Shown here: positions 1 through 64,000 of the stretch, piece after piece
How positions within the stretch are numbered: the first letter of the stretch is position 1
Layout of the letters: each line of letters starts with the position of its first letter
Assembly (NCBI RefSeq): GCF_016650815.1
Contig: NZ_JAEKEZ010000030.1
Span: 7,501 to 71,500, forward strand
Length of the DNA stretch: 64,000 nt
Reading direction: 5' to 3'
DNA from: Pseudomonas sp. TH31
Lineage (GTDB): Bacteria; Pseudomonadota; Gammaproteobacteria; Pseudomonadales; Pseudomonadaceae
Notes under the pieces: generated by a model
The model's database searches: none
The model's input: the letters and a program-made list of their open reading frames with translations, nothing else
Told to the model about the DNA's origin: nothing
Translations under genes and position numbers: made by a program

Positions 1-909
1 CCAGGGTGATTTCGGTCTGCATGTCAGCCAGTTTTTTCTGGATCAACTGAGTGGCCGCCAATGGGCGACCGAACTGCTGACGATCCAGGGTGTACTGGCG
101 GGCGGTGTGCCAGCAGAACTCGGCGGCGCCCAGTGCCCCCAGGAGATGCCATAACGCGCGGAGTTGAGACAGGTAAAAGGGCCTTTCAGGCCACGGACAT
201 CCGGGAAGATGTTCTCTTCAGGAACAAACACGTTGTCCATGACGATCTCGCCAGTGATGGACGCACGCAGGCCGACCTTGCCGTGAATCGCCGGAGCACT
301 CAGGCCTTTCCAACCCTTCTCCAGCACGAAGCCACGAATGTCGCCGGCATCATCCTTGCCCCAGACCACGAACACATCGGCGATCGGGCTGTTGGTAATC
401 CACATCTTGCTGCCGGTCAGGCTGTAGCCGCCTTCCACTTTGCGTGCACGAGTAATCATCGCGCCAGGGTCGGAACCATGGTTCGGCTCTGTCAGACCGA
501 AGCATCCGATCCATTCACCCGAAGCGAGTTTCGGCAGGTACTTCTGCTTTTGCGCCTCAGTGCCGAATTCATTGATCGGCACCATGACCAGCGAGGACTG
601 CACGCTCATCATCGAGCGATAGCCAGAGTCAACGCGCTCGACTTCACGGGCGATCAGGCCATAGCTGACGTAGTTCAGGCCGCTGCCTCCGTACTCCTCC
701 GGAATGGTCGCGCCCAACAGGCCCACTTCGCCCATCTCGCGGAAGATCGCCGTGTCGGTCTTTTCATGGCGGAAAGCTTCAAGCACACGTGGCGCGAGCT
801 TCTGCTGAGCGAATTGCTCGGCGGTGTCGCGGATCATGCGTTCTTCTTCGGTGAGCTGTTGATCCAGCAGCAGGGGATCGATCCAGTTGAAGCTAGCTTT
901 ACCGCCCAT
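1..909 (-). CDS. gcdH: glutaryl-CoA dehydrogenase, 3' end off the window, one frameshift
   Basis: FAD acyl-CoA dehydrogenase that oxidatively decarboxylates glutaryl-CoA to crotonyl-CoA in lysine/glutarate catabolism (family knowledge). The N-terminal domain, the [13 protein letters not shown] stretch and the [16 protein letters not shown] core are visible. Reading breaks after ARYGISWG: at 136-140 there is a run of five C (G on the coding strand) where six restore the frame, after which [20 protein letters not shown] continues to the window edge. About 303 of an expected 390-odd codons are present. The start at 909 gives [12 protein letters not shown], the usual N-terminus in pseudomonads. 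It diverges from a LysR gene, a pairing seen for gcdH and its regulator. A one-base homopolymer loss is most likely a sequencing error. Confidence 0.93.
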
Positions 910-1066
910 GAGTGAGTCCTCTCGAATCGGGTCAAATAACGTGGGTTGATCCTAGGCCCGGTGCGGCATTCCGGCAAACGAGGATTTTGCATCCTGTTGT
1001 GCTAATTTCTCACTCCGAAGCATCGCGAATGGTCATTCATGCGATGTATTAGTGAGGTTCACGTAC

Positions 1067-1966
1067 ATGCGCAGGAAAATCCCCAGTACAACCGCCCTGA
1101 TCAGCTTCGAAGCGGCTGCGCGCCACGAGAGCTTTACCAAGGCAGCCCAGGAACTTTCACTCACTCAGGGAGCCATTTGCCGACAGATCGCCAGCCTTGA
1201 GGAGTTCCTCAGTGTCGAACTGTTCCGACGCTCTCGGCGCGGAGTGAAGCTGACAGAAGCCGGGCTTTCCTACAGCCGTCGGGTGGCCACCCAACTCGAT
1301 GCCGTTGAACGGGACACTTTGTCGGTCATGGGCCAACAAGGTGCCAACGTGATCGAGTTGGCGGTAGTGCCGACCTTTGGCACTCAGTGGTTGCTGCCAA
1401 GGCTCAAAGACTTCCAGCACAAGCACCCCGAGGTGACGGTCAATCTAACCAACCGCACACGTCCGTTCCTGTTTGCCGACACCGAGTTCGATGCCGCGAT
1501 CTACTTCGGCGACGCGGACTGGTCAGGTACCGAATCCCACAGGCTGATGGGAGAAAATCCGATGCCGGTGTGCAGCCCGGCCCTACTGGGCAAGAAGACA
1601 AGCCTGACACCTGCTGAAATCGCGGAACTACCGTTACTGCAACAAACCACCCGCCCCTACGCCTGGCGTCAATGGTTCAACTCCCAGAGCCTGAATATCC
1701 CCCGCGACATGACAGGCCCGCGTTACGAGCTATTCTCCATGCTCGCCCAGGCGGCCATGCACGACATGGGGATTGCACTTATTCCGCCGTTCCTGATTCA
1801 GCGTGAACTGACGGAGAAGCGCTTGGTGATTGCCAATCCGCAAGCGCTGTTGAGCATCAAGGCCTATTACCTGATGATTCCTGAGCGAAAGGTCGAATCG
1901 GCTTCGTTAAGGGCTTTTCGGGATTGGCTGGTGAATCAGGCCCACAGCTACAGCCTGGAAGGATAA
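1067..1966 (+). CDS. LysR-family regulator divergent from gcdH
   Basis: LysR-type transcriptional regulator of about 299 residues: an N-terminal winged helix-turn-helix (residues ~5-65, including FTKAAQELSLTQGAICRQI) and a C-terminal substrate-binding domain of the GcvA/TrpI branch. The ATG at 1067 (MRRKIPST) is preferred over an in-frame GTG at 1052 because GAGG lies about 9 bases ahead of it. It diverges from gcdH across about 155 bp, so it probably activates gcdH in response to glutarate or glutaryl-CoA, as the gcdR genes of pseudomonads do. The family is clear; the effector is inferred from position. Confidence 0.87.
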   Translation: MRRKIPSTTALISFEAAARHESFTKAAQELSLTQGAICRQIASLEEFLSVELFRRSRRGVKLTEAGLSYSRRVATQLDAVERDTLSVMGQQGANVIELAVVPTFGTQWLLPRLKDFQHKHPEVTVNLTNRTRPFLFADTEFDAAIYFGDADWSGTESHRLMGENPMPVCSPALLGKKTSLTPAEIAELPLLQQTTRPYAWRQWFNSQSLNIPRDMTGPRYELFSMLAQAAMHDMGIALIPPFLIQRELTEKRLVIANPQALLSIKAYYLMIPERKVESASLRAFRDWLVNQAHSYSLEG

Positions 1967-2400
1967 AGGCCAGCCCTATTAACTGACCCCGTAGTCAGTA
2001 AAATAAAAGCACTACAGATATAATTATTTGTCGCATTTTCATAGACTGTAACGACAAACAGTACAAACGTCCCACAAGCGCCTGAAGACGTGGCCTTGAG
2101 CCGCTATTTCGTAGCAATGACAGCTCATTCACCACGCCGATGTGTAAATTCTTTAATTTCGACCAGAATCCTTACAAGGCACGGCCTGCAAGGGATTGAC
2201 CAGGCTAGTTGCGACATTCGGTCACGGGGTGACTTGTAGTTAATTTTCCGTCACCCGTCATAATTCCTTGAAGGGCACAAAGTTCGCCTGCAAAATGCCG
2301 CGCCCCGCCCTGATTTTGCGGGATCGTGCTGATCGGCCGCCCCAGCCGCACCATCCGAAGTGCCTGGGTTTACTCAATAAGATCACGCAGGAGATTTGAC
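1967..2400. other. 434-bp intergenic region ahead of pntAA
   Basis: No gene found. A weak hairpin ACTGAC/GTCAGT lies at about 1982-1999, just after the LysR stop, without a T tract on the coding strand. The rest is AT-richer than the flanks (about 2000-2160) and presumably carries the pnt promoter, but no confident -35/-10 pair could be chosen. Confidence 0.5.
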
Positions 2401-3522
2401 GTGCACATTGGTGTTCCTCTCGAAACCCAGACGGGTGAAACACGGGTTGCTGCAACCCCGGAAACCATCAAAAAGTTGATCGGCCAGGGTCATAAGGTCA
2501 CTGTACAAAGCGGCGCTGGGGTAAAAGCCAGCGTTGTCGACAGTGCCTATGAAGCGGCAGGCGCAACCATTGGCAGCGCCAACGACGCGTTTGGTGCCGA
2601 GCTGATTTTGAAGGTGGTCGCGCCCAGCGACAGCGAGTTGACGCTGATTAAAAGCGGCACCGTTGTGGTGGGCATGCTGAACCCGTTCAGCAATGAAATC
2701 ATCGCCAAGCTGGCCGAGTGCGGCATTACCGCGTTCGCGCTTGAAGCCGCGCCACGCACCTCCCGCGCCCAGAGCCTGGATGTGCTGTCCTCGCAAGCGA
2801 ATATCGCCGGTTACAAATCCGTGCTGCTCGCCGCTCACTACTATCCACGCTTCATGCCGATGTTGATGACTGCCGCGGGCACTGTGAAAGCAGCGCGCGT
2901 GCTGATCCTCGGTGCAGGTGTGGCTGGCTTGCAGGCAATCGCTACGGCGAAACGTCTGGGTGCGGTGATCGAAGCGTCTGACGTGCGTCCTGCGGTAAAA
3001 GAGCAGATCGAATCCCTCGGCGCCAAGTTCGTCGACGTGCCTTATGAGACCGATGAAGAGCGCGAATGCGCCGTCGGTGTTGGCGGTTACGCACGACCTA
3101 TGCCCGCTAGCTGGATGCAACGTCAGGCCCTGGCCGTGCACGAACGCGCCAAGCAGGCTGACATCGTCATCACCACCGCACTAATCCCGGGCCGCAAGGC
3201 ACCGACGCTGTTGAGCGCCGAAACCGTGGCGCAGATGAAGCCAGGCTCAGTGGTCATCGACCTTGCCGCAGCCCAGGGCGGCAACTGCCCGCTGACCGTG
3301 GCTGATCAGGTGATTGTTGCGAATGGCGTGACCATTTGCGGCCCGACCAATCTGGCCGGTGAAGTCGCGGCAGATGCTTCGGCCTTGTACGCCCGTAACC
3401 TGCTGGACTTCCTGAAGCTGGTCTTCAACAAAGAAGGCCAGTTCGAAGTGAACCTAGAAGACGATATCGTCGCCGCGTGCCTGATGTGCCGCGACGGCCA
3501 AGTCATCCGCAAAAACGCCTAA
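2401..3522 (+). CDS. pntAA: NAD(P) transhydrogenase subunit alpha, part 1 (NAD-binding)
   Basis: Soluble domain I of the proton-translocating transhydrogenase, which binds NAD(H) and exchanges hydride with NADP(H). About 373 residues. The start is a GTG at 2401 (HIGVPLETQTGETRVAATPE), supported by CAGGAG at 2388; a longer in-frame extension upstream looks non-coding. The nucleotide-binding glycine motif LILGAGVAGLQAI is near residue 170 and the RxxK-type loop VGGYARPM further on. The alanine dehydrogenase/PNT fold is complete. First gene of a three-gene operon; in pseudomonads the alpha subunit is split into two polypeptides, as here. Confidence 0.96.
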   Translation: MHIGVPLETQTGETRVAATPETIKKLIGQGHKVTVQSGAGVKASVVDSAYEAAGATIGSANDAFGAELILKVVAPSDSELTLIKSGTVVVGMLNPFSNEIIAKLAECGITAFALEAAPRTSRAQSLDVLSSQANIAGYKSVLLAAHYYPRFMPMLMTAAGTVKAARVLILGAGVAGLQAIATAKRLGAVIEASDVRPAVKEQIESLGAKFVDVPYETDEERECAVGVGGYARPMPASWMQRQALAVHERAKQADIVITTALIPGRKAPTLLSAETVAQMKPGSVVIDLAAAQGGNCPLTVADQVIVANGVTICGPTNLAGEVAADASALYARNLLDFLKLVFNKEGQFEVNLEDDIVAACLMCRDGQVIRKNA

Positions 3523-3537
3523 GCAGGGATTCAGACG

Positions 3538-3861
3538 ATGGAAGAGCTTATCTCCCCCGGTATCTACAACCTGATCATCTTCGTGCTGGCGATCTATGTC
3601 GGTTATCACGTGGTCTGGAACGTAACACCTGCACTGCATACGCCATTGATGGCTGTGACTAACGCAATCTCGGCGATCGTGATCGTCGGCGCGATGCTCG
3701 CCGCCGCGCTGACCGTGACGCCACTGGGCAAGACCATGGGCACCCTGGCGGTGGCACTGGCGGCAGTGAACGTGTTTGGTGGCTTCCTGGTCACCCGCAG
3801 GATGCTTGAGATGTTCAAGAAAAAAGCCCCGAAAGTCGTAAAAGAAGAGGCGCCCAAGTAA
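3538..3861 (+). CDS. pntAB: NAD(P) transhydrogenase subunit alpha, part 2 (membrane)
   Basis: 107-residue membrane segment of the split alpha subunit. After a short lead [11 protein letters not shown] there are three hydrophobic helices (about residues 10-30, 40-60 and 65-85) and a lysine-rich cytoplasmic tail [14 protein letters not shown]. Together with PntB it forms the proton channel in the inner membrane. It starts 15 bp after pntAA, and its stop TAA shares one base with the pntB ATG, which indicates translational coupling. Confidence 0.95.
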
Positions 3862-5312
3862 TGAGCATGAACCTTGTCACGACGCTCTACTTGATCGCGT
3901 CGATCTGCTTCATCCAGGCCCTCAAAGGCCTGTCGCACCCGACCACGTCCCGACGCGGCAACGTGTACGGCATGCTCGGCATGGGGCTGGCGATCCTCAC
4001 TACCGTGGGCCTCATCTATAAGCTGGGCGCGCTCTCTTTTGGACAAGGCGGGGCCACTGCCGGCATCGGCTACGTCATCGTCGGCCTGTTGGTCGGCGGC
4101 ACCGCCGGTTCGATCATGGCCAAGCGCGTTGAAATGACCAAGATGCCGGAACTGGTTGCCTTCATGCACAGCATGATCGGTATGGCAGCGGTGTTCATTG
4201 CCATCGCTGCTGTCGTTGAGCCGCAATCGCTGGGTATCGTCAAGCAGCTGGGCGACTCGATTCCTGCCGGTAACCGCCTGGAGCTGTTCCTTGGCGCCGC
4301 CATCGGTGCAATCACCTTCTCCGGTTCGGTGATCGCCTTCGGCAAGCTGTCGGGCAAGTACAAGTTCCGCCTGTTCCAGGGCGCGCCCGTACAGTTCGGC
4401 GGCCAGCACAAGCTGAACCTGCTGCTGGGCCTGGCGACACTGGCCCTCGGCATCACCTTCATGCTGACCGGCAACCTTAACGCCTTCGCGCTGATGCTGG
4501 CCCTGGCCTTCGTGCTGGGCGTGTTGATCATCATCCCGATTGGCGGCGCAGACATGCCGGTGGTTGTGTCGATGCTCAACAGCTACTCCGGCTGGGCAGC
4601 GGCGGGTATCGGCTTCTCGCTGAACAACTCGATGCTGATCATTGCCGGCTCGCTGGTGGGCTCAAGCGGTGCGATCCTCTCGTACATCATGTGCAAGGCG
4701 ATGAACCGTTCCTTCTTTAATGTGCTGCTCGGCGGTTTCGGCAACACGACGGATGCAGCCGGCCCGGCTGGTTCGAAAGAAGCCCGCCCGGTGAAATCCG
4801 GCTCGGCTGACGACGCGACTTTCCTGCTGACTAACGCCGACACCGTGATCATCGTTCCGGGCTACGGCCTGGCGGTTGCGCGGGCGCAACACGCGCTGAA
4901 AGAGCTGACCGAGAAGCTGACCCATCGCGGCGTGACCGTGAAGTACGCGATCCACCCGGTTGCCGGTCGGATGCCTGGGCACATGAACGTATTGCTGGCC
5001 GAGGCCGAAGTGCCTTACGACCAAGTGTTCGAGATGGAGGACATCAACTCCGAGTTTGGTCAAGCCGATGTGGTGCTGGTATTGGGCGCCAACGACGTGG
5101 TGAACCCGGCCGCCAAGAACGATCCGAAATCGCCGATTGCCGGCATGCCGATTCTCGAAGCGTTCAAAGCCAAGACCATCATCGTCAACAAGCGCTCAAT
5201 GGCCAGCGGCTATGCCGGCCTGGACAACGAACTGTTCTACCTCGACAAAACCATGATGGTCTTCGGCGACGCCAAGAAGGTTATCGAGGACATGGTTAAA
5301 GCCGTCGAGTAA
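3861..5312 (+). CDS. pntB: NAD(P) transhydrogenase subunit beta
   Basis: 483-residue beta subunit: about nine transmembrane helices in the N-terminal ~270 residues (domain II), then the NADP(H)-binding domain III with VIIVPGYGLAVARAQHALKEL and the downstream HPVAGRMPGHMNVLLAEA and VLVLGANDVVNPAA motifs. Uses the proton-motive force to drive NADPH formation. The start ATG overlaps the pntAB stop by one base. Followed directly by a strong rho-independent terminator, so the operon ends here. Confidence 0.97.
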   Translation: MSMNLVTTLYLIASICFIQALKGLSHPTTSRRGNVYGMLGMGLAILTTVGLIYKLGALSFGQGGATAGIGYVIVGLLVGGTAGSIMAKRVEMTKMPELVAFMHSMIGMAAVFIAIAAVVEPQSLGIVKQLGDSIPAGNRLELFLGAAIGAITFSGSVIAFGKLSGKYKFRLFQGAPVQFGGQHKLNLLLGLATLALGITFMLTGNLNAFALMLALAFVLGVLIIIPIGGADMPVVVSMLNSYSGWAAAGIGFSLNNSMLIIAGSLVGSSGAILSYIMCKAMNRSFFNVLLGGFGNTTDAAGPAGSKEARPVKSGSADDATFLLTNADTVIIVPGYGLAVARAQHALKELTEKLTHRGVTVKYAIHPVAGRMPGHMNVLLAEAEVPYDQVFEMEDINSEFGQADVVLVLGANDVVNPAAKNDPKSPIAGMPILEAFKAKTIIVNKRSMASGYAGLDNELFYLDKTMMVFGDAKKVIEDMVKAVE

Positions 5313-5334
5313 AACCTGCGCCAGCGCAATACCC

Positions 5335-5368
5335 AAAACCTCAGCCTTTAGTAGGCTGGGGTTTTTTT
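5335..5368 (+). terminator. rho-independent terminator after pntB
   Basis: Hairpin AACCTCAGCC / GGCTGGGGTT (one G-T pair) with loop TTTAGTA, followed by a run of T. It lies about 25 bp past the pntB stop. Confidence 0.9.
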
Positions 5369-5491
5369 ATTCCCCGTGAAACCCGACCAAAGGCTCTAAA
5401 TCAGGGCTCGGCATTCGACCATGGTAGCGGGACGGATTTTTTCAAATCACTAGACTGCGTACCTTGCTTCCGTTGCCCGAGATAATAATCC

Positions 5492-6985
5492 ATGTACCGT
5501 GATCGTATTCGCTTGCCTTCGTTGTTGGATAAGGTAATGAGCGCCGCTGACGCTGCCGCTCTGATTGAGGACGGCATGACCGTCGGCATGAGCGGTTTCA
5601 CCCGCGCCGGCGAAGCCAAGGCTGTGCCGCACGCACTGGCCGAGCGCGCCAAAATCACTCCGCTGAAAATCACCTTGATGACCGGCGCCAGCCTGGGCAA
5701 CGACCTCGATAAGCAGTTGACCGAAGCCGGCGTCCTGTCGCGGCGCATGCCGTTCCAGGTCGACAGCACCCTGCGCAAGGCGATCAACGCCGGCGAAGTC
5801 ATGTTCATCGACCAGCATCTCTCGGAAACCGTGGAGCTGCTGCGCAACCAGCAACTCAAGCTGCCAGACATCGCGGTGATTGAAGCCGTGGCGATCACCG
5901 AGCAGGGTCACATCGTGCCGACCACGTCGGTGGGTAACTCGGCCAGCTTCGCGATTTTCGCCAAGCACGTCATCGTCGAGATCAACATGGCGCACAACCC
6001 GAATCTCGAGGGTTTGCACGACATCTATATCCCGACCTACCGCCCGACCCGCACGCCAATTCCACTGGTGAAGGTCGACGACCGCATTGGCAGTACGGCC
6101 ATCCCGATCCCGCCGGAAAAGATCGTCGCGATCGTGATCACCAATCAATCCGACTCGCCGTCCACTGTACTGCCGCCGGACGCCGACACCCAGGCCATCG
6201 CCGATCACCTGATCGACTTCTTCAAGCAGGAAGTAGCCGCCGGACGCATGACCAACAAGCTTGGCCCGTTGCAGGCCGGGATCGGCACCATCGCCAACTC
6301 GGTGATGTGTGGCCTGATCGACTCGCCGTTTGAAGACCTGACGATGTATTCGGAAGTGCTGCAGGACTCGACGTTCGACCTGATTGATGCCGGCAAGCTG
6401 AGCTTTGCCTCGGGCAGCTCAATCACCTTGTCCGCCCGGCGCAATGCCGATGTGTTCGGCAACCTGGAGCATTACAAGGACAAACTGGTACTGCGCCCCC
6501 AGGAAATCTCCAACCACCCGGAAGTGGTTCGGCGTCTGGGCATCATCGCCATCAACACGGCGCTGGAGTTCGACCTGTACGGCAACGTCAACTCCACCCA
6601 CGTCTGTGGTACGCGGATGATGAACGGCATCGGCGGTTCGGGTGACTTCGCGCGCAACGCCCATCTGTCGATCTTTGTCACCAAATCGATCGCCAAGGGC
6701 GGCGCGATTTCCAGTGTGGTGCCGATGGTCAGCCATGTGGACCACACCGAACATGACGTCGACATCCTGGTGACCGAAATCGGTCTGGCCGACCTGCGCG
6801 GCCTCGCGCCTCGCGAGCGGGCTCGGGTGGTTATCGACAACTGTGTTCACCCGGACTATCGCGAAGCCTTGAATGACTACTTCACCGCCGCCTGCGCGCT
6901 CGGTGGGCACACCCCGCACATCCTGCGCGATGCCCTGAGCTGGCACATTAACCTGGAAGAAACCGGGCGGATGCTGGTGGTCTGA
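5492..6985 (+). CDS. acetyl-CoA hydrolase / succinate:acetate CoA-transferase family protein
   Basis: 497-residue class I CoA-transferase of the acetyl-CoA hydrolase/succinyl-CoA transferase family (AarC/ScpC-like). The N-terminal half carries the MTVGMSGFTRAGEAKAVP glycine motif and the C-terminal half the catalytic-glutamate segment MYSEVLQDS near residue 292, plus FDLYGNVNSTHVCGTRMMNGIGG. Such enzymes move CoA between succinyl-CoA and acetate, or hydrolyse acyl-CoA, in acetate handling. The start ATG at 5492 follows CGAGATAATAATCC. It is a monocistronic gene after the pnt terminator. Transferase versus hydrolase activity cannot be settled from the sequence. Confidence 0.92.
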   Translation: MYRDRIRLPSLLDKVMSAADAAALIEDGMTVGMSGFTRAGEAKAVPHALAERAKITPLKITLMTGASLGNDLDKQLTEAGVLSRRMPFQVDSTLRKAINAGEVMFIDQHLSETVELLRNQQLKLPDIAVIEAVAITEQGHIVPTTSVGNSASFAIFAKHVIVEINMAHNPNLEGLHDIYIPTYRPTRTPIPLVKVDDRIGSTAIPIPPEKIVAIVITNQSDSPSTVLPPDADTQAIADHLIDFFKQEVAAGRMTNKLGPLQAGIGTIANSVMCGLIDSPFEDLTMYSEVLQDSTFDLIDAGKLSFASGSSITLSARRNADVFGNLEHYKDKLVLRPQEISNHPEVVRRLGIIAINTALEFDLYGNVNSTHVCGTRMMNGIGGSGDFARNAHLSIFVTKSIAKGGAISSVVPMVSHVDHTEHDVDILVTEIGLADLRGLAPRERARVVIDNCVHPDYREALNDYFTAACALGGHTPHILRDALSWHINLEETGRMLVV

Positions 6986-7001
6986 TTGACGTAAAACACA
7001 G

Positions 7002-7025
7002 CTGACGCAAACACAGTTGCGTCAG
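7002..7025. other. perfect stem-loop downstream of the acetyl-CoA hydrolase gene
   Basis: CTGACGCAA and TTGCGTCAG form a perfect 9-bp stem with a 6-base loop, 17 bp after the stop codon. There is no good T tract, so it may be a weak terminator or an mRNA 3'-end stabiliser. Confidence 0.5.
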
Positions 7026-7055
7026 TTGGTTGTTGCAACACCCGATCCTGTCTAA

Positions 7056-7222
7056 AACTGTACTTCTGTACTGGTCTTTTCCTACCGTAATCTCCTACAT
7101 TTTCGAATCAACTTGCCTTATTTGCACCTGTTTGGTGCCGATAGGTACAGTTGCTTCAATTTCGACCAGTACACCCCCTATAAACAGTTAATTGATCCCT
7201 CACAATACAAGTGAACTGTATC
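7056..7222. promoter_or_regulatory. cluster of TGTAC-type half-sites ahead of the DUF1127 gene
   Basis: CTGTACT occurs twice in direct repeat (about 7058-7073), the second within TGTACTGGTC; its exact inverse GACCAGTACA lies at about 7164-7173. AACTGTAC (about 7056) is likewise inverted as GTACAGTT (about 7145). A related AACTGTATCT is at about 7214. The spacing of nearly 100 bp between inverted copies suggests an operator array for a dimeric regulator, possibly of the MocR/GntR type, but the regulator is not encoded nearby. Confidence 0.45.
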
Positions 7223-7304
7223 TAGAGGGACTGGCCAAACAGGAGGATCATTGGCATCAGTTAAACCACTACCTAATCCCGCCACAAGCGGAAGGATGTC
7301 AACC

Positions 7305-7520
7305 ATGGAACGTACACTCAGTTCCGAGCTGTTCTTCGAAGACAATGCTGCAAAAACCCAGGCTTCGATGCCTCTTCGCGTTATCGCCAACCTGATGTTG
7401 TGGCAGCGCCGCATTACCAGCCGCCATCAACTGGCTCGTCTGGATTCGCGTCTGCTGGCTGATGCCGGGATTAGCGAAGCACAACGCTACGAAGAGCTGA
7501 GCAAGCCGTTCTGGCGCTAA
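7305..7520 (+). CDS. DUF1127 domain small protein
   Basis: 71-residue basic protein. The C-terminal half RRITSRHQLARLDSRLLADAG followed by ISEAQRYEELSKPFW is the DUF1127 signature (helix rich in Arg and Leu, then LxDxGI). The ATG at 7305 is chosen over the ATG at 7296 because AAGGA at 7292-7296 sits eight bases ahead. DUF1127 proteins elsewhere influence RNA turnover and phosphate/carbon metabolism, but the function here is unknown. It is preceded by a cluster of repeated half-sites and followed by a strong terminator, so it is a separately controlled single gene. Confidence 0.85.
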   Translation: MERTLSSELFFEDNAAKTQASMPLRVIANLMLWQRRITSRHQLARLDSRLLADAGISEAQRYEELSKPFWR

Positions 7521-7579
7521 GTTAGCGTCGCTGGCTCTGACCTGTAGGGTCCACCGCCAGCAACCCGAATTGAACAAAC

Positions 7580-7616
7580 AAAACCCGTCGTGGGAAACCA
7601 CGGCGGGTTTTGTCGT
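7580..7616 (+). terminator. rho-independent terminator after the DUF1127 gene
   Basis: AAAACCCGTCGTGG and CCACGGCGGGTTTT form a 14-bp stem around GAAA, ending in TTTTGTCGTTT. Confidence 0.88.
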
Positions 7617-7681
7617 TTCAGGAGCCATAAACATCACACCGATACAGTTTGTTTAAATCCAATGTAGGACGGTACACTTTT

Positions 7682-7725
7682 GCAGGAGCTGCCGAACGCG
7701 GCCCGAGCCTTCGGCAGCTCCTACG
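7682..7725. repeat. REP-type palindrome (class A, compact)
   Basis: GCAGGAGCTGCCGAA faces TTCGGCAGCTCCTAC with a short GC-rich centre. It is a shorter version of the class A elements at 10.9, 35.1, 44.8 and 53.8 kb. Confidence 0.8.
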
Positions 7726-7868
7726 TATCGTTTCATCTGTATGGGCTGTTCGAATCCATCCGCGTCAGCCTAATATCCGATCAGAACGTGGCGAACGCCG
7801 CATGACAGGCGTCTGATCTTCCAGACACTGCGCCACCTCTCAATCGGTTTATCCAAAGGAGCTTCCCC

Positions 7869-8186
7869 ATGTCCCGTCTTCGCCTGCTGAGCGCTGCAGC
7901 CCTGCTCGCCGTAGCTGCCAATGCCCACGCCTCCAGCTTTATCGTGACCACCGACGCCGTTGTTGGTGCTCTAAAATCCAGCTCCGACGCGACCTCCAAT
8001 CTCTCTTCTTCGCTGCGCGACAACAAAATTGTGCGTGCAGCCCGTGATGACGCCGCCAGCTTTGTCGCCAGCAACGGCGACATTCGTGGCGTGAAACTGG
8101 AAAGTGCATTTGACGAAATCCATCGTCAAGCGCCTCAGCTGAACGCTACTGACGCACAACTTGCCCAGGCCATCCTGGCGATCTAA
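7869..8186 (+). CDS. DUF2388 secreted protein, copy 1
   Basis: 105 residues with a Sec signal peptide (cleavage after AHA near residue 20), then the DUF2388 core: IVRAARDDAASFVASNGDIRG and KLESAF, ending AQAILAI. It starts 8 bases after an AAAGGAG ribosome site. This is the first of three consecutive paralogues that lead into the large metallopeptidase/DUF4105 gene. Function of the family is unknown; a periplasmic location is inferred from the signal peptide. Confidence 0.85.
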   Translation: MSRLRLLSAAALLAVAANAHASSFIVTTDAVVGALKSSSDATSNLSSSLRDNKIVRAARDDAASFVASNGDIRGVKLESAFDEIHRQAPQLNATDAQLAQAILAI

Positions 8187-8293
8187 ACGTCGGTGCTGCA
8201 AGGGGACACGTCCATCGTGTCCCAATGTTTCGGCGCTGGCTCTAGCCCGGGCATTGCGCTAGCCTTGGGGCTCGCTTTCAGCTATCGAGTCTC

Positions 8294-8611
8294 ATGCGTT
8301 TTCTTTCAAGCCTGTTGTCCATTGCGTTGCTTCTTCTCGCCTGCTGGTCTGGCGCTGCCCAGGCCTTCGACGCCTTCAACCTGTCTACACAAGGCACCGT
8401 GGTCAGTGGTTACGCCACAAGCATGGTGACCTCCGCGCCCTTCGACCATAAACTGCTGATCGCCGCTCAGGATGACGCTGCGGCTTTCATTGCCAGTGAC
8501 GGCCAACTGCGAGGAGCGCAACTGGAATCCGCCCTGGTTTACCTGCGCCGGACCCAGCCAAAACTTCATGCCAGCGACCTTGAACTGGCACAAGCAATTC
8601 TCGTCCAATAG
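8294..8611 (+). CDS. DUF2388 secreted protein, copy 2
   Basis: 105 residues: signal peptide to about residue 24 (ending AAQA), then a diverged DUF2388 core with LIAAQDDAAAFIASDGQLRG, QLESALVYL and AQAILVQ. The N-terminal half of the mature part differs most from copies 1 and 3, while the DDAA-F-AS-G-RG-LE block is kept. No strong ribosome site is visible upstream. It lies 107 bp after copy 1 and 27 bp before copy 3, so the three are probably co-transcribed. Confidence 0.83.
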   Translation: MRFLSSLLSIALLLLACWSGAAQAFDAFNLSTQGTVVSGYATSMVTSAPFDHKLLIAAQDDAAAFIASDGQLRGAQLESALVYLRRTQPKLHASDLELAQAILVQ

Positions 8612-8638
8612 TTATCATCGTTCCCCCGGAGTCGTTCC

Positions 8639-8959
8639 ATGCGTAGCCCGCTGATTGCTGCCACCCTTGGCTTGCTGTTGTTGGCCGACGTGGCCCAGGC
8701 ACACACCCTGGTAGCCACCAGTAACATGATCATTCGTGCCACCCAGCGCACGCTTGATTTCACTTCTGATACCACCACGTCCATCCGTGATTCGAAAATC
8801 GTGCGCGAAGCCCACGACGATGCGGCCAGTTTCGTCGCCAGCGATGGCGATATTCGCGGCGCGCATCTGGAAGAGGCCTTCAATACCCTGCGCACCCGCG
8901 TACCTGAAGCCCGCGACGCCAGTGATCAGGTCCTCGCCGAAGCCATCCTCGCGCTGTGA
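8639..8959 (+). CDS. DUF2388 secreted protein, copy 3
   Basis: 106 residues: signal peptide ending AQAHT near residue 22, then IVREAHDDAASFVASDGDIRG, HLEEAFNTL and AEAILAL. Closest to copy 1. A CCCCGGAGTC ribosome site precedes the ATG. The stop overlaps the GTG start of the following 653-residue gene, which argues for translational coupling of the DUF2388 series with that enzyme. Confidence 0.85.
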   Translation: MRSPLIAATLGLLLLADVAQAHTLVATSNMIIRATQRTLDFTSDTTTSIRDSKIVREAHDDAASFVASDGDIRGAHLEEAFNTLRTRVPEARDASDQVLAEAILAL

Positions 8960-10917
8960 GGTCGCTCAGCGCCTGGCTGCTGGCCGGGATGGTGTTGCTG
9001 CTTGGCAACACCGCACAGGCCAGCTTGCAATTACGGCTCAAGACCGACGGTCTGAGCCCCGCGCAAGTGCAGGCCAGCCAAGCGCTGCTCGATGAAGCCA
9101 TGCAGGCATTGCCGCCGCGCTTCGTCGAGCAACTGGATCGGCGCATCGATGTCGGCTGGACCGACGAGATGCCCGACAACGCCTACGGCGAGGCGTCGCT
9201 GGTGTCCGAGCTCGATCTGAATCGCAATCTGCTGGACAGCCTCACCGACGGCAGCGCCGCGACGAAAAAGACCTACCGCCCACACGGCACGGTACGCCGG
9301 GAAATGCTCGCTACGGTCTTGCACGAACTCACCCATATTTACGACCGCGCGCGCCTGTGGCCATCTGCCCAGCGCACGCTGATCCAGCGTTGCAGCCAGC
9401 GTAATAGCAGCTCCGGGCTGGTCGGCCTCCCCGATCAATGCCGCGGCCAGACGGCGCGACGTTTTACCCTCAGTGACGACCCGCGCCTGCTGGATCTGGC
9501 CGGCTGGCCGCAATACGTCGGCCGACGTGGCGAACGCGAGCAGCACAACCGGCAAATCGTTCGCAGCCCGGATATCTACGAGACGACCAATCCCAAGGAA
9601 TTCGTGGCGGTCAACATGGAGTATTTCCTCCTGGACCCGAGCTATGCCTGCCGCCGTCCTGCGCTTTACCGCTACTACAAAGAACATTTCGGCTGGGCGC
9701 CGGCCGCCAAAGACACCTGCGCCAAATCCTTCGCCTTCCTCAATGCCGGTAACGACTTCGCCAAGACACCATTGGGCCAGGTCGACCCGGAACGGGTTTA
9801 TGCGGTGGACTATCTGCTGGCCGAGGCCAACCAGAACTGGGTCAGCCGGTGGGGCCACAGTATGTTGCGCCTGGTGATCTGCGCGCCGGGCCGACCACGC
9901 GGACCGGATTGCCGGCTGGACCTGGATCAGCACCTGGTGCTGTCCTACCGCGCCTTCGTCGGTGACGTACAGTTGTCGAGCTGGGATGGACTGGTGGGTA
10001 AATATCCGTCACGCCTGTTTGTCTTGCCCCTGGCTCAAGTGATCGACGAATACACCAAGACCGAACTTCGCAGCCTGGCTTCGGTGCCGCTGAATCTCTC
10101 TCGCACCGAAATCGAAGAAGTGGTGGAACACGCCGCAGAGATGCACTGGAGCTACGACGGCAACTACTTCTTCCTGTCCAATAATTGCGCGGTTGAAAGC
10201 CTGAAGCTGCTGCGCAGCGGCAGCAACAACGCGCAACTGACCGGACTGGACAGCATCATGCCCAACGGTTTGCTGGAAGTGCTCAAGGGTCGCGGGCTGG
10301 CAGACACCAGCGTGCTGGACGATCCCCGCGAAGCCTTGCGTCTGGGATATCGCTTCGACTCCTTCCGCGATCGCTATCAAGCCATGTTCGAAGTGCTGAA
10401 GAAGCACTTGCCGATCAAGCAGACCACTGTCGAAGACTGGCTGGCATTGAGCGCCGAAGAACGCCGGCAATGGATCGATCAGGCCGATTTGCGCACCAGC
10501 GCGGCACTGCTGTTGTTGGAACAGGCCAGTTTCCGTCGGCAGCTACAGTTGGCCCAGGACGAAGTGAAGCAGCGCTACTTGGGCGCTCGAGAACTGAAGA
10601 ACGGCGGCATGGACAAGGCCAACGCGACCTTGCAGCAGATTCTCGCCAACAGCGGCTTCCTCAGCCGTCCCGCCGAATTGCTCGGCACCGGTGGTTATGG
10701 TTTGCCACAGCCGAGCGAGTCGGCGCGCCTGGAATCGGAAAGCAGCCTGCGCCAGAAACAACTGCAATCGCTGACCGGGGATCTGGATAAAGAAGTGAGA
10801 GCGCTGCTGGAACCGAGCCGGGCGGCGGAGATAGCAGCCAATGAAGCCAATCTTAAACAGGTTGGCGAACATTTGAGGGCATTGCACAAGGCCGCGGGTG
10901 GGTTGGAGCTGCCCTGA
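8956..10917 (+). CDS. exported two-part protein: HExxH metallopeptidase-like region plus DUF4105 (Lnb-like) domain
   Basis: 653 residues with a signal peptide (to about residue 22, ending AQA). Residues 123-127 are HELTH, and residues 213-222 (PKEFVAVNME) resemble the third-ligand helix of gluzincin-type metallopeptidases such as MtfA. Residues ~290-420 match DUF4105, the family that includes the enterococcal lipoprotein N-acyltransferase Lnb: WGHSMLRL with His301 and SNNCAVESLKLL with Cys411. A helical C-terminal region of about 200 residues follows. The GTG start overlaps the preceding DUF2388 stop. The domains suggest an envelope hydrolase or acyl-transfer enzyme; no substrate can be assigned. 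Confidence 0.75.
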   Translation: MRSLSAWLLAGMVLLLGNTAQASLQLRLKTDGLSPAQVQASQALLDEAMQALPPRFVEQLDRRIDVGWTDEMPDNAYGEASLVSELDLNRNLLDSLTDGSAATKKTYRPHGTVRREMLATVLHELTHIYDRARLWPSAQRTLIQRCSQRNSSSGLVGLPDQCRGQTARRFTLSDDPRLLDLAGWPQYVGRRGEREQHNRQIVRSPDIYETTNPKEFVAVNMEYFLLDPSYACRRPALYRYYKEHFGWAPAAKDTCAKSFAFLNAGNDFAKTPLGQVDPERVYAVDYLLAEANQNWVSRWGHSMLRLVICAPGRPRGPDCRLDLDQHLVLSYRAFVGDVQLSSWDGLVGKYPSRLFVLPLAQVIDEYTKTELRSLASVPLNLSRTEIEEVVEHAAEMHWSYDGNYFFLSNNCAVESLKLLRSGSNNAQLTGLDSIMPNGLLEVLKGRGLADTSVLDDPREALRLGYRFDSFRDRYQAMFEVLKKHLPIKQTTVEDWLALSAEERRQWIDQADLRTSAALLLLEQASFRRQLQLAQDEVKQRYLGARELKNGGMDKANATLQQILANSGFLSRPAELLGTGGYGLPQPSESARLESESSLRQKQLQSLTGDLDKEVRALLEPSRAAEIAANEANLKQVGEHLRALHKAAGGLELP

Positions 10918-10925
10918 CAGAAATG

Positions 10926-11001
10926 CAAAGATCGCAGCCTTCGGCAGCTCCTACGGGGTACACAATCCCATGTAGGAGCTGCCGAAGGCTGCGATCTTTG
11001 A
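10926..11001. repeat. REPIN, class A
   Basis: Two inverted arms: AAAGATCGCAGCCTTCGGCA... and its reverse complement ending ...GGCTGCGATCTTT, separated by 17 bases. Sits between convergent genes. Confidence 0.9.
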
Positions 11002-11036
11002 GGCACAGCGCGCAATGCGCTGTGCCGATGCAGTCC

Positions 11037-11495
11037 TTAATTCAACACGTTATCCAGAATTTCATAAACAATCCCGGTTCCTACGGCGATCAGCACAATG
11101 TCGCCACCCGCCCGGCGCCATTCGTAACCCTCGTATTGCGGCAACCGACCCAGCGCACGCTGATCCAGGCGTTCGCCGTAATAACCGTGAGGCAACGGCC
11201 GGCCACGTTCCAGACGGATGCCTGACGGTGGCGGCGCACCGCGCACGAAGTATCCGTGATTGTCGTGAATGGTCTGACGCACCGGGCCAAAATCATGTGG
11301 AGGAGGACCGCCGCGATGGTTGTCCTGCGGGCCACGGTGATCATTGCCACGGTTGTCACCATGGTTATCGTATTGGCCCTGCTCCGGGCCGCCGTGGTCG
11401 TGATCGTCGCGCTGATCGGCGCTGGCGTGCAGCAACGGGGTCGCACTCAGCATCAGTACGCCCAGGCTGGCTATCAACCGTTTCGGCATTTTCAT
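11037..11495 (-). CDS. RcnB/CigR-like small exported protein
   Basis: About 152 residues: signal peptide to about residue 24 (LLHASA), a His/Asp/Gly-rich low-complexity middle (HDHGGPEQGQ..., NHRGGPPPHDFGP), then the C-terminal RcnB-type segment (GRPLPHGYYGERLDQRALGRLP) and a terminal hydrophobic stretch IVLIAVGTGIVYEILD. The ATG at 11495 follows GAGGAAACCCCCG; a longer in-frame start five codons upstream lacks spacing for that site. RcnB/CigR proteins are periplasmic or inner-membrane and linked to metal or virulence control elsewhere; the role here is unknown. Confidence 0.75.
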   Translation of the reverse strand: MKMPKRLIASLGVLMLSATPLLHASADQRDDHDHGGPEQGQYDNHGDNRGNDHRGPQDNHRGGPPPHDFGPVRQTIHDNHGYFVRGAPPPSGIRLERGRPLPHGYYGERLDQRALGRLPQYEGYEWRRAGGDIVLIAVGTGIVYEILDNVLN

Positions 11496-11521
11496 CGGGG
11501 GTTTCCTCACTGCACCTACAG

Positions 11522-11554
11522 CAAAAAGGGCTTCAGAACGTAGTCCTGAAACCC
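11522..11554 (-). terminator. rho-independent terminator of trpBA
   Basis: Read on the minus strand: GGGTTTCAG, loop GACTACGTT, CTGAAGCCC, then TTTTTG. It lies 60-95 bp past the trpA stop and also within the leader of the RcnB-like gene. Confidence 0.75.
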
Positions 11555-11616
11555 TCGGTCTTACTGTTTAGTCTGTGTTGCGAGGCGCTAATTCCTTTGT
11601 ATCAGGAACTTTACTT

Positions 11617-12428
11617 TCAGTTGACCCGTGCTTGGCGCACGCCGTCGGCCAACGCTGCACAAAGGCTCAATACACCGTCGATTGCCTGATCCGGCGTCGA
11701 CGCATTCGCGATGTGATCGATCAATGCCGAACCCACCACGACGCCGTCCGCCAGACGAGCGATAGCCGCCGCTTGCTCCGGTGTACGGATACCGAAACCG
11801 ATGCTGATCGGCAGGTCGGTGTGACGACGCAAACGAGCAACCGCTTCTTCGACGTGTTCCAGCGTTGCCGCACCCGCGCCCGTCACACCTGCCACCGACA
11901 CGTAGTAAACGAAGCCGGAGCTGCCGTTCAGAACGGTCGGCAGGCGCACATCGTCGGTGGTCGGCGTGGTCAGACGAATGAAGTCCAGACCCGCAGCCTG
12001 AGCCGGGTCGCACAGTTCGCCGTTATGTTCCGGCGGCAGGTCGACCACGATCAGACCGTCAACGCCGGCCTCTTTAGCGTCCGCGATGAAGCGCGGCACG
12101 CCATACATGTGGATCGGGTTGAAGTAACCCATCAACACCAACGGCGTCTCGGTGTTGCCTTCACGGAACTCGCGAACCATTTGCAGGGTTTTCGCCAGAT
12201 TCTGTTTGGCACCCAAAGCGCGGATGTTCGCCAGTTGGATCGCCGGGCCGTCGGCCATCGGGTCGGTGAAGGGCATGCCCAATTCGATCACGTCGGCGCC
12301 AGCACCCGGCAAGCCTTTGAGGATCGCCAGCGAGGTGTCATAGCTCGGGTCGCCAGCGGTGACGAAGGTCACCAGAGCGGCGCGATTCTGTTCCTTGAGT
12401 TCGGCAAAACGCGTTTGCAGGCGGCTCA

Positions 12429-12429
<1 letters not shown>
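11617..12429 (-). CDS. trpA: tryptophan synthase alpha subunit
   Basis: 270 residues, the normal length. Cleaves indole-3-glycerol phosphate to indole and glyceraldehyde 3-phosphate. Catalytic residues fall at the canonical positions: Glu49 in DVIELGMPF and Asp60 in DPMADGP; the phosphate-binding [11 protein letters not shown] and GVVVGSALI loops are present. The ATG at 12429 shares one base with the trpB stop (TGATG), so the two subunits are translationally coupled. Longer in-frame starts run back into trpB and are rejected. Confidence 0.97.
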
Positions 12430-13721
<1,292 letters not shown>

Positions 13722-13766
13722 CTACCCCTGACGTTCCGACCTGAAAACCGATAAGATCGCCACAAC

Positions 13767-13785
13767 CTGTCAGGAAAATTCACAG
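13767..13785. promoter_or_regulatory. candidate TrpI operator in the trpB-trpI gap
   Basis: CTGT...ACAG dyad (CTGTCAGG...TTCACAG, 19 bases) just ahead of trpI and upstream of where the trpB promoter should lie. The location fits a LysR activator site, but the symmetry is short and it overlaps the trpI leader. Confidence 0.35.
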
Positions 13786-13790
13786 ATCAC

Positions 13791-14684
13791 ATGAGCCACG
13801 ACCTCCCGCCGTTGAACGCCCTTCGGGCCTTCGAAGCTACTGCCCGTCTGAACAGCGTCAGTCAGGCTGCCGAACAGCTGCACGTCACCCATGGTGCGGT
13901 CAGCCGGCAACTCAAGGTGCTCGAAGAACATCTCGGCGTGAGTCTGTTCGTCAAGGACGGACGTGGCCTTAAACTCACAGATGCCGGCGTTCGTTTGCGC
14001 GATGCCAGCAGCGACGCGTTTGAGCGATTGCGCACCGTCTGTGCCGAATTGACCCAAAGCACCGCCGACGCGCCCTTCGTGCTTGGCTGCTCCGGCAGCT
14101 TGCTCGCGCGCTGGTTCATTCCGCGCCTTGGTCGCTTGAATGCGGATCTGCCGGACTTGCGCCTGCACCTGTCAGCCGGAGAAGGCGATCTCGACCCACG
14201 GCGCCCTGGACTGGACGCTTTGCTGGTATTCGCCGAGCCGCCCTGGCCGGCGGACATGCAAGTCTATGAACTGGCCAGCGAACGCATCGGCCCGGTCATG
14301 AGCCCACGCTTCGCCGGCTACGAACGGCTGCAACAGGCTCCGGCCAGCGCGCTGTTGAGCGAGCCGCTGTTGCACACCACATCGCGTCCTCAGGCGTGGC
14401 CGAGCTGGGCACAGCAAAGCGGCCTCGACGCCAGGGCGTTGAAGTTGGGGCAGGGTTTCGAACATTTGTATTATTTGCTGGAAGCAGCGGTGGCGGGGTT
14501 GGGTGTAGCGATTGCCCCCGAGCCGCTGGTGGCCGAGGACTTGAAGGCCGGCCGCCTGGTTGCGCCGTGGGGTTTCTGTGAGACCCCGGCGCAACTGGCG
14601 TTGTGGCTACCCAAGCGTGCCGCGGACGGCCGCGCTCGGCAGTTGGCTCAGTGGCTCAAGAACGAGCTGCGCCAAGCGGATTAA
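13791..14684 (+). CDS. trpI: LysR-family activator of trpBA
   Basis: 297 residues. N-terminal helix-turn-helix (residues ~20-63, [19 protein letters not shown] and the wing [12 protein letters not shown]) and a GcvA/TrpI-type effector domain. Divergently placed next to trpB, which in Pseudomonas identifies TrpI, the activator that responds to indole-3-glycerol phosphate. Its stop codon overlaps the stop of the convergent DUF883 gene by three bases. Confidence 0.92.
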
Positions 14685-15007
14685 TCGCCGCGTTTGCACA
14701 ACAAGTAAGCCGCCAGCAGACCGAGTGCACCGACAGCGACACCCGCTGTAGTCCAAGGGTGTTCCTGGGCGTAGTCCCGGGTGGCGATCCCGGTTTCGCG
14801 GGTTTTCACTTTCACTTCTTCATAGGCATCGGCGAGCAGGTGGCGCGAATGTTTCAGCGCGCTCTCGGCGTTGCTTTTCAGGGCCTTGAGGGTTTTACGC
14901 GACTCGTCCGAGGCGTCGTCCTTAAGGTTTTCCAGCGATTTGAGAAGACTCTCGATCTCGGCTTCCATGCTTTGCAATGAGGCTTTACGTAAAGAGGTAT
15001 TGGCCAT
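14681..15007 (-). CDS. DUF883 (ElaB/YqjD-type) membrane-anchored protein
   Basis: 108 residues: a long amphipathic, charged helical N-terminal part (residues ~1-80), then a C-terminal transmembrane helix ([18 protein letters not shown]) and a basic end CKRGD. This is the ElaB/YqjD layout; E. coli YqjD binds ribosomes at the membrane in stationary phase. Preceded by GGAGAGCC. Tail-to-tail with trpI, the two stop codons sharing bases 14681-14684. Confidence 0.88.
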
Positions 15008-15164
15008 GGTGGCTCTCCTTCATTGGTGATGAGTAGCGTGTGTTGGTTGGGACTTCAGGGGTTTGAGAAAGTGCAGTAAATCTGAACGTCGGTGTCGGAT
15101 TGGCCGACAGAAGTAATACGAAAAATCACTGCTAGGCTGTATTTCATACCCCAAGGAGAACGCC

Positions 15165-15380
15165 ATGACTGACCATCACACCTACAAAAAAGTCGAGCTG
15201 GTCGGCTCGTCCCCTACCAGCATCGAAGACGCCATCAACAATGCGCTGGCCGAAGCCAGCAAAAGCCTCAAGCATCTGGAATGGTTTGAAGTGACCGAGA
15301 CCCGCGGCCATATCAAGGACGGCAAGGCTGCCCACTTCCAGGTGACACTGAAAGTCGGGTTCCGGATTGCCAGTAGCTGA
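15165..15380 (+). CDS. dodecin
   Basis: 71 residues matching the dodecin fold: beta strand [20 protein letters not shown], helix [17 protein letters not shown], then [21 protein letters not shown]. Trp40 in HLEWFEV and the downstream Gln in HFQVTLKV are the flavin-stacking and contact residues of the family. Forms hollow dodecamers that store flavin in the cytoplasm. Good CAAGGAG ribosome site. Single gene. Confidence 0.93.
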
Positions 15381-15504
15381 GTTTGAGCTAGTCTTCTGAA
15401 CTTGCGCGCTGGCCGAGTGCCATAGGGAATGGCAAAGCGCTACTTGAGCGCATCTGGCTACCCGCTGGATGCTCCCCATTTGATCCGACCAGGGAATGCG
15501 ACCG

Positions 15505-15726
15505 ATGAAGAAGTTTATTTTGGCGGTAGGTTTATTGAGCATCGCGGGAACAGCCCTTGCTGGCGGCAAGTCGTGCGAAGACCTGAAAAGCGAAATCGCA
15601 GCGAAACTTGATGCCAAGCATGTCTCGGGCTATTCCCTGGAGATTGTCGACAAAGGCGCTGCCGCTGGCGGAAAAATCGTCGGAAAGTGCGAAGCCGGCA
15701 GCAAAGTAATCGTCTACAGAAAGTAG
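15505..15726 (+). CDS. DUF1161 secreted protein, copy 1
   Basis: 73 residues: signal peptide (cleaved after ALA near residue 19), then CEDLKSEIAAKLDAKHVSGY, LEIV and GKCEAGSKVIVYRK, the DUF1161 signature with two cysteines that can form a disulphide. The ATG at 15505 is preferred to the one at 15496 because AGGGA lies about 10 bases ahead of it. Paralogue of the gene at 17734. Function unknown; a periplasmic protein is inferred. Confidence 0.85.
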   Translation: MKKFILAVGLLSIAGTALAGGKSCEDLKSEIAAKLDAKHVSGYSLEIVDKGAAAGGKIVGKCEAGSKVIVYRK

Positions 15727-15749
15727 AAAAGTAGACTGTTACCCTCAAT

Positions 15750-15782
15750 GAAAAAGCCGACGCAATCGCGTCGGCTTTTTTA
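15750..15782 (+). terminator. rho-independent terminator after the first DUF1161 gene
   Basis: AAAAAGCCGACGC / GCGTCGGCTTTTTT with loop AATC. The A and T tracts on both sides mean it can also stop the convergent flavin-oxidoreductase gene. Confidence 0.92.
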
Positions 15783-15799
15783 TGCGCGTCGTTCCGGGA

Positions 15800-16801
15800 T
15801 CAGCCCTTCATGACCTGCGCCAGCAACTCATAGGAATGCACTCGATCCGCATGTTCGTAGAGGTCGCTGGTAAAAATCAGCTCATCGGCCTGAGTCTGCT
15901 CGATCAGCACTTCCAGTTTGGCGCGGATTTTCTGCGGGCTGCCGACCATGGCCAGCCCCAGGAAATCGCCGACCGCTTCCTTCTCATGCGCCAGCCACAG
16001 GCCGTCCATGGTTTTCACCGGCGGACGCTGCACCAGACTCTGGCCACGCATCAGCGCGAGGATCCGCTGATAGACCGACGTCGCCAGGTAATCGGCCTGT
16101 TCATCGGTGTCTGCCGCCACCAGTGGTACGCCGAGCATCACGTAGGGCTTGTCCAATACCGCAGAAGGCTTGAAGTGATTGCGATAGACGCGAATCGCCT
16201 CGTGCATGAAGCGCGGCGCGAAATGCGAGGCGAAGGCGTAGGGCAAACCGCGTTCACCGGCCAGTTGGGCGCTGAACAGACTGGAACCCAGCAGCCAGAC
16301 CGGGACATTAGTGCCCGTTCCGGGCATCGCGATAATTCGTTGGTCCGGCGTGCGTGGGCCCAGGTAGCGCATCAGCTCTGCGACGTCTTGCGGGAATTCG
16401 TCTGCGCTGCCGGAACGCTCACGGCGCAGTGCGCGAGCGGTCATTTGATCGGAACCGGGCGCGCGGCCCAGACCGAGGTCGATACGGCCGGGATACAGAC
16501 TTTCAAGGGTGCCGAACTGTTCGGCTATCACCAACGGCGCATGGTTAGGCAGCATCACGCCGCCCGAGCCGACCCGAATAGTCGAGGTGCCGCCCGCCAG
16601 GTAACCGAGCAACACCGACGTCGCGGAACTGGCGATGCCGTCCATGTTGTGGTGCTCGGCCACCCAAAAGCGGTTGTAGCCAAACTTTTCGACGTGCCGG
16701 GCCAGGTCCAGGGAATTGCGCAGTGACTGGGCCACGCTGCCGTTCTCCCGCACGGGCACCAGATCGAGGGTCGAAAACTTGATATCGGACAGTCGTTTCA
16801 T
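15800..16801 (-). CDS. LLM-class flavin-dependent oxidoreductase (luciferase-like)
   Basis: 333 residues of the bacterial-luciferase/F420-like superfamily, MsnO8/YhbW group: [71 protein letters not shown] and [15 protein letters not shown]. Probably FMN-dependent and monooxygenase-like; substrate unknown. The ATG at 16801 follows GGAGAAGCAGG and gives [14 protein letters not shown], the usual N-terminus. Confidence 0.9.
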
Positions 16802-17042
16802 AAACCTGCTTCTCCAATGGGGGGCGCAGGTTTTTTCACGAACGAAAACCTGCCGAGTCTGAAAGCGTTCCCTATGCAATGAGGGCATATACCCGAGTTT
16901 CAATAGCAAAGGTAAATTTGCCTACCAGATAAGCGGTTTGGTCCGACAATGTGAACTTTGCCACGTCTTCTATCCTCAGAACCCTTACCAAGCGAAAACC
17001 ACGAAGGCGCGACGTTTCGCGCTGGATCTTGAGGAGGCAGAC

Positions 17043-17474
17043 ATGGCTATCACGAAGAAAGCATCGGCTCATTGGGCAGGCGATCTGAAAACCGGCATCG
17101 GTTCGATTTCCACGGAAACCGGCGTACTCAGAGAAGCGCCCTACGGCTTCAAGGCCCGCTTCGAGGGCGGCAAAGGCACCAATCCGGAAGAGCTGATCGG
17201 TGCGGCCCACGCAGGCTGCTTCTCCATGGCGTTTTCGATGATTCTCGGCGACGCCGGCCTCAAGGCTGACAGCATCGATACCAACGCTGAGGTCACACTG
17301 GACCAGGTGGAAGGTGGATTTGCGATCACGGCGGTAAAACTGATCCTCAAGGCGAAAATCCCTGGGGCGACCCAAGCACAGTTCGAGGAACTGAGTAACA
17401 AGGCCAAGGAAGGTTGCCCGGTTTCCAAGGTGCTGAATGCGAAGATCAGCCTGGAGGCATCGTTGGTTAGCTGA
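17043..17474 (+). CDS. osmC: OsmC-family peroxiredoxin
   Basis: 143 residues, MAITKKASAHWAGDLKTGIG. The two reactive cysteines are visible in AAHAGCFSMAFSM (near residue 59) and KEGCPVSKVL (near 125), and the GGKGTNPEELIGAAHA loop is typical. Reduces organic hydroperoxides in the cytoplasm; often osmotically or RpoS-induced. A strong GAGGAGG sits 8 bases ahead of the ATG. Longer in-frame upstream codons read non-coding sequence. Confidence 0.92.
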   Translation: MAITKKASAHWAGDLKTGIGSISTETGVLREAPYGFKARFEGGKGTNPEELIGAAHAGCFSMAFSMILGDAGLKADSIDTNAEVTLDQVEGGFAITAVKLILKAKIPGATQAQFEELSNKAKEGCPVSKVLNAKISLEASLVS

Positions 17475-17511
17475 TGGTCACAACGGTTCGAGTAGGCGTT
17501 GTTTGCACTGA

Positions 17512-17592
17512 CGCCATCGCGAGCAGGCTCGCTCCCACATTGGCTTTGTGTTCGATGCAACGCCAAATTGGGAGTGAGCCTGCTCGCGAAAG
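17512..17592. repeat. REPIN, class B
   Basis: Arms GCGAGCAGGCTCGCTCCCA and GGGAGTGAGCCTGCTCGCGA in inverse orientation, about 35 bases apart. Confidence 0.87.
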
Positions 17593-17733
17593 CAATCTTA
17601 TAAGCGACACCAACCCATGGTTGAAAACGCAGTTTGTGAGCGAAGTCAGAACTCGCTTTGCAAAACTGTGGTCGAATAAATGACAGCAGCTTCAGCGCAT
17701 AGACATGCGCGCTGCCTCAAGGGAGCTTCAACC

Positions 17734-17973
17734 ATGAAACGTTTTGTCTTGGCAGTTATTTGCGGTGCATTGGCGACTTCGGCCCTGGCCGCGACCAAAG
17801 ACTGCGAAGAACTCAAGAATGAGATTGAAATCAAGATTCAGGCTAACGCAGTGCCCTCCTACACTCTGGAGATCGTCACGAAAGAAGAAGCCGACAAGCA
17901 TGACGCGGCGATGGTCGTTGGTACTTGCGAAAACGGCACCAAAGCCATCATCTATCAAAAGAACGATCGCTGA
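17734..17973 (+). CDS. DUF1161 secreted protein, copy 2
   Basis: 79 residues: signal peptide to ALAA (residue ~20), then CEELKNEIEIKIQANAVPSY, LEIV, GTCENGTKAIIYQK. The two cysteines and the TLEIV/SLEIV segment match the copy at 15505. A good AAGGGAGCTT ribosome site fixes the ATG at 17734. A lysine/glutamate-rich insertion (TKEEADKHDAAMV) distinguishes it from copy 1. Confidence 0.83.
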   Translation: MKRFVLAVICGALATSALAATKDCEELKNEIEIKIQANAVPSYTLEIVTKEEADKHDAAMVVGTCENGTKAIIYQKNDR

Positions 17974-17979
17974 TTGGCC

Positions 17980-18399
17980 TCAAATGGCGCAGTCGACCGC
18001 TCGGTCTTCGGCCACGATCTCGCGCTTGGCGTTATACAGCCGGGCGCTGGGCGTGAACGACAATGAGCGCCCTTCGAGCATGTAACGCTGGCCGGCCTCG
18101 AAATGGTCGTAGCGGATGGTCAGGTAGCAGAGGCGCTCAGCGGGATCGTTCATCATTCCAAAACCGCCACTGAACACCTCAAAGTCGAAACGCACCATCA
18201 GCTCATGGCTGCCGGGGGCAACCTGAAAGAATCGCCCGTCGGTTAATCGCTGGTTATCCAGGCGTTCGGCCATCATTAATTTTCCACCGGGGGTCGGTGT
18301 AGACATGTCGACCCAGGCCATCTGCGGATTGACCGCCGGCATCGGGCTCAGGCAACCGGAAATGACGCTTGCCGTGAGCAACAGCAATAACCTGCGCAT
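17980..18399 (-). CDS. putative lipoprotein, twin gene 1
   Basis: 139 residues. Lipobox VISGC with Cys16 after a hydrophobic leader. A central FFQVAPGSHELMVRFDF segment and a later YDHFEAGQRYMLEGRSL match the neighbouring paralogue (FFEVQPGSHELKVRYQF, FKDFNAGERYQLQAG). The layout recalls small beta-sandwich lipoproteins that carry a PGSH-L-V motif. Overall identity is low but the shared segments are collinear. Function not recognised. Ends close to the convergent DUF1161 gene (6 bp). Confidence 0.75.
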   Translation of the reverse strand: MRRLLLLLTASVISGCLSPMPAVNPQMAWVDMSTPTPGGKLMMAERLDNQRLTDGRFFQVAPGSHELMVRFDFEVFSGGFGMMNDPAERLCYLTIRYDHFEAGQRYMLEGRSLSFTPSARLYNAKREIVAEDRAVDCAI

Positions 18400-18439
18400 G
18401 ATGAATGTCCTGATGATTGGTCATTCAGCATAACGCCGA

Positions 18440-18862
18440 TCACGTGCGTTGGCAGCCTGCCGGTGTGCCATGCCCAATGACTTTTCGCTGCTGATCGTAG
18501 AGCTTTGCCCACGGTCGGAAGCCGATATTCCCCGCTTGCAGTTGATAGCGCTCACCCGCGTTGAAATCCTTGAATTTCACGCTCAACTGGCAATCGCGCC
18601 ACAACGGCTCACTGTCCGGGCCAATGTTGGTGGGCTGGACCGCAAACTGGTAACGAACCTTCAATTCATGGCTTCCGGGCTGCACTTCGAAGAAGCGTTT
18701 ATCGGTGGTCGCCTTGTCATCGACCTTCAGCGCTTGCAACGCGGTGTCTTGCGGCTTCGAATCGAGGTCAATCCAGGCTTGGGCGGGGTCCGGGTCGGGC
18801 ATTCCAAACCCGGCACAACCGGCCAGCGTCAGCAGGCCTCCTGTCAGCATCAACATGCGCAT
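18440..18862 (-). CDS. putative lipoprotein, twin gene 2
   Basis: 140 residues; lipobox TLAGC with Cys16. Contains AQAWIDLDSKPQD, KRFFEVQPGSHELKVRYQF, CQLSVKFKDFNAGERYQLQAG and a C-terminal Cys. Paralogue of the gene immediately downstream on the same strand (40 bp apart); probably a duplicated pair in one transcript. Function unknown, outer- or inner-membrane anchored by inference. Confidence 0.75.
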   Translation of the reverse strand: MRMLMLTGGLLTLAGCAGFGMPDPDPAQAWIDLDSKPQDTALQALKVDDKATTDKRFFEVQPGSHELKVRYQFAVQPTNIGPDSEPLWRDCQLSVKFKDFNAGERYQLQAGNIGFRPWAKLYDQQRKVIGHGTPAGCQRT

Positions 18863-18922
18863 AGCGGAGCTCCAGTCAGGCGGGATAGTCTTGCGGGCAG
18901 ACTCTCCGAGGATGATTTTATT

Positions 18923-20014
18923 TTGATCAGGCCGCTTCCAAGCCTTGGGTTACTTGATCGCGTTTTGCGCGTTTTGTTTCCGGGCGTGTTGTTTTTGTTG
19001 CTCAACGGTTGCGCCAGCGTCAGCTACTACGGTCAATTGGCCAGTGGTCAGCTGCAATTGCTCCGGGCCCGGGAGCCGGTTGCCAAGGTAATTGCCAACC
19101 CACAGCGCGATCCGCAACTGCGTGCGCATCTGGCCCAATCGCAAAAGGCTCGGGTGTTCGCGAGCCAGCATCTGCACCTGCCGGATAACCAGAGCTATCG
19201 CCTGTACGCCGACATTGGCCGGCCGTATGTGGTCTGGAATGTCTTCGCCACGCAGGAGTTTTCCCTGACGCCGCAAAACCATTGCTTCCCCATCGCCGGT
19301 TGCGTCGCTTACCGCGGTTACTACAGCCAGAGCGCGGCCCGGGGTGAAGCGGCCATGCAACGACTCAACGGCATGGACGTGTCGATCGGCGGGGTGGAGG
19401 CCTACTCGACCCTGGGCTGGTTCAATGACCCGATCCTCAGCTCGATGATGAATTGGGGTGATGAACGGCTGGCCACGCTGATCTTTCATGAGCTGGGCCA
19501 TCAGCGGTTTTATGTGAAGGACGACACTGAGTTCAACGAGTCTTTCGCCACGTTTGTCGAGCAGGAAGGCACCCGCCAATGGCGCGCCAGCCGTGGACTC
19601 GCCCCGGACAACGGCATGCAAATGCGGCAGCGCGATCAGTTCATTCAGCTGATTCTGGATACTCGCGTACGACTTGAACGGCTGTACGCCCAGCCCTTGC
19701 CCGCCGAGCAGATGCGTCAACGCAAAGCCGCCGAGTTCGAACGACTGCGCAGCAACTATCGGACGATGCGGGAAAGCCAATGGGCCGGGGATAAACGCTA
19801 CGACGCCTGGATCAACCTGCCGCTGAACAATGCCCGGTTGCTGCCGTTTGGTTTATACGACCAGTGGGTGCCAGCGTTTGCGGCGCTGTTCAGGCAGGAG
19901 GGTGGGGATTGGGTAAAGTTTTATGCGGCGGTGGAGAAACTTGGCGGCTTGCCGGTTGCGGAGCGTAAGGCGGCTTTGAAGGCATTGGCAGACCTACAGA
20001 ATGCCGGTGGCTGA
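18923..20014 (+). CDS. predicted zinc aminopeptidase lipoprotein
   Basis: About 363 residues of the putative aminopeptidase family (Pfam Aminopep). HELGH is followed by QRFYVKDDTEFNESFATFVEQEG, giving the His-Glu-His and downstream Glu zinc ligands. Lipobox LLNGC lies near residue 30 after a long leader. No ATG fits; the TTG at 18923 has GAGGA about 11 bases ahead and is the best start, but later GTG/TTG codons are possible. Divergent from the lipoprotein gene at 18862. Predicted envelope peptidase; substrate unknown. Confidence 0.8.
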   Translation: MIRPLPSLGLLDRVLRVLFPGVLFLLLNGCASVSYYGQLASGQLQLLRAREPVAKVIANPQRDPQLRAHLAQSQKARVFASQHLHLPDNQSYRLYADIGRPYVVWNVFATQEFSLTPQNHCFPIAGCVAYRGYYSQSAARGEAAMQRLNGMDVSIGGVEAYSTLGWFNDPILSSMMNWGDERLATLIFHELGHQRFYVKDDTEFNESFATFVEQEGTRQWRASRGLAPDNGMQMRQRDQFIQLILDTRVRLERLYAQPLPAEQMRQRKAAEFERLRSNYRTMRESQWAGDKRYDAWINLPLNNARLLPFGLYDQWVPAFAALFRQEGGDWVKFYAAVEKLGGLPVAERKAALKALADLQNAGG

Positions 20015-20021
20015 ACGGACG

Positions 20022-20115
20022 CCACGCGGGCAAGCCTTGCTCCTACAGATGCTCTGTCCAAACGCAATGGTGTGCACATCACAATCTGTAGGAGCAAGGC
20101 TTGCCCGCGATGAGG
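20022..20115. repeat. REPIN, class C, 5' flank of the RAYT gene
   Basis: Arms GCGGGCAAGCCTTGCTCCTA and its reverse complement TAGGAGCAAGGCTTGCCCGC, with a ~45-base centre containing GTGTGCACATCAC. It begins 10 bases after the aminopeptidase stop. Confidence 0.9.
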
Positions 20116-20140
20116 CCCGAACAGACACATCAAAAACAGG

Positions 20141-20599
20141 TCATAACCAAATCGCATCCCATAACGGGTAATCCCCTACCTTCTCGACCAATCCCGCGCG
20201 TAGCGGATTGGCGACGATGTATCGAGCAACCGCCTGCAGATCCTCTTCCTTGCGGATGGCCCTGTCGTGAAATCCAGGTTGCCAAAGTGGGTCTTCACGC
20301 TGAATCGCACGATTTAATGCCACGGTCGTGCGTGACTTGGTGCGGGCTATCAGCTTTGGCAGTGAGATATTCTGAAGCTCGATCAGCCAATGAAAATGAT
20401 CCGGCATGACAACCCAGGCCAGGGATTTGGCGAATTGCTCTTGCTGCGCCTTTTGAAATGCATCGACTACCATTCGGCCGGTTTTAAAGCTTGAAAAGAC
20501 AGGCTGACGGTTTCGAACGACCGCCGTCAGCAGATAGATTTGTCCAGAACCGGAATAGCGCCCGGTACGTAGACGATGAGCGTGATGCTCGCTTGGCAT
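20141..20599 (-). CDS. REP-associated tyrosine transposase (RAYT)
   Basis: 152 residues of the Y1 HUH superfamily related to IS200/IS605 TnpA. The HxH motif is His68/His70 in VVMPDHFHWLIE, and the nucleophile is probably Tyr127 in VARYIVANPLRAGLV. N-terminal GRYSGSGQIYLLTAVV is characteristic of RAYTs. Single-copy domesticated enzymes of this type act on REP hairpins. Here the gene lies between two class C REP pairs that also share sequence in their centres, which fits the usual RAYT-REPIN arrangement. All catalytic residues look intact. Confidence 0.93.
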   Translation of the reverse strand: MPSEHHAHRLRTGRYSGSGQIYLLTAVVRNRQPVFSSFKTGRMVVDAFQKAQQEQFAKSLAWVVMPDHFHWLIELQNISLPKLIARTKSRTTVALNRAIQREDPLWQPGFHDRAIRKEEDLQAVARYIVANPLRAGLVEKVGDYPLWDAIWL

Positions 20600-20689
20600 T
20601 AATGATCCTCCTTGATCGTGGCCTCAGTCATTAGAGGCTAGAACGACAAAAGAGAATCGGTTGCACAGCAGTTTCTCAGGATGTTTCTG

Positions 20690-20791
20690 CAAGGACGCCA
20701 TCGCGGGCAAGCCTTGCTCCTACAGATGTTCGTCAGAACGCAGAGATGTGCACGCCACGACCCCGTAGGAGCGAGGCTTGCCCGCGAAGGC
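20690..20791. repeat. REPIN, class C, 3' flank of the RAYT gene
   Basis: Arms GCGGGCAAGCCTTGCTCCTA and TAGGAGCGAGGCTTGCCCGC with a ~43-base centre containing ATGTGCACGCCAC, similar to the element at 20022. Confidence 0.9.
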
Positions 20792-20798
20792 GTACTGA

Positions 20799-21449
20799 TC
20801 AACGCCGCAGAAACGCCTGATGCATCTCCTCCAGCGTTTCAAAGTGATACGCCGGCGCTTCGGCGCTGAGCTCTTCGTGGCTGCCAAAACCGTAACCCAC
20901 CGCTGCCGCATCAAGCCCGTTGCTGCGCGCGCCGATCAAGTCGTGTTTGCGGTCGCCGATCATCAGGGTGTTGCCCGGGTCGAGGCCTTCTTCGGCGATC
21001 AAATGGGCGATCAGCTCGACTTTGTTGGTCCGGGTGCCATCCAGCTCACTGCCGTAAATCACTTTGAAGTGCTTGGCGAAATCGAAGTGCCGGGCGATTT
21101 CCCGGGCGAACACCCAGGGTTTGGAGGTGGCGATGTACAGCTGTCGGCCTTGCCCACTCAAGGTTTCCAATAGCAGCGTAACACCGTCGAACACGCGGTT
21201 CTCATACAGGCCGGTGACTTTGAAACGCTCGCGATAGAAATTCACCGCTTCCCAGGCCTTGGGCTCGTCGAACCCGTAAAACTGCATGAACGCCTGCAAC
21301 AGCGGCGGGCCGATGAAGTGTTCGAGCTTGGTCAGGTCGGGTTCGTCGATGCCAAATTTGGCCAGGGCGAACTGGATCGAGCGGGTAATCCCCTCACGCG
21401 GGTCGGTCAAAGTGCCATCGAGGTCGAACAAAACAGTTTGGTAATGCAT
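20799..21449 (-). CDS. HAD-family hydrolase (Gph/PpaX-like phosphatase)
   Basis: 216 residues. Motif I FDLDGTLTD (Asp9, Asp11), motif II Thr/Ser in YIATSKPW, motif III Lys in RTNKVELI and motif IV MIGDRKHDLIGA are all present; the helical cap lies between motif I and II. Member of the HAD-IA phosphatases near phosphoglycolate phosphatase and pyrophosphatase PpaX; substrate not assignable. Starts 28 bp after the gamma carbonic anhydrase gene, same strand. Confidence 0.88.
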   Translation of the reverse strand: MHYQTVLFDLDGTLTDPREGITRSIQFALAKFGIDEPDLTKLEHFIGPPLLQAFMQFYGFDEPKAWEAVNFYRERFKVTGLYENRVFDGVTLLLETLSGQGRQLYIATSKPWVFAREIARHFDFAKHFKVIYGSELDGTRTNKVELIAHLIAEEGLDPGNTLMIGDRKHDLIGARSNGLDAAAVGYGFGSHEELSAEAPAYHFETLEEMHQAFLRR

Positions 21450-21477
21450 GAAGATTCCTGGGCAACAGTGAGAAGGC

Positions 21478-22023
21478 TTAGAGCGGGTCGTAGCCTTCGG
21501 CCAGATGCAGGTCCTTGAGCTTCACGTAATTCGCCGCGCTGTAGGTGAAAAAGGCTTTTTCCTTGTCAGTCAGCGGCCGGATCTGTTTCACCGGGCTGCC
21601 GACATACAGAAAACCGCTTTCCAGGCGTTTGCCCGGCGGCACCAGGCTGCCGGCACCGATGATCACATCGTCTTCGACCACCGCACCGTCCATGACGATG
21701 CTGCCCATGCCGATCAGAATCCGGTTACCCACCGAACAGCCGTGGAGCATGACTTTGTGAGCGATGGTCACGTCGTCACCGATCAAACAGGGAAAGCCGT
21801 CAGGATTGAATGGTCCGGCGTGGGTGATGTGCAGCACGCAGCCGTCCTGAACGCTGGTGCGCGCACCGATGCGGATGCGGTGCATGTCGCCACGAATCAC
21901 CGTCAGCGGCCAGACGGAGCTGTCTTCGCCGATTTCGACGTCGCCGATTACCACCGCCGAGCCGTCGACAAAAGCGCCTTTGCCCAGTAGCGGCGTGTGG
22001 TTCAGATACTTGCGAAGGGTCAC
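21478..22023 (-). CDS. gamma-class carbonic anhydrase family protein
   Basis: 181 residues of left-handed beta-helix hexapeptide repeats (VIGDVEIGEDSSVWP, VMDGAVVEDDVIIGAGS). The three zinc-type histidines appear in GDMHRIRIG, CVLHITHAG and AHKVMLHG, as in Cam/YrdA proteins. Start GTG at 22023 (MTLRKYLNHTPLLG) after GAGAGAGAA; an upstream ATG at 22110 would add residues that look non-coding and overlap prlC. Reversible CO2 hydration is possible, but YrdA-type members are often inactive in assays. Divergent from prlC. Confidence 0.88.
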   Translation of the reverse strand: MTLRKYLNHTPLLGKGAFVDGSAVVIGDVEIGEDSSVWPLTVIRGDMHRIRIGARTSVQDGCVLHITHAGPFNPDGFPCLIGDDVTIAHKVMLHGCSVGNRILIGMGSIVMDGAVVEDDVIIGAGSLVPPGKRLESGFLYVGSPVKQIRPLTDKEKAFFTYSAANYVKLKDLHLAEGYDPL

Positions 22024-22112
22024 GATAGGTTCTCTCTCTGTCGCTGATAGCTGCGGTGAGCGTCGATTGTAATTAAGATGGCCGCATGTTTCTTCCAGCC
22101 AAGGTGCCAACC

Positions 22113-24164
22113 GTGAGCGTGAACAACCCTCTTTTGCAGTCCTACGACCTGCCGCCGTTCTCGGCGATTCGTGCCGAACACGTGCAACCGGCCATTGAAC
22201 AGATCCTGGCTGACAACCGCGCCGCCATTATCGAGATCCTCAAAACCCAGGGCAAACAACCGACCTGGGCCGGCCTGGTGCTGGCGATGGACGAGCTCAA
22301 TGACCGCCTGGGCGCCGCCTGGAGCCCGGTCAGCCACCTGAATGCCGTGTGCAACAGCGCCCAATTGCGTGAAGCCTACGAGTCCTGCCTGCCGGCCCTG
22401 AGCGCCTACTCCACCGAGATGGGCCAGAACCGCGAACTGTTCCAGGCTTTCGAAGCCCTGGCCAACAGTCCCGAAGCCGCCGGTTTCGACGTGGCGCAGA
22501 AAACCATTCTCGAACACGCCCTGCGTGACTTCCGTCTGTCGGGTATCGACCTGCCGCAAGCTCAGCAGAAGCGTTACGCCGAAGTGCAAAGCAAACTGTC
22601 CGAGCTGGGCAGCCGCTTCTCCAACCAGTTGCTCGACGCCACTCAGGCCTGGACCAAGCACGTTACCGATGAAGCCGCCCTCGCCGGCCTGACCGATTCG
22701 GCCAAGGCGCAAATGGCCGCCGCGGCGCAGGCCAAAGGCCTGGATGGCTGGTTGATCAGCCTGGAATTCCCGAGCTATTACGCGGTGATGACCTACGCCC
22801 ACGACCGCGCCCTGCGCGAAGAAGTCTACGCCGCCTACTGCACCCGTGCGTCGGACCAAGGCCCGAATGCCGGTCAGAACGATAACGGCCCGGTGATGGA
22901 AGAAATCCTCGACCTGCGTCAGGAGCTTGCAAAACTCTTGGGGTTCGCCAGCTTCTCGGAACTGAGTCTGGCGACCAAAATGGCGGAATCCAGCGATCAG
23001 GTACTCAGTTTCCTACGGGATCTGGCCAAGCGCAGCAAACCGTTCGCCGCTCAGGACCTGGAACAGCTCAAGGCCTATGCCGCCGAACAGGACTGCCCGG
23101 ATCTGCAAAGCTGGGACAGTGGTTTCTACGGTGAAAAACTTCGCGAGCAGCGCTACAGCGTCGCGCAAGAAGCCCTTCGCGCCTACTTCCCGATCGATAA
23201 AGTGCTGGGCGGCTTGTTCGCCATCGTTCAGCGCCTGTACGGCATCGAAATCGCCGAACAGAAAGGCTTCGACACTTGGCACCCCGATGTTCGCCTGTTC
23301 GAAATCAAGGAAAACGGCCAACACGTCGGCCGCTTCTTCTTCGACCTCTACGCCCGCGCCAACAAGCGCGGCGGTGCCTGGATGGACGGCGCTCGTGACC
23401 GTCGCCGCACCGCGCAAGGCGTGCTGCAAAGCCCGGTGGCGAACCTGGTGTGCAACTTCACTCCGGCCGACAGCGGCAAGCCTGCGTTGCTGACCCACGA
23501 TGAAGTCACCACCCTGTTCCACGAATTTGGTCATGGCCTGCATCACCTGCTGACCCGCGTCGAGCATGCCGGTGTGTCCGGTATCAACGGCGTGGCCTGG
23601 GATGCGGTCGAGCTGCCAAGTCAGTTCATGGAAAACTGGTGCTGGGAGCCCGAAGGCCTGGCGCTGATCTCCGGTCACTACGAAACCGGCGAACCACTGC
23701 CTCAGGACCTGCTGGGCAAAATGCTCGCGGCGAAGAACTTCCAGTCCGGCCTGATGATGGTCCGCCAGCTGGAGTTCTCGTTGTTCGACTTCGAACTGCA
23801 CGCCACCCATGGCGACGGCCGCAGCGTACTGCAAGTGCTCGAAGGCGTGCGCGACGAGGTCTCGGTCATGCGTCCGCCGGCCTACAACCGTTTCCCGAAC
23901 AGCTTCGCGCATATCTTCGCCGGCGGTTACGCGGCGGGTTACTACAGCTACAAATGGGCCGAAGTGCTGTCTGCCGATGCCTTTTCGAAATTCGAAGAAG
24001 ACGGCGTGCTCAATGCCGAGACCGGCCGCGCCTTCCGTGAAGCGATCCTGGCGCGCGGCGGTTCTCAGGAGCCAATGGTGCTGTTCGTCGACTTCCGTGG
24101 CCGGGCGCCATCGATTGACGCACTCTTGCGCCACAGCGGCCTGAGTGAGGACGCGGCAGCATGA
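22113..24164 (+). CDS. prlC: oligopeptidase A
   Basis: 683 residues, M3 family zinc metallopeptidase of the cytoplasm that degrades signal peptides and other oligopeptides. HEFGHGLHHL near residue 470 is the zinc motif, with the third ligand in GVAWDAVELPSQFMENW. The GTG at 22113 (MSVNNPLLQSYDLPPF) gives the normal length; an ATG nine codons upstream is possible. The stop overlaps the ATG of yheV by four bases. Confidence 0.95.
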   Translation: MSVNNPLLQSYDLPPFSAIRAEHVQPAIEQILADNRAAIIEILKTQGKQPTWAGLVLAMDELNDRLGAAWSPVSHLNAVCNSAQLREAYESCLPALSAYSTEMGQNRELFQAFEALANSPEAAGFDVAQKTILEHALRDFRLSGIDLPQAQQKRYAEVQSKLSELGSRFSNQLLDATQAWTKHVTDEAALAGLTDSAKAQMAAAAQAKGLDGWLISLEFPSYYAVMTYAHDRALREEVYAAYCTRASDQGPNAGQNDNGPVMEEILDLRQELAKLLGFASFSELSLATKMAESSDQVLSFLRDLAKRSKPFAAQDLEQLKAYAAEQDCPDLQSWDSGFYGEKLREQRYSVAQEALRAYFPIDKVLGGLFAIVQRLYGIEIAEQKGFDTWHPDVRLFEIKENGQHVGRFFFDLYARANKRGGAWMDGARDRRRTAQGVLQSPVANLVCNFTPADSGKPALLTHDEVTTLFHEFGHGLHHLLTRVEHAGVSGINGVAWDAVELPSQFMENWCWEPEGLALISGHYETGEPLPQDLLGKMLAAKNFQSGLMMVRQLEFSLFDFELHATHGDGRSVLQVLEGVRDEVSVMRPPAYNRFPNSFAHIFAGGYAAGYYSYKWAEVLSADAFSKFEEDGVLNAETGRAFREAILARGGSQEPMVLFVDFRGRAPSIDALLRHSGLSEDAAA

Positions 24165-24449
24165 GCGAGGGGCCTGTGATCACGAAAAAACGCTTTATCG
24201 CCGGGGCAGTTTGCCCGGCCTGCAGCGAGCCGGACAAATTGATGATGTGGAACGAAGACGAGGTCCCGCACCGTGAGTGCGTGGCCTGCGGATACTCCGA
24301 CACGCTCAATGAGCAGAGGTCTGTCAGTGCCCAAGGAATTGGGCACGCGGGTCAACGTTTCGGCGCTGAAAGTGCCGGATGCCAAGGTTCAGGCGGTGCA
24401 ATTCTTCCCGAACCCGAAGTTGAAAAAGAAGCCTGACGAGCAGCACTGA
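24161..24449 (+). CDS. yheV: YheV-family zinc-ribbon protein, frameshifted
   Basis: Small protein with two cysteine pairs, CPACSEP and CVACGYSDTLNEQ, a zinc ribbon. After NEQ the frame changes: the text CAGAGGTCTG at 24314-24323 has one base too many. Removing one base gives GLSVPKELGTRVNVSALKV and an ordinary lysine-rich end KLKKKPDEQH with stop at 24447-24449 (95 residues). Uncorrected, the frame ends at 24436. It overlaps the prlC stop (ATGA), a conserved pairing. The function of YheV is unknown. Confidence 0.85.
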
Positions 24450-24521
24450 GTCATCACTACCTTGCTCGCCGCAACGGCGTGCAAGGTTGGTACGCCCAGT
24501 ACCAGTCAGTTAATGCACAGA

Positions 24522-24555
24522 ACCTGTGGGAGCGAGCAAGCTCGCTCCCACAGGG
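24522..24555. repeat. REP palindrome, class B, single
   Basis: CTGTGGGAGCGAGC then GCTCGCTCCCACAG, a near-perfect hairpin between yheV and the convergent phosphatase gene. Confidence 0.85.
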
Positions 24556-24610
24556 ATTGCAACCTTCAAATCCTTAACTGATCGGCATTAGGCGGTACGA
24601 CTGCTTTTTC

Positions 24611-25258
24611 CTACTTCTCGACGTTGGCCGATTTGAACCAACTCTTCATCGAGCACATGGCGAACGGACTGGTGCTGCAATCACCATTGGCCAGCGCCGT
24701 GCGCAGCTTGTCGACATCAGCCTGCATCATGTAGCGAACACCGTCCTTGAAGTGGGTACTGTCGCCAAAACCGCCTTGGGTCATTTCATTCAAGGCATCT
24801 TCTTTGCTCCAGCCCTGCACGACCACCCGATACATGGCGGACATCAGGCCGGTGCGGTCGGAGCCATGCTTGCAATGCATCAATACCGGGCCTTTGGCCT
24901 CGGCGGTCTGAATGGCGCGAAGCGCGGCGATGACCTGCGCGTCGTCCACATGATTGGTGCGGTAAGGCAGTTGGACCTGGTCGATGCCAGGCGTGGACAA
25001 CCAGCTCTTGTCCGATTCAGGCAGGAAGTTGATGACGGTTCCAACCTTGAGTTTTTCCAGCAGCGGCACTGCGCCGCTGTCCGGCAATGCGCTGCGGTAG
25101 AGCGTCGGGGACATTTGGTAGAGGTTGTATTTGGCCTCCACCGGCTGCGCCCATTCTGCGGGCCGCGCGGGTGCCGCGTCGTCAGCCAGGGCCAGCGACA
25201 CATTGAAAAGGGCTACCAACGACAGGCACATCGCAGGGATAAGACGGGTTTTAGACAT
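24611..25258 (-). CDS. exported dual-specificity/tyrosine phosphatase
   Basis: 215 residues with a signal peptide (to about residue 26, ALADD). The catalytic loop is HCKHGSDRTG (Cys129-x5-Arg135), with an upstream Asp-bearing loop in TNHVDDAQV. Similar to bacterial exported DSPs and to plant/fungal-type Siw14 phosphatases by loop form. A periplasmic place is inferred; the substrate could be phosphotyrosine, phytate or inositol phosphate. The C-terminus has extra cysteines (CSTSPFAMC). Single gene. Confidence 0.85.
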   Translation of the reverse strand: MSKTRLIPAMCLSLVALFNVSLALADDAAPARPAEWAQPVEAKYNLYQMSPTLYRSALPDSGAVPLLEKLKVGTVINFLPESDKSWLSTPGIDQVQLPYRTNHVDDAQVIAALRAIQTAEAKGPVLMHCKHGSDRTGLMSAMYRVVVQGWSKEDALNEMTQGGFGDSTHFKDGVRYMMQADVDKLRTALANGDCSTSPFAMCSMKSWFKSANVEK

Positions 25259-25559
25259 GCTGGGCGACCGTGAAGAAGAAGCGGATTAATAACGCTAGCT
25301 TCAGCCTTGAGCAGTCAAAGGGCTGTGAGCCGACTGTCAAAGAATCGTGAATCGATCGAGCCAAGGGCTACTTTCGTCGCATAACCCGGTTTATTTATGC
25401 TGAATCGCTTCATCCTGATTCTTAGCCTGCTACCATTTGTTACCAAAGTTTTTAGGTACGTGGCCATTTTCACTGATCGTCCCCCCCGTATCGCTGCCAA
25501 AACGAAAAGCCGCTCAATGAATCGGCTGAAAACCATCAATGCCTGATGAGGTGCACCCC
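25259..25559. other. 301-bp divergent intergenic region
   Basis: Lies between the phosphatase gene and the gluconate dehydrogenase operon. AT-richer centre (about 25380-25470) probably holds promoters for both directions; no operator or -35/-10 pair stands out. Confidence 0.4.
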
Positions 25560-26300
25560 ATGTCTGATCAAGATCGAGACAACCCGCGGCGTGAGTTTTT
25601 GCGTAAATCCCTGACCTTGATCCCGGTGGTCACCGTCGCCAGCACTACGCTGGGCAGTTCTGTCCTGCTCGCCGCGCCGCAAGCGGCACCGGCCAGTCCC
25701 GGCAAAACGCCTGTAAGCACCAGCGTCTATGAACCCAGCTACTTCACCGCCGAAGAATGGACGTTCATCAAGGCAGCCGTCGCTCAACTGATCCCGAACG
25801 ATGCCCAAGGGCCAGGCGCACTTGAAGCCGGCGTGCCGGAATACATCGATCGACAAATGAACACCCCGTATGCCGCCGGCGCCCTGTGGTTCATGCAAGG
25901 GCCGTTCAATGCCGATGCCCCCGCGGAAATGGGCTGGCAGAGCAAACTCGTCCCTAAAGAGATCTATCGCTTGGGCATTGCCGCCACGGATGCCTGGTCG
26001 AAAGCCTTGAACGGTAAAGTATTTGCTGATCAAGACAGCGCTACCCGAGACGATTTACTGAAGCAACTCGAAACCGGAAAGCCTGCGTTCGACAGCGTTC
26101 CGTCGACGATTTTCTTCAACCTGCTGCTGCAAAACACCAAGGAGGGGTTCTTCTGCGACCCGATCCACGGCGGCAACAAAGGCATGGTCGGCTGGACCAT
26201 GATCGGCTTCCCCGGCGCCCGCGCCGATTTCATGGATTGGGTGGAACGCAACGAGCAATACCCCTTCCCGGCAGTTTCGATTCGCGGCGAGAGGGCATAA
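25560..26300 (+). CDS. gluconate 2-dehydrogenase subunit 3 (gamma) family protein
   Basis: 246 residues. Twin-arginine signal RREFLRKSLTLIPVV (residues ~9-24) targets it, folded, to the periplasm, presumably carrying its flavoprotein partner along. The mature part FTAEEWTFIKAAVAQLIPNDAQGPGALEAGVPEYIDRQM is the family hallmark. The ATG at 25560 follows GATGAGG. First gene of a three-gene operon with flavoprotein and cytochrome, spaced 2 and 12 bp. Confidence 0.92.
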   Translation: MSDQDRDNPRREFLRKSLTLIPVVTVASTTLGSSVLLAAPQAAPASPGKTPVSTSVYEPSYFTAEEWTFIKAAVAQLIPNDAQGPGALEAGVPEYIDRQMNTPYAAGALWFMQGPFNADAPAEMGWQSKLVPKEIYRLGIAATDAWSKALNGKVFADQDSATRDDLLKQLETGKPAFDSVPSTIFFNLLLQNTKEGFFCDPIHGGNKGMVGWTMIGFPGARADFMDWVERNEQYPFPAVSIRGERA

Positions 26301-26302
26301 GC

Positions 26303-28086
26303 ATGGCAACCGTAATGAAGAAGGTCGACGCAGTGATCGTCGGTTTTGGCTGGACCGGCGCGATCATGGCCAAAGAGCTGACAGAAGCAGGCCTGAACGT
26401 GTTGGCGCTGGAACGCGGCCCGATGCAGGACACCTACCCTGACGGCAACTATCCCCAGGTGATCGACGAACTTACCTACAGCGTTCGCAAGAAACTCTTC
26501 CAGGACATCTCCAAAGAGACGGTGACCATTCGCCATAGCGTGAATGACATCGCACTGCCGAACCGCCAACTCGGCGCTTTCCTGCCCGGTAACGGTGTGG
26601 GCGGCGCGGGGCTGCATTGGTCGGGCGTGCACTTTCGGGTTGATCCAATCGAGTTGCGGATGCGCAGCCATTACGAAGAACGCTACGGCAAAAGCTTCAT
26701 CCCCAAGGACATGACCATCCAGGACTTCGGCGTCAGCTATGAAGAGCTGGAGCCGTTCTTCGATTACGCCGAGAAGGTGTTCGGTACGTCGGGTCAAGCC
26801 TGGACGGTGAATGGTCAACGGGTCGGTGAAGGCAAGGGCGGCAACCCTTATGCACCGGATCGCTCGAACCCGTTCCCGCTGGAATCGCAGAAAAACACGG
26901 TCTCCGCACAGCTGTTCCAGAAAGCGGCCACAGCCGTGGGTTACAAACCCTACAACCTGCCGTCGGCCAATACCTCAGGCCCGTACACCAACCCCTACGG
27001 CGCCCAGATGGGCCCGTGCAACTTCTGCGGTTTTTGCAGCGGTTACGTTTGCTACATGTACTCCAAGGCATCGCCGAACGTGAACATTCTGCCGGCGCTC
27101 AAGCCGTTGCCGAATTTCGAACTGCGGCCCAATTCCCACGTGCTGCGGGTCAACCTCGACAGCACCAAGACCAAAGCCACCGGCGTGACCTACATCGATG
27201 GCCAGGGCCGGGAGATCGAGCAGCCGGCCGATCTGGTGATCCTCGGCGCGTTCCAGTTCCACAACGTGCGATTGATGCTGCTCTCCGGCATCGGCAAACC
27301 TTACGACCCGATCAGCGGTGAGGGCGTGGTCGGCAAGAACTTCGCCTACCAGAACTTGGCCACTATCAAGGCGTTCTTCGACAAGGACACCCACACCAAC
27401 AACTTCATCGGGGCTGGCGGCAACGGCGTGGCAATAGATGACTTCAATGCCGACAACTTCGACCACGGCCCGCACGGCTTCGTCGGCGGCTCGCCGATGT
27501 GGGTCAATCAGGCCGGCAGCCGCCCAATCGCCGGGACCTCGAACCCCCGGGCACTCCGGCCTGGGGCAGTGCCTGGAAACGCGCCACCGCCGATTACTAC
27601 ACCCATCAGGTGTCGATGGACGCCCACGGCGCGCATCAGTCCTACCGCGGCAATTACCTGGATCTCGACCCGGTATACCGCGATGCCTACGGCTTGCCGC
27701 TGCTGCGGATGACCTTCGACTGGCAGGAAAACGACATCAAGATGAACCGCTTCATGGTCGAAAAAATGGGCAAGATCGCCGAAGCGATGGGCCCCAAAGC
27801 CATCGCAGTGATCGGCAAGCAGGTCGGTGATCACTTCAACACCGCGGCCTACCAGACCACCCACCTCAACGGTGGCGCGATCATGGGCACCAACCCGAAA
27901 ACCAGCGCCCTGAACCGTTACCTGCAGAGCTGGGACGTGCACAACGTGTTCGTCCCTGGGGCGTCAGCTTTCCCACAAGGCTTGGGTTACAACCCTACAG
28001 GCCTGGTGGCTGCGTTGACCTACTGGTCGGCGCGGGCGATCCGCGAGCAGTACCTGAAAAACCCCGGCCCGCTGGTTCAGGCTTAA
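26303..28086 (+). CDS. FAD-dependent gluconate 2-dehydrogenase-type flavoprotein (GMC family), one frameshift
   Basis: About 594 residues after correction. N-terminal FAD motif VIVGFGWTGAIMAKELTEAG, GMC segments GNGVGGAGLHWSG, and a C-terminal GAIMGTNPKTSALNRYLQ...FPQGLGYNPT. A cysteine cluster C-x2-C-x2-C-x4-C lies in GPCNFCGFCSGYVC. At 27544-27548 five C stand where six restore the frame (TSNPPGTPAWG); without correction the frame ends at 27712. Oxidises gluconate or a related sugar acid/polyol in the periplasm and passes electrons to the cytochrome encoded next. Substrate not proven. Confidence 0.9.
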
Positions 28087-28098
28087 GGAGCGATAACC

Positions 28099-29403
28099 AT
28101 GAAAGCACTCGTTATCGCGACCTTCGCCCTGCTCGGCAGTGCCTCGATCAACGCCGCAGAAGTTGATCAAAACCTGATCAAACAAGGCGAATACCTTGCC
28201 CGTGCCGGTGACTGTGTCGCCTGCCACACCGCCAAGAACGGCAAGCCGTTCGCCGGTGGTCTGCCGATGGAAACACCGATCGGGACAATCTATTCGACCA
28301 ACATCACCCCGGACAAAACCGGCCTCGGCGACTACAGCTTCGAAAACTTCGACAAAGCCGTACGCCACGGTGTCGCCAAAAACGGCAGCACCTTGTACCC
28401 GGCGATGCCGTATCCGTCCTATGCCAGCGTCACCGAACCCGACATGCAGGCCTTGTACGCCTACTTCATGCACGGCGTGGCGCCGGTCGCCCAGGAAAAC
28501 AAGGCCAGCGACATTCCCTGGCCTTTGAGCATGCGTTGGCCACTCATGGGCTGGCGCTGGATGTTTGCCCCGGCCGCGGCAGATTACAAAGCAGCGCCGG
28601 GCGCTGATGCGGTGGTCAGTCGTGGGGCTTATCTGGTGGAAGGCCTGGGACATTGCGGCGCCTGCCATACGCCGCGAGCCCTGACCATGCAGGAAAAATC
28701 CCTGAATGCCGGCGAGGGCAGCACGTTTCTGTCGGGTAGCGCGCCGCTGGAAGGCTGGATCGCGAAAAGCCTGCGCGGCGACCACAAGGACGGTCTCGGC
28801 AGTTGGAGCGAGGCGCAACTGGTGCAATTTCTCAAGACCGGACGCAGCGACCGCAGTGCGGTGTTCGGTGGCATGAGCGATGTGGTGACCCACAGCATGC
28901 AGTACATGACCGACGCCGACCTGAGCGCGATTGCCCGTTACCTCAAGTCGCTGCCGGCTAACGATCCCGACGACCAGCCGCACCAGTACGACAAGCAAGT
29001 CGCCCAGGCACTGTGGAAGGGTGACGACAGCAAGCCTGGCGCCTCGGTGTACATCGACAATTGCGCGGCCTGTCACAGGACTGATGGCCACGGATATACA
29101 CGGGTGTTCCCGGCGCTGGCGGGCAATCCGGTGTTGCAGTCGCAAGACCCGACGTCGCTGATTAACATTGTGCTCAAGGGCGGCACCTTGCCGGCGACTC
29201 ACACGGCACCGTCGACCTTCACCATGCCAGCGTTTGCCTGGCGCTTGTCGGATCAGGAAGTGGCGGATGTGGTCAGCTTCATTCGCAGCAGTTGGGGCAA
29301 TAACGGTTCGCCGGTCAAGGCCAGCACCGTGGCCGACCTGCGCAAGGCTGATATGAAAACCACCTCGGGCGATGATCTGGGCCAGGTCACCCGGAAGAAG
29401 TGA
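28099..29403 (+). CDS. triheme membrane cytochrome c subunit of the gluconate dehydrogenase complex
   Basis: 434 residues, signal peptide to about residue 20 (NAAEV). Three CxxCH haem sites: CVACH at residue 39, CGACH near 187 and CAACH near 322; methionine axial ligands are likely in the MP-YP and MPAFAW segments. This is the cytochrome subunit layout of alcohol, gluconate and sorbitol dehydrogenases. It relays electrons from the flavoprotein to ubiquinone. Third gene of the operon, 12 bp after the flavoprotein. Confidence 0.93.
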   Translation: MKALVIATFALLGSASINAAEVDQNLIKQGEYLARAGDCVACHTAKNGKPFAGGLPMETPIGTIYSTNITPDKTGLGDYSFENFDKAVRHGVAKNGSTLYPAMPYPSYASVTEPDMQALYAYFMHGVAPVAQENKASDIPWPLSMRWPLMGWRWMFAPAAADYKAAPGADAVVSRGAYLVEGLGHCGACHTPRALTMQEKSLNAGEGSTFLSGSAPLEGWIAKSLRGDHKDGLGSWSEAQLVQFLKTGRSDRSAVFGGMSDVVTHSMQYMTDADLSAIARYLKSLPANDPDDQPHQYDKQVAQALWKGDDSKPGASVYIDNCAACHRTDGHGYTRVFPALAGNPVLQSQDPTSLINIVLKGGTLPATHTAPSTFTMPAFAWRLSDQEVADVVSFIRSSWGNNGSPVKASTVADLRKADMKTTSGDDLGQVTRKK

Positions 29404-29473
29404 TCGCCCGGCGGCACTAGCCAGATGAACAATGCCTCGCTACTGTATATAAAACCAGTACCGAGGCATTTTC

Positions 29474-30532
29474 ATGTCCACTCCTCTTCCGCCACGCGGC
29501 CGCGGCACCGCCACTAACCCGCACAACCGCTTCGCGCCCAACCGCTCGGTAGCCGAAGACGACGGTTGGTATCAGGAAGCGCCAGTCACCCAAGGCACCG
29601 AGGTGCGCATCGAGACGGCGAAAACCATCATCACCCGCAACAACTCGCCGGACCTGCCCTTCGATCGCTCGATCAATCCTTATCGTGGCTGCGAGCACGG
29701 TTGTATCTATTGCTACGCGCGGCCCAGTCACGCCTATTGGGACATGTCGCCGGGGCTGGATTTCGAAACCAAACTGATCGCCAAGACCAACGCTGCGCAC
29801 GTGCTGGAGGAGCAGCTCTCCAAACGCGGCTATCAATGCGCACCGATCAACCTCGGTTCCAACACCGATCCTTATCAGCCCATCGAACGCGAACACAAAA
29901 TCACCCGCCAGACCCTGGAGGTGCTGCTGCGTTACCGTCATCCGGTGACCATCATTACTAAGGGTTCGCTGATTCTTCGCGATCTGGACCTGCTGGTCGA
30001 ACTTGCTGAACAGCGGTTGGTGGCGGTGATGATCAGCCTCACCACCCTCGACGACGAGCTCAAACGCATCCTCGAACCCCGGGCCGCGGCGCCCAAAGCC
30101 CGGCTGCGGGCTATCCGGGTGATGCGCGAGGCCGGGATTCAGGTAGGCGTCTTGTGCTCGCCGATGATTCCGATGATCAATGACAGCGAACTCGAAAGCC
30201 TGCTCACCGAAGCCCACGCGGCCGGTGCCCAGAGCGCGGCCTACATGATGTTGCGCTTGCCCCTGGAAGTGGCGCCGTTGTTCGAAGAATGGCTGGCCGC
30301 CCACTACCCGCAGCGCGCGGCTCATGTGCTGAGCCTGATCCGGCAGAGTCGAGGCGGCGAGCTCTACGACAGCCAGTTTGGTGCGCGGATGCGCGGTGAA
30401 GGACCGTTCGCCGACCTGTTGGCGCAACGCTTTGCCAAAACCATCAAACGCTTGGGGCTCAATTGTCGTGAAGGGTTTAATCTGGACTGCAACGCCTTCT
30501 GTCCACCGGGTCGCCAAATGTCATTGATTTGA
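29474..30532 (+). CDS. PA0069-type radical SAM protein
   Basis: 352 residues. The [4Fe-4S] motif is C-x3-C-x2-C in GCEHGCIYCYARPSH near residue 75, followed by LGSNTDPYQPIE and ITKGSLILRDLDLL of the SplB-like radical SAM group. The C-terminus has LNCREGFNLDCNAFCPPGRQ with additional cysteines that could bind a second cluster. Stand-alone gene with an ATG at 29474. The reaction is unknown; DNA or tRNA repair-type chemistry is only suggested by the spore photolyase relationship. Confidence 0.88.
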   Translation: MSTPLPPRGRGTATNPHNRFAPNRSVAEDDGWYQEAPVTQGTEVRIETAKTIITRNNSPDLPFDRSINPYRGCEHGCIYCYARPSHAYWDMSPGLDFETKLIAKTNAAHVLEEQLSKRGYQCAPINLGSNTDPYQPIEREHKITRQTLEVLLRYRHPVTIITKGSLILRDLDLLVELAEQRLVAVMISLTTLDDELKRILEPRAAAPKARLRAIRVMREAGIQVGVLCSPMIPMINDSELESLLTEAHAAGAQSAAYMMLRLPLEVAPLFEEWLAAHYPQRAAHVLSLIRQSRGGELYDSQFGARMRGEGPFADLLAQRFAKTIKRLGLNCREGFNLDCNAFCPPGRQMSLI

Positions 30533-30775
30533 GGACAATTGGCCTATCGTTGAGTCGTGAAAACACTCGTCACCGTTAGGCCCGGTCACGTTTTTTTCGA
30601 CCTGGAACGCACGTTCTAGAGCGGTCTATTCAGTTTGAGTTAAGTTTCGCCGGCTACCTTGTTCATCGAGTGACTGATGGGTCGAGACCTGCGACCTGGA
30701 TGTTTTTTAAACAGCCACTGGCTTCATATCGGACAAAACGGGACACTTCCCCATCTCCGTCAAAGAGGATGAATC

Positions 30776-31507
30776 ATGAGTGACAAGGATAAACAGCCGC
30801 TGGCTGCATCGGTTTCAGCCCACCCCGAGGCGGAGTCCGCCGATGCAGCGCTGAAGCATATTGTTGACGGCTTTTTGCATTTTCATCACGAGGTCTTTCC
30901 GCAGCAGGAAGAGCTCTTCAAAAAACTCGCCACGGCCCAGAGCCCGAGAGCGATGTTCATCGCCTGCGCCGATTCGCGCATCGTTCCTGAACTGATCACC
31001 CAAAGCGCCCCTGGCGATCTGTTCGTGACCCGTAACGTCGGTAACGTCGTGCCACCTTATGGGCAAATGAACGGCGGCGTTTCCACCGCGATCGAATACG
31101 CGGTGCTGGCCCTCGGCGTGCAACACATCATCATTTGCGGCCATTCCGATTGCGGCGCCATGCGCGCGGTACTCAACCCGCAGAGCCTGGAAAAAATGCC
31201 CACGGTCAAAGCCTGGCTGCGGCATGCCGAAGTGGCGAAAACCATGGTCCAGGAAAACTGCCATTGCGCTGACGAAAACGAAAGCATGCACATCCTCACC
31301 GAAGAGAATGTGATCGCCCAGTTGCAGCATCTGCGCACACACCCATCGGTGGCCTCGCGCATGGCCAACGGTCAGCTGTTTATCCATGGCTGGGTCTACA
31401 GCATCGAAACCAGCGAAATCAAAGCGTACGACGCGGATCAGGGTCGTTTCCTGCCGCTCGATGGCAGCCATCCGATCCCGGTGGCGACGCCTAAAGCGCG
31501 CTTCTAA
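30776..31507 (+). CDS. beta-class carbonic anhydrase
   Basis: 243 residues. Zinc ligands Cys64 (with the Asp66-Arg68 dyad in CADSRIVPE) and His123/Cys126 in GHSDCGAM. Interconverts CO2 and bicarbonate in the cytoplasm. The ATG at 30776 follows AGAGGATGA. The gene precedes a SulP transporter by 88 bp, the common carbonic anhydrase-SulP pairing thought to supply or scavenge bicarbonate. A decayed copy of its first ~55 codons and leader lies at 34.3 kb. Confidence 0.95.
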   Translation: MSDKDKQPLAASVSAHPEAESADAALKHIVDGFLHFHHEVFPQQEELFKKLATAQSPRAMFIACADSRIVPELITQSAPGDLFVTRNVGNVVPPYGQMNGGVSTAIEYAVLALGVQHIIICGHSDCGAMRAVLNPQSLEKMPTVKAWLRHAEVAKTMVQENCHCADENESMHILTEENVIAQLQHLRTHPSVASRMANGQLFIHGWVYSIETSEIKAYDADQGRFLPLDGSHPIPVATPKARF

Positions 31508-31595
31508 AACCTCCTAAATCGTTGAGTGGTTTAGCCGGGGCTGCCGATTGAGCAGCCGGGCTTCGCCATGCCTGAAAAACTTCGGGAGAATCCCT

Positions 31596-33122
31596 ATGCG
31601 TGCTGCGCAACTAAAAGCTGTACTGCCACGGGAGCTGCTGGCTTCGGTGGTGGTGTTTCTGGTGGCCCTGCCCTTGTGCATGGGCATCGCCATCGCCTCG
31701 GGGTTGCCACCGGCCAAAGGCCTGATCACCGGGATCATCGGTGGCTTGGTGGTGGGCTGGATTGCCGGCTCACCGTTGCAAGTCAGCGGCCCGGCGGCGG
31801 GTCTGGCCGTATTGGTATTCGAGCTGGTGCGCCAACACGGTATCGCCATGCTCGGGCCGATTTTGCTGCTGGCCGGTTTTCTGCAACTGGTGGCCGGTCG
31901 TTTGAAACTGGGCTGCTGGTTTCGGGTGACGGCGCCAGCGGTGGTCTACGGCATGCTCGCCGGGATTGGCGTGTTGATCGTGCTGTCACAGGTGCATGTG
32001 ATGCTCGACGCCGTACCCAAACCGTCAGGGCTGGATAACCTGGCAGCGTTCCCGGCCGCCGTGGCTCAGGCCTTGCCATCCTTGGGCTGGCAGGCCGGCT
32101 TACTCGGGCTGTCGACGATTGCGGTGATGTGGTTGTGGGAGAAATTGCGCCCACATTCCCTGCGTTTCATTCCCGGTGCCTTGCTCGGGGTCGGTCTGGC
32201 GACAGTCGCCAGCCTGATGCTTGCCTTGCAGGTCAAACGCGTGGAGGTCCCGGCCAACCTGGCTGAAGCCATCGACTGGCTCAAACCGGCGGACTTGCTC
32301 AACCTGGCTGACCCGACCCTGCTGATCGCCGCGTTTGCCGTGGCCTTCATCGCCAGCGCCGAAACCCTGCTTTCGGCCGCCGCCGTGGACCGTATGCACA
32401 GCGGCCAGCGTTCGGACTTCGACCGGGAATTGTCAGCGCAAGGGGTGGGCAATATGCTCTGCGGCTTGCTCGGTGCATTGCCAATGACCGGGGTGATCGT
32501 GCGCAGCTCGGCCAACGTCCAGGCCGGTGCGACCACGCGAATGTCGGCAATCTTTCATGGTCTGTGGTTGCTGGCCTTCGTGCTGTTGCTGTCCAGCGTG
32601 CTGCAAAGCATTCCGGTGGCGAGCCTGGCGGGTGTGCTGGTTTATACCGGTTTCAAACTGGTGGACCTCAAAGCCTTTCGCGGCCTGGGTCGTTATGGCC
32701 GGATGCCGATGTTCACCTACGCGGCGACTGCACTGGCGATCATCTTCACCGACCTGCTGACCGGCGTGCTGATCGGCTTCGGCCTGACCCTGGCCAAACT
32801 GGCCTGGAAGGCTTCGCGGCTGAAGATCAGCCTGATCGACCTGCCCAAGGACGGCGAAATGGAGTTGCGCTTGATCGGTGCGGCGACCTTTCTCAAGGTG
32901 CCGGCACTGACCCAGGTGCTGGGCACCATTCCAGCAGGCACGACGGTGCATGTGCCACTCAATAACCTGAGCTACATCGACCATTCGTGTCTGGAGTTGC
33001 TTGAGGAGTGGGGCCGGGCGAATGCGGCCAAGGGCTCGACACTGGTGATTGAGGCGCGGGGGTTGAAGCGCAGGTTGGAAGGACGGTTGCGGACAACGTC
33101 CGGCGTGGGTTCTGCTGGATAG
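31596..33122 (+). CDS. SulP family inorganic anion (probably bicarbonate) transporter
   Basis: 508 residues. Ten or more transmembrane helices, starting LLASVVVFLVALPLCMGIAIASG and the GLITGIIGGLVVGWIAGSPLQVSGPAAG signature, with the SAETLLSAAAVDRM and NMLCGLLGALPMTGVIVRSSANVQAG loops. A short STAS-like cytoplasmic end contains HVPLNNLSYIDHSCLELLEEW. The ATG at 31596 follows TCGGGAGAA. Its placement with a carbonic anhydrase suggests bicarbonate rather than sulphate. The last ~490 bp are repeated at 34.6-35.1 kb. Confidence 0.9.
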   Translation: MRAAQLKAVLPRELLASVVVFLVALPLCMGIAIASGLPPAKGLITGIIGGLVVGWIAGSPLQVSGPAAGLAVLVFELVRQHGIAMLGPILLLAGFLQLVAGRLKLGCWFRVTAPAVVYGMLAGIGVLIVLSQVHVMLDAVPKPSGLDNLAAFPAAVAQALPSLGWQAGLLGLSTIAVMWLWEKLRPHSLRFIPGALLGVGLATVASLMLALQVKRVEVPANLAEAIDWLKPADLLNLADPTLLIAAFAVAFIASAETLLSAAAVDRMHSGQRSDFDRELSAQGVGNMLCGLLGALPMTGVIVRSSANVQAGATTRMSAIFHGLWLLAFVLLLSSVLQSIPVASLAGVLVYTGFKLVDLKAFRGLGRYGRMPMFTYAATALAIIFTDLLTGVLIGFGLTLAKLAWKASRLKISLIDLPKDGEMELRLIGAATFLKVPALTQVLGTIPAGTTVHVPLNNLSYIDHSCLELLEEWGRANAAKGSTLVIEARGLKRRLEGRLRTTSGVGSAG

Positions 33123-33130
33123 GAAAACCA

Positions 33131-33162
33131 TTGTGGGAGCGAGCAGGCTCGCTCCCACAGAG
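33131..33162. repeat. REP palindrome, class B, single
   Basis: TTGTGGGAGCGAGCAGGCTC then GCTCGCTCCCACA, ten bases after the SulP stop. Confidence 0.87.
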
Positions 33163-33276
33163 ATACGTTAATCCATTTCGTGCTTTTGCCCAATCGATGC
33201 CCTGACGATCTTGCAGTAACCGCTTCCTTAATAATTCAGCTCGACTTTTTTCTTCCTTTTAATAGGTAAATCTGAA

Positions 33277-33537
33277 ATGAAAATTTTATTGACTGTAGTA
33301 TTTAGTAGTCTGTGCGTAACTGCTATAGCCGAAGAGCACTCAACTGAAATCGTGCAACAACCGACAGTAAATGAATACAACTATTCCACTCGACTAGATG
33401 TTGCCAAAATCATTTCCACGAGCGAAATCCCCTATGTCTGCGGCGTTGTCCCGATGCAAATGGAGTACGAGGATTCCAAAGATCAACGCCATATTTTAAA
33501 TTACAGTGTGATGGGCAATGGTTGCTCTAACGGCTGA
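33277..33537 (+). CDS. DUF2790 small secreted protein
   Basis: 86 residues: signal peptide (to about residue 18, AIA), then YSTRLDVAKIIST, PYVCGVVPMQMEYEDSKD and LNYSVMGNGCSNG, the DUF2790 pattern with two cysteines. Members of this Pseudomonas family are often multicopy and induced by metal (copper) stress; that is family knowledge. The gene sits in an AT-richer islet, and its base use differs from the neighbours. Weak ribosome site (AATAGGTAAATCTGAA). Confidence 0.75.
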   Translation: MKILLTVVFSSLCVTAIAEEHSTEIVQQPTVNEYNYSTRLDVAKIISTSEIPYVCGVVPMQMEYEDSKDQRHILNYSVMGNGCSNG

Positions 33538-34082
33538 TGATTTTTCACAAACGAATTCTGAGGAAATACTACATGACGCCATTCAATACCCTTGAACCAT
33601 TTTGAGACCGGATGAGAATCTCCTGGCCGTATGCAGCATTGTCCGAGTTCATTACACATTCATCCATTACAAACATTCAGCCGCAATGCTGGCAGGTAAT
33701 AAATTCGACAACTATAAAGATAAATTATTCCTGCATTCATTAAGGAGCCGCTGCAGAAACAATTAATAGCCCCAGTCCCGGGCACACTGAACACCGTCAA
33801 TGAGCCCCCTCGCCTTGAACACCTTTACACACCAAGCTGGAGATCTTCTCCGAATTCGAATCGTAATTCCTGCAAGTTTTTTGAGTTAATGCGTACTTAA
33901 CTACTTCAACTGATACTGCATCGACAAGATGAATCGAGATGATTTGTCTAACATTGGCCGGGGCTGTGCCAACCAAGACTGGCTCTCATTAATAGATTTT
34001 TTCTTTGTTCTTTGGCTTGCTGTGCAGAGGACCTCCACCCTCTGCATTTCAGAGAAAGTGATCTCAACATAAGGTATTAAAA
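33538..34082. other. 545-bp AT-richer non-coding stretch
   Basis: No credible gene. A ten-codon frame (ATG at 33573, good GAGGAAATACTAC before it) stops at once and may be a gene remnant. The rest shows no repeats or hairpins of note. Confidence 0.45.
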
Positions 34083-34280
34083 ATGAAACTAACCCAATTG
34101 TGTACTTTTGCATTCATCTTGGTTGTGTCTTCTGTTACGGTCGCTGAAGGTGGCGGGGACAGAACATTTGAAAGAATGATGGTCGCGAACGATCGAGCCG
34201 TGGAGAATTTTTTAGAAAAAAAGGAAAATAGTCGTCCTGAGCCCGTGAATAACGACAAGTCAAAAGACCAAATCTATTGA
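34083..34280 (+). CDS. small exported protein, PtrA-like N-terminal segment
   Basis: 65 residues: signal peptide MKLTQLCTFAFILVVSSVTVAEG, then GGDRTFERMMVANDRAVENFL and a polar, lysine-rich end. The EGGGDRTFERM-ANDRA segment resembles PtrA-type co-regulatory proteins of pseudomonads, which respond to copper; this is recognition by eye and is uncertain. It begins after AAGGTATTAAAA. With the DUF2790 gene it forms the small-protein islet between the intact and the decayed carbonic anhydrase-SulP copies. Confidence 0.5.
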   Translation: MKLTQLCTFAFILVVSSVTVAEGGGDRTFERMMVANDRAVENFLEKKENSRPEPVNNDKSKDQIY

Positions 34281-34315
34281 GACGAACCCATACGTTAATC
34301 TCGGCCCGTTTAGAT

Positions 34316-34533
34316 AACTACTGACTTCGTATCGAACAAAACGGGACACTTTCCCCAACCCCGCCAAAGAGGATGGATCAGGAGTGACAAGGATAAACAG
34401 CCGTTGGCTGCGTCGGCGTCAGGCCACCCCCGAGGCAGAATCCGCTGATGTAGCATATCGTTGACGGCTTTTTGCATTTTCATCACGAGATTTTTCCCCA
34501 GCAGAAAGAGCTCTTCAAAAACTCGCCACGGTC
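34316..34533 (+). pseudogene. remnant of a second beta carbonic anhydrase gene (leader plus ~55 codons)
   Basis: Matches 30712-30938 almost base for base at intervals: the leader ACAAAACGGGACAC and AAAGAGGAT, the gene start GTGACAAGGATAAACAGCCG, and GACGGCTTTTTGCATTTTCA. The start ATG has become AGG, and small indels break the frame. The match ends at about 34530, where sequence jumps to the middle of the SulP gene. Divergence is visibly higher than in the 3' part of the duplication. It cannot make an active enzyme: all zinc ligands are missing. Confidence 0.88.
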
Positions 34534-35106
34534 CAGGTCGGCGCAACGACGCGATTGTCGGCGGTGTTCCACGGTCTGTGGCTGCTGGCGTCCGTACTGT
34601 TGCTTTCCGGTGGCGAGCCTGGCGGGTGTGCTGGTTTATACCGGTTTCAAACTGGTGGACCTCAAGGCCTTTCGCGGCCTGGGTCGTTATGGCCGGATAC
34701 CGATGCGACTGCCCTGGCAATCATCTTCACCGACCTGCTGACCGGCGTGCTGATCGGCTTCGGCCTGACCCTGGCCAAACGAGCCTGGAAGGCTTCGCGG
34801 CTGAAGATCAGCCTGATCGACCTGCCCAAGGACGGCGAAATGGAGTTGCGCTTGATCGGTGCGGCGACCTTTCTCAAGGTGCCGGCGCTGACCCAGGTGC
34901 TAGGGACCATTCCAGCAGGCACGACGGTGCATGTGCCGCTCAATAACCTGAGCTACATCGACCATTCGTGTCTGGAATTGCTTGAGGAGTGGGGCCGGGC
35001 GAATGCGGCCAAGGATTCGAAGCTGCTGATTGAGGCGCGGGGGTTGAAGCGCAGGCTGGAGGGGCGGTTGCGTACGACCACCGGTGTAGGTTCTGCGGGG
35101 GTTTAA
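34533..35106 (+). pseudogene. remnant of a second SulP gene (3' ~40%) with an open chimeric frame
   Basis: Corresponds to 32518-33118 of the intact SulP gene. Relative to it, two deletions are visible: 20 bases near 34608 and 13 bases near 34702. Together they total 33, so the original frame resumes at ALAIIFTDLLTG and runs to the stop; in between about 30 residues are read out of frame (SGGEPGGCAGLYRFQTGG). An open frame from 34555 to 35106 (183 codons, TTG start) therefore survives. From about 34615 onward the sequence is nearly identical to the intact gene. A functional transporter is excluded because the first ~310 residues are missing. Confidence 0.88.
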
Positions 35107-35188
35107 AGCAAAAGATCGCAGCCTTCGGCAGCTCCTACATGTAATGGCGAACATTCTGTAGGAGCTGCCGGAGGCTGCGATCTTTTAA
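35107..35188. repeat. REPIN, class A
   Basis: AAAAGATCGCAGCCTTCGGC and GCCGGAGGCTGCGATCTTTT in inverse orientation, between the SulP remnant and a convergent gene. Confidence 0.88.
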
Positions 35189-35198
35189 GAACTCCAGA

Positions 35199-35849
35199 TT
35201 AAGTCGCCGGCTGATCCAGCTCCAGGCCCACGCCCAACTGGCGCGACAGGCACGGCCAGCGTTTCCACGCGGCACCGGTGTCCGGGCTGTTGAGTTTCTC
35301 GCGGTAGGCTTCCACCGACTCCAGCGCGAAACTGTCTTCGTTAAGCATCTCGTCCACGGCGTGATGCACCGCCTCATCCAGTTGGTTGGCAAATGTTTCG
35401 CCGATCAATTGGTGGGCAATCAGGTTGGCGACAGTCATGTCCAATGGGATCAGTGGCTGGCCAAAATGCTTGATGTACAGGTCATTGACCTCCTCGACCA
35501 ACCGGTGCGCCAGATAAGCTTCGTCCAGCAGGCTGTCCAGGCCGATATGCCCGGTCATGATCGCCGGCGGCTTGAGGAAGAACTGCTCGGCGATTTTCAG
35601 CACCGGTTTGATCTGTGATTCGATGCCCGCTTCCCGAGCGACATCATTGGCTGCGTCCAACAGGTCCGGCACTTGCTCTATATAAGCGGCCACAAAACGG
35701 GTCATCACGCCCTTGGCGTCGACATCCGGTAGCTGGATGGCGGAATGCAGGTGCGGCAGTTGAGTTTCCAGTTGACGAGTTAACAGGCCGGTCTCGGCCT
35801 CATGTTGTTGGGCTTTTTGGATCTGCTCGCGCAATGCGGCGGTGCTCAT
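35199..35849 (-). CDS. conserved hypothetical protein upstream of the cox operon (PA0104-like)
   Basis: 216 residues, no signal peptide, mainly helical by composition: MSTAALREQIQKAQQHEAETGLL, then AYIEQVPDLLDAANDVAREAG, ILLDEAYLAHRLVEEVNDLY-type segments. The ATG at 35849 follows CTGGAGTTTT; an in-frame start eight codons upstream lacks a site. A gene of this kind lies between the SulP and coxB genes in P. aeruginosa also, so the neighbourhood is conserved. No functional motif recognised. Confidence 0.75.
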   Translation of the reverse strand: MSTAALREQIQKAQQHEAETGLLTRQLETQLPHLHSAIQLPDVDAKGVMTRFVAAYIEQVPDLLDAANDVAREAGIESQIKPVLKIAEQFFLKPPAIMTGHIGLDSLLDEAYLAHRLVEEVNDLYIKHFGQPLIPLDMTVANLIAHQLIGETFANQLDEAVHHAVDEMLNEDSFALESVEAYREKLNSPDTGAAWKRWPCLSRQLGVGLELDQPAT

Positions 35850-36072
35850 GAAAACTCCAGGAAACAAAGGCAATGAAATAGGGAGAACATAACTTAGCTG
35901 GCTTATGAAAAATGCTAAGACGCATTTGTCATAATTATTTCATCCTTGAGACATTGCAGTTATATCGATTTGCCACCACTCGTCTGCATCCTTCTCCATT
36001 CGTGCCCTGGAACGCAAGTACTAGCTGTTTCAGTTGATTTACGCCTTCGCGTTGCGAGGTCGCGGTCGCTGT

Positions 36073-36079
36073 CTATACT
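36073..36079 (+). promoter_or_regulatory. candidate RpoS-type -10 element of the cox operon
   Basis: CTATACT preceded by GTCGCTGT, 142 bp ahead of coxB, in a 371-bp gene-free region (35850-36220). CTATACT is the classical sigma-S -10 sequence, and no good -35 for sigma-70 accompanies it. Cox genes are RpoS-controlled in P. aeruginosa, which agrees. The rest of the gap is AT-rich (35880-35980) with no other clear signal. Confidence 0.45.
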
Positions 36080-36220
36080 CGGTTTTGAATGGAGTTAGCT
36101 GATGACGCCCGACTGCATATGCAGCAAGGCCCGGCGATTCAAGTTCGTAGTCTGAAAAAGCCGCTCCCTTGCCGTTGGTGTTAGCCGGCGGGATAACAAG
36201 AACGATAAGGGGAACCCGCA

Positions 36221-37348
36221 ATGATGCGACATCCACATGTCTGGATGGGCCTCCTGTTGTGGTCGATTTTCAGCCAGGCACAAGCTGCCTGGACTGTGAA
36301 TATGGCGCCTGGAGCGACTGAAATCAGTCACGCAGTATTTGACCTGCACATGACCATTTTCTGGATCTGTGTAGTGATCGGCATCATCGTCTTCGGCGCC
36401 ATGTTCTGGTCGATGATGGTCCACCGCCGCTCGACCGGGCAGGTGGCCGCAAAATTTCATGAAAGCACCACCGTAGAAATCCTCTGGACCGTCGTGCCCT
36501 TCATCATTCTGGTGGCCATGGCGGTTCCCGCGACAGCCACCCTGATCAAGATGTATGACTCCAGTGAGCCGGATATCGATATCCAGATCACCGGCTATCA
36601 GTGGAAGTGGCACTACAAATACCTGGGCCAGGACGTCGAGTTCTTCAGCAACCTGGCCACGCCCCAGGATCAAATCCACAACAAGGAAGCCAAGGGCGAG
36701 CACTACTTGCTCGAGGTCGACAAGCCGCTGGTGCTGCCGATTGGCGCCAAGGTGCGCTTCCTGGTGACCTCCGCCGACGTTATCCACTCCTGGTGGGTAC
36801 CCGCCTTCGCGGTCAAGCGCGATGCGATTCCGGGATTCGTCAACGAAGCCTGGACCCGGATCGACAAGCCCGGCATCTACCGTGGCCAGTGTGCCGAGCT
36901 GTGCGGCAAGGATCACGGCTTCATGCCGATCGTGGTCGAGGTCAAGGAGAAGGCCGATTACGACAAGTGGCTGGCCGATCGCAAGGCTGAAGCCCTGCAG
37001 CTCAAAGAGCTGACAACCAAGGAATGGACCCTCGACGAACTCAAGGAGCGCGGTGACAAGATCTATCACACCACCTGCGTGGCCTGTCACCAGGCCGAAG
37101 GGCAAGGCTTGCCACCGATGTTCCCGGCGCTCAAAGGTTCGCCGATTGCTACCGGACCGAAAGCAGACCACCTGCACCGCGTTTATTTCGGCAAGCCCGG
37201 AACTGCCATGGCGGCGTTCGGCAAGCAACTCTCGGAAGTCGATATCGCCGCGGTCGTGACCTACGAACGTAACGCCTGGGGCAACAACAAAGGCGACATG
37301 GTCACGCCTAAAGAAGTGCTGGAGTTGAAACAGGCGGAAAGCAAATGA
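36221..37348 (+). CDS. coxB: cytochrome c oxidase subunit II with fused cytochrome c domain
   Basis: 375 residues. Signal peptide, two transmembrane helices (about 40-65 and 88-110), then the CuA cupredoxin domain with the ligand set H...C-x3-C-x3-H-x2-M in VIHSWWVPAF and CAELCGKDHGFM (near residue 224). A C-terminal cytochrome c domain has CVACH near residue 286 and a Met-bearing KPGTAMAAFG. Accepts electrons from soluble cytochrome c in the periplasm (caa3-like subunit II). First gene of the operon. Confidence 0.96.
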   Translation: MMRHPHVWMGLLLWSIFSQAQAAWTVNMAPGATEISHAVFDLHMTIFWICVVIGIIVFGAMFWSMMVHRRSTGQVAAKFHESTTVEILWTVVPFIILVAMAVPATATLIKMYDSSEPDIDIQITGYQWKWHYKYLGQDVEFFSNLATPQDQIHNKEAKGEHYLLEVDKPLVLPIGAKVRFLVTSADVIHSWWVPAFAVKRDAIPGFVNEAWTRIDKPGIYRGQCAELCGKDHGFMPIVVEVKEKADYDKWLADRKAEALQLKELTTKEWTLDELKERGDKIYHTTCVACHQAEGQGLPPMFPALKGSPIATGPKADHLHRVYFGKPGTAMAAFGKQLSEVDIAAVVTYERNAWGNNKGDMVTPKEVLELKQAESK

Positions 37349-37430
37349 CCCGGTCTATTGCGCACGTAAGGAACCGGTCGGGGCAGCGCGCCCCGGCCTG
37401 CCCAGCCCATCTGTTTGCAGGAGACAAGCC

Positions 37431-39017
37431 ATGAGCGCCGTCATCGATGACCATGGTCATGCCGACCACGCCCACGGCCCCGCCAAGGGCCTGATGCGCT
37501 GGGTACTGACCACCAATCACAAGGACATCGGCACGCTGTACCTGTGGTTCGCGTTCACCATGTTCCTGATTGGCGGCTCGTTCGCCATGGTGATTCGCGC
37601 CGAATTGTTCCAGCCCGGGCTGCAAATCGTCGAACCGGCGTTCTTCAACCAGATGACCACCATGCACGGCCTGGTGATGGTCTTCGGTGCGGTGATGCCA
37701 GCATTCGTCGGCCTCGCCAACTGGATGATCCCGTTGATGATCGGCGCGCCGGACATGGCCCTGCCACGAATGAACAACTTCAGCTTCTGGCTACTGCCAG
37801 CGGCGTTCATCCTGTTGATCTCGACCTTGTTCACTGCCGGTGGCGGTCCGAACTTCGGCTGGACCTTCTACGCCCCGCTCTCCACGACCTACGCGCCGGA
37901 AAGCGTGACCTACTTCATCTTCGCCATTCACTTGATGGGCATCAGCTCGATCATGGGCGCGATCAACGTGATCGCCACCATCCTCAACCTGCGCGCCCCC
38001 GGCATGACGTTGATGAAAATGCCGCTGTTCGTCTGGACCTGGCTGATCACCGCGTTCCTGCTGATCGCGGTGATGCCGGTGCTGGCCGGGTGCGTGACGA
38101 TGATGCTGATGGACATCCACTTCGGCACCAGTTTCTTCAGTGCCGCCGGTGGCGGTGATCCGGTGCTGTTCCAGCACGTGTTCTGGTTCTTCGGCCACCC
38201 CGAGGTGTACATCATGATCCTGCCGGCCTTCGGTGCCGTCAGCTCGATTATCCCGACCTTCTCGCGCAAGCCACTGTTCGGCTACACCTCGATGGTCTAC
38301 GCCACGGCGAGCATCGCGTTCCTGTCGTTTATCGTCTGGGCGCACCACATGTTCGTGGTCGGTATTCCGCTGGTGGGCGAGTTGTTCTTCATGTACGCCA
38401 CGCTGCTGATCGCGGTGCCGACCGGCGTGAAGGTGTTCAACTGGGCCAGCACCATGTGGCAAGGCTCGCTGACCTTCGAAACGCCGATGCTGTTCGCCGT
38501 GGCGTTCGTGATCCTGTTCTCCATTGGCGGGTTCTCCGGGCTGATGCTGGCCATCGCCCCGGCGGACTTCCAGTACCAGGACACCTACTTCGTGGTCGCG
38601 CACTTCCACTACGTGCTGGTGCCGGGGGCAATCTTCGGGATCTTCGCCTCAGCGTACTACTGGTTGCCGAAATGGACCGGCCACATGTACGACGAAACCC
38701 TCGGCAAGCTGCATTTCTGGCTGTCGTTCGTCGGCATGAACATGACCTTTTTCCCGATGCACTTCGTGGGGCTGGCGGGCATGCCGCGACGGATTCCGGA
38801 CTACAACCTGCAATTCGCCGACTTCAATATGGTGTCCTCGATCGGCGCGTTCATGTTCGGTACCACGCAGTTGTTCTTCCTGTTCATCGTGATCAAGACC
38901 ATTCGCGGCGGCCCGCCAGCACCGGCCAAACCGTGGGAAGGGGCTGAAGGTCTGGAGTGGAGCGTGCCGTCACCGGCGCCGTATCACACCTTCACCACCC
39001 CACCGGAAGTGAAATGA
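37431..39017 (+). CDS. coxA: cytochrome c oxidase subunit I
   Basis: 528 residues, 12 transmembrane helices. A-type haem-copper oxidase: the histidine ligands in TTMHGLVMVFG, the CuB His-Tyr pair in GHPEVYIMIL, AHHMFVVG and the haem-binding VVAHFHYVLV are intact. A His-rich N-terminus (DDHGHADHAHG) precedes helix I. It forms the proton-pumping oxygen-reducing centre. Preceded by GCAGGAGAC. A class B REP pair separates it from ctaG. Confidence 0.97.
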   Translation: MSAVIDDHGHADHAHGPAKGLMRWVLTTNHKDIGTLYLWFAFTMFLIGGSFAMVIRAELFQPGLQIVEPAFFNQMTTMHGLVMVFGAVMPAFVGLANWMIPLMIGAPDMALPRMNNFSFWLLPAAFILLISTLFTAGGGPNFGWTFYAPLSTTYAPESVTYFIFAIHLMGISSIMGAINVIATILNLRAPGMTLMKMPLFVWTWLITAFLLIAVMPVLAGCVTMMLMDIHFGTSFFSAAGGGDPVLFQHVFWFFGHPEVYIMILPAFGAVSSIIPTFSRKPLFGYTSMVYATASIAFLSFIVWAHHMFVVGIPLVGELFFMYATLLIAVPTGVKVFNWASTMWQGSLTFETPMLFAVAFVILFSIGGFSGLMLAIAPADFQYQDTYFVVAHFHYVLVPGAIFGIFASAYYWLPKWTGHMYDETLGKLHFWLSFVGMNMTFFPMHFVGLAGMPRRIPDYNLQFADFNMVSSIGAFMFGTTQLFFLFIVIKTIRGGPPAPAKPWEGAEGLEWSVPSPAPYHTFTTPPEVK

Positions 39018-39029
39018 AACGCCTGGCTT

Positions 39030-39121
39030 TTGTGGGAGTGAGCCTGCTCGCGAAGAACGATGATGCGGTTTGTCTGCTAAACCGCAGCGCCTGCTTCGCG
39101 AGCAGGCTCGCTCCCACAGGG
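39030..39121. repeat. REPIN, class B, inside the cox operon
   Basis: TGTGGGAGTGAGCCTGCTCG and CGAGCAGGCTCGCTCCCACA in inverse orientation with a centre of ~40 bases, between coxA and ctaG. Confidence 0.9.
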
Positions 39122-39143
39122 TTTTGTGTGGAGGGCTTGCACT

Positions 39144-39701
39144 GTGGCTGACTCGATCTCGCTGAAAAAACTGGTCACGCGCCTGCTGATGGTGGTGGTG
39201 GCGATGTTTGTATTCGGGTTTGCCCTGGTGCCGATCTACGACGTGATGTGCAAGGCCTTCGGCATCAATGGCAAAACCGCCGGGCAGTACGAAGGTTCGC
39301 AAGTGGTCGACACCTCGCGGCAGGTGCGCGTGCAGTTTCTGTCGATGAACAACGCCGACATGCCGTGGGAGTTTTATCCCAAGGGCAATGAGCTGACGGC
39401 GCACCCAGGTGCGGTGAGCGAGATGATTTTCGTCGCCTACAACCCCACCGACCACCCGATGAGCGCCCAGGCAGTGCCGAGCATCGCGCCCAGCGAGGCG
39501 GCGGCGTATTTCCACAAGACCGAATGTTTCTGCTTTACCCAGCAAGTGCTGCAGCCCGGTCAACGGATCGAGATGCCGGTACGTTTTATCGTTGACCGTG
39601 ACATGCCCAAGGATGTGAAGCACCTGACGCTGTCCTACACGCTGTTCGATATCACCGCACGTCATCCGCCCGTGGCTGTTGCTGCAAGCACCGGTGGCTA
39701 G
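39144..39701 (+). CDS. ctaG: cytochrome c oxidase assembly protein CtaG/Cox11
   Basis: 185 residues. One N-terminal transmembrane helix (LLMVVVAMFVFGFALVPIYD), then a periplasmic immunoglobulin-like domain with the copper-binding pair in KTECFCFTQQ. Delivers copper to the CuB site of subunit I. The GTG at 39144 has GGAGGG eight bases ahead and gives MADSISLKKLVTRL; a longer start would read the REP element. Confidence 0.94.
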   Translation: MADSISLKKLVTRLLMVVVAMFVFGFALVPIYDVMCKAFGINGKTAGQYEGSQVVDTSRQVRVQFLSMNNADMPWEFYPKGNELTAHPGAVSEMIFVAYNPTDHPMSAQAVPSIAPSEAAAYFHKTECFCFTQQVLQPGQRIEMPVRFIVDRDMPKDVKHLTLSYTLFDITARHPPVAVAASTGG

Positions 39702-39734
39702 GCGTTGAAGCGTGCCCGATAAGGAGAACAATAA

Positions 39735-40622
39735 ATGGCAACTCATGAGCACTATTACGTACCCGCCCAGAGCAAATGGCCGATCATCGCCACCGCCGGC
39801 ATGCTGGTCACGGTGTACGGCCTGGCCACCTGGTTCAACGACCTGAAAGCGGCCCGGCCGGAATCCCACGGCCCGCTGATCTTTTTCGTCGGTGGCCTGC
39901 TGCTGGCCTACATGCTGTTCGGCTGGTTCGGCACGGTGATCAAGGAGAGCCGCGCGGGGTTGTACAGCCCGCAGCTTGATCGCTCGTTCCGCTGGGGCAT
40001 GAGTTGGTTCATCTTTTCCGAGGTGATGTTCTTCATCGCCTTCTTCGGTGCGCTGTTTTACGTGCGGCACATCTCTGGCCCGGCGCTGGGAGGCGAAGGC
40101 CCAAAAGGCATCGCCCACATGCTCTGGCCGAACTTTCAGTTCGCCTGGCCGCTGCTGCACACCCCGGACCCGAAACTGTTCCCGCCGCCTAAAGAAGTCA
40201 TCAGCCCCTGGGGCCTGCCGCTGATCAACACCATTTTGCTGGTCAGCTCCAGCGTCACCGTAACCATCGCCCACCACGCCTTGAAAAAAGGCCATCGCGG
40301 CGCGTTGAAAATCTGGCTGGCGATCACCGTGTTGCTCGGTTGCGGATTTCTCGCCCTGCAAGCCGAAGAGTACACACACGCCTACCACGAACTGGGCTTG
40401 ACCCTCGGCTCGGGCGTCTACGGCGCGACGTTCTTCATGCTCACCGGGTTCCACGGTGCCCACGTGACCATCGGCACCATCATCCTGTTTGTGATGCTGA
40501 TGCGGATCATGCGCGGGCACTTCGATAACGAGCACCAGTTCGGCTTCGAAGCGGCGAGTTGGTACTGGCACTTCGTCGACGTGGTGTGGATCGGGTTGTT
40601 CGTTTTCGTCTACGTGCTTTGA
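39735..40622 (+). CDS. coxC: cytochrome c oxidase subunit III
   Basis: 295 residues, seven transmembrane helices; RSFRWGMSWFIFSEVMFFIAFFGALFY, LTLGSGVYGATFFMLTGFHGAHV and ASWYWHFVDVVWIGLFVFVYVL are the usual subunit III segments. An insertion around residues 120-150 (ALGGEGPKGIAHMLWP) is common in proteobacterial versions. Preceded by AAGGAG. Stabilises subunit I in the aa3 complex. Confidence 0.96.
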   Translation: MATHEHYYVPAQSKWPIIATAGMLVTVYGLATWFNDLKAARPESHGPLIFFVGGLLLAYMLFGWFGTVIKESRAGLYSPQLDRSFRWGMSWFIFSEVMFFIAFFGALFYVRHISGPALGGEGPKGIAHMLWPNFQFAWPLLHTPDPKLFPPPKEVISPWGLPLINTILLVSSSVTVTIAHHALKKGHRGALKIWLAITVLLGCGFLALQAEEYTHAYHELGLTLGSGVYGATFFMLTGFHGAHVTIGTIILFVMLMRIMRGHFDNEHQFGFEAASWYWHFVDVVWIGLFVFVYVL

Positions 40623-40626
40623 GGCG

Positions 40627-40830
40627 TCACCAAGGCGCAGTAGAAACCAACTGGCCGCTGTAGAAACCCCAGGCAATCAAGCCGACGGTGGTGGCGGCCA
40701 GGGCAACCCGAACACTCAAGGCGATGACCAGGCGGTTCGAGCTGCTGTCGTCCTTGACCAGAAAAAACAGGCCGCCGAACAGGCTGACAACCGTGGCAAT
40801 CAGCATCAGGACGATGGCTGTTTTGAGCAT
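40627..40830 (-). CDS. twin-transmembrane-helix small protein (DUF2909-like)
   Basis: 67 residues with two hydrophobic helices (about 5-25 and 37-58) joined by a charged loop KDDSSSNRLVIALSVR. It is encoded opposite to the cox genes, between coxC and the SURF1 gene, as in other Pseudomonas cox clusters. Its location suggests a link with oxidase assembly, but no function is known. The ATG at 40830 follows CGGAGTC on the minus strand. Confidence 0.8.
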   Translation of the reverse strand: MLKTAIVLMLIATVVSLFGGLFFLVKDDSSSNRLVIALSVRVALAATTVGLIAWGFYSGQLVSTAPW

Positions 40831-40900
40831 GGCAAGACTCCGGGGGACAGGCGATGCATTTGAGTATAGCTATCGCGATGACCGACTTTCTGGCGATGCC

Positions 40901-41641
40901 ATGAAGCGCTTTCGGCCGGGCATCGTGCCAACGATTGTAGTGGCGCTGTTGCTGCCGCTGCTGGTGTCACTCGGTTTCTGGCAACTGAGCCGAGGCGCGG
41001 AGAAAAGCGCGCTGCTGCAAACTTACGCCGAGCGTCGGGCGGCCGAACCGATGGCCAGCACCGAGCTGCAACACACCCAGGATCCGGCCTTTCGCCGGGT
41101 GCACCTGTACGGCCAGTTCGATGCCGGGCACAGCCTGCTGCTGGATAACCGCCAGCGCAACGGCAAGGTCGGCGTCGAGTTACTGCAACCGTTTCACGAT
41201 CAAGCGACCGGGCTTTGGTTGCTGGTCAATCGTGGCTGGTTGCCGTGGCCGGAGCGCCGTACCCCGCCGCAATTCAAGACCCCCACCGAAGCTCGGAGCA
41301 TTGACGCGTGGGTCTACGTTTCCCCCGGCGCGACGTTCCAGTTACATGCCGATCCGGCGACGTCGACCTGGCCGAAGCTGATCACCGCCGTCGAACCGGC
41401 CAAGCTCTGGGCCTCGCTCAATCGCGAAGGTTTCGCCTACGAATTACGTGAAGAAACCGGCCCCGCGTCCTACCAGGCCGATTGGCCGGTGGTGGCCATG
41501 GGGCCGGAAAAACACATCGCTTATGCCGTGCAGTGGTTCGCCATGGCGATCGCCCTGTTTGGCCTTTTTATCTACCTCGGCTGGCACAACGCAAAGGAGA
41601 AACACCATGGGAGCGGCCATGAATCCACCCAGCATGTCTGA
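40901..41641 (+). CDS. SURF1 family cytochrome oxidase assembly protein
   Basis: 246 residues. N-terminal helix (IVPTIVVALLLPLLVSLGFWQLSR) and C-terminal helix (YAVQWFAMAIALFGLFIYLGW) flank a periplasmic domain with GQFDAGHSLLLDNRQRNGKVG and VNRGWLPWP, the SURF1 hallmarks. Assists haem A insertion into subunit I. The ATG at 40901 begins the conserved MKRFRPG. Its 3' end overlaps the next gene by 35 bp. Confidence 0.93.
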   Translation: MKRFRPGIVPTIVVALLLPLLVSLGFWQLSRGAEKSALLQTYAERRAAEPMASTELQHTQDPAFRRVHLYGQFDAGHSLLLDNRQRNGKVGVELLQPFHDQATGLWLLVNRGWLPWPERRTPPQFKTPTEARSIDAWVYVSPGATFQLHADPATSTWPKLITAVEPAKLWASLNREGFAYELREETGPASYQADWPVVAMGPEKHIAYAVQWFAMAIALFGLFIYLGWHNAKEKHHGSGHESTQHV

Positions 41642-42200
41642 GGCGAAAACGCCGGCGAGTCGGCGTAAGGGGCGTTTGCAACTGCTGCTGATCCTGCTTG
41701 GGGTGATCGGTCCGATGATCCTTGCGACCGGCATGTACAAACTGAATTTCTGGGTGCCGGACGGCCGCAGTTATCACGGAGAACTGATCGGCAACGGCCA
41801 GACCCGCGCCGACCTCGGCGTGCAGGCCGAGGAGGATCGCTGGCAAATGCTGGTGACCGCGCCCAAGGACTGCTCGGTGGACTGCCAACAACTGGTGTAC
41901 CTGGCGCGGCAAATCCAGATCGGCCTCGGCCGCGACGCGTCCCGTGCCAGTCATGCATTGGCAGCGGCGCAACCGCTGACCGCCGACTATGAGGCCAAGC
42001 TGACTCGCGAATATCCGCAACTGCAGCGCTATCCCATGGACTTGACCACGTTCAGTAAAACAACAGGGGACAAAACCGCGCCGCAGCTGTGGATCATCGA
42101 CCCGCACGGCAATCTGGTGCTGCGCTACGACCCGACGGTCAAGGGCAAGGACCTGCTGAACGATCTGCGTCAACTGCTGAAACTGTCGAACATCGGATAA
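41607..42200 (+). CDS. membrane-anchored thioredoxin-like (SCO-related) protein of the cox cluster
   Basis: 197 residues: one N-terminal helix (LLLILLGVIGPMILATGMY), then a periplasmic domain with VTAPKDCSVDCQQLVYLARQ (Cys-x3-Cys) in the place of the SCO CxxxC motif, and PQLWIIDPHGNLVLRYDP. It probably acts in copper or thiol handling during CuA assembly. The ATG at 41607 after AAAGGAGAAA gives MGAAMNPPSM; the gene overlaps the SURF1 gene. Confidence 0.85.
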   Translation: MGAAMNPPSMSEAKTPASRRKGRLQLLLILLGVIGPMILATGMYKLNFWVPDGRSYHGELIGNGQTRADLGVQAEEDRWQMLVTAPKDCSVDCQQLVYLARQIQIGLGRDASRASHALAAAQPLTADYEAKLTREYPQLQRYPMDLTTFSKTTGDKTAPQLWIIDPHGNLVLRYDPTVKGKDLLNDLRQLLKLSNIG

Positions 42201-42210
42201 GGGCATCGTC

Positions 42211-43290
42211 ATGGCCAAACCTGGATTTCGCCTCGCACTGTTTGCCACCCTGCTGGCACTGATTGTGGTGTTGCTCGGTGCCTACACGCGCCTGACCCAC
42301 GCCGGCCTCGGCTGCCCGGACTGGCCGGGTTGCTACGGCTTTATCAGCGTGCCGAAAAGCGAAGCCCAACTGGCCCATGCCGAATTGCACTTCCCCGATA
42401 CGCCGGTGGTGGCTCACAAGGGCTGGAACGAGATGATTCACCGCTATTTCGCCGGCACCCTGGGGCTGTTGATCTCGGTGCTGGCCGGGCGCGCCTGGGT
42501 GCATCGTCGTCACCCTGGACAACCGGTGAAGTTGCCGTTGTTTCTGTTGGCGGTGGTGTTCGCCCAAGCGGCGTTCGGAATGTGGACGGTGACGCTCAAG
42601 CTCTGGCCGCAAGTGGTCACCGGGCATTTGCTTGGCGGGTTCGCGACGTTGAGTTTGTTGTTTCTGCTGACACTCAGACTGTCCGGCGTATTACCGGCCC
42701 TGACCGTGCCAAAGCGTTTGCAGTACTGGGCGACCGCCGGATTACTGCTGGTGATTCTGCAAATTGCCCTCGGCGGCTGGGTCAGTTCCAATTACGCGGC
42801 AGTGGCATGCATCGACTTCCCGACCTGCCACGGCCAATGGCTGCCACCGGCTGATTTCGCCAACGGTTTTCACCTGACCCAACACATCGGCCCGAATTAC
42901 CTCGGCGGACAACTGGACAGCGATGCCCGCACCGCGATTCACCTGACCCACCGGATCGGCGCCCTGCTGGTGACGCTGGTGCTGCTGGGCCTGGCCTGGC
43001 AACTGAAAGTGGTCGGCATGACTCGTCTCGCAGGCCTTGTGTTGATCGCCCTCGGCGCACAAATCACCCTAGGCATCAGCAACGTGCTGTTTCACCTGCC
43101 GTTGCCGATTGCCGTTGCCCATAACGCGGGCGGTGCGGCGCTGTTGCTGACGATGGTGCTGGTCAATTATCACGCGCGAACCAGTCTGGTTCGGGTCAAG
43201 CAGCAATCCCCTGCGCGCTGGCGCTTCAGCCTGCGTAAACACTCCGCCGGGCCCATAACAATAAAAGGAGAAATGCCATGGCGACTCTGA
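42211..43290 (+). CDS. ctaA: haem A synthase (COX15/CtaA)
   Basis: 359 residues, eight transmembrane helices. Converts haem O to haem A by oxidising the C8 methyl group. The histidine-bearing segments [50 protein letters not shown] and [11 protein letters not shown] are the family pattern, with paired cysteines in the periplasmic loop ([10 protein letters not shown]). Overlaps ctaB by 13 bp. The ATG follows AAGGGCATCGTC. Confidence 0.95.
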
Positions 43291-44177
43291 TCGGTGAACG
43301 TCACAGTCAGGCAATCTGGCGCGATTATCTGGAACTGACCAAGCCGAAAGTGGTGGTGCTGATGCTCATCACATCCTTGGTGGGCATGTTCCTCGCGACC
43401 CGCGCCGGGGTGCCGTGGACGGTGCTGGTGTTCGGTAATCTGGGGATCGCCCTGTGTGCCGGTGGCGCGGCGGCGGTCAATCATGTGGTGGACCGGCGGA
43501 TCGATGCGGTCATGGCCCGGACTCACAAGCGGCCGCTGGCTGAAGGCCGGGTGTCACCCGCAGCAGCGTTGACCTTTGCCTTGGTGCTGGCGCTGCTCGG
43601 TCAGGCGTTGTTGCTGGCGTTCACCAATCCGCTGACTGCCTGGTTGACCCTGGCCTCCCTGCTCGGCTATGCAGTGGTCTACACCGGTTTCCTGAAACGC
43701 GCGACGCCGCAGAACATCGTCATCGGCGGCCTGGCCGGCGCTGCCCCGCCGCTGCTGGGCTGGACCGCCGCGACCGGCCATATCGGAGCCGAGCCGTTGC
43801 TGCTGGTGCTGATCATCTTCGCCTGGACCCCGCCACACTTCTGGGCCTTGGCCATTCACCGCAAAGAGGAGTACGCCAAGGCCGACATTCCGATGCTGCC
43901 GGTGACCCATGGCGAACACTACACCAAAGTCCATATCCTGCTTTACACCTTCGCGCTGCTGGCGGTCAGCCTGATGCCGTATGTGATCCACATGAGTGGC
44001 GTGCTCTACCTCGTTTGTGCCTTGGGACTGGGCGCGAGGTTTCTGCAATGGGCCGTGGTGCTGTACCGTGGCACTCGGCCGCACGCGGCGATCAACACGT
44101 TCAAGTACTCTATTTACTACTTGTTCCTGCTGTTTATCGCGCTGCTCGTAGACCACTACTTACTGTTGAACCTATGA
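43278..44177 (+). CDS. ctaB: protohaem IX farnesyltransferase (haem O synthase)
   Basis: 299 residues, a UbiA-superfamily membrane prenyltransferase. First aspartate-rich motif [20 protein letters not shown] and second region [17 protein letters not shown] are intact. Adds farnesyl to haem B to make haem O, the substrate of CtaA. A strong AAAGGAG precedes the ATG. Its stop overlaps the start of the SCO gene (ATGA). Pseudomonads also have cyoE for the bo3 oxidase, so this is the cox-dedicated copy. Confidence 0.95.
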
Positions 44178-44809
44178 CTCGAACTCAGAAAACCGTCTTC
44201 ATCCTCGTTGCCCTGATCGCGCTTGTGCTGGGCCTGACCGTCAACAAAGTGCTGTCCGGCAAGGGCCAGGGTGACCCGACGGCGCTGATCGACGCCGGGA
44301 TCATCCTGTTGCCGCAAAGCCGCAGCCTGCCGAGCGTGACGATGACCGACCAGGACGGCAAACCGGTGGCGGTCAACGAGCTGAAAGACAAGTGGAGTCT
44401 GTTGTTTTTCGGCTACACCTTCTGCCCGGACATCTGCCCGACCACCCTCGCCCAACTGCGCCAGATCAAAAGCGAACTGCCGCCGGAAGCGGCGGCCAGG
44501 TTGCAGATCATCCTGGTCAGCGTCGACCCGAACCGCGACACGCCCAAGCAGCTCAAACAATATCTGGGTTACTTCGACCCGCAGTTCCAGGGACTGACCG
44601 CCTCTTCGGTGGAAGACATCCAGAAACTCGCCAACGCGGTAAGCATTCCGTTTATTCCGGCGGACACCAGCAAGCCTGACTACACGGTCGACCACAGCGG
44701 CAATCTCGCGGTGATCGGGCCGGACGGGACGCAGCGTGGGTTCATTCGCGCGCCGCTGAACAACGTGAAGTTGGTAGCGCAGTTGCCGGTGATGCTTAAA
44801 CGCCAATAG
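44174..44809 (+). CDS. senC: SCO1/SenC family copper chaperone
   Basis: 211 residues. One N-terminal helix ([17 protein letters not shown]), then a thioredoxin-like domain with the copper-binding [14 protein letters not shown] (Cys-x3-Cys) and a distal His in [16 protein letters not shown]. Loads copper into the CuA site of subunit II. The ATG at 44174 overlaps the ctaB stop; it ends the oxidase operon, which is closed by a class A REP pair. Confidence 0.95.
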
Positions 44810-44825
44810 CTTTTTGAGGCACAAA

Positions 44826-44911
44826 AAAAGATCGCAGCCTGCGGCAGCTCCTACAGAATCAGGTCGATACCGATGCCTGTGTAGGAGCTGCCGAAGGCTG
44901 CGATCTTTTAC
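44826..44911. repeat. REPIN, class A
   Basis: AAAAGATCGCAGCCTGCGGC and GCCGAAGGCTGCGATCTTTT in inverse orientation, between convergent senC and metQ. Confidence 0.9.
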
Positions 44912-44925
44912 TTTTGATCTCTAGA

Positions 44926-45699
44926 TCAGAACGCCGGCAATACCGCGCCTTTGTACTTCTCGAGAATGAACGCTTTCACCTCCGGGCTGTGCAGCGCAGC
45001 GACCAGTTTCTTCATCGCGTCGCTGTCCTTGTCGTCCGGACGGGCCACCAGGATGTTCACGTAAGGCGAGTCGTTGCCTTCGATGACCAGCGCATCCTTG
45101 GACGGATCAAGCTTGGCTTCCAGCGCGTAGTTGGTGTTGATCAGAGCCAGGTCGACCTGGGTCAGCACACGCGGGATGGTCGCGGCTTCCAGTTCACGGA
45201 ACTTCAGGTCCTTGGCGTTCTCGGTGATGTCCTTGATGGTCGACAGGATGTTGTTCGAATCCTTCAACTTGATCAGGCCAGCCTTCTGCAGCAGCAACAG
45301 CGCACGGCCGCCGTTGGTGGCGTCGTTCGGGATCACCACGTTGGCGCCGCCAGGCAGTTCGGCCAGGGTTTTGTACTTGCTGGAGTAAGCGCCCAGCGGT
45401 TCCAGGTGCACACCGGCAACAGCAACCAGATGGGTGCCCTTGGCTTTGTTGAACTCATCCAGGTACGGCTGGTGCTGGAAGAAGTTGGCGTCCAGACGCT
45501 TCTCGGCGACCTGCACGTTCGGCTGGATGTAGTCGGTGAAGACTTTGACTTTCAGGTCCACGCCTTCTTTGGCCAAGGCCGGTTTCACGAACTCGAGGAT
45601 TTCCGCATGCGGAACCGGAGTCGCGGCGACGGTCAGGGTTTCAGCAGCCTGGGCAGAGAACGCGGCAACGGCAGCGAACGCGACGAGTAGTTTTTTCAT
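44926..45699 (-). CDS. metQ: methionine ABC transporter substrate-binding protein
   Basis: 257 residues of the MetQ/NlpA family: LTVAATPVPHAEILEFVKP, FTDYIQPNVQVAEKRLDANFFQHQPYL and NTNYALEAKLDPSKDALVIEG. The leader ends FSAQAAET without a lipobox cysteine, so it is probably a soluble periplasmic protein rather than a lipoprotein. Delivers D- or L-methionine to MetI-MetN. Last gene of the metN-metI-metQ transcript, 88 bp after metI. Confidence 0.94.
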   Translation of the reverse strand: MKKLLVAFAAVAAFSAQAAETLTVAATPVPHAEILEFVKPALAKEGVDLKVKVFTDYIQPNVQVAEKRLDANFFQHQPYLDEFNKAKGTHLVAVAGVHLEPLGAYSSKYKTLAELPGGANVVIPNDATNGGRALLLLQKAGLIKLKDSNNILSTIKDITENAKDLKFRELEAATIPRVLTQVDLALINTNYALEAKLDPSKDALVIEGNDSPYVNILVARPDDKDSDAMKKLVAALHSPEVKAFILEKYKGAVLPAF

Positions 45700-45787
45700 T
45701 CAGCTAACTCCTTGTGGGTACCCGCTTGCGGCGCCCGTGTGGCGCCTGCCAGCGAATGGCCGGCTCATGTCTTGATTACGAGAACTG

Positions 45788-46483
45788 TTATTTACGCGAG
45801 AAATGTACGACCAGCCTGTCGCCAACCATCTGCAGAACCTGCACCAGCACCAGCAACAGCACCACGGTGACGATCATCACATCGGTCTGGAAACGCTGGT
45901 AGCCGAAACGGATCGCCAGGTCGCCCAAACCACCGGCGCCGACCACACCGGCCATCGCCGTGTAGGACACCAGTGTAATCGCCGTCACCGTAATCGCCGC
46001 GTAGATACCCGGACGGGCTTCTGGCAGCAAGGCGTTGATGATGATTTGCCTGGTGGTCGCGCCCATGGCCTGGGTCGCTTCGATGATGCCGCGATCGACT
46101 TCACGCAGGGCGGTTTCCACCAGTCGCGCGAAGAACGGCGTGGCGCCTACCACCAGCGGTGGAATCGCGCCCGCAACGCCGAGCGAAGTGCCGGTGATCA
46201 ATACCGTGAACGGGATCATCACGATAAGCAGAATGATGAACGGCAGCGAACGCAGGATGTTCACCGCCAGCGACATCAATGCGTAGGCCGCTCGGTTTTC
46301 GAGCAACTGTCGCGGGCTGCACAGGAACAGCAGCACACCCAGCGGCAGGCCGAGCAAGATAGTGAACAACAGCGAACCACCGAGCATCTGCATCGTGTCG
46401 CTGGAGGCCAGCCCGATTTCCAGCCAGTCGATGTTCTTGAAGAACGCTTTGATTGTTTCTACTGCAGCGTCATACGTTTCCAT
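45788..46483 (-). CDS. metI: methionine ABC transporter permease
   Basis: 231 residues, five or six transmembrane helices, with the EAA loop EATQAMGATTRQIIINALLPEARPG that contacts the ATPase. The start ATG shares one base with the metN stop (TAATG), so expression is coupled. Inner-membrane channel for methionine uptake. Confidence 0.95.
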   Translation of the reverse strand: METYDAAVETIKAFFKNIDWLEIGLASSDTMQMLGGSLLFTILLGLPLGVLLFLCSPRQLLENRAAYALMSLAVNILRSLPFIILLIVMIPFTVLITGTSLGVAGAIPPLVVGATPFFARLVETALREVDRGIIEATQAMGATTRQIIINALLPEARPGIYAAITVTAITLVSYTAMAGVVGAGGLGDLAIRFGYQRFQTDVMIVTVVLLLVLVQVLQMVGDRLVVHFSRK

Positions 46484-47489
46484 TAGCGCAGCACCTCCAT
46501 GTGGACGTCAGCCGCAGTGAAGAGGCCGAACGCCGCCTCCATGTCGCCGCCGGTGACGGCCAGGGTCAATTGCCCGTAAGGAACGTCTTTGATGCGGTCG
46601 ATACGACCGGCCAGGATGCTGTAGTCCACGCCGGTTTCCCTCGCGACGGTACCGAGCAATGGCGCGTAGGTCGCTTCGCCCTGGAAGGTCAGACGCACGA
46701 TACGGCCCGGCACGTGAGCGAAGTCATCGCGCTGTTCGCTTTCGTCGATCTGCTCGCTTTCCTGCACGAAACGCTTGGTGGTCGGGTGCTTGGGATGCAG
46801 GAACACCTCGGCCACCGAGCCTTGCTCGACAATCACGCCTGCGTCCATCACGGCCACTTGGTCGCAAACGCGGCGGATCACGTCCATCTCGTGGGTGATC
46901 AGCACGATGGTCAGCTTCAGCTCGCGATTGATCTCGGCCAGCAATTGCAGGACCGATGCGGTGGTCTGCGGGTCCAGGGCGCTGGTGGCTTCGTCGCACA
47001 GCAGGATTTTCGGCTTGGTCGCCAGGGCGCGGGCGATGCCGACGCGCTGCTTCTGGCCACCGGACAACTGCGCCGGGTACTTCCTGGCATGGTCGGACAA
47101 ACCCACCGGGCCAACAGTTCGGCCACACGCTGGTCAATCTCGCTGCGGGACAACTCACCGGCCAGGGTCAGCGGCAGCGCGACGTTGTCGGCCACAGTCT
47201 TGGACGCCAGCAGGTTGAAGTGCTGGAAAATCATCCCGACTTGCTGACGGAAACGTCGCAGGCTATTGGCATCCAGCGCGGTGACTTCTTCGCCATCGAC
47301 GAAGATTTTGCCGCCACTGGACTCTTCCAGGCGATTGATCAGACGCAGCAGGGTACTTTTTCCCGCACCGGAATGACCGATCAGGCCGAAGACCTGACCG
47401 TTCTCAATCGTCAGACTGGTCGGATGCAGGGCGGGAATATCCTTACCGGCGACGCGGTAAGTCTTATGGACGTTTTGAAACTCGATCAC
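46483..47489 (-). CDS. metN: methionine ABC transporter ATP-binding protein, one frameshift
   Basis: About 335 residues after correction. Walker [11 protein letters not shown]-loop MIFQHFNLL, signature [15 protein letters not shown] and Walker [14 protein letters not shown] are visible, then a C-terminal ACT-like regulatory domain (methionine sensing). The frame breaks at VAELLAR: at 47106-47107 the run CC should be CCC to give [13 protein letters not shown]. Because both halves are fully conserved, a sequencing deletion is likely. First gene of the transcript. Confidence 0.93.
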
Positions 47490-47754
47490 GTAGCGAACCT
47501 TGTGGGGCGCGTTGGAAAAGGATCAGCGGTTAGCCGGGCGCGCATTTTAGCCTGTCCGTATAGAGGTTATTAGCATTTATTCCGCATTCAACCTTTCATT
47601 TGGAAATAACGCGATCAAAGGTCATAAAAAAGGAACGGCTAAAAACCTCATCAGTCACTAATTAGGCAACTCGAAAACGCCCCCGGTGCCGTGCCTGGGG
47701 AATTGCTCAAGAGTCCTGGCTACGGCGGGAATCGCAACGAGGAGTTTACGTCTG

Positions 47755-49893
47755 ATGAGTACCAAAAAGCCTGCCGCCCCCAAAAGCGCACTGGCCGGGA
47801 CCGACACCCTGGACCGCGGCAACACCAACGCCAAGCTCGACAGCCTGGAACAATTTCGCTCCGATGCCACTGAACAGGCGCTACGCACCAACCAGGGCGT
47901 GAAGGTTTCGGATAACCAGAACACCTTGAAGGTCGGCGCCCGCGGGCCGTCGCTGCTGGAAGACTTCATCATGCGTGAAAAGATCACGCATTTTGACCAT
48001 GAGCGCATCCCGGAGCGCATCGTTCATGCCCGTGGCACCGGCGCCCATGGTTACTTCCAGACCTACGAAAACCATTTCGCCCTGACCAAGGCTGGCTTCC
48101 TACAGGATCCGGGCAAGAAAACCCCGGTATTCACTCGTTTCTCTACCGTTCAAGGCCCCCGCGGGTCAGGCGATACCGTGCGGGACGTACGAGGTTTCGC
48201 CGTGAAGTTCTTCACTGACGAAGGCAACTTCGACCTGGTGGGCAACAACATGCCGGTGTTCTTCATTCAGGACGCGATCAAGTTTCCCGACTTCGTCCAC
48301 GCGGTAAAACCCGAGCCCCACAACGAGATGCCGACTGGCGGCTCGGCCCATGACACGTTCTGGGACTTCGTGTCCCTGCAACCCGAGTCGGCACACATGG
48401 TCATCTGGACGATGTCCGACCGGGCGATCCCGAAAAGCCTGCGCAGCATGCAGGGCTTCGGCATCCACACCTTTCGGTTGATCAATGCCGAAGGCAAATC
48501 ACGCTTCGTCAAATTTCACTGGCGCCCCACTGCCGGCACTTGCTCGCTGGTGTGGGATGAAGCGCAGAAACTCGCCGGTAAAGACACTGACTTCCACCGT
48601 CGCGATCTCTGGGAGGCCATCGAGGCCGGGGACTACCCGGAATGGGAACTTGGCGTACAAATCATCGAGGAAGAAAACGAACATAGCTTCGACTTCGACA
48701 TCCTCGACCCGACCAAACTGATCCCGGAAGAAATCGTCCCGATCACACCGCTGGGCAAAATGGTCCTTAACCGTAACCCGGACAATTTTTTCGCCGAAAC
48801 CGAGCAGGTAGCGTTTTGCCCGGGACACATCGTGCCGGGCATCGACTTCTCCAACGATCCACTGCTGCAAGGTCGGCTGTTTTCCTACACCGACACGCAA
48901 ATCAGCCGACTCGGCGGGCCGAACTTTCACGAGATTCCGATCAACCGTCCGCTGGCACCGTTCCACAACGGCCAGCGGGATGCGTTGCACCGCACCACCA
49001 TCGACAAGGGTCGCGCGTCCTACGAGCCCAACTCGATTGATGGCGGTTGGCCGAAAGAAACCCCGGCGGCGGCGAAGGACGGCGGCTTCGAGACGTACCC
49101 GGAACGCATCGACGCCAACAAGATCCGGCAGCGCAGCGAGTCGTTCAGCGATCACTTTTCCCAGGCGCGGTTGTTCTTCAAGAGCATGAGCAAGCACGAG
49201 CAGGAACACATCATCTCGGCTTACAGCTTCGAGTTGGGCAAGGTTGAGCGGTTGTGGATTCGTGAGCGGCAAGTTAACGAGATCCTCGCCAATATCGACC
49301 TGGAACTGGCCAAGCGTGTGGCGCAGAACCTGGGGCTGCCGGCGCCGAAGGCCGGGACTGTTGATGTGCGTAAAACGTCGCTGGATCATTCGCCGGCGCT
49401 GAGTCAGGCCAATTTGCTGCCAGAAAACATCAAAACCCGGAAAGTGGCGATTCTTGCGGCCAACGGCGTCGATGGTGCAGCGATCGAGGCGATGAAGAAA
49501 GCGCTGGCCGCCGAGGGTGCTCATGCCAAATTGCTTGGGCCGACTTCAGCGCCGGTTACAACCGCCGATGGCAAAGCACTGCCGGTGGATGCGTCGATGG
49601 AGGGTCTGCCGTCGGTGGCGTTCGATGCGGTGTTCGTGCCGGGTGGCTCGGCGTCGATCAAGGCGTTGAGCGGTGATGGCGTGGCGTTGCATTACTTGCT
49701 GGAGGCCTACAAGCATCTGAAGGCAATCGCGCTGCATGGCGAAGCCAGGCAATTGCTGGATGTGTTGAAACTGGAAGCGGATGCCGGATTGATCGTTGGC
49801 GCGGATGCCAAGCTGTTCAAGGCATTTTTTGCCGCCATCGGGCAGCATCGGGTGTGGGACAGGGAGCCCAGGGCCAAGGCGATTCCGGCTTAA
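47755..49893 (+). CDS. katE: large-subunit catalase HPII
   Basis: 712 residues. Clade II catalase: catalytic His91 in [13 protein letters not shown], Asn in [14 protein letters not shown], the haem-ligand Tyr region in [14 protein letters not shown], and a C-terminal DJ-1/PfpI-like domain (from about residue 560: [14 protein letters not shown] and [12 protein letters not shown]). Decomposes hydrogen peroxide in the cytoplasm; usually RpoS-dependent. The ATG at 47755 follows CGAGGAG. Monocistronic, preceded by about 265 bp of gene-free DNA and followed by a class C REP pair. Confidence 0.95.
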
Positions 49894-49911
49894 GTTTTTT
49901 ATTGATCGCAA

Positions 49912-50010
49912 AGGCGCCATCGCGGGCAAGCCTTGCTCCTACGGGTTCGCGTTGTTCACATAATTAGCGAACGCCGCGGACCTGTGGGAGCAAGGCTTGC
50001 CCGCGATGCT
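49912..50010. repeat. REPIN, class C
   Basis: ATCGCGGGCAAGCCTTGCTC and GAGCAAGGCTTGCCCGCGAT in inverse orientation; the same class as the pairs around the RAYT gene. Confidence 0.9.
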
Positions 50011-50012
50011 TT

Positions 50013-50729
50013 TCAGGGTTTACGCGGGCTTAGAACGATCTGCGCCGGAACATTGCGCAAAATCTGTTTTTCCAGCTTCAAATCGAAATCCGAATCGAGC
50101 TTCTTCACGCGCTTGGTGAGCAGAGTGGCCAACCACGGGTAATCCTGGGTACGCGGCGCCTGAATGCTCACGGCGCATTCATAATTCACAACATCGGCGG
50201 CGATAGCGTCCAGTTGATGACGAAGCTTGCTCATATCGGTGAGGTTCAACGCCACCGTGGTGCTTTCAGCCGTCGGGTCGATGACTTTGGCTTTCGGCTT
50301 GGCTTCAGCCGCCATCAGCGCTGCTTCAGCCTTGTCCAGCTCAGCCTTGCGCGCATTGACGATGGCGTTGTTAACCCCACCGGTCAGCGCCGGGGCCTTG
50401 GGCATCAATGCCCGTGCACGGCTCAGGGCGGTCGCGGCAGCGTTTACATCGCCTTTTTGCAACACGATCTGGCTGCGTTGCAAATAGGCTTCGGCCAGTT
50501 GCCGTTGGTACTGCACAAGGCTTGGGTCGTCGGGCGACTGGGCCTGCAAGGCCGCCAGTTGATCTTCGGCGGTGGCCAGCTCGCTGCTGGCCAGGTTTTG
50601 TTCCAGCTGTGCGATGGCCGTGGCCCGTGCATCGGGGGCATCGGTGGCCGCCGGTGGCGTGCTTTGGCAGGCGCCCAGCAGCAGAGAAAATGCGACAAGG
50701 AGCAGATAACGGGAGGCGAACGACTTCAT
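50013..50729 (-). CDS. PA5502-type lipoprotein
   Basis: 238 residues: lipobox LLGAC with Cys21, then an alanine/glutamine-rich helical region of TPR-like character (ATAIAQLEQNLASSELATAED, LAEAYLQRSQIVLQKGD) and a C-terminal domain IAADVVNYECAVSIQAPRTQDYPW. A homologue lies next to znuB in P. aeruginosa too, so it may belong to the zinc-uptake neighbourhood; function is unknown. Starts 37 bp after the znuB stop, same strand. Confidence 0.8.
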   Translation of the reverse strand: MKSFASRYLLLVAFSLLLGACQSTPPAATDAPDARATAIAQLEQNLASSELATAEDQLAALQAQSPDDPSLVQYQRQLAEAYLQRSQIVLQKGDVNAAATALSRARALMPKAPALTGGVNNAIVNARKAELDKAEAALMAAEAKPKAKVIDPTAESTTVALNLTDMSKLRHQLDAIAADVVNYECAVSIQAPRTQDYPWLATLLTKRVKKLDSDFDLKLEKQILRNVPAQIVLSPRKP

Positions 50730-50766
50730 TCCTGCGACTCTCTATTTGCGCAAAAAACGAGCAAGT

Positions 50767-51555
50767 CTACACCCCTCGACGGGGCAGGACAAAACTCAGC
50801 AGAAACAGTGCGGCGGCCGTCACAACAATCGACGGGCCCGCCGGGGTGTCCTTGAACCATGACAACGCCAGCCCGCCACACACCGCGAGCATGCCCAGCA
50901 GGCTCGCGCCCAGTGCCATCTGCTCCGGTGAGCGGGCGTGACGTTGTGCCGCAGCCGCCGGGATGATCAACAACGAAGTAATCAGCAACACACCGACGAT
51001 CTTCATCGCTACGGCAATCACTACGGCGATCAGCAACATCAGCGTCAGGCGCAACGCCGCCACCGGCAAACCTTCCACCGTGGCCAACTCTTCGTGCACG
51101 GTGATCGCCAGCAATGGCCGCCACAACGTCACCAGCAACGCCAGCACCGCCGCGCTGCCACCGAGGATCCAGGCCAGGTCGGTCGGGCTGATCGCCAGCA
51201 GGTCGCCAAACAAATAAGCCATCAGGTCGATCCGCACTTCATGCATGAAGCTTAGTACCACCAGGCCCAGCGAGAGCGTACTCGGTGCGAGAATTCCCAA
51301 AAGCGTGTCAGACGCCAGCGGCTGGCGCTGCTGCAAAGTCACCAGCAACACTGCCAGCAGCAGGCAACCGACGGTCACCGCCACGGTCGGGCTCACATCC
51401 AGCAGAAAGCCCAGGGCCACGCCCAGTAGCGCGGCGTGGGACAAGGTATCGCCGAAGTAGGCCATACGGCGCCAGACCACGAACGAACCCAACGGGCCCG
51501 CGACCAGGGCCAGGGCCAGACCTGCAAGCAGGGCGTAGAGCAGAAAATCAGCCAT
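50767..51555 (-). CDS. znuB: zinc ABC transporter permease
   Basis: 262 residues, eight or so transmembrane helices: [31 protein letters not shown] (ABC-3 permease signature), [18 protein letters not shown]. Forms the inner-membrane channel for Zn(II) with ZnuC and ZnuA. The ATG at 51555 overlaps the znuC end by 8 bp. Part of the zur-znuC-znuB operon; Zur repression is expected. Confidence 0.95.
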
Positions 51556-52333
51556 GCTTGCAGCTATCTCCATGAACGTGGGGTGGGGCCGACGCGGTCG
51601 CGCTGACCACCGAACCATGCAGGTCATGAGCATGGTCGTGATGGTGGTGATAAATCGCAAGGCTTTGTGCGTTCTTGCCGAAAAGCTCGACGAAAGCGGG
51701 ATCGCCGCTGACGTGTTCCGGGTGCCCGGAGCAGCAGACGTGGCGATTCAGGCAAACCACCTGGTCGGTGGTGCTCATCACCAGGTGCAAATCGTGGGAA
51801 ACCATCAACACGCCGCAACCGTGACGGTCGCGCAGACGCGTGATCAGGCTGTACAGGTCGGCCTGACCCGCCACATCGACGCCTTGCACCGGTTCATCGA
51901 GCACCAGTAGTTCCGGCTCACGCAACAATGCCCGGGCCAGTAGCACACGCTGCATTTCGCCACCAGACACCGTTTGCACCGGGCTGTCGATCACCTGCTC
52001 GGCGCCGACTTCCTTGAGGGCCGCCAACGCCCGCGCCCGGTCCACGCCGGGCACCAGGCGCAGAAAGCGCAGTACCGAGAGTGGCAGGGTTGGATCGACA
52101 TGAAGTTTTTGCGGCATGTAGCCAACGCGCAGTTTCGGCTTGCGCCAGACACTGCCGCTGTCCGGTTTCAACAGGCCGAGTACGGCGCGCACCAGAGTGG
52201 TTTTGCCAGCGCCGTTGGGGCCGATCAGGGTCACGATCTGCCCAGGTTCGACGCTCAGATCAATGTTTTCCAGGACGTTTTGCCCGGCAAACGTGACGGC
52301 AACCTGCTCAAGACGGATCAGCGCGTTGCTCAT
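51548..52333 (-). CDS. znuC: zinc ABC transporter ATP-binding protein
   Basis: 261 residues. Walker [10 protein letters not shown], signature [15 protein letters not shown], Walker [13 protein letters not shown]. The C-terminal ~35 residues form a His-rich tail ([13 protein letters not shown] and [12 protein letters not shown]) that may bind zinc. The ATG at 52333 shares a base with the zur stop (TGATG). Powers zinc uptake from the cytoplasmic side. Confidence 0.95.
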
Positions 52334-52815
52334 CAAGCCCCCTGGCAACCCGAGCAGAGCCCGACCACTTCAACGGTCTGGGCCTCCACGACAAATCCGA
52401 CATCTTTGGCGCTGAAGACAATCGCGTCGCTGATGGATTTTTGTTCAAGTTCAATCGCAGCGTGGCATTCGCGGCAGATCAGGAACTGACCCTGGTGGGC
52501 GTGCTCCGGGTGATTGCAGCCAACGAAGGCGTTCAACGACGAGATGCGGTGCACAAGGCCGTTATCCAGCAGGAAATCCAGCGCCCGGTATACGGTCGGT
52601 GGCGCGGCGCGTCGGCCATCCTGCTCGCTGAGTACCGCCAGAATGTCGTAGGCGCCCAGCGGCTTGTGGCTTTGCCAGACCAGTTCCAGCACCCGTCGGC
52701 GCAGGGCGGTCAGGCGCAACCCCTGACGTGCGCACAAGGCATCGGCCTCAGACAATGCGCTATGAACGCAATGAGAGTGGTCGTGGGGACGGCTGGCAAT
52801 CGGTGTTTTAGGCAT
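52333..52815 (-). CDS. zur: zinc uptake regulator, Fur family
   Basis: 160 residues. Winged-helix DNA-binding domain ([43 protein letters not shown]) and a C-terminal metal-binding domain with CRECH and CSGCQ pairs for structural zinc. Known as Np20/Zur in pseudomonads: zinc-loaded dimers repress zur-znuCB and znuA. Coupled to znuC by overlapping stop/start. Divergent from znuA over 66 bp. Confidence 0.94.
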
Positions 52816-52837
52816 GAGCGGCGACGAGTTTTGTGAG

Positions 52838-52856
52838 AGACGTTATTATGTTACTC
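52838..52856. promoter_or_regulatory. candidate Zur box between zur and znuA
   Basis: AGACGTTATTATGTTACTC contains GTTAT and an AT-rich core close to the Zur-box core GTTATAATATAAC; the right arm is degraded. It is the only AT-rich stretch in the short shared promoter. Confidence 0.45.
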
Positions 52857-52881
52857 GTTCTCGCCTCTTCGAGTGGTCATC

Positions 52882-53802
52882 GTGTCCCGACTTTTTTCTA
52901 TTCCTGTCGCATTTATCGCAAGTTTCCTGTTGATCGGCTCGGCGCAAGCAGAAGTCAAAGTGCTCACCAGCATCAAGCCGCTGCAGTTGATTGCGGCGGC
53001 AGTGCAGGACGGCGTGGCGATTCCGGAAGTGTTGCTGCCGCCAGGGGCTTCGCCGCATAACTACGCCTTGCGCCCTTCCGATGTACGCAAGGTGCAGTCG
53101 GTCGATCTGGTGTACTGGATCGGTCCGGACATGGAAGGTTTCCTGCCGCGCGTGCTGAAAGGTCGCACGCTGCCCACCGTAGCCGTGCAGGATTTGCCTG
53201 GCATGAAGCTGCGACACTTCGCCGAAGATAGCCAATCTCACGCCGAAGATGCCGACGAACATGACCACGATCATCGCCCGGGCACCCTGGACGCACATTT
53301 GTGGCTGTCGCCGATCAACGCTCGGGTGATCGCCACGAAAATGGCCACCGACCTGAGTGCCGCCGATCCCGACAATGCGGCGCGCTATCAGAGCAACCTC
53401 AAGGCGTTCGATGAGCGTCTGGATGCATTGGACCTACGCCTGAAGGCTCGCCTGGCAGGCATCGCCGGTAAGCCTTACTTCGTGTTCCACGAAGCGTTCG
53501 ACTACTTCGAAGACGCTTACGGCCTCAAGCACACCGGCGTGTTCAGCGTCGCCGCTGAAGTCCAGCCTGGCGCCCAGCATGTCGCGGCGATGCGCACGCG
53601 ATTGCAGGAAGTCGGCAAGACTTGCGTGTTCAGCGAACCGCCGCTGCGGCCACGTCTGGCGGAAACCCTGGTGGCCGGCCTGCCGGTGAAACTGGCGGAA
53701 CTGGATGCACTGGGCGGCTACACCCCGGCGACCGCTCAGGGGTATGAACAGGTACTGGAGAAGTTGGGGAATGATTTGGCGGGGTGCCTGGAGTCGTTGT
53801 AA
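52882..53802 (+). CDS. znuA: zinc ABC transporter periplasmic binding protein
   Basis: 306 residues. Signal peptide MSRLFSIPVAFIASFLLIGS, then SIKPLQLIAAAV, the His-containing PPGASPHNYALRPSDV, a charged His/Asp loop (HAEDADEHDHDHRPG) that captures zinc, DAHLWLSPINAR and the conserved FVFHEAFDYFEDAYGL. The GTG at 52882 is taken as start (GAG about 8 bases upstream); an in-frame GTG at 52873 is less likely. Divergent from zur; the two share a promoter region. Confidence 0.94.
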   Translation: MSRLFSIPVAFIASFLLIGSAQAEVKVLTSIKPLQLIAAAVQDGVAIPEVLLPPGASPHNYALRPSDVRKVQSVDLVYWIGPDMEGFLPRVLKGRTLPTVAVQDLPGMKLRHFAEDSQSHAEDADEHDHDHRPGTLDAHLWLSPINARVIATKMATDLSAADPDNAARYQSNLKAFDERLDALDLRLKARLAGIAGKPYFVFHEAFDYFEDAYGLKHTGVFSVAAEVQPGAQHVAAMRTRLQEVGKTCVFSEPPLRPRLAETLVAGLPVKLAELDALGGYTPATAQGYEQVLEKLGNDLAGCLESL

Positions 53803-53810
53803 CCCCATAA

Positions 53811-53879
53811 AAAGATCGCAGCCTTCGGCAGCTCCTACACCGATCTCCGTAGGAGCTGCCGAAGGCTGCGATCTTTTGA
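53811..53879. repeat. REPIN, class A
   Basis: AAAAGATCGCAGCCTTCGGC and GCCGAAGGCTGCGATCTTTT in inverse orientation, 10 bases apart, between convergent znuA and thrB. Confidence 0.9.
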
Positions 53880-53882
53880 TTT

Positions 53883-54832
53883 TTAAAGGGCAAACGGCAA
53901 CGGATTACTCACCTTCTGCCGCTGCGCCAAGCGCAGCTGAAACTCCATCGGATCGTGAATCAACACATCCTGTCCGGCGAAGGACTCGGCGGCAATCAAC
54001 CGCGACAGCCAGAACCGCACGCACGCCACGCGCAGCATGGTCGGCCACAATTCGGCCTCGGCCGCAGTAAACGGGCGCAGCGCCGCATAGGCGCCCAACA
54101 AGGCCCGGGCTCGCGGCCCGTCGATCAAGCCTTGTTCGTCCGAACACCAATCATTCAGGGCAATCGCCACGTCGTACAACATCGGCCCGGAACAGGCGTT
54201 GTAGAAGTCGATCAACCCGGTCAGGTGCGTGCCTTCGAACATCGCGTTGTCGCGGAACAGGTCGGCGTGGATGTTCGCCCGTGGCAGCGCCAGAATTTTC
54301 TCTTTCCGCTGAGTGATTTCATCCAGCGCCCGTTGCAACAGATCGCTTTGCTCAGCGTTCAGGTGCGAGAGCAACTGCGTGCCCTCCTCCAGCATCCAGT
54401 CCAGGCCACGATCCGTCTTGCGCTTTATCATGTTGGCCTGGGTCGCCAGGTGCAGATGGCCGAGGAGCTCGCCCACTTGTGAACAATGCTGGGCGTTGGC
54501 ATCCTTGATGTGCTTGCCGGCCAGACGCGGCTGCAACAGCGCCGGCTTGCCCGCCAATTCGCGCAAGGCCACGCCGTCGGTGGTGCGCAGCGCGTACGGC
54601 ACTGGCAAGTCGGCATCGTGCAACACGTCGAGCAGTTCGATGAAGAACGGCATTTCCTGAACCGGGCCGCGCTCGACCAGGGTCAGGACAAACTCGCCCT
54701 TCTCCAGGCTGATAAAAAAATTGGTGTTTTCGCTACCGGCAGCAATCCCCTGGAAATCGAGCAGGCGGCCGAGCCCGTACGGGGCGAGAAAGGTTTCCAG
54801 CTCGGGCCGAGCCAGGGGGTAAACACAGACAT
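53883..54832 (-). CDS. thrB: homoserine kinase (ThrB, APH-fold), frameshift near the N-terminus
   Basis: About 316 residues after correction. Phosphorylates homoserine in threonine synthesis; this is the aminoglycoside-phosphotransferase-like ThrB of pseudomonads, not the GHMP type. The catalytic loop NIHADLFRDNAMF and LIDFYNACSGPMLYDVAIALNDW are clear. The start ATG at 54832 gives MSVFTP, then at 54815-54819 a run of five G (plus strand) should be six to continue as LARPELETFLAPYGLGRLLDF. Without correction no start codon exists upstream of residue ~60. Probably a sequencing deletion. Confidence 0.9.
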
Positions 54833-54892
54833 GGTTAAAAACTGCTCAGTTCGGGCGCCGCGATCGAGCCGGCGCCAATTAAAATTAATAAA

Positions 54893-55183
54893 CTACTTCC
54901 ACTCAAAAATTTTCCACGACGGAATCAACATATCCGGCTGGTCCGAGCGGATGAAGTTTGCATCGGTCCCGTCCGCGCGCACCAGAAAATATGGCGGTGC
55001 GCCCTTGGGCGTGACCTTGATCGCATACAGGAAGCCGTTTTGGCGGTATTCCTGAATGACCTTGTCCCCTTCCGTGTGGATCGTGACTTCCGGCTCAGCC
55101 TTTGATACATCGTCCGCCGCCATGACGGCTAACGGAACGGCTGCAAACAACCCAGCCAGCAACAGGCGATTTAGTGTGCGCAT
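54893..55183 (-). CDS. DUF2782 exported protein
   Basis: 96 residues with a signal peptide (cleavage near AVMAADD), then EVTIHTEGDKVIQEYRQNGFLYAIKVTPKGAPPYFLVR and the end SDQPDMLIPSWKIFEW: the DUF2782 pattern. Commonly located between polA and thrB in pseudomonads. Function unknown; likely periplasmic. Divergent from polA over 74 bp. Confidence 0.88.
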   Translation of the reverse strand: MRTLNRLLLAGLFAAVPLAVMAADDVSKAEPEVTIHTEGDKVIQEYRQNGFLYAIKVTPKGAPPYFLVRADGTDANFIRSDQPDMLIPSWKIFEWK

Positions 55184-55257
55184 GATAACCTTGTCCCTTT
55201 GTCGTCAACGGTCCCGCTATTCTAGCGCCGGACCCGCCGAAAAGGTTGATCCTGCTC

Positions 55258-58029
55258 ATGAGCCAAGCCCCCCTCGTCCTGGTGGACGGTTCTTCTTACC
55301 TGTACCGCGCCTTTCATGCACTGCCACCGCTGACCACCTCCAAAGGCCTGCCGACCGGCGCGGTCAAGGGTGTGTTGAACATGCTCAAGAGTCTGCGCAA
55401 GCAGTACCCGGACAGCCCGTTCGCCGTGGTGTTCGACGCCAAGGGTGGGACGTTTCGCGATGACATGTACGCCGAATACAAGGCCAACCGTCCGAGCATG
55501 CCCGACGACATGCGCGTGCAGATCGAACCGCTGCACCAAAGCGTGATCGCCCTGGGCTTCCCGTTGCTGTGCGTCGAAGGCGTCGAGGCCGATGACGTGA
55601 TCGGCACCCTGGCCCGCAGCAGCGCGGCCGCCGACCGCCCGGTGGTGATCTCCACCGGCGACAAAGACATGGCGCAACTGGTCGACGGGCACATTACCTT
55701 GGTCAATACCATGACCGGTAGCAGCATGGACGTGGAGGGCGTGAAGGAGAAATTCGGCGTCGCTCCCGAGCAGATCATCGATTATCTGGCGCTGATGGGC
55801 GATTCGTCCGACAACATTCCGGGCGTTCCGGGCATTGGCCCAAAGACCGCCTCCGGCCTGCTGGTGGGCGTGAACGGCGGCCTGACCGAGCTCTATGCGC
55901 AGCTCGACATTGTCCCGACCCTGCCGATTCGCGGCGCCAAGACCCTGCCGGCCAAGCTGGAAGAGCACAAGGAGATGGCGTTCCTGTCCTATAAGCTGGC
56001 GACCATCAAGATCGACGTGCCGCTGGATATCGGCCTCGACGACCTGCAAATGGGCCAACCGGATCACGACAAACTTGCCGAGCTCTACACCCTGCTCGAG
56101 TTCAGGAGCTGGTTCGACGATAACCAGCGCGACGCCAAGCGTTCCGGCCAGGCAGTTGTCGCGCCGGTGGCTGAAGAAGCCGCCGTCGAAGCCGAACTCA
56201 ACTACACGACGATCCTCACTCAGGCAGATTTCGATCTCTGGCTGAAGAAGTTGAACGACGCCAAATTGATGGCCTTCGACACCGAAACCACCGGCGTCGA
56301 TGCGCAGCAGGCGCAACTGGTGGGCCTGTCGTTTGCGGTACAAGCCAACGAAGCCGCCTACATCCCGTTGACTCACTCCTACATGGGCGTGCCGGAGCAA
56401 CTGGATCGCGACACCGTGCTTCGGGCACTGAAACCGATCCTCGAAGATCCGAGCAAGCTCAAGGTCGGCCAGCACGCCAAGTTCGACATGAACATCCTGG
56501 CCAACTGTGCCATCGGTGGCGACCAGAGTTGCGGCATCACCGTGCAAGGCATCGCCTTCGACACCATGCTCGAATCCTACGTGCTGGACTCCACCGCGAC
56601 CCGCCACGACATGGACAGCCTGGCGCTCAAGTACCTGAATCACACGACCACCAGCTTTACCGACATTGCCGGCAAAGGTGCCAAGCAGCTGACGTTTGAC
56701 CAGATTGCCCTGGAACTGGCCGGACCGTACGCCGCTGAAGACGCTGATGTGACCCTGCGCCTGCATCAAACCTTGCAGGCCAAGCTCAATGCGATCCCAA
56801 GCCTGAGCAAGGTCTTGAGCGAAATCGAAATGCCGCTGGTACCGGTACTGGCGCGGATTGAGCGTCAGGGCGCGCTGGTCGATGCCGAACTGCTGGGTAT
56901 TCAGAGCATTGAGCTGGGCAAGAAGATGGTCGAGCTGGAACGTGAGGCATTTGTCCTCGCCGGCGAAGAATTCAACCTGGGCTCGCCGAAGCAATTAGGC
57001 GCGATCCTGTACGAAAAGCTCGGCCTGCCGATCCTCAGCAAAACCGCCAAAGGCCAGGCGTCCACCGCCGAAGCAGTATTGGCGGAGCTGGCCGATCAGG
57101 ATTTCCAACTGCCCAAGGTGCTGATGCAGTACCGCTCGATGAGCAAGCTGAAAAGCACCTACACCGACCGCTTGCCGGAGCAGATCAACCCACGCACCGG
57201 ACGGATTCATACGTCTTATCATCAAGCCGTCGCCGCGACCGGGCGTTTGTCCTCCAGTGACCCGAACCTGCAGAACATTCCGATCCGTACCGCCGAAGGT
57301 CGGCGGATTCGTCAGGCGTTTATCGCGCCAAAAGGCTACAAACTGCTGGCGGCGGACTACTCGCAGATCGAACTGCGGATCATGGCTCACCTGGCCAAGG
57401 ACGAAGGCTTGCTGCACGCCTTTCGCAACGACCTGGACGTGCACAAGGCCACTGCCGCCGAAGTCTTCGGGGTCGAACTGATGGCCGTCACCACCGATCA
57501 GCGGCGCAGCGCCAAGGCGATCAACTTCGGACTGATCTACGGCATGAGCGCTTTTGGCCTGGCCAAGCAGATCGGTGTTGATCGCAAACAGTCCCAGGCG
57601 TACATCGATCGCTATTTCGCCCGCTATCCTGGCGTTCTCGAGTACATGGAACGCACCCGCACCCAGGCTGCCGAGCAGGGTTTCGTCGAAACCATTTTCG
57701 GCCGTCGCCTGTACCTGCCGGATATCAACGCAAAAAACCCGGCCCTGCGCAAAGGCGCCGAACGCACGGCGATCAACGCCCCGATGCAAGGCACCGCGGC
57801 AGACATCATCAAGAAAGCCATGGTGGCGGTGGATAACTGGCTGACGTCGTCAGGCCTGGACGCCAAAGTCATCCTGCAGGTACACGATGAATTGGTGCTT
57901 GAAGTGCGTGAGGATCTGGTTGATCAGGTACGTGAAGAAATTCGCGCCCACATGAGTAACGCCGTGAAGCTGGATGTTCCGCTTCTGGTAGAGGTTGGCG
58001 TAGGCAATAACTGGGATGAGGCTCACTGA
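55258..58029 (+). CDS. polA: DNA polymerase I
   Basis: 923 residues with all three domains: 5'-3' exonuclease (residues ~1-290, [34 protein letters not shown]), 3'-5' proofreading exonuclease with [11 protein letters not shown] near residue 340 (acidic pair intact), and polymerase with motif A DYSQIELR near 701, motif [16 protein letters not shown] and motif [11 protein letters not shown] near 875. Gap filling and Okazaki-fragment processing. The ATG at 55258 gives [11 protein letters not shown]. Confidence 0.98.
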
Positions 58030-58048
58030 GCCGCCTGAAAAGGGGCGT

Positions 58049-58078
58049 TTCTGCTGCGGCATGGTGCCGCGGCAGAAT
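58049..58078. other. long stem-loop after polA
   Basis: TTCTGCTGCGGCA and TGCCGCGGCAGAA pair over 13 bp around TGG. No T tract, so terminator activity is uncertain. Confidence 0.5.
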
Positions 58079-58142
58079 CTGGCGAAGGGCTATTAGTTCG
58101 GAAAATGCTTCGGGTTATTCCAAAGGCATTTTAAAATTTTCT

Positions 58143-58170
58143 GAACTAATTCCGCGATCCGCAACTCAGA
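58143..58170 (+). promoter_or_regulatory. candidate AlgU/RpoE-type promoter of the sRNA
   Basis: GAACTA, 17-base spacer, TCAGA: one mismatch in each element to the AlgU (sigma-22) consensus GAACTT-N16/17-TCTGA. Confidence 0.5.
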
Positions 58171-58176
58171 GTAACT

Positions 58177-58308
58177 GAATGGCTGGTGAAGCCCTTCGAT
58201 GCTCCTATGTTGTGTTAAGTGTTGGCAGATATCTGGACCCCGCCCTAGCGGTCCGGAACTTGAACCCCGGAACTTCCCCCTCCCCATACGAAGTCCGGGG
58301 TTTTTTTT
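58177..58308 (+). ncRNA. ersA: ErsA / Spot 42-position small RNA
   Basis: The polA-engB gap (294 bp, no gene) ends in a strong rho-independent terminator: CCCCGGAACTTC, a C-rich loop, GAAGTCCGGGG, then TTTTTTTT at 58301-58308. In E. coli the same gap encodes Spot 42, and in P. aeruginosa it encodes ErsA, an AlgU-dependent sRNA that regulates envelope and biofilm genes. A U- and C-rich unpaired segment (CTTCCCCCTCCCC) lies in the loop, and an AlgU-like promoter lies just upstream. The 5' end is estimated from the promoter and is approximate. Confidence 0.72.
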
Positions 58309-58323
58309 GCCTGCAAGAAAGCC

Positions 58324-58965
58324 TTACTCGGCAATCTCGGCGCCTTTGTCTGCCAATTCCATCCAGCCTGCCAATACAGTGTAGGCGTCTTCCAGGCCCA
58401 AGCGTTTTGGTGCCGAAAACAGCTGGATGGTAATCGTATCGCCCCAACCCTTACGGATATCGGCCTGCACTTTGAGCAGCACGTTTTTCGCCGCGCCGTA
58501 GGTCAGCTTGTCGGCCTTGGTCAGCAAAATGTGCATCGGCATGCCGCTGGCGACTGCCCAGTCGAGCATCAACAAATCGAAGTCGGTCATTGGATGACGG
58601 ATGTCCATCATCAGGATCAGACCTTTCAAACTCTCGCGACCGCCCAGGTAAGCTTCCAGGTGACGCTGCCAATGCAGCTTCAGCGGGATCGGTACTTTTG
58701 CATAACCGTAGCCTGGAAGGTCGACCAGACGACGATCATCGTCTAGCTTGAAGAAGTTCAACAACTGCGTGCGACCCGGAGTTTTCGAGGTCCGCGCCAG
58801 GCTGGCATGAGTCAGGGTGTTCAGCGCGCTGGATTTACCAGCGTTGGAACGCCCGGCAAAGGCTACTTCAAAGCCTTCGTCGTCCGGACATTGGTCGACT
58901 TTGGCAGCGCTGAGCATGAAGGTGGACTGTTGGCACAGGCCGAGGATGGGGTTCTTGAGTTGCAT
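58324..58965 (-). CDS. engB: ribosome biogenesis GTP-binding protein EngB/YsxC
   Basis: 213 residues. G1 [10 protein letters not shown]3 DLPGYGYAK and G4 TKADK are intact; [11 protein letters not shown] is the switch I region. Assists 50S subunit assembly. The ATG at 58965 ([18 protein letters not shown]) matches the family's N-terminus; in-frame codons further upstream look non-coding. Convergent with the sRNA. Confidence 0.95.
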
Positions 58966-59156
58966 GGGATTTCCGATGTGGGCGGCGCCGGGAATGGACG
59001 CGGCAAGCGGTGTCGTTTCCGTTTCAGTGACGCCAGTATATAATGCCGCAGATTTTGTGTGCGCTTTGTCCCAGCGTAGGATGAAGTTCACGAGAGCGAT
59101 AGACCTTGATTGCGCACTAGAACGCAGAACGCTCTCAACCCTGAAAAGGTCGTTTT

Positions 59157-59447
59157 ATGACGAAATGGCTGCTAGCTGCCGGGGTCTTGATGCCGCTTTA
59201 CAGCGCGCAGGCTACACAGGATCCGGAAGCTGTGTACAACCGTGTTTGTGGTGCCTGTCATTCCGGCCAACTACCCATGGCGCCTCAAAAGGGCGATCAG
59301 GATGCTTGGACGCCGAGGTTGGCGAAAGGTATGGAGACGCTGGTGCAACACGTGACCCAGGGTTTCAAGGCGATGCCGCCGCGTGGTTTGTGCATGGACT
59401 GCAGTGCCGAGGATTACCAAGCCATCATCCACTGGATGAGCGAGTAA
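59157..59447 (+). CDS. cytochrome c5-like monohaem protein
   Basis: 96 residues: signal peptide to about residue 19, haem site CGACH (Cys31, Cys34, His35), a Met ligand in FKAMPPRG, and the extra disulphide pair GLCMDCSAEDY typical of c5 cytochromes. Periplasmic electron carrier. Directly upstream of the cytochrome c4 gene (46 bp) and likely co-transcribed. Confidence 0.9.
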   Translation: MTKWLLAAGVLMPLYSAQATQDPEAVYNRVCGACHSGQLPMAPQKGDQDAWTPRLAKGMETLVQHVTQGFKAMPPRGLCMDCSAEDYQAIIHWMSE

Positions 59448-59493
59448 GCCCGGCCCATAACTCTTTAACCCTTAGCCGTAGTTGGATTAGCTG

Positions 59494-60105
59494 ATGAACA
59501 AATTGATCGTGAGTCTGCTGTTGACCGTGGGGATCTCCGGCATTGCCCATGCTGCAGGTGATGCAACTGCTGGTCAGGCGAAAGCCGCAGTATGTGGCGC
59601 CTGTCATGGCCCGGATGGCAACAGCATGGCGCCTAACTTTCCGAAACTGGCAGGTCAGGGCGAGCGTTATCTGAACAAGCAGTTGCACGACATCAAGTCC
59701 GGCAAACGTACGGTACTGGAAATGACCGGCCTGCTGACCAACCTGAGCGATCAGGACCTGGCCGATATCGCCGCTTACTTCTCCAGCCAGAAAGGCAGCG
59801 TTGGCGCCGCCGACCCTAAAGTCGTGGCTCGCGGTGAAGCGCTGTTCCGTGGTGGCGACCTGACCAAGAACATGCCGGCCTGCACCGGTTGCCACTCGCC
59901 GAATGGCGCAGGCAACGCCGCCGCCGGCTTCCCGCACCTGGGTGGCCAGCATGCTCAATACGTCGCCAAGCAACTGACCGACTTCCGAAAAGAAGAAGGC
60001 GGCCGGACCAACGATGGCGATACCAAAATCATGCAAACCATCGCCAAGAAAATGAGCGACGAAGAAATTGCAGCGGTGTCCAGCTACATTCAAGGCCTGC
60101 ACTAA
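59494..60105 (+). CDS. cc4: cytochrome c4, dihaem
   Basis: 203 residues: signal peptide to residue ~20, two similar cytochrome domains with CGACH (Cys34-His38) and CTGCH (near residue 130), each with a MAPNF/TKIMQTIA-type methionine region. Membrane-associated periplasmic electron carrier for terminal oxidases, fitting the aa3 and other oxidases of this organism. Followed by a rho-independent terminator. Confidence 0.95.
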   Translation: MNKLIVSLLLTVGISGIAHAAGDATAGQAKAAVCGACHGPDGNSMAPNFPKLAGQGERYLNKQLHDIKSGKRTVLEMTGLLTNLSDQDLADIAAYFSSQKGSVGAADPKVVARGEALFRGGDLTKNMPACTGCHSPNGAGNAAAGFPHLGGQHAQYVAKQLTDFRKEEGGRTNDGDTKIMQTIAKKMSDEEIAAVSSYIQGLH

Positions 60106-60181
60106 GGCCTGCGGATCGAGCGTTGCGGGCGATGGACATCTCCTGCAACGTTAACGCTCGATTAATCCGTCGATGCAAGCA

Positions 60182-60212
60182 TAAAAAGGGTGGCTTTGGC
60201 CGCCCTTTTTTG
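60182..60212 (+). terminator. rho-independent terminator between cc4 and dsbA
   Basis: AAAAGGGTGGC, loop TTTG, GCCGCCCTTTTTT. Confidence 0.9.
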
Positions 60213-60305
60213 TGGCCGCTGCCGTTACACTACAGAACTCAAGCCCGCCATGACCTGTCTGAAAACAGGCCGCGCGAGGCGACCCAATTTGTCCAGGAGT
60301 AAAGC

Positions 60306-60947
60306 ATGCGTAATCTGATCATCAGCGCCGCACTCGTCGCTGCCAGCCTGTTCGGCATGACCGCACAAGCCGCTGAAGCACCCGCCGCACCTTATGTTGA
60401 ACTGACCAATCCTGTCCCGGTGGCTGTCCCTGGCAAAATCGAAGTGGTGGAGCTGTTCTGGTATGGCTGCCCGCATTGCTATGCATTCGAGCCAGTGATC
60501 AATCCCTGGGTCGCGAAACTGCCTTCCGACGTGAACTTCGTACGTATTCCAGCCATGTTCGGCGGCCCTTGGGATGCTCACGGTCAAATGTTCCTGACCC
60601 TGGAAGCCATGGGCGTTGAGAGCAAGGTTCACTCCGCCGTGTTCGAAGCGATCCAGAAAGAACACAAGCGCCTGACCACGCCAGAAGAAATGGCAGAGTT
60701 CCTGGCCACTCAGGGCGTCGACAAGGACAAGTTCCTGGCCACCTTCAACTCCTTCGCCATCAAAGGCAAAGTCGTCCAGGCCAAAGAACTGGCGAAGAAG
60801 TATGAGATCTCCGGCGTTCCAACCATGATCGTCAACGGCAAGTATCGCTTTGACGTGGGCTCCGCCGGCGGCGCCGAGCAAGCCCTGCAATTGGCCGACA
60901 AACTGGTCGCCCAAGAGCGAGCGGCTAACAAGGCTGCTGCCAACTAA
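60306..60947 (+). CDS. dsbA: thiol:disulfide interchange protein DsbA
   Basis: 213 residues: signal peptide to about residue 22 (AQAAE), active site Cys55-Pro-His-Cys58 in FWYGCPHCYAFEP, and the cis-proline loop SGVPTMIVNGKYRF. Oxidises cysteine pairs of exported proteins in the periplasm. A GTCCAGGAGT ribosome site precedes the ATG. The next two genes follow closely (14 bp, then an overlap), suggesting one transcript. Confidence 0.97.
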   Translation: MRNLIISAALVAASLFGMTAQAAEAPAAPYVELTNPVPVAVPGKIEVVELFWYGCPHCYAFEPVINPWVAKLPSDVNFVRIPAMFGGPWDAHGQMFLTLEAMGVESKVHSAVFEAIQKEHKRLTTPEEMAEFLATQGVDKDKFLATFNSFAIKGKVVQAKELAKKYEISGVPTMIVNGKYRFDVGSAGGAEQALQLADKLVAQERAANKAAAN

Positions 60948-60961
60948 GCGCGGCCCCTGCC

Positions 60962-61839
60962 ATGCGCCGCTGGGGTACTGAACGCGTGGTTGGCCTGCAT
61001 GAACCGCAGATCAACACGCATCACCTGGAATCGACGGGCCTGCCCGCAGACAGTCGTCTGCGCTTGCTCAGCTTCAATATCCAGGTAGGCATCAGTACCG
61101 AGCGCTATCGGCACTATCTGACCCGTGGCTGGCAACACCTGTTGCCGCACACCGGGCGTGCCGACAACCTGCAAAAATCGGCAATCTGCTCGGCGACTTC
61201 GATCTGGTCGCCTTGCAGGAAGCCGATGGCGGCAGCCTGCGATCAGGCTACGTCAATCAGGTCGAACACCTGGCCCAGCTCGGCGCCTTCCCTTACTGGT
61301 ATCAACAACTCAATCGCAACCTCGGTCGCCTCGGCCAGCACAGCAATGGCGTGCTCAGCCGCCTGCGCCCATGGGCGATTGAAGACCATCCGCTACCGGG
61401 CCCGAAGGGTCGCGGGGCGATCCTGGTGCGTTTCGGCGAAGGTCCCGAGGCGTTGGTTGTCGTGATGATGCACCTGGCACTCGGCGCCCGCGTACGCAGC
61501 CTGCAACTGGCCTACATCCGCGAGTTGATCGGCGGCTACAAACACCAGGTGCTGATGGGCGACATGAACACCCACGCCAGTGATTTGCTGCAAAACTCTG
61601 CGCTGCGCGACCTCGGCCTGCTGGCGCCGCAACTGGAAGCGACGTTCCCCAGCTGGCGCCCGCAACGCTGCCTGGACCATATTCTGCTTAGCCCGACCTT
61701 GACCCTTGAAAGGGTCGAAGTGCTGGCACAACCGATTTCCGATCACCTGCCGGTCGCGGTAGAGATTCGTCTGCCGGGTTCGCTCACGGCCGATGCATTG
61801 CCCGCGTTGAGTCCTGCCCCTCGCGGATCCCATGAATGA
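60962..61839 (+). CDS. endonuclease/exonuclease/phosphatase family protein, one frameshift
   Basis: About 292 residues after correction. [11 protein letters not shown] at the start and, after the break, [40 protein letters not shown] and DHILLS...[11 protein letters not shown] are the EEP fold motifs with the metal-binding Asn, Glu, Asp and His. At 61173-61177 five A stand where six restore the frame ([22 protein letters not shown]). No signal peptide. Substrate (nucleic acid or phospholipid head group) is unknown. Overlaps the next gene by four bases. Confidence 0.86.
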
Positions 61840-63946
61840 GCGACGAAGCACAACGCTGGAAAGAGAAGTACCTCAAGAGCATCGAACAACAGGAAAAGCT
61901 CGAACGTCGTTGGGACGCCCGGCTCGACTTGCTGCGGCGCGGGCTGGTACGCAGCACCCTGGCGGCTGAGGGTACCGACCGCGCGGTTGACCTGTGCATG
62001 AAGGAAATGCGCGAAGTCGTGCGCAGCGATGACATGGATGCCGGCCTGGCGGCGTTGCTGCCACGCCTGGAAAAAGCCGTGCTCGACTCCGAGCAGCGCC
62101 GCGAAACCCGGGCGGATCAGGTCAGCGCTGCACTGAACGCGCTGGTCGCGCAGCTCCAGGCATTGCCATTGCCTCGGGAAGTCAGCCGCCCCCTCAAGAC
62201 CTTTGCCAAACAACTGGACGGGCGCGTCGGCCAGGCCCGAGAGATTCCTTTGTTGCTCAGCGAACTGAGCGGCTTGCAAGGCAAAGCCCTGAACCAGTTG
62301 GAGAACCCGGCCGAACATGGTCGTCCAGGTTTACTGCAACGGTTGTTCGGCAATCGGGAAGCGCAAGAGTCAGCGCCACCGGTCGCTGCCCCCATCCCCC
62401 CACGCAGGCTCAGGCGCCGACCCAACAATCTGCTGAGCCGCCGTCTCCTGCTCCGGCCGAGGCACCGCAGCCAAAGGCTGAGCCCGCGCCAACCGTCCAT
62501 GTGCCGCAAGAGATGCCGCCGACAGCCCAAGCAGCGCCGATCGCCGCCGCAATGCCAGAGCCACCGGAGCCGCTGCAATCACCGCCACCGATACCCGATG
62601 TCGTAACATTCGTCCCTCCGGTTCTGGAGCCGCAGATAGAGCGCGCGCCAACCCAAATCCCGGCTTCGCTGCCTGCCGCTGAACAGCCCCACGAAGCGAT
62701 GCCATCGATCATCGCGCCTGCGGCGCCCGCGCAACCGGCCATTAACCCTGATGAACTGACTCCAGCGGCTGTTTCTGACACACCGGTATTCCTCGACAGC
62801 CTGCCCTTACCTTCAGCCATGGCGCAGGCACTGGCCGCGATTGATCCGGAACACCCCGAACAAGACATCCTCTACGCCCTGCCCGACTCACCGGAGCCGT
62901 CCTATAGCTCCGTCGCCGCGCACATTGAAGAAACACTGCTGGGCCTGCTCGACGACTTGACGCTGCCGGAACGCCATCGCCCACAAGCCGAGGCAATGCG
63001 CAGTCGCCTGCAAAATGGGCTGAATTGGTACGAACTGCTACCGATCCTCGACGATCTCGCGACCTTGATGCTGGCGATCACCGACAGCGGCCAGCACGAG
63101 TTCGAAGCCTATTTGCAGCAACTCAACGAGCGCCTCGAGTCCTTCCAGAGCAACCTGCAAGCCGCCAGCGCCGGTCATGCCGATAACCGCTCCGCTGCAC
63201 GGGAGATGGACACGCAGATCCGCGAACAAGTCGACGGCTTGCAAACGAGCATGCAGGACGCGGCCGACCTGGAAGACCTCAAGCACGTACTGGAAAACCA
63301 TCTCGAAGGTCTGCTGGGCACCATGGACCAGCATCAGAAGCAGCGAGACGAGCGTGAGCAAGAAGTCGCGGCCCGCCTGCAAGGCCTGGCCGAACGGGTC
63401 GCGCACATGGAGCAGGAAGCCATGGGTTACCGCGAGCACCTTGAGGAACAGCGTCAGAAAGCCCTGATCGATCCGCTGACCGGCCTGCCCAACCGCGCCG
63501 CCTGGAGCGAACGACTGGAACACGAAATAGGCGAGTGGCAGCAGCATGGCAATACGTTAATGCTGGCCATGCTCGACCTTGACCATTTCAAACGCATCAA
63601 CGATAACTACGGGCACCTGGCGGGCGACAAAGTGCTGAAAATCATCGCAAGCGTGCTGCACAAACGCCTGCGCGGGTCAGACTTCATTGCCCGCTTTGGT
63701 GGTGAAGAGTTCGTCTTGATGATGCCCGCCACAGTACCGGCTGTCGGGGCAAAATTGCTGGAAACCCTGCGCGCGTCGATTGAAGCTTGCCCTTTTCACT
63801 TCAAGGGTGAGCGAGTGACCGTCACTATTTCGATGGGACTCACAGCATTCAAGCCCGGCGAGCATAGCGACATGGTGCTTAAAAGAGCCGATCAGGCGCT
63901 ATACCGAGCCAAGAACGCCGGGCGTAATCGTGTGGAGCTGGGCTAA
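61836..63946 (+). CDS. GGDEF diguanylate cyclase with helical N-terminus and Pro-rich linker, one frameshift
   Basis: About 703 residues after correction. A helical N-terminal part (residues 1-~180) leads to a proline/alanine/glutamine-rich linker of about 90 residues. A second helical, coiled-coil region (about 340-535) ends in a GGDEF domain: [31 protein letters not shown], active site [11 protein letters not shown] and, five residues before it, the RGSD inhibitory-site motif for c-di-GMP. At 62396-62401 six C stand where seven restore the frame ([12 protein letters not shown]). Makes c-di-GMP; no membrane helix is visible, so it is probably cytoplasmic. Resembles PA5487 (DgcH) of P. aeruginosa by neighbourhood. 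Confidence 0.88.
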
Positions 63947-64000
63947 AGCCCAGTTGTCTCATTTTGTGTAAAGCAGCCCTTTTGCCGTCGACAAGCAAAG
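63947..64000. other. end of window, no feature seen
   Basis: 54 bases after the diguanylate cyclase stop with no terminator hairpin or start of a further gene. Confidence 0.5.

What the first reader, a model, noticed from the sequence alone, without database searches (positions are those of the whole stretch)
7869..10917. Triple DUF2388 series coupled to a metallopeptidase/Lnb-like enzyme
Three small secreted DUF2388 proteins in tandem share a DDAA-F-AS-G-RG-LE core, and the third overlaps the start of a 653-residue exported protein. The coupling suggests that the small proteins are partners, substrates or inhibitors of that enzyme. Neither family has a described role in pseudomonads that I know of, so this is a candidate undescribed envelope system.
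Basis: partly seen in the sequence, partly recalled or inferred. Interest (0 to 1): 0.6.

Follow-up and report, generated by a model that had tools for sequence, protein, structure and literature searches.

The report
Exported two-domain enzyme with dedicated partners
Pseudomonas carries several small secreted helical proteins beside one exported enzyme that joins a protease-like part to a lipid-transferase-like part; the two are found together or missing together, and a similar pairing recurs in very distant bacteria, which points to one undescribed cell-envelope system whose chemistry is still unknown.

Summary
In detail: three DUF2388 genes (7869-8186, 8294-8611, 8639-8959) run into a 653-codon exported enzyme (8956-10917), DUF7844 (MtfA/M90-like HExxH) plus Lnb_N (NlpC/P60-type His/Cys); the last two genes overlap by GTGA. 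In 59 genomes of the window's family both families occur in the same 50 and are missing from the same 9; the enzyme is single-copy, DUF2388 has 1-8 copies. In 76 of 76 gammaproteobacterial loci DUF2388 lies directly upstream. In 276 genomes of the class DUF2388 was seen only with the enzyme. A Pfam-missed small relative sits beside the enzyme in another gammaproteobacterium, and a probably related small secreted family accompanies it in Bdellovibrionota. Both putative active sites are invariant in 11 enzymes. The small proteins combine a Ser/Thr-rich leader with a helical core. Best reading: they are the enzyme's dedicated clients, docked by the core and modified at the leader or at a conserved Lys. 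Contact and chemistry are not shown; structure prediction gave no evidence of a complex.

The parts
7869..8186 (+). DUF2388 protein 1 (105 aa); leader from about 7932 (cleavage site by eye), boundary Lys53 codon 8025-8027
   Evidence: PF09498 E 2e-28, TIGR02448 E 5e-34; sequence read
8294..8611 (+). DUF2388 protein 2 (105 aa); leader from about 8366, boundary Lys53 codon 8450-8452
   Evidence: PF09498 E 2e-29; sequence read
8639..8959 (+). DUF2388 protein 3 (106 aa), the enzyme-adjacent copy; leader from about 8702, boundary Lys53 codon 8795-8797
   Evidence: PF09498 E 3e-30; its leader type (TLVATSN...) is that of most enzyme-adjacent copies printed
8956..8959 (+). GTGA overlap: enzyme start GTG and stop TGA of DUF2388 protein 3
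   Evidence: sequence
8956..10917 (+). Exported enzyme, DUF7844 (residues 25-253) + Lnb_N (270-436) + helical C-terminal part, 653 aa
   Evidence: Pfam; AF2 of the L142 orthologue
9322..9336 (+). HELTH (H123 E124 H127), zinc-peptidase motif
   Evidence: H123, E124, H127 and D130 invariant in 11 enzymes from Gammaproteobacteria and Bdellovibrionota (positions)
9598..9621 (+). E215 ... E222 region, candidate third zinc ligand
   Evidence: both Glu invariant in the 11; the ligand role is inferred from gluzincins
9856..9858 (+). His301 of the Lnb_N domain
   Evidence: invariant in the 11; catalytic role inferred from the permuted NlpC/P60 family
10186..10188 (+). Cys411 of the Lnb_N domain
   Evidence: invariant in the 11; catalytic role inferred
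10926..11000 (.). Perfect 29-nt inverted repeat just after the enzyme stop, possibly the end of the unit

Best explanation
A periplasmic two-domain enzyme (an MtfA/M90-like zinc peptidase domain joined to an Lnb-like permuted NlpC/P60 thiol acyltransferase or amidase domain) works on its own set of small secreted proteins. The DUF2388 core is the docking domain that the enzyme recognises; the roughly 22-32 residue Ser/Thr-rich leader, or the Lys at the leader/core boundary, is the part presented to an active site and cut and/or acylated. The tandem and scattered DUF2388 paralogues are then alternative clients of one enzyme. SHOWN: the genes, the domain matches, the invariance of both putative active sites, the phylogenetic and positional coupling, the shared leader-plus-core build. 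INFERRED: that the two proteins touch, that the small ones are clients rather than regulators, and that the chemistry is cleavage and/or acyl transfer.
For: Joint presence or absence in 59 of 59 family genomes: 50 with both, 9 with neither. Joint absence occurs within genera whose other sampled members keep both: g5 (G045), g10 (G048), g18 (G018 and G044). Enzyme single-copy in all 50, DUF2388 1-8 copies; of the 150 DUF2388 places listed (the list was cut) 100 lie in arrays directly upstream of the enzyme and 50 elsewhere in the same genomes. Seven genomes have a single DUF2388; in six (G004, G021, G034, G035, G053, G054) it is the enzyme-adjacent one, so the minimal unit is one small protein plus the enzyme. 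One genome of the Bacteriovorax class has 17 matches to the small family. One enzyme with many paralogous small proteins fits clients or adaptors better than inhibitors. Invariant H123/E124/H127 and H301/C411 suggest that both sites work. Ser+Thr is 0.356 in the leader against 0.079 in the core (298 of 309 sequences; 11 did not fit the boundary pattern and were dropped) and 0.345 against 0.109 in 10 of the 17 distant proteins, chosen and cut by hand. AF2 gives a very low-confidence (disordered-looking) leader in the fusion and a helical core. A K-x7/8-D-[AVSCLM]-x-x-[FYLV]-type motif at the leader/core boundary is found in 255 of 309 DUF2388, 14 of 17 distant small proteins and 1 of 2098 background ORFs (the pattern was written after seeing both sets). 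Lnb_N is the domain of the Bacteroides lipoprotein N-acyltransferase (PMC12994826 passages), and solved permuted NlpC/P60 enzymes have hydrophobic, lipid-type pockets (PMC3142127 passages).
Against: No interface evidence: AF2 of a single-chain DUF2388-enzyme fusion gave DUF2388-core pLDDT 71-80, pTM 0.74 and no contact read-out, and the core alone reached 81-92. The boundary Lys is not universal (7 of 309 DUF2388 lack it; Gln at that place in the G067 small protein). In the Bacteriovorax class 33 of 51 genomes with a strong enzyme match had no detectable small protein, and only 8 of 30 enzyme loci there have one within 1.5 kb. Co-occurrence counts are not phylogenetically independent. No processing or acylation of a DUF2388 protein was reported in the passages seen.
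Confidence: 0.43

Rival explanations
1. The small proteins are not substrates but cofactors, chaperones or targeting subunits of the enzyme (like a colipase or a lipase-specific foldase); paralogues direct it to different targets.
For: Immediate adjacency and overlap with the enzyme gene; conserved compact helical core; one enzyme with several small proteins also fits adaptors; minimal unit of one each.
Against: Up to 17 matches in one genome is many for a cofactor; the Ser/Thr-rich leader is kept in composition though not in sequence, as expected for a modified segment.
Confidence: 0.3
2. The small proteins are inhibitors or prodomain-like safety catches for a dangerous envelope protease or lipid enzyme.
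For: Gene just before the enzyme with GTGA overlap; no genome with DUF2388 but no enzyme was seen.
Against: Dispersed extra copies (50 of 150 listed) and large expansions are unusual for an inhibitor of a single-copy enzyme; the small gene lies downstream of the enzyme in L135 and L104.
Confidence: 0.13
3. The genes are only co-regulated or neighbouring genes with no direct relation.
For: No physical contact shown here; 33 of 51 enzyme genomes in the Bacteriovorax class have no detected small protein.
Against: Identical presence/absence in 59 genomes, scattered copies that are still seen only in genomes with the enzyme, and the pairing recurring in Bdellovibrionota with different gene order.
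Confidence: 0.1
4. The enzyme is an antibacterial effector and DUF2388 its immunity protein; the Lnb_N (DUF4105) clade is sister to the Salmonella toxin domain Tox-Act1.
For: Sister clade relation reported (PMC12994826 passages).
Against: Signal-peptide-like start, single-copy and present in 50 of 59 family genomes; no secretion-system genes recognised by me among the ORFs of 4000-14500.
Confidence: 0.04

Closest known systems
Lnb, lipoprotein N-acyltransferase of Bacteroides (PF13387 Lnb_N / DUF4105)
   Same: Lnb_N domain over cut-off; His before Cys, both invariant
   Different: Fused to an MtfA-like peptidase domain; no hydrophobic segment after residue 30; its gene partners mostly have no Cys in the last 84 residues (283 of 301 without), so they are not ordinary lipoproteins
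MtfA / Peptidase_M90 and other zincins (lethal-factor and PPEP type)
   Same: HExxH and downstream Glu; profile A7 finds PDB entries 9srw (Mlc titration factor A, E 3e-9) and 3dl1 (putative metal-dependent hydrolase, E 7e-9); structural alignments to PPEP and lethal-factor domains with Z about 7
   Different: Exported; below the Pfam M90 cut-off (21 against 26.2); DUF7844 is its own family
LnsA/LnsB of Staphylococcus aureus
   Same: Two-part lipoprotein N-acylation machine with an NlpC/P60 protein and a protein of remote protease-family homology (PMC7387801, abstract and passages)
   Different: There two separate genes, and LnsB is a membrane CPBP-type protein diverged from the family's catalytic motifs; here one protein with the motifs of both domains intact and small helical partners
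DUF2388 / TIGR02448
   Same: The three small proteins are members
   Different: No function found in the papers searched; here linked to an enzyme and to a wider small family that Pfam does not detect (no Pfam family for the G067 small protein)

Membership tests
DUF2388 (PF09498) | Profile match over gathering score | tested here: met
   98.6, 101.8 and 104.4 bits against 25
Lnb-type lipoprotein N-acyltransferase | Lnb_N domain | tested here: met
   97.4 bits against 22.2
Lnb-type lipoprotein N-acyltransferase | Conserved His before Cys (permuted order) | tested here: met
   H301 and C411 invariant in 11 enzymes
Lnb-type lipoprotein N-acyltransferase | Membrane part (recalled; the Pfam name speaks only of an N-terminal periplasmic domain) | tested here: not met
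   best hydropathy after residue 30 is 0.99 over 19 residues
Lnb-type lipoprotein N-acyltransferase | Acts on lipoproteins with an N-terminal Cys | tested here: inconclusive
   18 of 301 distinct DUF2388 have a Cys in the last 84 residues and 23 of 301 a lipobox-like motif upstream; the true substrates are unknown
Lnb-type lipoprotein N-acyltransferase | N-acyl transfer activity | not testable with these tools
   needs biochemistry
Permuted NlpC/P60 fold | Fold similar to solved members | tested here: inconclusive
   3kw0_C (BcPPNE) Z 7.0, rmsd 3.9, 134 aligned of 197, model 371..559, within the range the tool calls common; Foldseek itself had no match below E 0.001
Peptidase_M90 / MtfA | HExxH plus downstream Glu | tested here: met
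   H123 E124 H127, E215 and E222 invariant in 11
Peptidase_M90 / MtfA | Pfam M90 gathering score | tested here: not met
   21 against 26.2 bits
LnsAB-type N-acylation system | NlpC/P60-type component | tested here: met
   Lnb_N domain, counted in the NlpC/P60 superfamily by PMC12994826
LnsAB-type N-acylation system | CPBP-type integral membrane component | tested here: not met
   none of the four proteins of the unit has a CPBP match or a hydrophobic segment after the leader; a distant gene was not sought

The most novel reading that the evidence does not exclude
A private protease-acyltransferase pathway: the exported enzyme trims DUF2388-type clients and attaches a fatty acyl chain (at the new N-terminus, the boundary Lys or leader Ser/Thr), making a class of lipid-anchored envelope proteins outside the Cys-lipoprotein pathway, present in Gammaproteobacteria and Bdellovibrionota.
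Probability: 0.17. Interest if true: 0.9.

Novelty: new variant of a known kind. Interest (0 to 1): 0.64.

Why it matters
Two families of unknown function that 50 of 59 sampled genomes of the family carry become one testable system, with a defined enzyme, defined candidate clients and a single decisive experiment (intact mass of the small proteins with and without the enzyme). If the client model is right it adds a protein-modification route in the envelope that uses an Lnb-type thiol domain on proteins that are mostly not Cys-lipoproteins. The link to Bdellovibrionota suggests an old system, not a pseudomonad oddity.

Tried and rejected
Promoters: AlgU, sigma-70, RpoN, RpoS and Fur-like patterns upstream of the first DUF2388 in 76 loci; only a loosened AlgU-like pattern exceeded shuffles (11 of 76 against 1.6 expected; the strict one 0 of 76), not pursued. 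The window scan gave 1 promoter-like site against 1.9 expected.

P. aeruginosa PA3785/PA3786 as orthologues (my recall): wrong. PA3785 is annotated as a PCu(A)C copper chaperone (PMC9431628 passage) and PA3786 is a 390-bp gene (PMC4665194 passages). PA0039, a secreted protein with a disulfide (PMC5594050 and PMC7368034 passages), was not shown to be DUF2388. All dropped.

DUF2388 fold: Foldseek against PDB, best E 2.9. Sequence search in PDB with the small-protein profile: one designed repeat protein (E 1e-7, no stretch passing on its own) and hits of E 0.3 or worse.

Weak sides of the link between DUF2388 and the distant small proteins. An HMM of DUF2388 (pseudomonad plus f12 sequences) does not find the G067, L135 or L104 proteins. 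With all filters off, the G067 protein is reached by 6 and 9 of 1000 shuffles with two models; L135 by 934 and 237, L104 by 828 and 230. Pairwise, G067 scores above all 500 shuffles against L135 and window protein 1, but 45 of 500 reach it for window protein 3 and 5 of 500 for L069; L135 against the three DUF2388 tried is reached by 20, 35 and 171 of 500; L104 by 1, 8 and 269 of 500. The link rests on the Bdellovibrionota HMM finding G067 (E 3e-6), on the excess of DUF2388 in that HMM's tail (16 of 23 distinct ORFs) and on hhalign (P 0.0012, probability only 19%; 40% with G067 added).

Plasmids: only partial matches (16-42% of the enzyme) in 7 records. Acylation of the boundary Lys as a general rule is weakened by Gln at that place in the G067 protein.
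Full report
OBSERVATION. The window holds three tandem DUF2388 genes and, overlapping the third by GTGA, a 653-codon gene for a protein with a signal-peptide-like start and DUF7844 and Lnb_N domains. Upstream lie a DUF1127 gene and, further off, an acetyl-CoA hydrolase-like ORF; downstream an RcnB-like gene on the other strand and trpA/trpB (the hydrolase and trp names are my reading of the translations). A perfect 29-nt inverted repeat follows the enzyme stop.

COUPLING IN THE FAMILY. The window's genome has five DUF2388 genes (three here, two elsewhere) and one DUF7844 gene. Of 59 genomes of its family (unnamed; Pseudomonadaceae by inference from the named loci), all at least 90% complete, 50 have DUF7844 and 50 have DUF2388, the same 50; nine lack both. 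If the nine absences fell independently the chance of identity would be 8e-11, but genomes are related; more telling, joint absence is seen in genera g5, g10 and g18 whose other sampled members keep both. The enzyme is single-copy in all 50; DUF2388 numbers 1 to 8. From the rows listed (150 DUF2388 places; the list was cut), 49 of 50 enzymes have a same-strand DUF2388 upstream (gap between the two profile matches 75-429 nt), 100 of the 150 listed DUF2388 are in such arrays and 50 are elsewhere; the exception, G025, has only a partial enzyme match and its one DUF2388 on another contig.

BEYOND THE FAMILY. In 276 genomes of the class (G000 and G015 of the family among them) DUF2388 occurs in 5 and DUF7844 over cut-off in 6; the five are among the six, and in the three from family f12 one DUF2388 lies directly upstream of the enzyme. 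The sixth, G067, has a 103-aa secreted-looking ORF directly upstream (L072:491-802) that Pfam does not recognise. In 397 genomes of the phylum DUF7844 passes its cut-off in 27; DUF2388 was not searched there. Of the 80, 76 are gammaproteobacterial (mostly Pseudomonas and Stutzerimonas; one Lysobacter), and in all 76 a DUF2388 stop lies 351-539 nt before the HExxH codon (363 in the window), in arrays of three (50), two (15), one (10) or four (1). The other 4 are from Bdellovibrionota.

BDELLOVIBRIONOTA. The enzymes there have the same two Pfam domains over cut-off in the three scanned (L104, L105, P0005; L106 not scanned). Downstream of the enzyme in L135 and L104 lie small secreted-looking ORFs; none was evident beside it in L105 and L106. 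Searching the four source genomes with the L135 one found tandem paralogues elsewhere in G701 and G702 and two separate ones in G700; in G699 only a match of E 0.09. An HMM from six of these, first 20 residues trimmed, finds the G067 protein at E 3e-6 among 7192 ORFs and further ORFs beside enzymes; after iteration, 8 of the 30 enzyme loci hold such an ORF, on either strand. In that HMM's tail (E 0.8-10) 16 of 23 distinct ORFs are DUF2388 (hypergeometric 7e-17, sequences not independent), and hhalign aligns the two families over 55 columns (P 0.0012 for one comparison, probability 19%). The direct tests in the other direction were mostly negative (see Tried and rejected). I take homology of the small families as likely, not proven. 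In 129 genomes of the class of G702 (the source of L135), 19 have the small family at E 0.01 or better; 18 have it below 0.001, and all 18 are among the 51 with an enzyme match of E 1e-20 or better (Fisher 6e-9, relatedness ignored); all 11 genomes with an enzyme match of E 2e-80 or better have it; 33 of the 51 have none detected. G706 has 17 matches. The search profile was made partly from copies found beside enzymes, which favours the association.

ANATOMY. In 11 enzymes from both groups H123, E124, H127, D130, E215, E222, H301 and C411 are invariant. A profile search of PDB sequences finds MtfA (9srw) and 3dl1. Structural alignment puts model residues 110-338 on zinc peptidases (best Z 8.1; PPEP and lethal-factor domains about 7) and 371-559 on the permuted NlpC/P60 protein 3kw0 (Z 7.0); such Z values can be chance, and Foldseek alone had nothing below E 0.001. 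DUF2388: of 309 sequences 302 have the boundary Lys and 293 the Asp two places before it, followed by the DA..F.AS.G..RG..LEAA block, R, D and LA.AIL. Ser+Thr makes up 36% of the leader and 8% of the core (298 of 309); ten distant small proteins show 35% and 11%. AF2 gives a leader of pLDDT under 50 in the fusion and a helical core; in the lone model the leader is a low-confidence helix.

MECHANISM. The coupling, one enzyme with many small proteins, kept active sites and the leader-plus-core build make dedicated clients the best reading (0.43). Cofactor or adaptor (0.30), inhibitor (0.13), mere neighbours (0.10) and toxin/immunity (0.04) remain. The chemistry is inferred from families: Lnb_N is the domain of the Bacteroides lipoprotein N-acyltransferase (PMC12994826, passages; the primary Lnb paper was not read); of the solved permuted NlpC/P60 enzymes YiiX was modelled with a fatty acid and BcPPNE with a lysine in the active site, and both were proposed to cut lipid-amino acid amides (PMC3142127, passages); S. 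aureus lipoprotein N-acylation needs an NlpC/P60 protein plus a CPBP-type one (PMC7387801, abstract and passages). Since 283 of 301 DUF2388 have no Cys in their last 84 residues, ordinary lipoprotein chemistry on them is unlikely.

PRIOR WORK. Full-text searches for DUF2388, DUF4105, Pfam/TIGR accessions and names listed no paper that by title, abstract or passages seen links the two families or gives DUF2388 a role; the library lacks most subscription papers and preprints. One DUF2388 gene of P. putida (PP_3743) was about 5-fold up in an alr mutant (PMC6034422, passage).

Noticed in passing
L007 (G000:C28:69145-72441): A second Lnb_N gene of the same genome (DUF7843-Lnb_N) lies in two overlapping frames (240 and 250 aa): frameshift or assembly error.
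   Followed up: partly
7684-7722 and 10926-11000: Inverted repeats sharing the core AGGAGCTGCCGAA flank the DUF2388-enzyme unit, REP-like (the name is my reading).
   Followed up: no
L181 (Pseudomonas mangrovi), ORFs ending near 2490, 3062, 3468, 3845, 6231 and 6697: DUF2388 copies on both sides of the enzyme.
   Followed up: no
G706: Seventeen matches to the small secreted family in one genome of the Bacteriovorax class, several close together on C1.
   Followed up: no
L133: A record named Pantoea sp. Ap-967 carries a Pseudomonas-type locus; possibly misnamed.
   Followed up: no
7251-7520: A DUF1127 gene upstream; the 8-mer TTCTGGCG at its end recurs upstream of the array in 39 of 76 loci, so this neighbour may be conserved.
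   Followed up: no
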